35,463 nt of DNA from assembly GCA_947473125.1 (NCBI GenBank), contig CANJDH010000047.1:1-35463 (forward strand), read 5' to 3'. The notes under the pieces are model-generated. The model was not told where the DNA came from, did no database searches, and saw only the letters and a program-made list of their open reading frames with translations. Both the position numbers and the translations under genes were made by a program. Source of the stretch: Burkholderiales bacterium (lineage in GTDB: Bacteria; Pseudomonadota; Gammaproteobacteria; Burkholderiales; JAEUOS01). This document shows positions 1-35,463 of the stretch, in pieces. Positions within the stretch are counted from its first letter, which is position 1, and each line of letters opens with the position of its first letter.

Positions 1-1
1 G

Positions 2-109
2 CCTGACGTGACTGCGCTGCTGCGTGTGTGCGATGTCCATAACGTGCCGCTGGCGACCAATCTGGGGTCGGCTGCGGCATTGATGCGATCCCTCGCCCTG
101 GCTGCCTGA
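2..109 (+). CDS. mgsA: Methylglyoxal synthase, C-terminal fragment (5' end outside window)
   Basis: Only the last 35 codons are present; the gene begins upstream of the window and ends with TGA at 107-109. The visible peptide contains [20 protein letters not shown], which closely follows the C-terminal part of methylglyoxal synthase (DVKALLRLA..NIPVATN in enterobacterial MgsA). That enzyme converts dihydroxyacetone phosphate to methylglyoxal and phosphate in the cytoplasm. The tail after this motif ([14 protein letters not shown]) is shorter than in E. coli MgsA. The call rests on a short match, so a divergent family member remains possible. Confidence 0.72.
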
Positions 110-172
110 GCGGGCCGCCGGGGCCGGCGCGCGCGGGTCAGATACAGCAGCAGAGTGTTCTGCATCACGCTT

Positions 173-205
173 TTGCGTTGCACTTGCGTTGCACTTGCGT
201 TGCAC
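173..205. repeat. 11-bp tandem repeat, three copies
   Basis: The unit TTGCGTTGCAC occurs three times head to tail at 173-183, 184-194 and 195-205 without mismatch, followed by a partial TTG. It lies between the mgsA end and the palindrome at 222-237, in the presumed promoter region of the downstream operon. Its origin by replication slippage is an inference. Confidence 0.9.
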
Positions 206-221
206 TTGACTTGCGCGCACA

Positions 222-237
222 TTAACGTATACATTAA
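222..237. promoter_or_regulatory. Candidate operator: 16-bp palindrome with GTATAC core
   Basis: TTAACGTATACATTAA is self-complementary at all but one symmetric pair of positions (C/A in place of a matched pair). It lies immediately upstream of the first gene of the sugar-acid operon. That operon encodes an FCD-family GntR regulator as its second gene. Several FCD regulators are known to bind short palindromes centred on GTATAC, so autoregulation of the operon from this site is a reasonable inference. No second copy was found in the other intergenic regions of the window. Confidence 0.55.
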
Positions 238-284
238 CGCATCTTTTGATGGCAATGCCCTCCGGGCATCACCCGCTCGCGTTC

Positions 285-1307
285 ATGTCCACAGTCCTCA
301 CTCATCCGATTGCTGCAGTCTCCGTCGCGTCGCTCTCCTGGCGCGGCACGGGGCTGGTGCGTCCCGAATGCGTGCTCGCCACCGCGGCGGGCGACCTCTA
401 TCTCTCGGACTGGCGCGGCGGCGTGGCCCATCTGCGGCCCGACGGCACGCAGGCGCTATATGCGGGCCGCCTGCCGCAAGCTGCGCAGGCAGGTGGTGCC
501 GAGCGCCCCACCCGCCCCAATGGCATTGCCTTGCGCCGCGACGGCAGTTTTCTGCTCGCTGATCTGGGTGAGACGTTGGGCGGCGTCTATGCGCTCGCGC
601 GCGATGGCGCGATACGCGAAGTGCTGACGCGCGTCGACGGTATCGATCTGCCGCCGTCCAACTTTGTGACCGAAGATGCGCAGGGCCGCATGTGGCTCAC
701 CGTCTCCACCCGCTTCAAGCCGCGTGCTCTGGCTTACAACAATCGCATCGCCGATGGCTTTATTGTGCTGATGGATGGCCAGGGTGCGCGCATCGTCGCT
801 GACGGTCTTGGCTTTACCAATGAAGCGCTGGTGTCGCCTGACGGCCAGTGGCTGTACGTCAACGAGACGTATCACAAGAAGATGTCGCGCTTTCCGCTGC
901 GCGCGGACGGATCGCTCGGCACCAAGGAGGTCGTGACCACTTTCGGCCACGGTGCCTTCCCCGATGGCTTTGCGTTTGATTCGGCCGGCGCCGCGTGGGT
1001 CACCTGCGTGATCGGCAACCAGTTGATCCGCGTGACGCGCGATGGCGCGCAGCAGATCGTCTTGCAAGACAGCAACCCCGAGTATGTCGATTGGGTCGAG
1101 GCCGCCTATGCGCGTGAAGAGCTGGGGCGGGGGCACATGGACAAGCCTCACACCACGCAGCTCAAGAACATTTCGAGCATCGCCTTCAGTGGCAGCGACC
1201 TCAAGACCATCACTCTGGGCTGCCTTGCGGGCGACACGATCGCGCAGTTTCGCTTGCCTGATGATCTTGACCTGCGCGGCCATGCTCCCGTGCATTGGTA
1301 CTATTGA
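285..1307 (+). CDS. SMP-30/gluconolactonase/LRE family protein
   Basis: Predicted six-bladed beta-propeller lactonase of the SMP-30/gluconolactonase family, about 340 residues, which is normal for the family. These are cytoplasmic or periplasmic metal-dependent enzymes that open sugar lactones to aldonic acids. Family metal-site motifs are visible: RPECV (Glu28), RPNG (Asn79), GFTNE (Asn179) and FPDGFAFD (Asp227). No clear signal peptide is seen. The start is uncertain: in-frame TTG 246, ATG 249 and ATG 255 are also open and none has a good ribosome binding site. ATG 285 was chosen because homology begins just after it. It is the first gene of the operon and ends 18 bases before the GntR gene, so the substrate is probably a lactone made by one of the dehydrogenases downstream. 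Confidence 0.85.
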   Translation: MSTVLTHPIAAVSVASLSWRGTGLVRPECVLATAAGDLYLSDWRGGVAHLRPDGTQALYAGRLPQAAQAGGAERPTRPNGIALRRDGSFLLADLGETLGGVYALARDGAIREVLTRVDGIDLPPSNFVTEDAQGRMWLTVSTRFKPRALAYNNRIADGFIVLMDGQGARIVADGLGFTNEALVSPDGQWLYVNETYHKKMSRFPLRADGSLGTKEVVTTFGHGAFPDGFAFDSAGAAWVTCVIGNQLIRVTRDGAQQIVLQDSNPEYVDWVEAAYAREELGRGHMDKPHTTQLKNISSIAFSGSDLKTITLGCLAGDTIAQFRLPDDLDLRGHAPVHWYY

Positions 1308-1324
1308 ATTGGCCGGAGAAGCGC

Positions 1325-2011
1325 ATGGAACGGACTTCTAGCGCCGATGGTGGCCGAGAATCCTTGGTGGACAAGGCTTACAGGGAAATACGCCAGCGCA
1401 TTCTGGACAATGTCTACCCGGCCGGGCATCGCGCGCTCGAGCAGGAATACGCTGACGAGCTCGGCCTGTCGCGCACACCGGTGCGCGAGGCGCTGCTCAA
1501 GCTGCAGTCCGAGGGCCTGGTCGAAGTGATGCCGCGCCACGGCGCACGGGTGCTGCCGGTATCGCCCGATGACATGCGCGACATCTACGAGATGTTGACA
1601 GCGATCGAGCCGATGGCTGCTGAACTGGTCGCGCGCAAGAAGCTGCCAGCAGCTGATCTCAAGCCGCTGATCGACGCATCGCGCGACATGACTGCCGCAC
1701 TCAAACATGATGACCTCGATGCCTGGGCGAGCGCCGACGAGCGCTACCACCGGCTGCTGATCGCGCTGGCCGGCAATCGCCTGCTGGCCGAAACGGTGCA
1801 GGGCCTGTGGGACCGCGCCCACCGCGCGCGCATGGTCACGCTGCGCCTGCGCCCGCGCCCGGTCAACTCGACGCGCGAGCACAACGCCATCGTGGACGCG
1901 ATTCGCACCGGTGATGCCAAAGAGGCGGCGCGCCTCTACCGTCACCACCGCGAGCGCGGCAGCAGCGAACTGCTGGCCCTGCTCGAAAAAGCGCGCATCA
2001 GCTCCCTTTAA
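1325..2011 (+). CDS. GntR-family transcriptional regulator, FCD subfamily
   Basis: 228-residue regulator with an N-terminal winged helix-turn-helix (residues 13-80, including LSRTPVREAL at 48-57, the GntR recognition helix signature) and a C-terminal all-helical FCD ligand-binding domain (about 85-225). The FCD metal-binding set can be read as Asp138, His142, His186 and His207 or His208. Such proteins are usually repressors released by an organic acid or sugar acid. ATG 1325 was chosen because GGAGA at 1315-1319 lies 5 bases upstream, although the frame is open from 1295. It lies inside the catabolic operon between the lactonase and dehydrogenase genes, and the palindrome at 222-237 is its likely target. 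Confidence 0.92.
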   Translation: MERTSSADGGRESLVDKAYREIRQRILDNVYPAGHRALEQEYADELGLSRTPVREALLKLQSEGLVEVMPRHGARVLPVSPDDMRDIYEMLTAIEPMAAELVARKKLPAADLKPLIDASRDMTAALKHDDLDAWASADERYHRLLIALAGNRLLAETVQGLWDRAHRARMVTLRLRPRPVNSTREHNAIVDAIRTGDAKEAARLYRHHRERGSSELLALLEKARISSL

Positions 2012-2045
2012 CTTTTTGCCTGACATTCAACCTCTGGAAGCTTTC

Positions 2046-3143
2046 ATGAAGAACGATTGCAACATCGTAGTACTCCCCGGCGACGGCATCGGCGTCGAAG
2101 TGATTGACGCCACCCTTGCCGTGCTCGACCGCGTGCAGGCGCGCCACGGCTTCAAGCTGCACTATGACCGCCGCCCCGGCGGCGCGCATCATTACAAAGA
2201 CACCGGCAACGCCTTTCCCGACAGCTCCATGCAGGCTTGCCAAAAGTCTGATGCGATCCTGTTCGGCGCCATGGGCTGGCCCGAGATCCGCTATCCCGAC
2301 GGCACCGAGATAGCGCCGCAACTCGACATCCGCGTACATCTCGATCTGTACGCCGGCGTGCGGCCGATCCGCGCGATTCCCGGCTTGCCGCTGCCGCTGG
2401 CGTCGCCGCGTGCCAAAGACATCGACTTCGTGATCGTGCGTGAGTCAACCGAAGGCTGGTTTTTTGCGCGCGGGCGCGGCACCAAGCGCAAAACGGCAAG
2501 CGGCGACGAAGCGGTGTACGACACCTGCGAGATCAGCCGCAAGGGGTGCGAGCGCCTGTTCGACTTTTCGTTCCGCCTCGCCGAAGCACGCAAGAAGCGC
2601 AACCCGAAAAAAGGCAAGGTCACCTGCATCGACAAATCCAACGTGTTCCTCGGCATGGCCTTCATGAACCAGGTGTTTCATGAGCGCGCCAAGCTGTTTC
2701 CGGCGATTACTGCCGACCACTGCTACATCGACGCATTCAGCCTCAACATGATCCGCAAGCCCTGGGACTACGACGTCTGTCCGATGGAAAACCAGTTCGG
2801 CGACATCACCTCCGACCTTGGCGCCGGCCTGATCTGCGGCATGGGCTACGCGCCCTCGGCCGACCTGGGCGACAACCACGGCGTGTTCCAGCCCTCGCAC
2901 GGCAGCGCCCCCGACATTGCCGGCAAGGGCATCGCCAATCCGACCGCGACGATCCTTTCGGCCGCGATGATGCTCGAATGGTTGGGTGAGCGCCATCAGG
3001 AGGCGCGCCTCACTAACGCCGCGCAGGCGCTGCAGGATGCGGTGGACAGCGTGTTTGCCGCAGGGCGCGTCAAACCAGCCGACATCGGCGGCAACGACGG
3101 CACCGGCGCCGTCACGCGCGCCGTGATCGAGGCGCTCGGCTAA
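2046..3143 (+). CDS. Isocitrate/isopropylmalate/tartrate dehydrogenase family protein
   Basis: 365-residue cytoplasmic NAD(P)-dependent beta-decarboxylating dehydrogenase. Family landmarks are the N-terminal [11 protein letters not shown] (9-19), substrate-binding Arg around 106 (GVRPIR), catalytic Lys197 (DKSNVF), and metal-binding Asp229, Asp253 and Asp257 in [10 protein letters not shown] and [15 protein letters not shown]. These enzymes oxidise and often decarboxylate 2-hydroxy acids such as isopropylmalate, isocitrate, tartrate or malate. Lack of leu genes and the TRAP/lactonase context favour a catabolic tartrate-dehydrogenase-like role over leucine synthesis, but substrate cannot be read from sequence. 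ATG 2046 follows GGAAG at 2036-2040. It ends 2 bases before the next start, implying coupled translation. Confidence 0.88.
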
Positions 3144-3145
3144 GC

Positions 3146-4234
3146 ATGGCCAAGCGCCTGCGCATCGGCGTGGTCGGCGCCGGTTACTTCAGCCAGTTCC
3201 ATGTGGAAGCATGGACCGGCCTCGCCGCAACCGGCGAAATCGCAGAGGTCGCGCTGTGCGACCGCGACACGGCTCGCGCGAACGCACTCGCCAACCGGTT
3301 TGGCGTCAAGCAGGTGTTCGACGATGCAGAGCGCATGATCGAGCTCTTCGCGCCCGATCTGGTCGACATCGTCACGCCGCCCGACACGCACCTGGCGCTG
3401 GTTGAACTCGCCTGCCGCAAGGGCTTGCCGATGGTGTGCCAGAAGGCGCTGGCACCAACGCTTACCGAAGCGGAACGCATTGTCGCCTGTGCCGAAACGG
3501 CAAACCTGCCGCTGATCGTGCACGAGAACTTCCGCTTCTCGCCGTGGTACCGCGAAATGCGCCGCCTGATCGATGCCGGCCACCTGGGCGCCCTGCATTC
3601 GGCCGCGTTCCGCCTGCGCCCCGGCGACGGCCAGGGCCCGGCGGCGTACCTGGAGCGCCAACCCTATTTCCAGCAGATGCCGCGCTTGCTGGTGTATGAA
3701 ACCGCGATCCATTTCATCGACACCTTCCGCTACCTGATGGGCGAAGTGCAAGCCGTCACCGCGCGGCTGCGCCGCATCAACCCCTCAGTCAAGGGTGAAG
3801 ACGCCGGCTACATCATTTTCGAATTTGCGTCAGGGTCGACCGGCCTGTTCGACGGCAACCGCCTCAACGACCACGTGAGTGACAACCCGCGCCGCACCAT
3901 GGGCGAGATGTGGCTCGAAGGTTCGGCAGGCGTACTGCGCCTCGATGGCGCCGCGCGCCTGTGGTGGAAGCCGCACCAGCGTGACGAAGTCGAGCACGCC
4001 TACGACAAGGGGCCAGCCACCTTCGCCGGCGGCGCCGTGGTGAATCTGAACCGGCACGTCGCGCGCTTTTTGCGCGGCGAAGGCGAAGCGGAGAACACCG
4101 GTCGCAGCTATCTGGAGAACATCCGCATCCAGGACGCCGTGTATCGCTCGCACGACACCGGCAGGCGCATTGAATTGGCTTCATCGGGAGCGGCCAGTGC
4201 GGCGGATCCCCCACTCAAGGCAGTTGCAGGTTAA
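3146..4234 (+). CDS. Gfo/Idh/MocA family oxidoreductase
   Basis: 362-residue NAD(P)-dependent dehydrogenase. The N-terminal Rossmann fold carries IGVVGAGYFSQFH (7-19). The usual EKP motif is replaced by QKALAP, with Lys100 kept. The C-terminal alpha/beta domain contains YETAIHFIDTFRYL with His189 and Asp192, which match the conserved catalytic helix of the family. Members oxidise sugars, inositols or sugar derivatives. It begins 2 bases after the upstream dehydrogenase stop and lies 37 bases before the TRAP binding protein gene, so it is clearly operonic. Together with the lactonase it suggests an oxidation-to-lactone-to-acid route, but the actual sugar is unknown. Confidence 0.88.
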   Translation: MAKRLRIGVVGAGYFSQFHVEAWTGLAATGEIAEVALCDRDTARANALANRFGVKQVFDDAERMIELFAPDLVDIVTPPDTHLALVELACRKGLPMVCQKALAPTLTEAERIVACAETANLPLIVHENFRFSPWYREMRRLIDAGHLGALHSAAFRLRPGDGQGPAAYLERQPYFQQMPRLLVYETAIHFIDTFRYLMGEVQAVTARLRRINPSVKGEDAGYIIFEFASGSTGLFDGNRLNDHVSDNPRRTMGEMWLEGSAGVLRLDGAARLWWKPHQRDEVEHAYDKGPATFAGGAVVNLNRHVARFLRGEGEAENTGRSYLENIRIQDAVYRSHDTGRRIELASSGAASAADPPLKAVAG

Positions 4235-4271
4235 CCCGCAGTCGCGTCATTCTTTTCTAGGAGACAACAAC

Positions 4272-5291
4272 ATGCATACCCAAAAACGTACCACCCTCAA
4301 GGCGGCGCTGCTCGGCGCCACGCTCGCCGCAGCACTCGGCATGGGCAGCCTGCAAGCGCAGACCGTGCTCAAGTTCAGCCATACCGACCAACCCGGCGGC
4401 GCGCGCAATGCGGCGGCGCTGCTGTTCGCCAAGAGCGTCGAAAGCTATACGCAGGGGCGCTACAAGGTGCAGGTGTATCCGGCCGGGCAAATTGCCAACG
4501 ACCCGAAAGCGGTCGAACAACTGCAGCTGGGCGGCATCGATTTCACCGTGTCGGGTACCGGTACCTACGCCACGCACATCCCGACCCTCAACCTGACGGC
4601 CTTGCCCTACCTGGTCGAATCGTATGGCCAGGGCTGGAAGCTGTACGACGAATCAAAGTGGCTCAAGGCGCAGTTCGACAAGGGCCCGGAAAAGGGCTTT
4701 CGCATCCTCGCCACCTGGGAGGCCGGGTTTCGCAGCATGACCACGCGCGACCCGCTGAACTCGCCGGCCGACGCCAAGGGCAAGAAGCTGCGCACCTTCC
4801 CGAACGAAATGATGCGCTGGACCCTTGAAGCGATGGGCTTCGGCATCCAGATCATGCCGCTGCCCGAGGTCTACCTGGCGATCCAGCAGGGGGCAGTGGC
4901 GGGGCAGGAAAACCCGATCGATACGATTTTCGCCAACAAGTTTTATGAAGTCGCGAAGAACGTGACGCTGACGCAACACGTGTACAGCCCGATCCCGCTC
5001 GCGGTGTCAGAGAAAACCTGGCAGAAGATTGCACCCGCCGATCGCGCGGCCATTACCCGGGCAGCGCAGGAAATCGCCCAATGGATTCGCAAGGAGATTG
5101 CCGCCAACGATGACCGCCAGCTGGCTGAAATGAAAGCCAAGGGCGCGACCATCGCGCAACCGCCGGTCGGCCCGTTCCGTGAGGCAGTGCAGCCGGTGTA
5201 TGCCAAAGCCAAGGAGAAATACGGCGCCGATGTCGAAGTTTTCCTCGCTGACGCTGCTGCCGTGCGCAAGGCCGTGCCGTCCAAAAAGTAA
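4272..5291 (+). CDS. dctP: TRAP transporter substrate-binding protein, DctP family
   Basis: 339-residue periplasmic binding protein with a Sec signal peptide (basic start MHTQKR, hydrophobic LKAALLGATLAAALGMG, cleavage near LQAQ/T at about 28-30). The mature part shows DctP-family features: LKFSHTDQPGG at the start, KGKKLRTFPN with the ligand-binding Arg, and QQGAVAGQENPIDTI, the family hallmark. It delivers a carboxylate-bearing substrate to the DctQM permease, which uses the sodium or proton gradient. ATG 4272 was chosen because TAGGAG at 4257-4262 precedes it and because the signal peptide starts here; the frame is open further upstream. A strong intercistronic hairpin follows the stop codon. 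Confidence 0.93.
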   Translation: MHTQKRTTLKAALLGATLAAALGMGSLQAQTVLKFSHTDQPGGARNAAALLFAKSVESYTQGRYKVQVYPAGQIANDPKAVEQLQLGGIDFTVSGTGTYATHIPTLNLTALPYLVESYGQGWKLYDESKWLKAQFDKGPEKGFRILATWEAGFRSMTTRDPLNSPADAKGKKLRTFPNEMMRWTLEAMGFGIQIMPLPEVYLAIQQGAVAGQENPIDTIFANKFYEVAKNVTLTQHVYSPIPLAVSEKTWQKIAPADRAAITRAAQEIAQWIRKEIAANDDRQLAEMKAKGATIAQPPVGPFREAVQPVYAKAKEKYGADVEVFLADAAAVRKAVPSKK

Positions 5292-5295
5292 GCAC

Positions 5296-5348
5296 CATGG
5301 AAAGGGGCGCGCGGGCTATCACTGAGCGCCCTCTCCCCCTGTTCCATG
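5296..5348 (+). promoter_or_regulatory. Intercistronic stem-loop between dctP and dctQ
   Basis: CATGGAA at 5296-5302 is exactly complementary to TTCCATG at 5342-5348, and inside it GGGCGC (5305-5310) pairs with GCGCCC (5326-5331). The structure fills most of the 65-base gap between the binding-protein and permease genes. It has no T-run, so it is unlikely to be a full terminator. Such structures often protect the upstream binding-protein mRNA and lower permease expression; that role here is inferred. Confidence 0.55.
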
Positions 5349-5356
5349 CCCTCTGA

Positions 5357-5887
5357 ATGGCGCTAGAAAACACGATGTCTTTTCTCCCTCAAGTACCCAA
5401 CTCGCCCGCGCCGATCCGCATCGTCGGGTCGGCGGTCGACTGGACCATCGTCGGCATGGGCACGATCATGATCCTGCTGGTGTTCACCAACGTATTGACC
5501 CATCTGTTCGGCAAGGACATCGCCTGGACCACCGAGTTTTGCGAGCTGTTGATGGTGTGGGTGACGTTCCTGGGCGGCGCGGCCGCCGCACGGCGCGGCG
5601 CGCACATGTCGATCACCGAGTTCCTCGACAAGCTCAATGACGCGCAGCGACGCGCCGCCGACGCCGCCATCCAGCTGTTTGCCATCGGCGTGCTCGGTCT
5701 GCTGGTGATCTATGGCTGGAAGGTGACGGTGGCCGGCTGGAACAACGAGCTCACCGTGCTCGGCTGGCCGATGTCGGCGCAGAACAGCGCGCTGCCGGTC
5801 GCCTCCTTGCTGACCATGCTGTTCGCGGCCTGGGATCTGGTGTTGATCTTTCAGGGAAAGTCGCGCATCGAGCGTTACGGCGAGTAG
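5357..5887 (+). CDS. dctQ: TRAP transporter small permease, DctQ family
   Basis: 176-residue inner-membrane protein with four hydrophobic segments (about 30-50, 65-85, 108-128 and 145-165), the normal size and topology for the DctQ subunit of TRAP transporters. The segment WTTEFCELLMVWVTFLGGA followed by a positively charged RRGAHMSI loop is typical of the family. It pairs with DctM to form the permease. Two starts are possible, ATG 5357 and ATG 5375; neither has a convincing ribosome binding site, and the first is given. It is separated from dctM by 20 bases. Confidence 0.88.
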   Translation: MALENTMSFLPQVPNSPAPIRIVGSAVDWTIVGMGTIMILLVFTNVLTHLFGKDIAWTTEFCELLMVWVTFLGGAAAARRGAHMSITEFLDKLNDAQRRAADAAIQLFAIGVLGLLVIYGWKVTVAGWNNELTVLGWPMSAQNSALPVASLLTMLFAAWDLVLIFQGKSRIERYGE

Positions 5888-5907
5888 ACCAAGCGGAACC
5901 CACATCC

Positions 5908-7191
5908 ATGTTCGCACTGCAATTGTTCGGTTTCTTTTTTTTGATTGCGCTGGCCGGCATTCCGCTGGTGTACGCGCTGCTCGCCACCACGGTCGGCATG
6001 ATCTGGGTCAAGAGCCTGACGCACCCGCTGGAAACGATTTTTCTGTCCTACATCGGCGGCGTCGAGCCCTTCATCCTGATCGCAGTGCCGCTGTTTGTCT
6101 TCGCCGGCGAGTTGCTCTCGCACGGCGGCGTCGGCAAGCGCATCGTCGATTTTGCCAAGGTGTTGTTCGGCTTTTTGCCCGGCGGGCTGGGCATCGTGAC
6201 GGTGATGTCGTGCCTGATGTTCGGCGGCGTATCGGGCTCGGCGATTGCCGACACCGCCGCCATCGGCTCATTGATCATCCCGGCGATGGTGCAGCGCGGC
6301 TATTCGCGCGCGTTTGCCGCCGCCTTGCTCGCGACGGCCGGCACACTTGCGCTGTTGATGCCGCTGTCGATCCCGTTCCTGGTCTATGCGTTTGTGGCCG
6401 GCGTCTCGATGAAGGAAATGTCGGTGGCCGGTCTGATACCGGCGATCATTTCCGCACTGGCGCTGATCGTGGTGTGCGTCTGGTACGGCAAATCATCCGG
6501 TTGCGACAACGGCACGGCGCGCTCGACGGGACGTGAAATCTGGGTCAGCTTGCAGGCCGCCGGCCCGGCGCTACTGATGCCGATCATCATCGTCGGCGGC
6601 ATCTGGACCGGCTATTTCACCCCCACCGAGGCTGCTGCGGTGGCGGTCGTGTATGGCCTGGTGGTGTCGCTGTTCTATTACGGCGACCTGTCGTGGCGCT
6701 CGATCCCGGCGCTGCTGCTCAAGTCGTTCCAGACCAGCGCCACCGTGATGGTAGTGATCGGCGCCACCGGTTGCCTTGCCTGGCTGATCACGGTGGAGCA
6801 GGTGCCGGCGCAAATGGGCGCCTGGGTCGAGAGCGTGGCGCACCAGCAGTGGGTGTTTCTGTTGCTGGTCAACATTGCCTTGTTTCTGCTCGGCATCTTC
6901 ATCGAGCCGCTGCCGGCGATGATGCTGACGGTGCCGCTGTTCCTGCCGCTGGCCAAGATTTTCGGCGTGGACCTGGTGCACCTGGGCGTCGTAATGACCG
7001 CGAACCTGGCCATCGCGCTCTACACGCCGCCGGTAGGCGGCACCCTGTTTGTCGCCGCCAAGCTGGCCGGCGCCGGGATCGGCGAAATTACCCGACAATT
7101 GATCCCCATGATGGCCGCGACCTTCCTGGTCGTGATCCTGATTACCTACATCCCGGCGCTGCCGATGGCGCTGGTCTGGCTGTTGCGCTGA
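5908..7191 (+). CDS. dctM: TRAP transporter large permease, DctM family
   Basis: 427-residue polytopic inner-membrane protein with about 11-12 hydrophobic segments, full length for DctM. The segments GGVEPFILIAVPLFVFAGEL and FGGVSGSAIADTAAIGS match conserved DctM regions, the latter being the first of the pseudo-repeated hairpin regions. The second corresponding region is NLAIALYTPPVGGTLF. DctM is the ion-coupled transport channel that accepts substrate from DctP. It ends 46 bases before the ABM protein gene, which looks co-transcribed. Substrate is likely the sugar acid or organic acid handled by the enzymes upstream. Confidence 0.93.
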   Translation: MFALQLFGFFFLIALAGIPLVYALLATTVGMIWVKSLTHPLETIFLSYIGGVEPFILIAVPLFVFAGELLSHGGVGKRIVDFAKVLFGFLPGGLGIVTVMSCLMFGGVSGSAIADTAAIGSLIIPAMVQRGYSRAFAAALLATAGTLALLMPLSIPFLVYAFVAGVSMKEMSVAGLIPAIISALALIVVCVWYGKSSGCDNGTARSTGREIWVSLQAAGPALLMPIIIVGGIWTGYFTPTEAAAVAVVYGLVVSLFYYGDLSWRSIPALLLKSFQTSATVMVVIGATGCLAWLITVEQVPAQMGAWVESVAHQQWVFLLLVNIALFLLGIFIEPLPAMMLTVPLFLPLAKIFGVDLVHLGVVMTANLAIALYTPPVGGTLFVAAKLAGAGIGEITRQLIPMMAATFLVVILITYIPALPMALVWLLR

Positions 7192-7237
7192 CGTTTATTG
7201 CGCTAGCGTTTATTGCACTGCCTCGAAAGGAATCTCC

Positions 7238-7528
7238 ATGTACGTCGTGATTGTCGATTTCAAGCTCAAGCCGGAGCATGCCGCCGCGTTTCATGCATCC
7301 ATCACCGCCAATGCGCGTGCTTCGGTGGCCGATGAACCAGGTTGCCGCCAATTTGACGTTTGCGTCGACCCGAAAGACCGTACCAGCATCTTCCTGTACG
7401 AAATCTATGATGACCGGGCGGCGTTTGAGGCGCACTTGAAGACGCCCCATTTTGCGGTGTTCGACAAGGAGTCCGTGCCGTGGGTAGCGAACAAGACGGC
7501 GCGCATGCTGGAGCGCATCTGCCCCTGA
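7238..7528 (+). CDS. Putative quinol monooxygenase / ABM-domain protein (YgiN-like)
   Basis: 96-residue cytoplasmic protein of the antibiotic biosynthesis monooxygenase (ABM) dimeric alpha/beta-barrel fold. Typical features are the N-terminal VIVDFKLKPEHAAAFHASI, the central EPGCRQFDVCVDP, and FLYEIYDDRAAFEAHLKTPH with the conserved His. Such proteins act as small cofactor-free oxygenases, isomerases or stress proteins and are often attached to catabolic operons. ATG 7238 follows AAAGGAA. Just upstream, the decamer CGTTTATTGC occurs at 7192-7201 and again at 7207-7216. It is the last gene of the TRAP operon and is followed by a GC-rich hairpin. The exact substrate is unknown. Confidence 0.85.
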   Translation: MYVVIVDFKLKPEHAAAFHASITANARASVADEPGCRQFDVCVDPKDRTSIFLYEIYDDRAAFEAHLKTPHFAVFDKESVPWVANKTARMLERICP

Positions 7529-7536
7529 TGTTTTCG

Positions 7537-7562
7537 CAGCCTGCCGGCCCGAGGCCGGGCTG
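7537..7562. terminator. Candidate bidirectional terminator hairpin
   Basis: CCGGCC (7544-7549) and GGCCGG (7553-7558) form a GC-rich stem with a 3-base loop, extended outward by CAGCC (7537-7541) and GGCTG (7558-7562). It sits between the converging ends of the ABM gene and the esterase gene. TTTT is present on the left side (7531-7534), which would follow the stem for the minus-strand transcript as AAAA in the plus strand reading, but there is no T-run to the right. Factor-independent activity is therefore uncertain. Confidence 0.45.
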
Positions 7563-7575
7563 ACGCGTCGCGTCG

Positions 7576-8493
7576 TTAGCGGCGCTGTTCGAAAAACTCG
7601 AGGATTTCCCGGCCGAGCGTCTCCTCGCCGCTGTTGAAATGGGCCACGATCGAGATGTGGTTGTGGCGCGGCAGGCGCATGGTGCGCGGTGCGCGACGCC
7701 GTGCCACCGCGATGCGGTGAGCAAACTCCAGGCCGTACAGATCGAGCAGCGGGTTTTCGTATTCGGCATTGACGATGAACACCGGCAACGCGCTTGCGGC
7801 ACCATGGTTCATCGGCGAGCGTGCCGCGTAGACACTTTCGTCATTGCCGAAATACGCGCGCACCCCGGCGGCGTTGGGGTTCTCGGGCAACACGTCGGCC
7901 GCGAGGCGCGCTGAAATGAGCACGATGCCGGCCACATCGCGTGCCAGGTGCCCGGCCGCCGGGTCATAGGCAAACGTCGCCACATGGGTGCCGCCGGCGG
8001 AGTGACCGATTACAAAGATTGTTTGCGGGTCGCCGCCATGCTGCGCGATATTGGCCTTGACCCAGGCGATGCTCGCGGCAAGGTCGTCCGCGCCGCCCGG
8101 ATAGGCTGCCTCGGGTGCCAGGCGGAATTCGAGGTTGACGCCGACATAACCGTGCCGGGCAAACCAGATCAGCACGTTGTCGTAGACCTCGGGGCTGGCC
8201 TGCTTGTCGCCGCGCACGAAGGCGCCGCCATGCATGAACACCACCACCGGCGCGGCGCCGGAAGCCGCGCCCGCCGTGGCGGGCTGGAACACGTCGAGTA
8301 CCTGGCGCGCGTGGCTGCCGTAGGCGTGGTTGCGGGTGATCGTGACCCCGGCTTTGGGCGCCTTGGCAAGAATCGGGTCGTAGGCGGCGAGCACGATGTC
8401 GCGATGTTTCTGGATGTCGCTGCCCCAGATCGGGCCGATGCGATCCATCTCGGCCTGCGCGGCGGGGGGAAGGGAACTCAATGAGGGCTGCAT
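7576..8493 (-). CDS. Alpha/beta hydrolase, HSL/carboxylesterase type
   Basis: 305-residue serine hydrolase of the hormone-sensitive-lipase-like group. The oxyanion-hole motif HGG is at 88-90 (FMHGGAFVRGDK), the nucleophile elbow GHSAGG places Ser165, the acid is probably Glu244 or Glu246 in VNAEYENPLLD, and the base is His277 or His279 in LPRHNHIS. The family includes esterases, and close relatives act as arylformamidases, so the natural substrate is open. No signal peptide is seen. ATG 8493 was preferred over the upstream in-frame start at 8589 because similarity begins after it and the extra 32 residues lie in the divergent promoter region. No clear ribosome binding site is visible. Confidence 0.85.
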   Translation of the reverse strand: MQPSLSSLPPAAQAEMDRIGPIWGSDIQKHRDIVLAAYDPILAKAPKAGVTITRNHAYGSHARQVLDVFQPATAGAASGAAPVVVFMHGGAFVRGDKQASPEVYDNVLIWFARHGYVGVNLEFRLAPEAAYPGGADDLAASIAWVKANIAQHGGDPQTIFVIGHSAGGTHVATFAYDPAAGHLARDVAGIVLISARLAADVLPENPNAAGVRAYFGNDESVYAARSPMNHGAASALPVFIVNAEYENPLLDLYGLEFAHRIAVARRRAPRTMRLPRHNHISIVAHFNSGEETLGREILEFFEQRR

Positions 8494-8525
8494 GGCTTTT
8501 TGAAGCAAAGAGAAAGCTGTGAATG

Positions 8526-8581
8526 GCTTGCACCAAGGGTCTTGGCGGTATGCCGGCCTGTGAGGCGCTTGCACCAAGGGT
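8526..8581. repeat. 15-bp direct repeats in the divergent esterase/acyl-CoA reductase promoter region
   Basis: GCTTGCACCAAGGGT occurs at 8526-8540 and again at 8567-8581 with no mismatch; the copies start 41 bases apart, about four helical turns. The first copy overlaps a small dyad CCAAG-GGT-CTTGG (8533-8545). The pair lies between the esterase start (8493, - strand) and the acyl-CoA reductase start (8690, + strand), so it could serve as a shared regulator binding site. This role is inferred from position and spacing only. Confidence 0.6.
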
Positions 8582-8689
8582 TTTCGCAAGGTGGCGCTGC
8601 GGGTTTTTAGCTTGCCTGGAGGCTTGAGTTTACGTCATCATAGCGGCGGGAGCAGCACAGAACGCCTAGGAACAATTACGGAGAAACTC

Positions 8690-10726
8690 ATGACCACCGG
8701 CTACTTCATCACCGGCGCATCCGGCTTCATCGGCAAGCGCCTGGTTAAAAAAATCCTGGCGCGCGACGACACCACGGTGTACTACCTGTCGCGCGCCAGC
8801 GGCGCCAAAGGCGACAAGCAACGCGCAGCGCTGATGGAGTTCTGGGGCGTGGACGCGCAGTCCTCCCATCCTCGCGCCGTCGCCGTGGCCGGCGACCTGA
8901 CCCAGGCCGAGCTGGGCGTGTCGGCCGCCGACCGCAAAAAACTGGCCGGCAAGATCCACCATTTCGCGCACCTGGCGGCGGTGTACGACCTCAAGGCGAC
9001 GGCGGAAGAGCAGCAGGCCGGCAACATCGACGGCACGCGCAACGCGGTGCAGTTCGCCAATGCCGTCAAGGCCGGAAAATTCCATCACGTGTCGTCGATT
9101 GCGGCAGCCGGCCTCTACGAAGGCGTGTGGCGCGAAGACATGTTCGATGAGGCCGAGAACCTTGATCACCCCTACTTCGCCACCAAGCACGACTCCGAAG
9201 GCATTGCGCGCAAGGAATGCGAGATGCCGTGGCGCGTGTACCGCCCCGGCCTGGTGGTGGGCGATTCGAAGACCGGCGAGATGGACAAGGTCGACGGCCC
9301 CTACTACTTCTTCAAGCTGATCCAGAAGATGCGCAAGTTCCTGCCGTCGTGGATGCCGACCATCGGCATCGAAGGCGGGCGCATCAACATCGTGCCGGTC
9401 GACTTCGTGGTCGATGCGATGGACCACATCATGCATCTCGAAAAGGGCGACGGCAAGGCCTACCACCTGACCGACCCGAACCCGCACCGCGTCGGCGACG
9501 TGCTCAACATCTTTTGCAAGGCGGCGCACGCACCGCGCATGGAGCTGCGCATCAACGCGGCGCTGTTCGGCTTCATCCCGCGCGGTATCAAGAAAAGCGT
9601 GATGTCGCTGACACCGGCGCGCCGGGTGCGCCACGCCATCATGAAAGACCTGGGCCTGCCCGACGAAATGATGCAGTTCGTCAACTACCCGACGCGCTTC
9701 GATTCGCGCGAGACCGAGAAGGCGTTGAAGGGCACCGGCATCGCCTGCCCGAACCTCGAGACCTACGCATGGGTGCTGTGGGATTACTGGGAGCGCCACC
9801 TTGACCCGGACCTGTTCATCGATCGCACCCTCAAAGGCAAGGTGCGCGGCAAGGTGGTGATGGTCACCGGCGGCTCGTCCGGCATCGGCCTGGCGGCGGC
9901 GAACAAGCTCACCGAGGCCGGCGCGATTGTCGTGATCGTGGCGCGCGACCAGGAAAAACTGGACGCCGCGCAAAAACAGATCGAGGGCCACTGCAAGAAT
10001 GGCGGGCGCGTCTTCACCTACTCGGCCGACGTCGGCGACGAAGCGCAATGCGCCAGGTTTGCCGCCATGGTCAACGAGAAGCACGGCGGCGTCGACATCC
10101 TGGTCAACAACGCGGGCCGCTCGATCCGCCGCGCGATCGAGAACAGCTACGACCGCTTCCATGATTTCGAGCGCACCATGAGCGTCAACTACTTCGGCGC
10201 ACTGCGCGTGACGATGTCGTTCCTGCCGGGCATGCAGAAAAAGCGCAAGGGCCACATCCTCAACATTTCGTCGATCGGCGTGCTCACCAACGCGCCGCGT
10301 TTTTCGGCCTATGTCGCCTCCAAGGCCGCGCTCGATGCGTTTACGCGCTGCGCCTCGTCGGAATTTGCCGATACCGGCATCAAGTTCACCACCATCAACA
10401 TGCCGCTGGTGCGCACCCCGATGATCGCACCGACCAAGATCTACAACAACGTGCCGACCCTGTCGCCCGAGCAGGCTGCCGACATGATCTGCGAGGCGAT
10501 CGTCTACGAACCGGTGCGCGTCGCCACGCGCCTCGGCATCTTCGGCGAGGTATTGCACGCGCTCTTGCCGCGCATTGCGCAGATCGTGATGAACACCACG
10601 TTCCGGATGTTCCCCGATTCGGATGCCGCCAAGACCAGGAGCGCCGACGGCAAGCCGGCCAAACCCGCCGAGGCAAGCGCAGATCAGGTAGCATTCCAGC
10701 AATTGCTCAAGGGAATTCACTTCTGA
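8690..10726 (+). CDS. Fatty acyl-CoA reductase, two-domain SDR (Maqu_2507 type)
   Basis: 678-residue cytoplasmic or membrane-peripheral enzyme with two short-chain dehydrogenase domains. The N-terminal extended-SDR, thioester-reductase-like half (1-370) starts ITGASGFIGKRL and carries Ser135/136, Tyr162 and Lys166. The C-terminal classical SDR (385-620) has VTGGSSGIGL at 392-401, NNAG at 473-476, and the catalytic Tyr541/Lys545 of YVASK. Length, order and long collinear segments (VDGPYYFFKLIQKMR, IGIEGGRINIVPVDFVVDA, HAPRMELRI, SIGVLTNAPRFSAYV) match my recollection of the Marinobacter acyl-CoA reductase that reduces acyl-CoA to fatty alcohol with NADPH. The product would feed wax ester or alcohol formation. 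ATG 8690 follows ACGGAGAA. Its stop overlaps the next gene's start. Confidence 0.9.
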   Translation: MTTGYFITGASGFIGKRLVKKILARDDTTVYYLSRASGAKGDKQRAALMEFWGVDAQSSHPRAVAVAGDLTQAELGVSAADRKKLAGKIHHFAHLAAVYDLKATAEEQQAGNIDGTRNAVQFANAVKAGKFHHVSSIAAAGLYEGVWREDMFDEAENLDHPYFATKHDSEGIARKECEMPWRVYRPGLVVGDSKTGEMDKVDGPYYFFKLIQKMRKFLPSWMPTIGIEGGRINIVPVDFVVDAMDHIMHLEKGDGKAYHLTDPNPHRVGDVLNIFCKAAHAPRMELRINAALFGFIPRGIKKSVMSLTPARRVRHAIMKDLGLPDEMMQFVNYPTRFDSRETEKALKGTGIACPNLETYAWVLWDYWERHLDPDLFIDRTLKGKVRGKVVMVTGGSSGIGLAAANKLTEAGAIVVIVARDQEKLDAAQKQIEGHCKNGGRVFTYSADVGDEAQCARFAAMVNEKHGGVDILVNNAGRSIRRAIENSYDRFHDFERTMSVNYFGALRVTMSFLPGMQKKRKGHILNISSIGVLTNAPRFSAYVASKAALDAFTRCASSEFADTGIKFTTINMPLVRTPMIAPTKIYNNVPTLSPEQAADMICEAIVYEPVRVATRLGIFGEVLHALLPRIAQIVMNTTFRMFPDSDAAKTRSADGKPAKPAEASADQVAFQQLLKGIHF

Positions 10727-11160
10727 TGAAAATGATCCACGCCGGCGCGCTGTTGGCGGCCATCCTTTTCGGCGTCGGTGCGACGCCCGCCGCGTTTGCC
10801 CAAAAAACCTATCGTTGCGGCAACACCTTCCAGTCCTATCCGTGCGCAACCAGCAGCGGCACCGCTGGAAGCGCCGCTGCCGACCCGAAGGCCAAGCCGG
10901 CCGCGCAGTCCGTAAAAGTACCGGAGCCGCCGCCAACGCCGGAGGAACTCAAGGCAGCAGCCGCCAAAGAGGCGCAGGTCGCTGAAGCCAAGAAGCAGGA
11001 GACTGCAGCAAAGGAGAAAAAGGCGCGTTGCGACAAGATCCGCAACGACCTCGGCTACAACAGCGCTCAGCAAAAGGCGTCGGTCTCCAACACCACCATG
11101 GAGCGCCTCAAAGGCGAGCGCAAGCAGATTGACATCGACATGAAAAAGGAAGCGTGCTGA
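10726..11160 (+). CDS. Small exported protein, DUF4124-like
   Basis: 144-residue protein with a Sec signal peptide (MKMIHAGALLAAILFGVG..AFA, cleavage near residue 25). The mature N-terminus KTYRCGNTFQSYPC resembles the short Cys-containing start of DUF4124 proteins, which are periplasmic and of unknown function. The rest is a low-complexity Ala/Lys/Glu/Pro linker and a probable coiled coil (about 65-105), ending in a Cys (KKEAC). ATG 10726 overlaps the acyl-CoA reductase stop in an ATGA arrangement; ATG 10732 is an alternative. Translational coupling to the reductase is likely, but a shared function is not established. Confidence 0.75.
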   Translation: MKMIHAGALLAAILFGVGATPAAFAQKTYRCGNTFQSYPCATSSGTAGSAAADPKAKPAAQSVKVPEPPPTPEELKAAAAKEAQVAEAKKQETAAKEKKARCDKIRNDLGYNSAQQKASVSNTTMERLKGERKQIDIDMKKEAC

Positions 11161-11185
11161 TCTTCGGCCCGGCACGGCACACGCC

Positions 11186-11488
11186 ATGATTCTCGAACTC
11201 GCAGACATCCGCATCCACGCCGGCAAGCAACAGGAATTCGACGCGGCCATCAAGAATGGCGTCGAAACCGTGATCGCCCATGCCAAGGGCTTCAAGGGCT
11301 ACAAGGTCAACAAGTGCATCGAAACGCCGGAGCGCTATGTGCTGATGATTTTCTGGGAAACCCTGGAAAACCATACCGTCGATTTCCGCGGCTCGGCCAA
11401 CTTTGCCGACTGGCGCAGCATCGTCGGGCCGTTTTTTGCCGCACCGCCCACAGTCGAGCACTTCACCCTGCTCGCCAAATCCGGCTGA
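11186..11488 (+). CDS. ABM-domain (antibiotic biosynthesis monooxygenase-like) protein
   Basis: 100-residue protein of the dimeric alpha/beta-barrel ABM fold, recognisable from ILELADIRIHAGKQQEFDAAI, GFKGYKVNKCIETPERYVLMIFWETLENHTVDFR and a C-terminal PTVEHFTLL strand. Family members are small oxygenases or proteins of unknown activity. It is not closely similar to the ABM protein at 7238-7528. It lies 25 bases downstream of the DUF4124-like gene, so it may share the transcript of the acyl-CoA reductase. No obvious ribosome binding site precedes ATG 11186. A specific substrate cannot be assigned. Confidence 0.82.
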   Translation: MILELADIRIHAGKQQEFDAAIKNGVETVIAHAKGFKGYKVNKCIETPERYVLMIFWETLENHTVDFRGSANFADWRSIVGPFFAAPPTVEHFTLLAKSG

Positions 11489-11505
11489 GCGCGGGCGGCT
11501 TGTCA

Positions 11506-11574
11506 GGCGCGTAGCGCGCGCCAGGCGCCGCAGGGGTTTGCCAATTGCATGAAACGCCCTCGTAGCAGCGGGCG
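11506..11574. terminator. GC-rich hairpins between convergent genes
   Basis: GGCGCG (11506-11511) pairs with CGCGCC (11517-11522), and CGCCC (11555-11559) pairs with GGGCG (11570-11574). Both lie between the converging ends of the ABM gene (11488) and the MetX-like gene (11622). No T-run follows either stem, so they are only weak candidates for transcription ends on the two strands. Confidence 0.35.
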
Positions 11575-11621
11575 CTGCGGCTGCCCGGCGCAATCCTCAG
11601 GCCCAGCGACGACACGCGCCG

Positions 11622-12782
11622 CTATTTGCCCATGAAGGCGCGAATCGCCTCGGCCGCCTTGCCGATGCCGATTACGCCGTCCAGGTGGCCGCGATCACCT
11701 TCAAGCACAAATACTTCGGCGCTGCCGCCCTGGGCACGGAATTTCGCAGCCGCCTTCTGGCTCATCTCCGGCGGAAACACGAGGTCGCTGGAGGCCGGCA
11801 CGAACAAGATCTTCGCCTTGATCTTGCCGATCTCGCCCTCCACATTGAACAACTGGTTGGCCTTGGCCATGTAGATCTTGTTGTTGGCATCGGTGGTGCG
11901 CGCGCGCGCGATGCCGGTCTTTTGCAGCACGTCTTCAATGGCAAACACGTTGTTGCGGTCGTCGCCCGGTTTTTTGCTGTCGTCGGCCAGTTTGTAGCCG
12001 AACGCCTTTTCGGCCCAGCCCCAGTGGCCGGCCGTCAGGGTCACGATCTTGAGGGCCTGGGCGATACCATCGATCGGTTCGTCCTTGCCGTAATAATCGC
12101 CGTTGTTCCATTTCGGGTCGACCTTGATCGGCGCCACCCACACATCGAGCAGGCCGATCACCCACGGCGAGATCGAAAACCCGGGCCCGATCACATGGAT
12201 CACGCGCTCGACCTGCTCGCCGTACAGCGCGCCCCACTCCATCGCCTGGATCGAGCCGCCCGAGGCGCCCGCGACAGCCTTGAGTTTCTTGACGCCGAGC
12301 GAATCCGTCAGCGCCTTGTGCACACGCACTGAATCGCGCATCGACACCACCGGAAAGCTCATGCCGTAGTGCTTGCCGGTATCCGGGTTGATGGATGCCG
12401 GCCCGGTGGTGGTGGTGTTCGGGTCCTTGGTGTTGAGATTGGAGAGCGTGTCAGCCGAGATCACGAAGTATTTGTCGGTATCGATCGGCTTGCCTGGGCC
12501 GATGATGCCGTTCCAGTAGCCCGGCGCGGCATCGCTTTCCTTGTATTTGCCGGCCGCGTGCGAATTGCCGGAATAAAAATGCGCGATGAACACTGCGTTG
12601 TCGCCGGCGGCGTTGAGCGTGCCGTAGGTCTCGTAACCGACCTTCACCTCCTTGATGGTCTTGCCGCCAACCGTGGTGTAGGCCGGCATGGCGAACACCT
12701 TTTTCTCCACCGGCTTGTCGTAGGCAAAGGTCGCTGAACCCCACGCGAATGCGGCAAGTGCCGCGATATGGATGATGCGCAT
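11622..12782 (-). CDS. Exported MetX-like alpha/beta hydrolase
   Basis: 386-residue protein with a clear Sec signal peptide (MRIIHIAALAAFAWGSATFA, cleavage near 20-21) followed by a homoserine O-acetyltransferase-like alpha/beta hydrolase fold. Family features are the VGYETYGTLNA strand, GPASINPDTGKHYG, the nucleophile elbow AGASGGSIQAMEWG with Ser174, the acid Asp333 in PASSDLVFPPE, and the base His366 in GDRGHLDGV. Cytoplasmic MetX acetylates homoserine; an exported copy cannot use cytosolic acetyl-CoA, so a hydrolase or esterase role is more likely. ATG 12782 is preceded by AAGGAAAT, a good ribosome binding site; the frame is open upstream to 12845. It is monocistronic and divergent from the pyrophosphohydrolase gene. 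Confidence 0.85.
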   Translation of the reverse strand: MRIIHIAALAAFAWGSATFAYDKPVEKKVFAMPAYTTVGGKTIKEVKVGYETYGTLNAAGDNAVFIAHFYSGNSHAAGKYKESDAAPGYWNGIIGPGKPIDTDKYFVISADTLSNLNTKDPNTTTTGPASINPDTGKHYGMSFPVVSMRDSVRVHKALTDSLGVKKLKAVAGASGGSIQAMEWGALYGEQVERVIHVIGPGFSISPWVIGLLDVWVAPIKVDPKWNNGDYYGKDEPIDGIAQALKIVTLTAGHWGWAEKAFGYKLADDSKKPGDDRNNVFAIEDVLQKTGIARARTTDANNKIYMAKANQLFNVEGEIGKIKAKILFVPASSDLVFPPEMSQKAAAKFRAQGGSAEVFVLEGDRGHLDGVIGIGKAAEAIRAFMGK

Positions 12783-12920
12783 GATTTCCTTCCCAGGTAA
12801 TTTGGCCCAAGGCGGCATCATGCCTGCCTTGGTGCGATTGTGCAAACCTGCCCGCAGGAAGCCTGACTGGCCACGACTACAATCGCGCTGTTGCTCCCGC
12901 TGTTATCCGACCCCGACGCC

Positions 12921-13340
12921 ATGACCCCTGCCTTTGCACAACGCATCGCCCTGATGAACGCCATGTACCGCCTGCCGACCCACGAACGGCCGACTTTGCC
13001 CGACGACACGGCAGAGCGTCTTGTCAAATTCAAGGCCACCTTGATCGACGAAGTGCACGAGATCGACGACATCGCCGCGCTGGTGGCCAAGGGCGCCGAC
13101 CCGGCCGACGTGCTGACTGCCATCGCCGACCTGCTCGGCGACGTGATCGTCTATTGCCGCTCCGAGGCGCTCAAGTACGGCCTGCCGCTCGAAGGCGTGC
13201 TCGACGTGATCATGGACAGCAACGAGAGCAAACTCGGCGCCGACGGCAACCCGATCTACGACGCCAACGGCAAATTCCTCAAGGGGCCGAACTACTGGAA
13301 GCCGGAGCCGCGCATCAAGGCACTGCTCGAAGCGCAATAG
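12921..13340 (+). CDS. MazG-like nucleoside triphosphate pyrophosphohydrolase
   Basis: 139-residue all-alpha protein resembling the MazG/PRA-PH superfamily of NTP pyrophosphohydrolases. The likely magnesium-binding acidic residues are Glu44 and Glu47 in DEVHEIDD and Asp70/Asp74 in ADLLGDVIVYC. After the helical core comes a short extension with GADGNPIYDANGKFLKGPNYWKPEP, a pattern seen in stand-alone single-domain members. The likely role is hydrolysis of a nucleotide to its monophosphate and pyrophosphate, perhaps house-cleaning. ATG 12921 was chosen by similarity; a TTG at 12891 is also in frame and neither has a ribosome binding site. Confidence 0.75.
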   Translation: MTPAFAQRIALMNAMYRLPTHERPTLPDDTAERLVKFKATLIDEVHEIDDIAALVAKGADPADVLTAIADLLGDVIVYCRSEALKYGLPLEGVLDVIMDSNESKLGADGNPIYDANGKFLKGPNYWKPEPRIKALLEAQ

Positions 13341-13576
13341 CCCGCCGGTCATCGGGCTGCAGCGTTCCCACGGGAAACGCCATGCTCCATTGAAAACGCA
13401 TTTTCGCGAACCTTACTGCCGTCGCGTCAGGTCGCGCCGATCCGACCCTTCGCGAACGCGTGATCGGCATCAAAGCGGCGCAGACCGCTTCGGCAGGTGC
13501 ACCGCCAGCCAGATCCGCGGGTACAAAAGCGCTGATGCAGATACTCACCGGGCGCCTTGTCCGACAACCCGCCGTT

Positions 13577-15322
13577 TCAGGGTCGGCGTACTTTCTGTGC
13601 CCTCGGGTCAAAATGTTGTGGCAATTCAAACCAAAACATCGTGTTCCCATCTGCCTGGGAAGTCACCCACAGCTTGCCGCCCAGACACTCGACCAGTACT
13701 TTGGAAAGCAGCAGCCCCAAATCCACCTCGGGCTCCACGTCTGCTTGCGACGTTGCAGAGATAGCGTACGAGCCTAAGATGTCGGCCAGGCACTCGGCGG
13801 AATTGCCGGCACCCGGGCCGCTAACTTCAAAACGCAGCCCTTCAGGCACTTGCGCCACGCGTATGCTGCTTTGGCCCTGCGCGGAAAATGCAAGCACGCT
13901 ACCGATCACCTTGTGCAAGACGCTTTTGAGACAAGCTGAATCCGTCACGAATTGACCATCATGCGGAAGGTCGCATTCGACCAGGGTCGTCAGCCCCTTC
14001 GCTCTAGCCAGTGCAAAATGCGACTCGGCCACTTCATGTACCAGCAGATTCAGGTTGGTCAGTTCCCATTGCATCACCTGGAGGCCGGATTCGGCCCGGC
14101 CGAGGTCGCGCAAGTCTTCCCGCGCCTTGCGCAGGTGTTGTACCTGATCAAAAATGCGTTGGGCGTCTTCGCGCATCGCACCTGTCGGCGCATCCAGAGC
14201 GAGTATCTGTGCCTTCACGGCAACGCCGCTCACCAGCGCCCCGATGTGCCCGGAGATGCCGGCGAGCAATCGCCATCTGGCGCGGCTCGCGAGCGCAGCG
14301 TCGCTGGCAGCTTGTTCAAGGAAGGCATTGGCAGCCTGCAGGCGGCGCCGAAGGACCTGGGACCAGGCGCTGACCCAGATCAAGAAACACATTCCCAGCA
14401 AAACTAGTGCCACGCGCGCAGGGGCGAGACTCAATGCCCCGTTGTCGTGCTGGTCTTCCAGTTCGCGCAATCCGAATCCGACCACGACAATCAGGGGGAA
14501 TTTCTTCAACGAACGAAACGCGTACAGGCGCGGTTGGCCATCGATCTCGCTCACCGCCACAAAATGCCCCTTTCCCTCCTTGAGCAGGCGCGCCATGGAC
14601 CCGCTTTTGCTCGAATCGAGCGGGGCTTGCGCTTTGTTTCGGGTGATGCGCATCCGGGAAATCCCATCCCGGCCGAAAATCGAAATCTCGCCCGAGTCTC
14701 CAATGATGCTCCGATAGGGATCGACAAAATTGTCCGGGCTGACCGAAACCACGGCCACCCCGCTGAATTTTCCGCTGTCATCGTCGATGCGTCGCGACAT
14801 GTTGAGCACCGATTTACCCGATACCCGGCCGGTAATCGGGAGGCTGACAAACACTTCATCGTCCTTTCCGTCTCGATGCCAAAGATAGTGCGAACGATCG
14901 CTCAAATCGACGCGCGCCGCCCCGGTCAGGTCTTGTGGATTGGTCGTCGAAAGATACATTTTTCCGTTGGCGCTAATCACTGCCTCCAGCGGAAACGATT
15001 GGCGATCAATGGCCGCATTGTGCGATTCGAACACCGCGCCAAGATTGCCTTGCGGGGAGCGGTACGCGTAGCGGATTGTCTTGAGGATCTGGTCGCCGTT
15101 GTCGAAGGTGCTCTCGGCGTGCTGGGACAGGGCAAATACCAGGGTTTCGAGGGTCTTGACGGATGCATCAAAAGCCTGGCGCTCGGACTCGCGATACTGC
15201 ACGTACATCAGCGCCAGCGCGCCCAGTAGCAGCGCCATCGCGAGCACCACGAGCGGGCTGCGCATGATCACCGCCCACTCCGCAAAAGCCGGTTTCGCTG
15301 CGCTGCGCTGCGCCTCAGACAT
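13577..15322 (-). CDS. Membrane sensor histidine kinase-like protein with degenerate catalytic motifs
   Basis: 581-residue inner-membrane protein. TM1 is at about 22-42 and TM2 at about 300-322, bracketing a periplasmic Cache/PDC-like sensor domain. A dimerisation helix pair follows around 345-410, then an HATPase-like region (420-570). The phosphoacceptor region reads SGHIGALVSG, keeping His359 but losing the acidic residue and the R-x-P-L core. The N box (LHKVIGSVLAFSAQG) lacks its Asn, the DxGxG box is replaced by VSGPGAGN, and GLGL is DLGLLLSKVL. ATP binding is therefore doubtful. It overlaps the upstream regulator gene by 8 bases, so the two form an operon. It could act as a phosphatase, scaffold or non-catalytic sensor. 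Confidence 0.85.
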   Translation of the reverse strand: MSEAQRSAAKPAFAEWAVIMRSPLVVLAMALLLGALALMYVQYRESERQAFDASVKTLETLVFALSQHAESTFDNGDQILKTIRYAYRSPQGNLGAVFESHNAAIDRQSFPLEAVISANGKMYLSTTNPQDLTGAARVDLSDRSHYLWHRDGKDDEVFVSLPITGRVSGKSVLNMSRRIDDDSGKFSGVAVVSVSPDNFVDPYRSIIGDSGEISIFGRDGISRMRITRNKAQAPLDSSKSGSMARLLKEGKGHFVAVSEIDGQPRLYAFRSLKKFPLIVVVGFGLRELEDQHDNGALSLAPARVALVLLGMCFLIWVSAWSQVLRRRLQAANAFLEQAASDAALASRARWRLLAGISGHIGALVSGVAVKAQILALDAPTGAMREDAQRIFDQVQHLRKAREDLRDLGRAESGLQVMQWELTNLNLLVHEVAESHFALARAKGLTTLVECDLPHDGQFVTDSACLKSVLHKVIGSVLAFSAQGQSSIRVAQVPEGLRFEVSGPGAGNSAECLADILGSYAISATSQADVEPEVDLGLLLSKVLVECLGGKLWVTSQADGNTMFWFELPQHFDPRAQKVRRP

Positions 15323-16037
15323 CGAAGCTCGCTTGTGACTGAAGCATGTAGCCGATGCTCCGATAGCTTACGATGATCGAGGATTTTTGGGTGATCGAGC
15401 GCAGCTTCTTGCGCAGGTTGCTGATATGCACATCGAGCACCCGGTTCAGCGGCGACCAGTCGGCGCCCGTCAACAGATGCGACAGCTCATCCCGGGACAC
15501 CACCTGGCACGACTTGCGCGCCAGCCGCATGAACAACTGGAACTCCTTCTCGGTCAGGAGCACTTCTGGTCCGTCCCGTCTGACAATGGTTCTGAGCAAG
15601 GGGCTGGCCACGCATTCTTCAAAAAAGACCCGCTCGAACACCTCCTGATCCTGCCCGGGGTTACGCCGCAGGGCGTTGTGCACACGCGCCCGCAACACCA
15701 GGGGATCAAACGGTTTGGTGATGTAATCGTCCGCGCCAATGTTCAGCCCGGCCGCAATCACCTCGGATGACGACAGGCCGGAAATCAGGATGATCGGAAT
15801 GCCCGACAGGGCGCGCAAGTTTTTGGCGATTTCCATGCCGTTTTCGCCGGGCAGGAGGATATCGAGCAGCACCAGCTTGATGGCGCTTTTTTCGATGGCG
15901 GCGAACAACGCCTTAGCCGTATCCATGAACGCCAGTTCGTAGTCGCGCGCCAGTATCCTCTGGAACATGGTGCGCGTGGCTGCATCGTCTTCCAGTATGG
16001 CAATGAGCGGGGAGAGCACGCGAGCTGGTGCGGTCAT
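15315..16037 (-). CDS. OmpR/PhoB-family response regulator
   Basis: 240-residue DNA-binding response regulator. The receiver domain (10-125) has the acidic pocket Glu16/Asp17/Asp18 (ILEDDAA), phosphoacceptor Asp59 in LVLLDILLPGENG, and Lys108 in DYITKPFDP. A winged-helix output domain follows (about 140-235) with LTEKEFQLFMRLA, VLDVHISNLRKKLR and YRSIGYML, typical of OmpR/PhoB. All receiver residues needed for phosphorylation are intact. It is the first gene of a two-gene operon with the degenerate kinase, which starts 8 bases before this stop. It may therefore be phosphorylated by another kinase in the region. A divergent 382-base promoter region separates it from the kinase-like gene at 16420. 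Confidence 0.93.
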   Translation of the reverse strand: MTAPARVLSPLIAILEDDAATRTMFQRILARDYELAFMDTAKALFAAIEKSAIKLVLLDILLPGENGMEIAKNLRALSGIPIILISGLSSSEVIAAGLNIGADDYITKPFDPLVLRARVHNALRRNPGQDQEVFERVFFEECVASPLLRTIVRRDGPEVLLTEKEFQLFMRLARKSCQVVSRDELSHLLTGADWSPLNRVLDVHISNLRKKLRSITQKSSIIVSYRSIGYMLQSQASFDV

Positions 16038-16200
16038 GGGGTCCGGGAATGGGTGGAGGAATGCCGGGCATGTCCTCCCGGCGCTATCCTGGCCTGAATT
16101 TCACTGCGCCCTTGGAGTCGGAGGAAAGGTGACCAATGGAGCGGAGCTCCGCCTTTGGGAGCGGCGCCCACCATTGGGCCATTGGGATAGTGCACCAATA

Positions 16201-16242
16201 CGGATAATGCCTTAATAAACCCGGATAATGCCTTAATAAACC
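16201..16242. repeat. 21-bp perfect tandem duplication
   Basis: A 21-bp unit beginning CGGATAATGC and ending TTAATAAACC is present twice in direct succession (16201-16221 and 16222-16242) without mismatch. It falls in the AT-rich part of the divergent promoter region, and could duplicate a regulator site or part of a promoter. Confidence 0.95.
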
Positions 16243-16305
16243 TTGCATGGTTTTTTATTTACAAAACTTTACTCTCTGTCCCGGCCCACCTCCTACACTC
16301 TGTGC

Positions 16306-16351
16306 ACCGGACAAATCGGCGCAACCGGACAAATCGGCGCAAATCGGCGCA
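16306..16351. repeat. 18-bp perfect tandem duplication plus partial third copy
   Basis: ACCGGACAAATCGGCGCA occurs at 16306-16323 and 16324-16341, followed by the last ten bases again (AATCGGCGCA, 16342-16351). It lies about 70-115 bases upstream of the TTG start at 16420, in the leader or promoter of the kinase-like gene. Confidence 0.95.
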
Positions 16352-16419
16352 TCATAGTCGACAAATCTGATCGGCTGGCACTGACTTATGCCGGCGCGCA
16401 TAACATCAACGAAAGGTGA

Positions 16420-17361
16420 TTGCGGTGGCTCGATACTATCGGGAGCGGCAAAACGGCATCCCCAGGATGCTCAAGGCGCCCCGCGCCCACTGCCACTCCA
16501 AGAGTGGCAACACCACGGAGGGATGAATTGACAACGGCATCCAGGCTGGTTCCGCCCGATCAAAGCAACGCGCCATTGCCCGACACGGGAGGCAAGCGGG
16601 CGCGCGCTGCGCGGGGCACTTCAAACCGGGAAGGCCGGATACATCAGGAAACTGTGGAGGGGCTGGCGTCCGCGGCGCGGGGGTTTTCACATTCGCTCAA
16701 CAACATGCTGGCGGTTTCGCAAGGCAATCTGGCGCTGCTCAAGGCGGCGCAATCGGGAGAGAACACCGAATTCCAGACCATCCTCAATGACGTCATCGCA
16801 GTGCTCGGGCGGGCCCAGAAGCTATCCAACAACCTTGCCGCCATCGCCCATTGGCGCGAGTTTCGGGCGCGGCCGGTCAGTTTGAAAGCGTTCATGCAGG
16901 AGCGCGAAGCCTCGCTCAGAGGCTTGCTTGAATCGCAGCGCGAACTACGCTTCGACGTGGCGGCCGATGGTGTCACGGTGCAGACCGATCCCGACTACTT
17001 CGAACTGGCCTTGAATGCCCTGGTGATCCACGCATCCGAAGGACTTCCGCAAGGCCAGCCGATTCGCGTATCGGCCAGAATGATCGATTTCGACGAGCCC
17101 GCCGCCGGCAACGCCCAAACCTCCCCCGTGCCGCGTCGGCTCGCCGTGGTTGCCGTAGAGATGGTGGGCAAACGACTGGGGGCCGCCGCCGCGGCCACTG
17201 CGTTCAAATCGGCCGGCGCCTTGGCCCGGGCTTCTGACATGATGCTCGGCCTGTGGCTGGTAAGACAGTTCGCGCTGGCCTCAGACGGGGATGTGCTGGT
17301 TCAAACCGTGGATAAAAAACGCTACCAAATCTGCATCAGGCTTCCAGCAAGCATCGGCTGA
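16420..17361 (+). CDS. Soluble histidine kinase-like protein, degenerate ATPase domain
   Basis: 313-residue cytoplasmic protein without membrane segments. Residues 1-75 are low-complexity and basic. A dimerisation helix pair follows (79-150) with GFSHSLNNMLAVSQGNLALL, placing a candidate phosphoacceptor His91 in the FxHxxNNML context typical of PAS-type hybrid kinases. The C-terminal region (155-310) aligns with HATPase_c and keeps an N-box-like LALNALVIHA (Asn199), but the DxGxG box is replaced by VEMVGKRLGA and the glycine loop is LGLWLVRQF. ATP hydrolysis is doubtful; it resembles an ancillary phosphotransfer or dimerisation protein. The TTG start is supported by AAAGGTGA immediately upstream. 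It is orphaned, followed by 297 non-coding bases. Confidence 0.7.
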   Translation: MRWLDTIGSGKTASPGCSRRPAPTATPRVATPRRDELTTASRLVPPDQSNAPLPDTGGKRARAARGTSNREGRIHQETVEGLASAARGFSHSLNNMLAVSQGNLALLKAAQSGENTEFQTILNDVIAVLGRAQKLSNNLAAIAHWREFRARPVSLKAFMQEREASLRGLLESQRELRFDVAADGVTVQTDPDYFELALNALVIHASEGLPQGQPIRVSARMIDFDEPAAGNAQTSPVPRRLAVVAVEMVGKRLGAAAAATAFKSAGALARASDMMLGLWLVRQFALASDGDVLVQTVDKKRYQICIRLPASIG

Positions 17362-17658
17362 CAACGGCATCAGCGCCCGGGCACCGGCCGCCGGAGATAC
17401 CGCCCCGAATCATCGCCGCCCCGGGTGGCCAGCCCGCTTTGTGCCGGAGGCGAACCTTGAAAACGTCGGGCAGCTTCGCCACGGTCTCAGGCGCAGGGCT
17501 CATGCAAGGCCAGTACCGGCATCCGCAAAGAGGGGTTTTTGCAAATCATCATCGGTTAATTTGATAATTAACAAAAATTAATAATATTTAATGTTCATTA
17601 ATGATACTATTTGATATATTGTAAAAATGCCATTTGGCTATTTCTCCGGCTACGCCCC
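17362..17658 (+). promoter_or_regulatory. AT-rich promoter region with two dyads ahead of the signalling operon
   Basis: Between 17541 and 17630 only 17 of 90 bases are G or C (19 percent), in striking contrast to the surrounding high-GC DNA. Two dyads stand out: GTTAATT-TGAT-AATTAAC (17555-17572) with 7-base arms, and the 10-bp palindrome TCATTAATGA (17595-17604). The heptamer TTTGATA recurs at 17560-17566 and 17610-17616. The region must contain the promoter of the operon beginning at 17659 and may bind the HTH protein encoded there; exact -10 and -35 boxes cannot be fixed. Confidence 0.6.
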
Positions 17659-18288
17659 ATGATCCAAAAATCCTACTGCACCACCCGCGAGGCGGCTCAA
17701 TTGCTCGGCATCTCGGTTCGCACGGCCCAATTGTGGGTTGAGTCCGGGCAATTGGAAGCCTGGAAAACGGAAGGCGGGCATCGACGCATTGCGCGGGCGT
17801 CGGTGAATCAAATGCTGGCCACGCCCAAGGGCCCAGCCGAACCCGCGCACACACCGGCACGCTCCCACCCGGCCCCCACCTCCGAAGAACCCGCCACCCT
17901 GCGGGTAATGATCGTGGAGGACAACGAAGACCTGCTCAAGCTCTACCAGCTACAAATGCGCCGATGGCCGATGGCGCTCGACATCACAACCGCCACCCAG
18001 GGCTATCAGGCGCTGCTGAAAATCGGCAACGACCCGCCCGACCTCCTGATCACCGATCTCTCCATGCCCACTTTTGACGGGTTCAAGATGTTGCAGGCGA
18101 TTCGTTCCGTCGAAATCCTCAAGAGTATGGTGATCACCGTCGTTACCGGTATATCGCAAGCCGAAGTGCTGTCGCGCGGCGGCTTGCCGGATGACATTGT
18201 GGTCCTTCCCAAGCCGGTGCCTTTTGACCGACTGCAAAAGCTGGCACACGAGATTTTCATCAAAAAAACCGGCGCCCCCCATACCTGA
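17659..18288 (+). CDS. HTH (excisionase/MerR-like)-receiver fusion regulator
   Basis: 209-residue protein with an N-terminal helix-turn-helix domain of the excisionase/BldC/MerR-like type (7-53: TTREAAQLLGISVRTAQLWVESG then KTEGGHRRI, the wing), a Pro/Ala-rich linker (54-80), and a C-terminal receiver domain (82-200). The receiver has Glu87/Asp88, phosphoacceptor Asp133 in LLITDLSMPTFDG, a Thr in VVTG, and Lys185 in VLPKPVPF, so it should be phosphorylatable. DNA-binding first and receiver second is the reverse of the usual order. ATG 17659 is chosen over TTG 17611 because the domain begins right after it. It opens the long signalling operon and is 3 bases from the next gene. Confidence 0.88.
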   Translation: MIQKSYCTTREAAQLLGISVRTAQLWVESGQLEAWKTEGGHRRIARASVNQMLATPKGPAEPAHTPARSHPAPTSEEPATLRVMIVEDNEDLLKLYQLQMRRWPMALDITTATQGYQALLKIGNDPPDLLITDLSMPTFDGFKMLQAIRSVEILKSMVITVVTGISQAEVLSRGGLPDDIVVLPKPVPFDRLQKLAHEIFIKKTGAPHT

Positions 18289-18291
18289 GCC

Positions 18292-19380
18292 ATGCTGCCC
18301 GCCTCCATTACCCTGCCACCGGCATTGCTCGACAAGCTCGGCGAAGGCTTCATCACGCTCGATGCCAAGGGCCGGCCTCAATCGGTCACGCAGGCGGCAC
18401 GCCCCTGGCTGCGGCCGGCCATCGAAAAATCCGCCGAGCTCGAAAGCCTGATTCAGGCGAGCAAGGCCGGGAAGCTGCAGCTTCCCGTGCAGGTCAATTT
18501 ATCCTCCGCAACAACAGACGGCCCGGACGACAGCCCCGACGCCTGGCTTTTTCCCAACGAAGCAAACCGCTATGCCCTGCTGATCCGGCGCAACCCGACC
18601 CGCAGCACCCAGACCGATGTGGGCCCGTTTCTGGAGCTGATCGGCCATGGCCTGTCGAAGGATTTTGCGCTCATCGCCAAAGCGCTGCGCCATGAGGAGC
18701 GCGCGCCGGCCGACCCCTTGCTCGAACGCGTCAGCGGCTTCGAGTCGCTGCTGCGCCAGATTGCCGGGCTGGCGGCGTTGCACGGCCCGCAATCCGGGCA
18801 ATTCGAAGAGCGCATTGTGCTCACGTCAGTGCTGCAAGACATCATCGATGATCTGCACACCGCAGCCGGCCCGCGGCTCGACCTCGAACGCGGCAGTGAC
18901 ATGGTGCCCGGCGTTGTCTACGGCAGCACCTACTGGATCGTCAATACGCTCGACGCCCTGGTCAGGCAGTTGCGCCGGAGCTGCCCGCCGCTGGCACGGG
19001 TGCGCCTGCTGCTGCAGCAAGTTGGCGACTTCATCGTGGTCAACGGCCTGGTCGACAGCGGCACGCCAGTGCCGCCCATTGGCGGCCTCCCGGCTGGCGC
19101 CGGCAGTCCTGCGGCGCATGGGCTGCAGCTGCCGTTCAGCGAATACATTGTTGCCACCCATGGCGGCACCCTCAGGCTGCGCGACATGCCCACCGAAGAC
19201 CCCGGTGCGCTCCCCGGGGAAAACCTCGAGTCCTTCACCCTGACGCTTCCCACCGGAGTGTCCGCCGACGGCAGGAACCCGCGCGACTGTCCGCGATGCC
19301 GCGTTCATGTCTTGCAACTCCGCCAATACGCCGTCGATCTTGCCAGCCTGCTGGCGCTTCAACCGGAAATCACCCCATGA
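18292..19380 (+). CDS. Degenerate PAS/histidine kinase-like protein with CxxC tail
   Basis: 362-residue cytoplasmic protein. The N-terminus (10-100) resembles a minimal PAS domain (LLDKLGEGFITLDAKGRPQSV). Residues 105-165 could be a divergent dimerisation helix pair, with His119 in ELIGHGLSKDF as the only candidate phosphoacceptor. Residues 175-320 follow the layout of an HATPase domain, but the N box is VNTLDALVRQLRRS, no DxGxG box exists and the glycine loop reads AAHGLQLPFSEYIV. The C-terminus carries CPRC at 333-336. Identification as a kinase rests mainly on layout and neighbours. It lies between an HTH-receiver protein and a single receiver with an ATGA overlap, suggesting an adaptor or phosphotransfer role. 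Confidence 0.6.
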   Translation: MLPASITLPPALLDKLGEGFITLDAKGRPQSVTQAARPWLRPAIEKSAELESLIQASKAGKLQLPVQVNLSSATTDGPDDSPDAWLFPNEANRYALLIRRNPTRSTQTDVGPFLELIGHGLSKDFALIAKALRHEERAPADPLLERVSGFESLLRQIAGLAALHGPQSGQFEERIVLTSVLQDIIDDLHTAAGPRLDLERGSDMVPGVVYGSTYWIVNTLDALVRQLRRSCPPLARVRLLLQQVGDFIVVNGLVDSGTPVPPIGGLPAGAGSPAAHGLQLPFSEYIVATHGGTLRLRDMPTEDPGALPGENLESFTLTLPTGVSADGRNPRDCPRCRVHVLQLRQYAVDLASLLALQPEITP

Positions 19381-19754
19381 CCCAGGCTTCCCTGAAAAAA
19401 CTCCTGGTCGTCGACGACCAGGCGGACATCCGCAAGCTGATTCGCCTCACGATCGGCGCCAGTTATGAAGTCATCGAGGCTGAAGACGGCCAGTCCGGCC
19501 TGCAAAAAATGCGGCAACAGCAACCCCAGGTCGTGTTGCTCGACATCATGATGCCCGGCGAACTCGACGGCATGCAGGTGCTCGACATCATCCGCCGTGA
19601 CGCGGCGCTCGCCAAGACCAGTGTGATCATGCTCACGGCGCGCGGCCAGGCGTCAGATTTCCAGGCCGGCATGGCGCGCGGCGCTGATGGCTACCTGATC
19701 AAGCCGTTCAGTCCGTTGCAGTTGCTCCTCACCATCAAGGAACTGATGAAATGA
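19377..19754 (+). CDS. Single-domain response regulator (CheY-like)
   Basis: 125-residue stand-alone receiver domain. VVDDQAD supplies the acidic pocket (Asp13/Asp14), phosphoacceptor Asp56 lies in VVLLDIMMPGELDG, Thr87 in MLTARG, and Lys109 in YLIKPFSP, so all active-site residues are present. Such proteins act as phosphorelay intermediates or protein-protein regulators. The ATG at 19377 overlaps the upstream TGA (ATGA), and its own stop overlaps the next ATG (19751-19754), showing tight translational coupling on both sides. In this operon it is a plausible intermediate between the kinases and the Hpt domain of the hybrid kinase, though partners are not readable from sequence. Confidence 0.93.
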   Translation: MTQASLKKLLVVDDQADIRKLIRLTIGASYEVIEAEDGQSGLQKMRQQQPQVVLLDIMMPGELDGMQVLDIIRRDAALAKTSVIMLTARGQASDFQAGMARGADGYLIKPFSPLQLLLTIKELMK

Positions 19755-21235
19755 TCGCTGCAAAGCCCCCCGCCAAGCCGGACCAGGCCGCCCTCCCCGG
19801 CTCGACCGCTCAGACCCAAATCGAGCTCGCAGCCGGCCTGCAGGCGCAACTGCTGCGCTATGCCGACGACATGCGCATTGTCCTCGAGAGCCAGGCATCC
19901 ACCGAGCAGCGCTTGCAGACCCTGAGCCAGGCCTATGGCAGCGTGGTGGCCGGTCATGCCGTCGCGCGCGAGCTGATCCAGTCCTCCCGCGACATGTTTT
20001 TCGTCACCCGAAGCGACGGCAATGTCATCAGCTGCAACGACGCGACAACCTTGATCGCGCATTCCGCCGAGATTCTCGGCGCACCGCTCGCCTCGATCAT
20101 CGCCGCCAGCCATCAACCGCAATTCGAGGCGCTGCTGACCAAGTGCAAACATGGCGGCCAGTCAACCCGTGTGCGTCTCGAGATCAAGATACCGACGGAA
20201 CCCGGCGTACAAGGCACTTGCCTGGTCGAAGTCAGCGCCCATCCGGTGCGCATTGAAGGCACCCTTCACTTCATTTACTGGCTGTTTCGGGAAATCGCGG
20301 CCTCGCCTCCGGCAGAACCGGCAACGCCGGACGCGATCGCGGCAGGCGACAGCTCCACCGATTCGGTCATGGTCGCCAGTCCCGACGGCAACATTCTCGC
20401 CGTCAACCAGAAATTCACCGGGCTTACCGGCTATACCGCCGAGGAAGTCGTCGGCCGCAACCCGCGCTTTCTCAAATCGGGCACCCACACCGACAATTTC
20501 TACAAGCGCATGTGGCACTCGATCTATGAAAAAGGCATCTGGCAGGGCCGCATTTGCAACCTGAAAAAAGACGGCTCGGCTTACACCACATGGCTGGCGC
20601 TGAGCGCCATGAAAGGCAAGGACGGCACGGTACTCAGTTATGTAGCCACCTACACCGACCTCACGCCCATGCAATTGGCGGAAGAACGGTTGAGCGAGGC
20701 GGCGAGCCCGGAGAACCTCCCGCAAATGCCCAGCCTGCGATTGCTTCAGGATCGCCTGCAGCATCTGCTGGTCACAGGGCGGCGCAACGACCAACCCTGC
20801 GCACTGTTTTATCTCAGGCTCGGCGGCTTTTCGGATCTGAGCCGAAGCCGGGGATTCATGATCGGCGATGCCATCCTCAACGAATCGGTAAAGCGCATCC
20901 TCGCCACATTGGGCCAGAGCGGGAGCATCGCGCTGTTTGGTCCCGGCGATTTTGTCATTCTCGCCCCCTCCATCCGCGGCGAGGCAGAGGCGACCGACCT
21001 TGCCGCCAAGCTCACCAAGTCGCTGGCGAAGCCATTCGTGATTGCGGGGCAAAGCCTGACGATCGAACCCTGCATCGGCGGCGCGCTGTATCCCGAACAC
21101 GGCGATCGGTGGAACACCTTGCTCGACGCTGCCATGACCGCCATGCACGATGCCATGCGAAGCGGGGCCAGACTCGGGTTCACGCGGCCCCAAGCACCGC
21201 CTGCCGCGCGGGTTCAACCCAAAGACCCCGCTTGA
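19751..21235 (+). CDS. PAS-PAS-GGDEF-like protein with degenerate GGDEF motif
   Basis: 494-residue cytoplasmic protein. A Gln-rich, probably coiled-coil segment (20-70) precedes a PAS-like domain (72-185) and a clear PAS domain (200-315) with VASPDGNILAVNQKFTGLTGYTAEEVVGRNPRFLKSG shown here only in part; key residues are Asn219 and the GYT-EEV-G-NPR run. The C-terminal 325-478 segment follows a GGDEF domain, but the signature is GPGDF (397-401) and the substrate-binding DLDGF-like stretch is LRLGGFSDLSRSRG. Diguanylate cyclase activity is unlikely. No EAL domain follows. A GTP- or c-di-GMP-sensing or scaffold role is possible. Its start overlaps the receiver gene. Confidence 0.8.
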   Translation: MIAAKPPAKPDQAALPGSTAQTQIELAAGLQAQLLRYADDMRIVLESQASTEQRLQTLSQAYGSVVAGHAVARELIQSSRDMFFVTRSDGNVISCNDATTLIAHSAEILGAPLASIIAASHQPQFEALLTKCKHGGQSTRVRLEIKIPTEPGVQGTCLVEVSAHPVRIEGTLHFIYWLFREIAASPPAEPATPDAIAAGDSSTDSVMVASPDGNILAVNQKFTGLTGYTAEEVVGRNPRFLKSGTHTDNFYKRMWHSIYEKGIWQGRICNLKKDGSAYTTWLALSAMKGKDGTVLSYVATYTDLTPMQLAEERLSEAASPENLPQMPSLRLLQDRLQHLLVTGRRNDQPCALFYLRLGGFSDLSRSRGFMIGDAILNESVKRILATLGQSGSIALFGPGDFVILAPSIRGEAEATDLAAKLTKSLAKPFVIAGQSLTIEPCIGGALYPEHGDRWNTLLDAAMTAMHDAMRSGARLGFTRPQAPPAARVQPKDPA

Positions 21236-21300
21236 TCGACACCCCCGTCAGCCATGCTGCCGCAACCCGCTTCCGTCCGCCCCGCAGAGATACCTCCATC

Positions 21301-22500
21301 ATGAGACTCCTCAAGCTCAAGCCCACGCCCTGCCGCTGGCTTTGTGCGCTGCTTTTTTCGGTATGTTTCATGGCAACCGGCCATGGCCAGAACGCGTCAC
21401 CCCTGGTTATTGGCATCAGTGCCGAATTCGGGCTCAAGGGAAGCCATTCCGCACAGGCGATCGAAAGAGGAGCCAGGCTCGCAATTGACGAGATCAATCA
21501 GGGCGGCGGGGTGCTGGGCGGGCGCAAGCTGGTGCTGGAAACACGTGATGATTTGAGCCTGCCTGCGCGTTCGGTCGCGAACGTGAGGCAATTTGCCGCC
21601 AATCCCGATGTGCTGGCGGTGTTCTGCGGCCGTTATTCTTCGGCCGCGGCCGACCTGGTGCCGCTGGTCAACCGCGAAGGCCTGTTGCTGCTCAATCCTT
21701 GGGCGGCAGCAGACGCCATCGCCAACAACGGCGCCACTCCCAACTACGTTTTTCGCCTCTCCATGACCGACTCGGGCGCGCTCGGCCTGATGACCCGCCA
21801 TGCCAATGCCCGCAAATTCAAACGCGTCGGGCTCCTTCTGCCCAACAACGCCTGGGGCCGCAGCAGCCTGGCCGCGTTCCTGGCCGCCGCCGCCCGATAC
21901 CCCGGCATGCAACACACGCCACTCTGGTACAACTTTGGCGACCAGGACTTCTCTGACAAATTGCTGATGGCGCGCCAGGCAGGGGCGCAAGCCATCCTGA
22001 TGGTCGCCAATGAGGCCGAGGGCGGCCGGCTGGTTCAGCAAATCGCCGCATTGCCCGAGGCGCAACGCCTGCCGATCATCTCGCACTGGGGCATCACCGG
22101 AGGCGACTTTCCGGCAGTTGCCGGCCCGGCCCTGCGATCGGTCGATCTGGTCGTCGCCCAAACCTTCCGCCTGCACCAAGCCGGGCACCCCAAGGCCGCG
22201 AGCGTGGCCAAAGCCTACAAGGTCCTGTTCGGCGAAGACCTCCAGGATCTGAAGGCCGCCGCCGGCTTTGTGCACGCCTACGACCTCACCCATTTGCTGG
22301 CCATGGCGATCCGCAAGGCCGGCTCAGCCGAGCGCGCGGCAGTCAGGGGAGCGATGGAAAATCTGGGCACCTATGCCGGGCTGCTGCGCACCCATGTACG
22401 CCCGTTCACCCCGACCAATCACGACGGTCTGGACCAGAAACACCTGGTTTTGTCGCGCTTCAATGCCGAGGGGAAACTGGTTGCGGCCAGTACTCGCTAA
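21301..22500 (+). CDS. Periplasmic ligand-binding protein, branched-chain amino acid/amide (LivK) type
   Basis: 399-residue type I periplasmic binding protein (Peripla_BP_6). A Sec signal peptide is evident (basic MRLLKLKPTPCR, hydrophobic WLCALLFSVCFMATG, cleavage near residue 29). The mature part starts PLVIGISAEFGLKGSHS, with GARLAIDEINQGGGVLGGRKL and the VFCGRYSSAAADLVPL region that lines the ligand site in this fold. No ABC permease or ATPase gene is nearby; instead it lies directly before two membrane kinases. It is therefore more likely a signal receptor that presents ligand to a kinase than a transport protein. Possible ligands are amino acids, amides or aromatic acids. ATG 21301 is chosen for the signal peptide. 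Confidence 0.9.
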   Translation: MRLLKLKPTPCRWLCALLFSVCFMATGHGQNASPLVIGISAEFGLKGSHSAQAIERGARLAIDEINQGGGVLGGRKLVLETRDDLSLPARSVANVRQFAANPDVLAVFCGRYSSAAADLVPLVNREGLLLLNPWAAADAIANNGATPNYVFRLSMTDSGALGLMTRHANARKFKRVGLLLPNNAWGRSSLAAFLAAAARYPGMQHTPLWYNFGDQDFSDKLLMARQAGAQAILMVANEAEGGRLVQQIAALPEAQRLPIISHWGITGGDFPAVAGPALRSVDLVVAQTFRLHQAGHPKAASVAKAYKVLFGEDLQDLKAAAGFVHAYDLTHLLAMAIRKAGSAERAAVRGAMENLGTYAGLLRTHVRPFTPTNHDGLDQKHLVLSRFNAEGKLVAASTR

Positions 22501-22519
22501 GCGACCGCCCGAGAGCCGC

Positions 22520-25084
22520 ATGCGCAAGCCCCGCATCCATTTCAACCTGCGGGAGTGGTCGGCCACGCTCACCTTGCAGCAAAGGCTGCACATTGCGCTG
22601 ATCACCGGCGCACTGCTGGTCGGCGGCACCATCGCCATCGCATCGCACCTGATGGTGCGCCATCAAATCATCTCGAATGCCACCGGCCAACTTGCCGCCA
22701 AGGCACTTCTCAATCGTCGTGACATTGAAAGCCGAGTTGCCGTCGTCGCCGGCGAAGCCGCTGCCATGGCCACCAACCCGGTCACCAGCAATGCACTGGC
22801 CGATTCGCTCGGGCGCGATCTCTACCTCAAACCGCTATTGCGCAATTACGCGCTGTCCTGGCCCGGCGCGGCCCTGATCATCACCGACCACCTGGGCAAG
22901 CCGATTGCGCAGAGCCCGAACCGCGTCATGCATCCCTCGGGAGCGCAAGCGATCAGCGACATGCTGCAAACAAAAAAAGCCGGCGCGCGGATAGATACGA
23001 ACCGCGCCGATGCCCCGGTGGTCAGCATTGCCTACCCGATTGTGTACCGGTTGACCGATTCGGTCGAAGGTGCCGTGCTGTTGCAGTTTTCGCTGGACCT
23101 TCTTGAGAACGCCGATACCGCATATTTCTGGGGCCTCTACGACGCCAGCGGGCAGCGCCTGATCGGCTCGGCGCCACCGCCCGATGCGCTTGAAGTGCGC
23201 GAGCGACTGGTTCTGCCCGGTGCCCTGGCCAATGCCGGGCTCACCTATTCACTGGCAATTGACAAAGGCCGCGCCTTGGCCGCACTCGACTACCTGGTCG
23301 CCTTCTACCTCGGCTCGGGCGCCATCGCGCTGCTGCTGGTTATCAAGCTCGCGTCAATTGCCGCCAATTCAATCGTCAAACCATTGCAGGAATTCATCGG
23401 CATCGTCGAAGAAATAACCATCAGCGGGCGACCCTCCGCCACCATCAAGGGCATCGTCGATCCGGATTTCAAGCGGCTCAGCCGGACATTCAACATCATG
23501 GTCGACCGCCTGTCGCAGTCATACCATGCCCTCGAGGAGCGCGTCGCTGCGCGAACCCGCGACCTGGCCAACAGCGAGGAACGCTGGCACCTCGCCGTGG
23601 ACGCCAGCAATGACGGCATCTGGGACTGGTCGATTGTGAGCGGCGCCTTGTTTGTATCCGCCCGCGCCCGCGTCATTCTCGACTGCACATCCCACGGCAG
23701 CCCGACGGCACCGACGCTCAACGATATCTGGGCACGCGTTCATCCGAACGACCGCGCCCGGGTATTCGAGACGGTCGGACGCCACCTGCGCGGCGAAACC
23801 GAGTACTACATCAGCGAGCACCGGATCGTGACATCGGATGGCAGCATCAAGTGGGTGAGCGATCATGGCCGCGCCACCTTTGATGGCGACAGGACGCCAC
23901 AGCGACTTCTGGTCGCCAACTCCGACATGACCGAACGGCGCAATGCCGAAGATGCCGTGCGCGAGCGCACCGAACAGCTCAATGCGGTGCTGAGCGTGAG
24001 CCCGGTGGCGTTCGTCTCTTTTGATGCATCCCGTCGCGTCCGATACGCCAGCCCCGGCTTTCAGGACCTCACCGGGCTTGAGCCAGCCGGTGTCGTGGGG
24101 CTCGATGAGGCGAGTTTTACCGCCCTGCTGGCAGAACGGTGCCTCAAGAATGCCCCGTATGCCGGCCTGCAATCGTTACGCAACGTCGGCAGCCATGGCG
24201 TGGCCGACCCGCGCGGACGCATGGAACTGGCCCTGCCGGTGCACCGCGTGATCGAATTCGGGGTGCGCACAGGTGCGCTGCCGGACAACGCTGAAGTGAT
24301 GTACATGCGCGATATCACGCGCGAGGCAGACATCGACCGCATGAAGAGCGAATTCATATCGACGGCGGCCCACGAACTGCGCACGCCGATGGCCAGCATC
24401 TTCGGATTTTCGGATTTACTCCTGACCCAAGAGTTCGACCCGACCACGCAGCGCGACCTCCTCGAAACCATCAACCGCAATGCCAGCCTGATGGCTTCGA
24501 TCATCAATGATCTGCTCGACCTGGCCCGCATCGAAGCACGTCGCGACAAGGACTTCATCTTCCGTCAACTCGGGTGGCCAGAGGTGGCGCGCCAAATCGT
24601 CGCTGACTTCAAGGTGCCGGCCGGGCGCGGCCCGGTCCAGTTCGACATGCCTGCGCAGCCGATCCTGATCCGCGGCGACCAGGCCAAGCTGACCCAGGCC
24701 TTGGGCAACATCCTGTCGAACGCCTACAAATACTCGCCGGGCGGCGGCGACGTCGCCATCCGCATGACGTTGTCGGACGACGGCAACGAAGCGGGGCTGC
24801 GCGTCCTCGATGGGGGCATCGGCATGAAAGCGGACGAAGTCGAGCGCGTCTTCGAACGCTTCTTTCGCGCCGACCACTCCGGCAATATCCCGGGCACGGG
24901 CCTGGGCATGAGCATCGTCAAGGAAATCATTTCCCTGCACAATGGCCGCATCGAGTTGTCCAGCGAGCCGGGGCGCGGCACCGCCGTAACAATCTGGCTA
25001 CCGACCCTGGCTGCGCAGGAGCACAGCGCCGCAGCCACCGGCACCACCGGCATCACCGACACCACCGGCGCAGAGGCCGCATAA
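22520..25084 (+). CDS. Membrane sensor histidine kinase with HAMP and PAS domains
   Basis: 854-residue inner-membrane kinase. TM1 is at about 26-46, a periplasmic Cache-like domain at 47-257, TM2 at 260-280, a HAMP linker at 282-335, and two PAS domains at about 350-475 and 487-600. The catalytic core is intact: HisKA with His618 in STAAHELRTPM, N box Asn734 in GNILSNAYKYSP, Asp764 in VLDGGIGM, FERFFRAD and GTGLGMS at 792-798. It should autophosphorylate. It begins 20 bases after the binding-protein gene, fitting a binding-protein/kinase sensor pair, and ends 4 bases before the hybrid kinase. The output partner may be the OmpR-type regulator or a receiver in this operon. Confidence 0.93.
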   Translation: MRKPRIHFNLREWSATLTLQQRLHIALITGALLVGGTIAIASHLMVRHQIISNATGQLAAKALLNRRDIESRVAVVAGEAAAMATNPVTSNALADSLGRDLYLKPLLRNYALSWPGAALIITDHLGKPIAQSPNRVMHPSGAQAISDMLQTKKAGARIDTNRADAPVVSIAYPIVYRLTDSVEGAVLLQFSLDLLENADTAYFWGLYDASGQRLIGSAPPPDALEVRERLVLPGALANAGLTYSLAIDKGRALAALDYLVAFYLGSGAIALLLVIKLASIAANSIVKPLQEFIGIVEEITISGRPSATIKGIVDPDFKRLSRTFNIMVDRLSQSYHALEERVAARTRDLANSEERWHLAVDASNDGIWDWSIVSGALFVSARARVILDCTSHGSPTAPTLNDIWARVHPNDRARVFETVGRHLRGETEYYISEHRIVTSDGSIKWVSDHGRATFDGDRTPQRLLVANSDMTERRNAEDAVRERTEQLNAVLSVSPVAFVSFDASRRVRYASPGFQDLTGLEPAGVVGLDEASFTALLAERCLKNAPYAGLQSLRNVGSHGVADPRGRMELALPVHRVIEFGVRTGALPDNAEVMYMRDITREADIDRMKSEFISTAAHELRTPMASIFGFSDLLLTQEFDPTTQRDLLETINRNASLMASIINDLLDLARIEARRDKDFIFRQLGWPEVARQIVADFKVPAGRGPVQFDMPAQPILIRGDQAKLTQALGNILSNAYKYSPGGGDVAIRMTLSDDGNEAGLRVLDGGIGMKADEVERVFERFFRADHSGNIPGTGLGMSIVKEIISLHNGRIELSSEPGRGTAVTIWLPTLAAQEHSAAATGTTGITDTTGAEAA

Positions 25085-25088
25085 CACC

Positions 25089-27721
<2,633 letters not shown>

Positions 27722-27725
<4 letters not shown>

Positions 27726-28444
27726 CCGATGCAGACAAACGCTCCATCCTGATCATCGAGGACGACGAACTGTTCGCCGTTTCGTTGCAGCGCTTCCTGG
27801 AAAAGCGCGATATGCGCGTGGAGGTCGAACGGCGTGGCGACGGCGCCATCGAGCATGTGCACGATTTCAAACCCGATGCGGTGGTTCTCGACTGCAACCT
27901 CCCCGGCAAGGACGGCTTTGCAATTTGCCGCGAACTGCGTTCCAGTTATCAAGGCGTGATCCTCATGCTGACCGCACTCGACGAAGACCAGGACCACCTG
28001 CTCGGTCTCGGGCTCGGGGCGGACGACTACCTGGGCAAGCCGGCCACCCCCGAACTGGTGCTGGCACACCTGCGCGCCTGCTGGCGCCGCAACGGCGCCA
28101 ACGGCAGTGCCGGCCAGGCTAGCGGCAGCAGCGAGGAAATCCGCTTCGGGCGCTTCTACATCAGCAGTGCCACGCGCGTCGTGCGCCTGGACAGCCAGGA
28201 GGTCCCCTTCAGCACCGCCGAGTTCGACCTGCTCTGGCTGCTGGCCAGCAAGGCCGGGATCGTACTCTCGCGCGATGACATCAACACTGCGTTGCGCGGC
28301 ATCGAACACGACGTCCTGGACCGCTCGATCGACATGCGTATCTCGCGCCTGCGCAAGGCACTGGGGGATGATGCCGAAAATCCGGTACGCATCAAGACCG
28401 TGCGCGGCAAGGGCTACCTGTTCAGCCGCACTGACTGGACCTGA
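27722..28444 (+). CDS. OmpR-family response regulator
   Basis: 240-residue DNA-binding response regulator and last gene of the signalling operon. The receiver (8-120) shows Glu13/Asp14/Asp15, phosphoacceptor Asp57 in AVVLDCNLPGKDG, Thr in MLTALDED, and Lys106 in DYLGKPATP. The output winged helix (138-236) has FSTAEFDLLWLLASKAG, LDRSIDMRISRLRKALG and KTVRGKGYLF, standard for OmpR/PhoB. It overlaps the hybrid kinase gene by 4 bases, so it is the probable terminal target of that kinase's Hpt domain. It is intact in all catalytic positions. Target promoters cannot be identified from the window alone, though the operon's own AT-rich promoter is a natural candidate. Confidence 0.95.
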
Positions 28445-28450
28445 GGCGAG

Positions 28451-28475
28451 CGCCGCCTGCGCCAGGCGCGCGGCG
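28451..28475 (+). terminator. GC-rich hairpin after the signalling operon
   Basis: CCTG (28456-28459) pairs with CAGG (28463-28466) around a CGC loop, with an outer CGCCG (28451-28455) opposite CGGCG (28471-28475) across a small bulge. It begins 6 bases after the stop of the last operon gene. There is no T-run, so it is at most a Rho-assisted or mRNA-stabilising structure. Confidence 0.35.
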
Positions 28476-28494
28476 TTACCCTGCGTTACACAAA

Positions 28495-28510
28495 GCGTAC
28501 GCATGTACGC
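28495..28510. promoter_or_regulatory. 16-bp dyad GCGTAC-GCAT-GTACGC
   Basis: Two perfect 6-base arms flank a 4-base centre in the 178-base gap before the secreted hypothetical gene. Nearby GCGTTAC is repeated (28473-28479 and 28483-28489). The element is placed where a regulator of the downstream group could bind; no -10/-35 pair is clear. Confidence 0.35.
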
Positions 28511-28622
28511 CACAAGCAGAACCATATGCGCACGCAAGCGCTGCGCCATCCCGCTAGCATTGCCGTCATGGTGATTCGGACCTCGAATCATCTTCCACTA
28601 CGACGCCGTGCCGGAGGGAACC

Positions 28623-29450
28623 TTGACGAACACCAGCCAAACCGCATGCCGGCAAGCCATGAAGCTGCTTGCCGCCGCCTTGATCGGCGCCGGCCTGTGC
28701 GGCAGCGCCGCCAGTGTCCACGCTGCGGAAGAACGGCTGCCGGTGATGCAGCCGCGCGGCGAAAAGGTCGAATTTGCCCCGATTCAGGAGCAATGCGTCC
28801 AGTTCGCTGATGTGCGCTTCGGGCCCGGCCAGCGCTGGGACGGCTGCCATGTCACACGGGCCGGCTTCGTCTCGACCATCGAGCTGCTCGATTTTTACTA
28901 CGCCCACTACTGCCTGACCAAAACGGCTGCCAAGGCGGCTGCCAAACCGGCGACCACCCCGCCGACCAAGGCGGCCGACAGGCGCACCAGCGCCGACCCG
29001 GCCCCGGCATGCGATAAGCGCGCCCTGGTCATTTTCGGCAATCGCGCCTACCGCCAAGACGCCTTTGCGGTCCTGCACCGGATCGACCCGGCGGGAACCG
29101 AATACGGTGTGCCACTGGTCACCGGCGCCGATGACGACAACCTGCTCGCCATTTCAGTCAAGCGCAGGGGGGCGGCCCTGGCGCGCCACCTGTTCGCATG
29201 GAAAGAAGATTTCTGGCAGCGCATTGATGACCGCGCCTGGAAGTCGGCACTGCGCAAGCACCTGCCGGCCGGCGCACGGATCGGCGCCGACACCGTGATT
29301 GATCCCGAGACGCTCACTGTCATGGTGCCGATGGCCGGTTCGGCCGGCAGCCTGCGCGTCGAGATGGGCTACGCCGACGGCCGCCTTTTTGTACGGCACC
29401 CGACACGCCACCGCGCCGAACCCACAGCCGCAGCGGCCGGCGCCCACTGA
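28623..29450 (+). CDS. Secreted protein of unknown function
   Basis: 275-residue protein with a probable Sec signal peptide (AMKLLAAALIGAGLCGSAASVHA, cleavage near AHA/AEE at about residue 37). I do not recognise a family. The mature N-terminal part has three Cys and many aromatic residues (EEQCVQF-like and YYAHYC segments), then an Ala/Pro/Lys-rich linker (about 105-135), then a mixed alpha/beta region. TTG 28623 is chosen because GGAGG at 28612-28616 is well placed for it, whereas GTG 28608 lies before this site. It lies 30 bases before the CusF-like gene, so the two are probably co-transcribed. A role in metal or redox handling in the periplasm is conceivable from the neighbours only. Confidence 0.7.
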   Translation: MTNTSQTACRQAMKLLAAALIGAGLCGSAASVHAAEERLPVMQPRGEKVEFAPIQEQCVQFADVRFGPGQRWDGCHVTRAGFVSTIELLDFYYAHYCLTKTAAKAAAKPATTPPTKAADRRTSADPAPACDKRALVIFGNRAYRQDAFAVLHRIDPAGTEYGVPLVTGADDDNLLAISVKRRGAALARHLFAWKEDFWQRIDDRAWKSALRKHLPAGARIGADTVIDPETLTVMVPMAGSAGSLRVEMGYADGRLFVRHPTRHRAEPTAAAAGAH

Positions 29451-29480
29451 TCCACCCGCCCTCAACCCAAAGGAGCCACC

Positions 29481-29786
29481 ATGGCCATGCTCAAACAACT
29501 GCTGCAGGCGAGCTTGATCGCCCTCAGCATCCTGCCCGCACCGGGCCTCGCCGCCGACTCCGCCGACTCCGCCGAAGGCGAACTGCGCAAGGTTGATCGC
29601 AACGCACGCCGCGTCATTGTCGCGCACGGTGACTGGGACAAGGGCGGCATGCACGCCATGACGATGGCGATGAATGTCGAAAAAGACGTCGACCTGGCCA
29701 AACTGCAGAAGGGTGACAAGGTGCGCTTTGAGGTGACACGCCAGGGTGGCGACTGGGTCATCACTCGCATCACGCTCAAACGCTGA
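29481..29786 (+). CDS. CusF-like periplasmic copper-binding protein
   Basis: 101-residue exported protein: signal peptide (MAMLKQLLQASLIALSILPA, cleavage near residue 24) followed by a small beta-barrel of the CusF type. The core pattern GELRKVDRNARRVIVAHG and then MHAMTMAMNV, then LQKGDKVRFEV, closely tracks CusF proteins. In E. coli CusF the Cu(I)/Ag(I) ligands are His, Trp, Met, Met; here His49, Met60 and Met62 correspond, while the Trp position is Met57. This suggests a variant metal site with an extra thioether. ATG 29481 follows AAAGGAG; ATG 29487 is possible. Its nearness to the multicopper oxidase supports a copper-handling role. Confidence 0.8.
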   Translation: MAMLKQLLQASLIALSILPAPGLAADSADSAEGELRKVDRNARRVIVAHGDWDKGGMHAMTMAMNVEKDVDLAKLQKGDKVRFEVTRQGGDWVITRITLKR

Positions 29787-29846
29787 CCGGTTCGAGCCCA
29801 CCCGCCCGGCCCTTCCAACCCCGCTTAACCCCGCCACCAGGATCGC

Positions 29847-31304
29847 ATGTCAACCTTAGAAAACGGAATGGCGATACCCGAATTGCGCCAATTCGCCCGG
29901 CGAGGGCCGGCCGGCTCGCCGCGCTGGCGCTCGCCGGCGCAGCAGCCCTTCAATCTGAGCCGGCGCTTCGCGGTGCTGGCGTTTGCGGCCATCATGCTGG
30001 TCAACCTGGGTTCCTCGATGGTGCTGTCGCACTTCCTGTCCCGGGAAATGCTGCAGCGTGACGCCGAAACCATGATGCACATGGTGCAGTCGCGTGTAGC
30101 CGAACACGACCCGGATGCCTATTTCACGTCGGATGCCGCCCTCCGGGCGTCCCACAGCGCCATGGAAGCCTACTTCAACAAGCTCGCCCATTTGCCCGAC
30201 GTGCTGCGCTTGCAGGTTTACAACCACGATGGCCGCGTGCTGTGGTCCACCCATGCGCAGTCGATCGAGCACACGTTCACCGATAACGCCGAGCTTGGGG
30301 CGGCCCTGCGCGGCACACTGATGGTTGAAGCCGACCTGATCGAAGAACGCCGCTACTTGAAGCCCGAGCTTGTGTTCGCCCGGTTGCCTGAGAAGCAATT
30401 TGTCGAGTACTACATGCCTATACGGGGCCAAGACAATCGCCGGTTGGTCGGTGTCATCGAGGTTTACAAGGCGCCGACAGCCTTGTTCGCATCGATACAG
30501 CGCGGCTTGCGACTGATCTGGCTATGCGCCATTGGCGGCGGACTGTTCCTGTTCGGCGCCCTGTTCTGGGTGGTGCGGCGCGGCCACCGCCTCATCGAAG
30601 CGCAGCAGCGCAGCATTTCCGGCAGTGCCGGCTTCAAAGCCGTCGGTGAAATCACCTCCGCGGTGGCCCAAAACATGCGCAACCCGCTGGCTGCCATCCG
30701 CACTGCGGCGGAACTGATCTGCCATGATCAGGCGAGCGGCAGTCATGCCGTGGCGCACGGCATCACGCAGCAGGTTGACCGTCTCGACGTGTGGATTCGC
30801 AGCCTGCTCGACTATGCGCATGCGGGCAGCCGGTCGAGCACGACGATTTGCGCCAAAGATGTGTTGCGCGCCCTCCTCGAGGAGTACAGCGACGAGCTGG
30901 CGGCGCGCCGCATCCAGATTGTCTGGGATCTGGACCAGACCCTCCCGAACATCCAGGCCGATGCGCCGCTGGTCGAGCAGATCGTCGGCGCTGTAGTGGC
31001 CAATGCGCTCGATGCCATGCCGTCCGGCGGCATCCTCACGATTGGATCACGCGCCGGCCAAGGACCATCCCGGGGCGGTGCACCGCAGGGTATCGAAATC
31101 GAGGTCAGCGACACCGGCAGCGGCATTGCCGCCGCGCAACTCGAGCACGACTTTTCGCACCCGCACAGCACCCGGGCGCGCGGCCTGGGCATCGGCCTGC
31201 CGCTGATCGGACGCACCCTGGAACACATCGGAGGCGGCCTTGAAACAAGCATCACGCCCGGCAAAGGTACCCGCGTCACCATCTGTTTGCCGTTTTCCAC
31301 TTGA
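29847..31304 (+). CDS. NtrB-like sensor kinase with phosphoacceptor His replaced by Gln
   Basis: 485-residue inner-membrane kinase-like protein. TM1 at about 40-62 and TM2 at about 222-244 bound a periplasmic sensor domain. The dimerisation helix reads SAVAQNMRNPLAAI, whereas the family consensus is LAHEIRNPLAAI: residue 275 is Gln (codon CAA, 30669-30671) and the next position is Asn. The ATPase domain looks complete: Asn386 in VVANALDAMP, Asp422 in VSDTGSGIA, GLGIGLPLI at 446-454. It should bind ATP but cannot autophosphorylate in the normal way; phosphatase-like control of the NtrC-type partner remains possible. It is 18 bases upstream of that regulator. ATG 29868 is an alternative start. 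Confidence 0.88.
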   Translation: MSTLENGMAIPELRQFARRGPAGSPRWRSPAQQPFNLSRRFAVLAFAAIMLVNLGSSMVLSHFLSREMLQRDAETMMHMVQSRVAEHDPDAYFTSDAALRASHSAMEAYFNKLAHLPDVLRLQVYNHDGRVLWSTHAQSIEHTFTDNAELGAALRGTLMVEADLIEERRYLKPELVFARLPEKQFVEYYMPIRGQDNRRLVGVIEVYKAPTALFASIQRGLRLIWLCAIGGGLFLFGALFWVVRRGHRLIEAQQRSISGSAGFKAVGEITSAVAQNMRNPLAAIRTAAELICHDQASGSHAVAHGITQQVDRLDVWIRSLLDYAHAGSRSSTTICAKDVLRALLEEYSDELAARRIQIVWDLDQTLPNIQADAPLVEQIVGAVVANALDAMPSGGILTIGSRAGQGPSRGGAPQGIEIEVSDTGSGIAAAQLEHDFSHPHSTRARGLGIGLPLIGRTLEHIGGGLETSITPGKGTRVTICLPFST

Positions 31305-31322
31305 CCCCCAGAAGGCAGCGAC

Positions 31323-32714
31323 ATGATTCCCACCATCCTGATCATCGAAGACGAGCCCACTCGGGCGCGCAACCTGTGCGTGTTTCTGGAGCGTAGCGGC
31401 TTCCATGTCGAAATCGCCAACGGCAGTGAGGTCGGCCTCTACCTGTGTGAACAGCTCAAACCACAGGTGGTGCTGCTCGACTACCACCTGCCCGGTGCAG
31501 ATGGCCTCACGATTCTCGGCAAGATCCAGGCGCGCAGCGCCCGCACCGACGTCATCATGCTCGCCAGCCACGGCAGTGCATCGACCGCCGTCAATGCTTT
31601 CAAGGCCGGCGCGGCCGACTACCTGATCAAACCCATGGAGCCGAGCGCGATTCTTCTGGTGATCGAGCGCGTGCTGCAAAAGCAGAGTGTCAAAGTAATT
31701 GAACCAAACTGCCAGGGCGGCGACGTCGTGCCGTTCCAGCACGCCGGGGTCGCCGCACTGATCGGCGACTCCGCGCCGATGCAGGCATTGCGCAAAGTGC
31801 TCTCGCGCATCATCGACTCGGACAAACTGGTCGGCGGGGCGGATTTGCCGGGCGTGCTCATCACCGGTGAAACCGGTACCGGCAAGGAACTGGTGGCGCG
31901 CGCCCTGCACTTCGACGGCCCGCGTCGCAGCGGCCCGTTCATCGAGATCAACTGCGCCGGCATTCCCGCCAAGATGCTCGAAACCGAACTGTTCGGCCAC
32001 GAACGCGGCGCCTTCACCGACGCCAAGCAGACCAAGCTCGGCCTGATCGAAGCGGCCAATGGCGGCACCCTGCTGCTTGACGAAATCGGCGATCTCGACC
32101 TCACGGCCCAGGCCAAGCTGCTCAAGGTAATTGAAGAGCGCCAGGTACGCCGCCTCGGCAGCATTCAGGATCACCCCCTCAACGTACGCTTTCTGGCCGC
32201 CACCAGCGTTGACCTCGAAGAGCGGGTACGCGAGGGCCGCTTCCGTGCCGACCTTTACTACCGCCTGCGCGTCATCAGCGTCAAGGCGCCGGCCCTGCGC
32301 GAGCGCGGGCGCGACATCGCGCAGCTGGGCGAACATTTTCTCAACACCATGCGTGGCCGATACGGCAAGCCCGGCCTCAAGCTGAGCAACGACGCCGTCA
32401 GCGCCCTGATGAGCCATGCCTGGGAAGGCAACGTGCGCGAACTGCGCAACACCATCGAGCAAGCCATCATCCTCACCGAGAGCAGCGTGATCGGGGGCTG
32501 CGACCTCGGTCTGTGTGCGTTCAAGGTCAACGGCGAGTGCACCACACACGAAGGCCGGCCTTTCGAGACCATGAAACTGCAGGATGTCGAGCGCCCCCTG
32601 CTCGCCACCGCGCTCGTAAAGAGGGATGCCCACATCAGTGAGGCGGCACGCCGGCTCGGCATCTCGCGTGACACGTTGCGCTACCGGGTCAAGCAATTCG
32701 GCCTCAGCCACTGA
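31323..32714 (+). CDS. NtrC-family sigma-54-dependent response regulator
   Basis: 463-residue transcription activator with receiver (4-120; Glu9/Asp10, Asp53 in VVLLDYHLPGADG, Lys103), AAA+ domain (145-380) and a Fis-type helix-turn-helix (436-460, HISEAARRLGISRDTLRYRV). Walker A is GETGTGKE (182-189), Walker B LLLDEIGD (Asp253/Glu254), and arginine fingers fall in RFRADLYYRL. The sigma-54 contact loop reads GAFTDA (229-234) instead of the common GAFTGA. The receiver is intact. AGAAGG precedes ATG 31323. Together with the kinase-like gene it forms a two-component pair, and a consensus sigma-54 promoter lies downstream at 32859-32874, ahead of the multicopper oxidase. That promoter is its likely target. 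Confidence 0.94.
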   Translation: MIPTILIIEDEPTRARNLCVFLERSGFHVEIANGSEVGLYLCEQLKPQVVLLDYHLPGADGLTILGKIQARSARTDVIMLASHGSASTAVNAFKAGAADYLIKPMEPSAILLVIERVLQKQSVKVIEPNCQGGDVVPFQHAGVAALIGDSAPMQALRKVLSRIIDSDKLVGGADLPGVLITGETGTGKELVARALHFDGPRRSGPFIEINCAGIPAKMLETELFGHERGAFTDAKQTKLGLIEAANGGTLLLDEIGDLDLTAQAKLLKVIEERQVRRLGSIQDHPLNVRFLAATSVDLEERVREGRFRADLYYRLRVISVKAPALRERGRDIAQLGEHFLNTMRGRYGKPGLKLSNDAVSALMSHAWEGNVRELRNTIEQAIILTESSVIGGCDLGLCAFKVNGECTTHEGRPFETMKLQDVERPLLATALVKRDAHISEAARRLGISRDTLRYRVKQFGLSH

Positions 32715-32720
32715 ACACGC

Positions 32721-32778
32721 GGGTGTGGCGTTTGGCGCAATCGGGTCAGATGCCACACCCGATTGCGCCTCTGCGCAA
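32721..32778. promoter_or_regulatory. Three overlapping, mutually exclusive inverted repeats
   Basis: GGGTGTGGC (32721-32729) pairs with GCCACACCC (32752-32760). GGCGCAATCGGGT (32734-32746) pairs perfectly with ACCCGATTGCGCC (32757-32769) across 10 bases. TTGCGC (32763-32768) pairs with GCGCAA (32773-32778). The arms overlap, so only some can form at once. No T-run follows. They may be enhancer sites for the NtrC-type activator, an end structure for its mRNA, or both. Confidence 0.6.
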
Positions 32779-32810
32779 GTGACAGCACGCGGCCCGGTAT
32801 CGCGAAAACG

Positions 32811-32823
32811 CTTGTGCCACAAG
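32811..32823. promoter_or_regulatory. 13-bp palindrome CTTGTGCCACAAG, candidate activator site
   Basis: Two perfect 6-base arms flank a single C. The element lies about 36 bases upstream of the -24 part of the sigma-54 promoter. NtrC-type activators usually bind dyads somewhat further upstream, so both this site and the dyads at 32734-32778 are candidates for the upstream activating sequence. Confidence 0.45.
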
Positions 32824-32858
32824 GGTTTGACGCAAGTTGCCGGTCGGCGCACACGCTA

Positions 32859-32874
32859 TGGCACGCCGGTTGCA
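32859..32874 (+). promoter_or_regulatory. Consensus sigma-54 (RpoN) promoter
   Basis: TGGCACGCCGGTTGCA matches the sigma-54 consensus TGGCACG-N4-TTGC(A/T) at every defined position, with GG at 32860-32861 and GC at 32872-32873 (the required -24/-12 spacing). It is intergenic, faces the multicopper oxidase gene and follows the gene of an NtrC-type activator by 145 bases. Transcription should start near 32885. This is the only such match I found in the intergenic DNA of the window. Confidence 0.85.
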
Positions 32875-32915
32875 TTCAAGTTTGGCCACAGCCATCGCCT
32901 GAATCGACCTACGCC

Positions 32916-33260
32916 ATGTCCAGCACCTTGCCGAACGCATCGCCGCACCACACCGCGTGCACCAAGCAGGCAACGCCGACCCGGCGCACGCGTACCCGAC
33001 ACACCCGCAGCACCGGCAGCGTACAGGCCGTGCGCCTCGCTGCGGGCGGCCTCAGCGCTCCCCTCAGCGCTCCCCTCAGTGCTCCCCTCAGCGCTCCCGT
33101 TTGCATTCTCAATCCGGATCTGGGTGATTTCACCCAAGCGCAAGGTGCGGCGGGGTATTTGCCCCGCTCGCTCACCTGTGACCGCCTGGCACTGACGCGC
33201 CGTTACAAAACTCACACGCGGCCGCGGTACAAGCGCCACCGAATGCCGACAGACGCGTAG
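32916..33260 (+). CDS. Doubtful small ORF in the oxidase leader
   Basis: An open frame of 114 codons starts 31 bases after the predicted sigma-54 transcription start. The product is basic and Thr/Arg/Pro-rich with an APLS repeat and no recognisable domain, signal peptide or ribosome binding site. The frame is longer than chance alone would often give in low-GC DNA, but in high-GC DNA it is not remarkable, and codon third positions are less GC-biased than in neighbouring genes. I list it only because the region is otherwise unexplained. Confidence 0.15.
   Translation: MSSTLPNASPHHTACTKQATPTRRTRTRHTRSTGSVQAVRLAAGGLSAPLSAPLSAPLSAPVCILNPDLGDFTQAQGAAGYLPRSLTCDRLALTRRYKTHTRPRYKRHRMPTDA
33051..33098. 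repeat. 12-bp tandem repeat, four copies
   Basis: CTCAGCGCTCCC is repeated at 33051-33062, 33063-33074, 33075-33086 (one C-to-T change) and 33087-33098. It lies between the sigma-54 promoter and the oxidase gene. Each unit contains the palindrome AGCGCT. The unit length is a multiple of three, which would keep any reading frame open. Confidence 0.92.
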
Positions 33261-33370
33261 GGCGCTCTCTTTAGGATGGCAGCACTGCATCAACGACCGC
33301 ATTCGATCGCCGGTTGAGCAGCTTTAGAAGTCATCAGGCCCGCCCACACTAAACTTTTTGGGGAACTAAA

Positions 33371-35389
33371 TTGGACAACGCAAAACGAAAACTGATCCAG
33401 CGCACGATGGATGTACAGCGTGAGCTGACCAAAAGCGGCCTGTCGCGCCGCAACCTTCTTAAACTCGGTGTGCTGAGCGCCGGCACCGGCATGCTGCTGC
33501 CGATCGAAGGCCTGAGCCTGCGCGCCGCGCGTGCCGACCTGACCTGCCCGATTCCCGGCGTCGAAATGATCAGCCCGCGCACCACGCCGTTCAAGGACCC
33601 GCTGCAGCGCCTTGAAGAAATGACGCCGACCTACACCACCAAGAGCAGCGTCTCCGAACTGACCGATGCCATGTTCCTGCGCGGCGGCAAGCCCGGCCAC
33701 GCCCCGACCCACAAACTCGACTCCAAGCTCGAACTGCTCCATCACCACCCCGAGCTGGCGACAGCCACACCATTTGCCAACCTCGCCCACCAGGCCTGGG
33801 ACGGCACCGACAAGAACACCGGCGTGCTCAACCCGCCGAAAGATTTTTACGAAATGCGCGCGGTCCAGCATCGCCATGTGTGGCACAGCGAAATGCCGGC
33901 CGGCGCCGCCGGCCAGCTCGCCTGGGGCTTTGCCGACCGTACGTTCGACAGCGCTAACACCGTGACGGGCAACGGCAGTACCCCTTGCACCGGCGTACCC
34001 GGCCCGGTGTTTCGCCTTAAATACGGCCGTTCGATCTTGATGCGCATATACAACGAGCTGCCCGCGTCTGCCCAGGATGCCGTCTCCGCACTCGGGTTCG
34101 GCACCTCGACCATTGCCACCCACATGCACAACCACCACACCCCGTCAGAGAGCGACGGCGGCCCGCTGTACTACAACTACGCCGGGCACTTTTGGGATCA
34201 CCACTACCCCAACCTCTACGCCGGCATCAACCAGGGCTTTGTGTCGCCCAAGGCCGGTGTGCGCGGCGACTACCGCGAAGCGCTCGGCTCGCTGTGGTTC
34301 CACGACCACAAGCACGATTTCACCTCGCAGAACGTCTACGCCGGCCTGTTCGGCGCAGCGCCGATCTATGACGAAGTCGACACCGGTGACGAAACCGTGG
34401 TCGGCACCACCGGCATCCGCTTCCCGAGCCACTCGCAGGACGCCGGCAGCTACCCGTACGAATTCGACGTGCCGCTGATGGTGCACGACCGCCAGTTCGA
34501 CCCGAACGGCGTTGATTTCTTCCCGCTTGCCTGCCTGGACGGCGCGATCGGCGACAAGATGACGGTCAACGGCACGATCCAGCCGTTCATGAAAGTGCAG
34601 CCGCGCCGCTACCGCCTGCGCATCTACAACGGCGGCCCGAGCCGCTTTCATTGGTGGTGGATGCGCCAGGGTGCAGCCGGCTCGACCTACCTGCCGATGA
34701 CCGTGGTCGCCAACGACGGCAACCTGCTGCCGCGCGCCGTCGATGTCACCAACTTCAAGCATGGCGTGGGTGAACGCTTCGACATCATTGTCGATTTCTC
34801 GAAATTCAAGCCCGGCACAGAGCTGTTCATCACCAACCGCGCCGAGCAGACCAGTGGCCGTGGCCCGTCGGGCAAGCTGCTCACCACCGGCATGGACGTG
34901 ATCAAGTTCATCGTCGAGCCGGCCCGTACAGGCCTCACCGACAACAGCACCGTGATCGTCAACGGCATGCCGCTGCGTCCGCTGCCTGACGCCGTCGTCG
35001 TCACCACCGCCAAGCGCAAGCAATGGGTGTGGGGCCGCGGCAACGGGGCCTGGAATGCCAACGGCGTCACCTACGATCGTTTCGCACCTCCCTATGAAGT
35101 CAAGGAAGGCTCGTCCGAAGTGTGGGTGCACAAGAACGGCGGCGGCTCGTGGTCGCACCCGATCCACCCGCACTTCGAGGAAGGCCGCATCATCAAGTCG
35201 ACCGGTGCCGCACAGCCGAACCCGACTGCCGTACTCGAAGGCGGCCGCAAGGACGTCTACCGCCTCGACCCGAGCGCGACGATGGAAACGGCGATGCGCT
35301 TCCGCGACTACAAGGGCATCTACCCGATGCACTGCCATAACGTGGTGCACGAAGACCACGGCATGATGGCCATGTGGAAGATTGTCTAA
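33371..35389 (+). CDS. Tat-exported multicopper oxidase (CotA/bilirubin oxidase-like)
   Basis: 672-residue secreted oxidase. A Tat signal follows a 24-residue lead: SRRNLLKLG at 25-33, hydrophobic VLSAGTGMLL, cleavage near residue 54. The four copper-binding motifs are visible: HMHNHH (His251, His253), WFHDHKHDF (His311, His313), SHPIHPHF (His596, His599, His601) and MHCHNVVHEDHGMM (His654, Cys655, His656, His660, Met665 as axial ligand). It should couple one-electron oxidation of a substrate (Cu(I), Mn(II), phenol or similar) to oxygen reduction in the periplasm. The TTG start at 33371 is supported by GGGGAA just upstream. The neighbours (CusF-like protein, sigma-54 promoter) suggest metal homeostasis or oxidation, but the substrate is not decided. 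Confidence 0.93.
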   Translation: MDNAKRKLIQRTMDVQRELTKSGLSRRNLLKLGVLSAGTGMLLPIEGLSLRAARADLTCPIPGVEMISPRTTPFKDPLQRLEEMTPTYTTKSSVSELTDAMFLRGGKPGHAPTHKLDSKLELLHHHPELATATPFANLAHQAWDGTDKNTGVLNPPKDFYEMRAVQHRHVWHSEMPAGAAGQLAWGFADRTFDSANTVTGNGSTPCTGVPGPVFRLKYGRSILMRIYNELPASAQDAVSALGFGTSTIATHMHNHHTPSESDGGPLYYNYAGHFWDHHYPNLYAGINQGFVSPKAGVRGDYREALGSLWFHDHKHDFTSQNVYAGLFGAAPIYDEVDTGDETVVGTTGIRFPSHSQDAGSYPYEFDVPLMVHDRQFDPNGVDFFPLACLDGAIGDKMTVNGTIQPFMKVQPRRYRLRIYNGGPSRFHWWWMRQGAAGSTYLPMTVVANDGNLLPRAVDVTNFKHGVGERFDIIVDFSKFKPGTELFITNRAEQTSGRGPSGKLLTTGMDVIKFIVEPARTGLTDNSTVIVNGMPLRPLPDAVVVTTAKRKQWVWGRGNGAWNANGVTYDRFAPPYEVKEGSSEVWVHKNGGGSWSHPIHPHFEEGRIIKSTGAAQPNPTAVLEGGRKDVYRLDPSATMETAMRFRDYKGIYPMHCHNVVHEDHGMMAMWKIV

Positions 35390-35413
35390 GCACACCCGGC
35401 CGAAGACACTTTC

Positions 35414-35463
35414 ATGAACCGCAGATCTTTCATCAAGGGTGCAGGGGCGCTGCCGTTGGCAGC
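35414..35463 (+). CDS. Start of a Tat-exported protein (cut off by window end)
   Basis: Only the first 16 codons are visible: MNRRSFIKGAGALPLA. RRSFIKG is a near-consensus twin-arginine motif followed by the start of a hydrophobic stretch, so the product is a Tat substrate, usually a cofactor-containing periplasmic protein. It begins 24 bases after the multicopper oxidase stop and is probably co-transcribed with it. No function can be assigned from this fragment. Confidence 0.8.
   Translation, partial: MNRRSFIKGAGALPLA

Follow-up and report, generated by a model that had tools for sequence, protein, structure and literature searches.

Sigma-54 promoter-like site and RstA-type box as putative dual inputs to a Tat-type multicopper oxidase gene in a Burkholderiales bacterium

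Introduction

The stretch of DNA analysed here, a contig of 35,463 nt from a Burkholderiales bacterium (“the window”), carries a sequence resembling a −24/−12 promoter between the gene for an NtrC-type response regulator and the gene for a Tat-type multicopper oxidase. This raises the question whether the oxidase gene is transcribed by RNA polymerase with sigma-54 under the control of the neighbouring regulator, or whether other elements govern its expression. An earlier reading, made from the letters of the window without database searches (the sequence-only reading), had placed a sigma-54-type site between these two genes, and domain searches confirmed the assignments of both.

The same reading regarded sigma-54 control of a multicopper oxidase as non-standard. 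This view had to be given up, because two precedents have been published, i.e. CorSR/CuoA and MnxS/MnxR. In Myxococcus xanthus, the adjacent kinase-regulator pair CorSR and the oxidase CuoA belong to a system with sigma-54 control, in which one gene is under two kinds of promoters (PMC3707914). In Pseudomonas, MnxS1/MnxS2-MnxR include a sigma-54-dependent regulator of McoA and MnxG (PMC11409713, PMC11930936), and sigma-54 and IHF sites have been predicted at the mcoA and mnxG promoters (PMC11930936). Strain MS-1 no longer oxidizes Mn when rpoN carries an insertion, and a SCO1/SenC gene follows mcoA (PMC11409713).

In the window, the oxidase gene most likely has two inputs, one of them a sigma-54 promoter. 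Our main reading as a whole, i.e. that a distal sigma-54 promoter and a proximal RstA-type box both control the gene, is given a probability of about 0.55. The features on which it is built are compiled in Table 1.

Table 1. Features of the window that are relevant for the expression of the oxidase gene
Feature	Position	Strand	Remarks
Hybrid sensor kinase adjoining the RstA-like regulator	25089-27725	+	
RstA-like (OmpR-type) response regulator	27719-28444	+	domain and neighbourhood comparison
280-aa protein without Pfam or NCBIfam match	28608-29450	+	relatives in 7 of 10 oxidase loci
CusF-type periplasmic copper-binding protein	29481-29786	+	domain search
Sensor kinase, HisKA and HATPase	29847-31304	+	
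NtrC-type response regulator	31323-32714	+	receiver, sigma-54 interaction domain with GAFTDA, Fis-type helix-turn-helix
Two overlapping inverted repeats (dyads of the sequence-only reading)	32720-32769	.	
Inverted repeat AAACGCTTGTG/CACAAGGGTTT	32806-32828	.	
Sigma-54 (−24/−12) promoter-like site TGGCACGCCGGTTGCA	32859-32874	+	predicted start ~32885
Tandem 12-base repeats (CCTCAGCGCTCC type) in the predicted leader	33050-33109	+	
Enhancer-like dyad GGGTGATTTCACCC	33122-33135	.	motif GGGKGATNTCMCCC, 0 mismatches
Second tandem dyad GGGGTATTTGCCCC	33152-33165	.	2 mismatches; start-to-start spacing 30
RstA-type box TGACGCGCCGTTACA	33193-33207	+	178 to 164 bases upstream of the start codon of the oxidase gene
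Tat-type multicopper oxidase, 672 aa	33371-35389	+	TTG start, aligned with the ATG of relatives
Next gene, start only (MNRRSFIKGAG...)	35414-35463	+	cut by the contig end

The sigma-54-type site

The site is spelled TGGCACG-CCGG-TTGCA and agrees with TGGCACG-N4-TTGC(A/T), the GG and GC being 10 bases apart. It had been described as a complete match to the RpoN consensus. This holds for all specified bases with the N4 spacer, but the form TGGCACGRNNNTTGCW, quoted as that of Barrios et al. (PMC3707914), has R at position 8, where the site has C. It is the sole match without mismatches in the window and has the top weight-matrix score (19.6; next best 16.5). The matrix was set up by hand, with slightly different backgrounds for the oxidase upstream regions on the one hand and for dyad-linked sites, the leader, and giant oxidases on the other. 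Allowing up to two mismatches yielded five matches in the window versus 5.94 expected from shuffled sequences. The counts of near matches are at chance level and were discarded as evidence, so only the exact match is informative.

In the host genome of 4.88 Mb, the exact pattern is found twice (two forward, zero reverse), and the backwards control pattern yielded one and zero exact matches. From these densities, the chance of an exact match in the 657-base intergenic stretch was calculated to be about 1–3 in 10,000. The match could nevertheless be a coincidence in GC-rich intergenic DNA, as the control also has one exact genome match and a site with a score of 19.1 lies within a long open frame in one related locus (L056). 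In addition to the low chance value, however, the gene of a sigma-54 activator adjoins the site, and both exact genome matches precede ORFs in the correct orientation, so that we regard coincidence as very unlikely. The second exact match (C3:58554; L060:8640) lies about 70 bases upstream of an ORF, the product of which looks type IV pilin-like by eye. Pilin genes are classical sigma-54 targets. The host genome has one copy of rpoN, with an open frame. The site at 32859 is thus likely to be a sigma-54 promoter, as judged from its sequence and setting.

We also searched the coding strands up to 600 bases upstream of the related oxidase genes for sigma-54-type sites with scores of at least 12. 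Such sites precede the oxidase genes of the window (19.6), L005 (16.4), L012 (14.8, the same genome as L005), and L009 (12.7). None was found within this distance of the oxidase paralogue of the host (L002) or in the six loci with an RstA-like gene directly upstream (L013: 11.4). Positional conservation between the window and L005 could not be used, since the two sigma-54-type sites are not superimposable in an alignment and the region around the RstA-type box alone aligns.

The RstA-type box

The box near the oxidase gene belongs to a form that is common to the related loci. Nine of the 12 regions upstream of oxidase genes contain the family form TTACAYGNNGTTACA with up to two mismatches, among them those of the window (two mismatches) and L005, and none of 300 shuffles was as good in any of the nine regions; the form was read off an alignment of the same sequences in which it was later counted. 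Of the 12 regions, those of L009, L012, and the host paralogue L002 do not contain it. An RstA-like regulator gene lies directly before the oxidase gene in six loci (L006, L007, L008, L010, L011, and L013).

The E. coli RstA box has the consensus TACATNTNGTTACA (PMC4117788). The box of the window differs from it at 4 of the 12 specified bases, and 90 of 300 shuffles were equally good. Because the box is unremarkable in this comparison, the support for the RstA reading comes from the family form and the neighbouring gene, the product of which (27719-28444) scores 248.5 against the NCBIfam RstA model (cut-off 330). The similarity to RstA/RstB (PMC4117788) consists of the RstA-like regulator and the boxes conforming to TTACAYGNNGTTACA upstream of the oxidase gene; the difference is that the partner in the window is a hybrid kinase. 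We consider the RstA-type box most likely to be the more widely conserved of the two putative inputs.

The position of the box also affects the interpretation of the distal site. A start near 32885 would result in a leader of about 485 bases, as had been predicted before. The arithmetic is correct, but the RstA-type box had been missed, and given such a conserved element near the oxidase gene, the long leader is not necessarily the main transcript. A simple scan of 32600-33450 yielded no −35/−10 pair of the sigma-70 type. One related locus (L007:3628-8025) has two oxidase genes in tandem behind a single RstA-like regulator gene, each with its own RstA-type box.

Enhancer-like dyads

The exact dyad of the window conforms to the motif GGGKGATNTCMCCC, which is expected 0.003 times per kb with up to one mismatch. 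This motif was derived from the window and the sequence before sigma-54-type sites at L005, L012, L050, L053, L054, L056, and L058; L051, L110, L111, and L115 were independent of its formation. Some of these loci are not independent of each other, i.e. L005/L059 and L008/L050 lie on the same contigs, and L053 and L054 are near copies. With up to one mismatch, 16 dyads were found among 37 loci. Apart from the window, 10 of the 26 regulator stretches contain such dyads, all 10 belonging to the nearer regulator clade (20 stretches) and none to the farther one (six stretches).

For 14 of the 16 dyads, a sigma-54-type site with a score of at least 11 lies within 30–180 bp (measured distances 63–141 bp), and for nine of them the score is at least 12; the 14 linked sites represent 11 distinct sigma-54 sites. 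For comparison, 5.9% of 1500 random places have a sigma-54-type site that reaches 10, and 2.3% have one that reaches 12. Among the dyads that were unseen when the motif was formed (L051, L110, L111, and L115), six of seven have a sigma-54-type site; the second dyad of L053 was excluded from this set as a copy of that of L054.

The dyad of the window is one of the two exceptions, with nothing above 0.5 after it on the plus strand. The site at 32859 is situated about 250 bp upstream of it, while the dyads of the relatives lie upstream of the promoter. At L005, for example, the order is dyad (4083), sigma-54-type site (4226), RstA-type box (4376), and oxidase gene (4547).

The dyads that had been noted upstream of the promoter in the sequence-only reading are indeed inverted repeats (arms 32720-32734/32747-32761 and 32734-32746/32757-32769), but they differ from the dyad that accompanies relatives of the activator. 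They contain GGGTCA-N6-ACACCC (32743-32760), which has four extra bases compared to the family form GGGKGA-N2-TCMCCC. Since the distance of about 98 bp to the promoter would suit an enhancer, it is possible that these repeats are a degenerate enhancer.

In the host genome, we found 24 strand hits of the dyad motif with up to one mismatch at 22 places, two of them exact, and the controls yielded two and two. The other 21 places have no sigma-54-type site above 9.3 in reach (one was cut on one side by a contig end). The stop-free stretch at the dyad of the window has 191 codons and is not shorter than those at all other places (121 to 1004). A second target of the motif is thus not evident from the host sequence.

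In three cases at L110 and L111, a dyad and a sigma-54-type site lie before ORFs (L110:11119-11289, L111:11523-11668, and L111:12532-12645). By eye, the products are glycosyltransferase-like (L110 and L111:12630) or a secreted protein (L111:11653); genes of the cell envelope may thus be served by the regulator family.

The predicted leader

The sigma-54 promoter might also serve a small protein or RNA encoded within 32885-33371, the oxidase gene being uncoupled from it. An ORF of 114 aa (32916-33260) opens 31 bases past the predicted start, and some of the dyad/sigma-54 pairs of the relatives precede short ORFs. However, its codon-position G+C (0.63/0.64/0.76) is unlike that of the regulator gene (0.67/0.42/0.82) as well as those of the kinase and oxidase genes, so that the leader is unlikely to contain a small coding gene. 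The ORF also overruns the dyads and the RstA-type box, and a simple scan found no terminator-like sites in 32600-33450 (0.9 expected). We therefore consider a separate product of the leader to be even less probable than a chance match of the promoter.

The sensor kinase and the NtrC-type regulator

The three domains of the regulator (PF00072, PF00158, and PF02954) all score above the cut-offs. The motif GAFTDA is present in 12 of 13 aligned family members and GAFTNA in one; GAFTDA has been listed among the variants that are expected to stay active (PMC4641369). The kinase has an open frame and, by eye, intact ATP-binding boxes, and its H-box (window 30630-30700) reads VAQNMRNPL, with Gln at the position of the phospho-accepting His, which is retained in nine of nine aligned relatives. 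In the receiver of the regulator, the conserved Thr is replaced by Ala (Thr in 11 of 11 other regulators that cover the position), and the Asp and the Lys are retained.

These replacements suggest that activation is probably not achieved by ordinary phosphotransfer. The dedicated two-component pair of the sequence-only reading is therefore retained only in part: the NtrC-type activator is encoded next to the site and rpoN is present, but the kinase lacks the phospho-accepting His. The pair either functions by a different route or is undergoing decay. Decay does happen among the relatives, as the regulator gene of L005 stops before the DNA-binding domain.

A decaying NtrC-type branch would fit an explanation in which the proximal RstA-type promoter is responsible for essentially all expression of the oxidase gene and the sigma-54 site is a remnant of minor importance. 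The family box in 9 of 12 upstream regions, the six loci with a directly adjoining RstA-like gene, the loss of the kinase His and the receiver Thr, and the truncation at L005 are all in agreement with it. On the other hand, the −24/−12 site of the window is exact, the frames of the kinase and the regulator are open, and the dyad is perfect. We regard this explanation as rather unlikely, albeit as the most serious competitor of the dual-input reading.

The assignment to known pairs was also addressed. Among the NCBIfam models, ZraS matches the kinase best, covering nearly the full length with 117 bits (cut-off 479), and the regulator has 289.7 bits against ZraR (cut-off 760). The similarity to ZraSR thus consists of the best match of the kinase, with both partners far under the cut-offs. 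AtoC, NtrC, the PEP-CTERM-box regulator, and ZraR were rejected as identities of the regulator, since all scores were below the cut-offs; the family is below those of the best 25 NCBIfam models listed.

The proposed mode of control

Returning to the dual-input reading, the older input would be the RstA-type box, served by the hybrid kinase and the RstA-like regulator (25089-28444). As the second input, RNA polymerase with RpoN would bind at 32859, and the adjoining NtrC-type regulator would open the promoter. The transcript would start near 32885 and run through the leader and the oxidase gene into the SCO-like gene. The regulator would most likely bind to the GGGTGATTTCACCC/GGGGTATTTGCCCC pair (33122-33165), acting from downstream by looping, or to the dyads at 32720-32769, or to both. 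Phosphotransfer from the adjoining kinase would probably not be the route of its activation.

A more specific version goes further: a kinase-dead sensor and a switch-altered regulator drive the sigma-54 oxidase promoter independently of phosphotransfer, from an enhancer within the leader that is shared with the RstA promoter, so that two metal-linked systems are joined. This combination is decidedly unlikely to be correct in all its parts.

The curA operon of the CorSR system has nine genes in a single operon with a copper ATPase (PMC3707914). In contrast, the oxidase gene of the window is preceded by a separate intergenic region that contains an RstA-type box, and it is accompanied by a His-less kinase and a perfect dyad downstream of the promoter. 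The Mnx system is similar in having a sigma-54 response regulator for an oxidase and a SCO-type gene behind it, a comparison drawn from published descriptions of McoA, MnxR, and MnxS. A further similarity is that sister regulators of that of the window adjoin giant oxidases of MofA/MnxG-like size. The difference is that the oxidase of the window is a 672-aa Tat-type protein and that the host assembly has no match to the giant oxidase (E 1e-20). We met no published case of such sigma-54 control of an oxidase together with an RstA-type box in a literature search that was not aimed at this combination or at the dyad motif.

If the dual-input reading is true, sigma-54 control of multicopper oxidases would extend beyond Pseudomonas and Myxococcus to a rare oxidase cluster, probably of the Burkholderiales. 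The motif GGGKGATNTCMCCC would be a testable DNA-binding motif for an NtrC-type family without an assignment among the best 25 NCBIfam models. The window would also offer natural candidates for an enhancer downstream of its own promoter and for a kinase without a phospho-accepting histidine.

The oxidase and its relatives

The oxidase contains the sequence SRRNLLKLGV, which we take to be the Tat motif. A role in the copper response had been suggested, but is not borne out by the scores against the curated NCBIfam models, which are far under the cut-offs for both CueO (112.6 of 525 bits) and the CopA type (copper_res_A, 29.6 of 478.95). Both identities were thus rejected. The nearest solved structures by sequence are bilirubin oxidase, CueO, and CotA. 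The CusF gene in the window and the SCO- and TlpA-like genes in the relatives point to a probable role in the oxidation of metals or the handling of copper, and not simply in copper detoxification, possibly in Mn(II) oxidation in analogy to McoA. In the relatives, a SCO/SenC-like gene directly follows the oxidase gene; this label, as well as the labels Sel1 and TlpA for genes in related loci, was read from the sequence.

One contig scan for relatives of the oxidase yielded 10 loci, all of them from MAGs; three bear the title Bordetella parapertussis, which was taken for a mislabel. The closest oxidase is that of L005 (84%). At E 1e-150, the oxidase was found in 1 of 399 genomes of the order, i.e. 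that of the host. At 1e-60, it was found in none of the four other genomes of the same family and in 8 of 369 genomes of the class, the own genome included. Eight stretches with distant relatives from the class (L070-L077) have no match to the kinase or the regulator beside the oxidase gene. The host itself has a paralogue at a contig end (C48:34244-35110; L002/L061), which is 66% identical over residues 1-300 and has two in-frame TAG codons, so that it is probably a broken copy.

Distribution of the regulator family

The kinase-regulator pair is associated with multicopper oxidases repeatedly, but not exclusively. Eight of the nine other genomes with the oxidase have a regulator with more than 390 bits, and the ninth (G399, with L005/L059) has a 66%-identical fragment. 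The four other genomes of the family have matches of at most 272 bits. At E 1e-95, with four candidates scored per genome, the regulator was found in 20 out of 399 genomes within the order and in 9 out of 369 within the class (own genome counted in both). The regulator family is thus not oxidase-specific, the oxidase being present in 1 of the 399, and neither the oxidase nor the giant oxidase was matched in 14 stretches with the regulator (L108-L121). When four of the 63 rows of a tree were labelled “oxidase-adjacent”, the label required four changes, no better than in 500 of 500 shuffles; three of the four rows fall in one well-supported clade.

In the tree, the regulator of the window is in a 100/100 clade with those of L057 (G407), L049 (G403), and L059/L029 (G399). 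The fragment of G399 shares a contig with the oxidase gene, which it precedes by about 4 kb, with repeats and a reverse gene in between. About 2 kb of repeated elements of the GTCATCCCCGCGAAAGCGGGG type (L005:560-2560) directly follow the truncated regulator gene. In G407 (L057:31-8868), the pair lies directly after the gene of a giant oxidase of 1821 aa, and in G403 (L146:3173-11075), the same giant oxidase gene is followed by a kinase gene and the first part of a regulator gene at the contig end; the regulator gene at L049 in this genome, possibly another piece of the one at L146, otherwise has signalling genes as neighbours. The giant oxidase scores 20.1 against Pfam Cu-oxidase_2 (cut-off 20.4 bits) and is presumably MofA/MnxG-like, by its size. 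A search before the giant oxidase genes did not reveal a dyad/sigma-54 pair, and by eye only looser TTTGCCCCA/TTGACCCA stretches that resemble L005 are present. Outside of this clade, the regulator gene lies within the oxidase cluster in G402 (L008/L050), and in G400 (L006/L056) it lies about 10 kb past the oxidase gene on the same contig.
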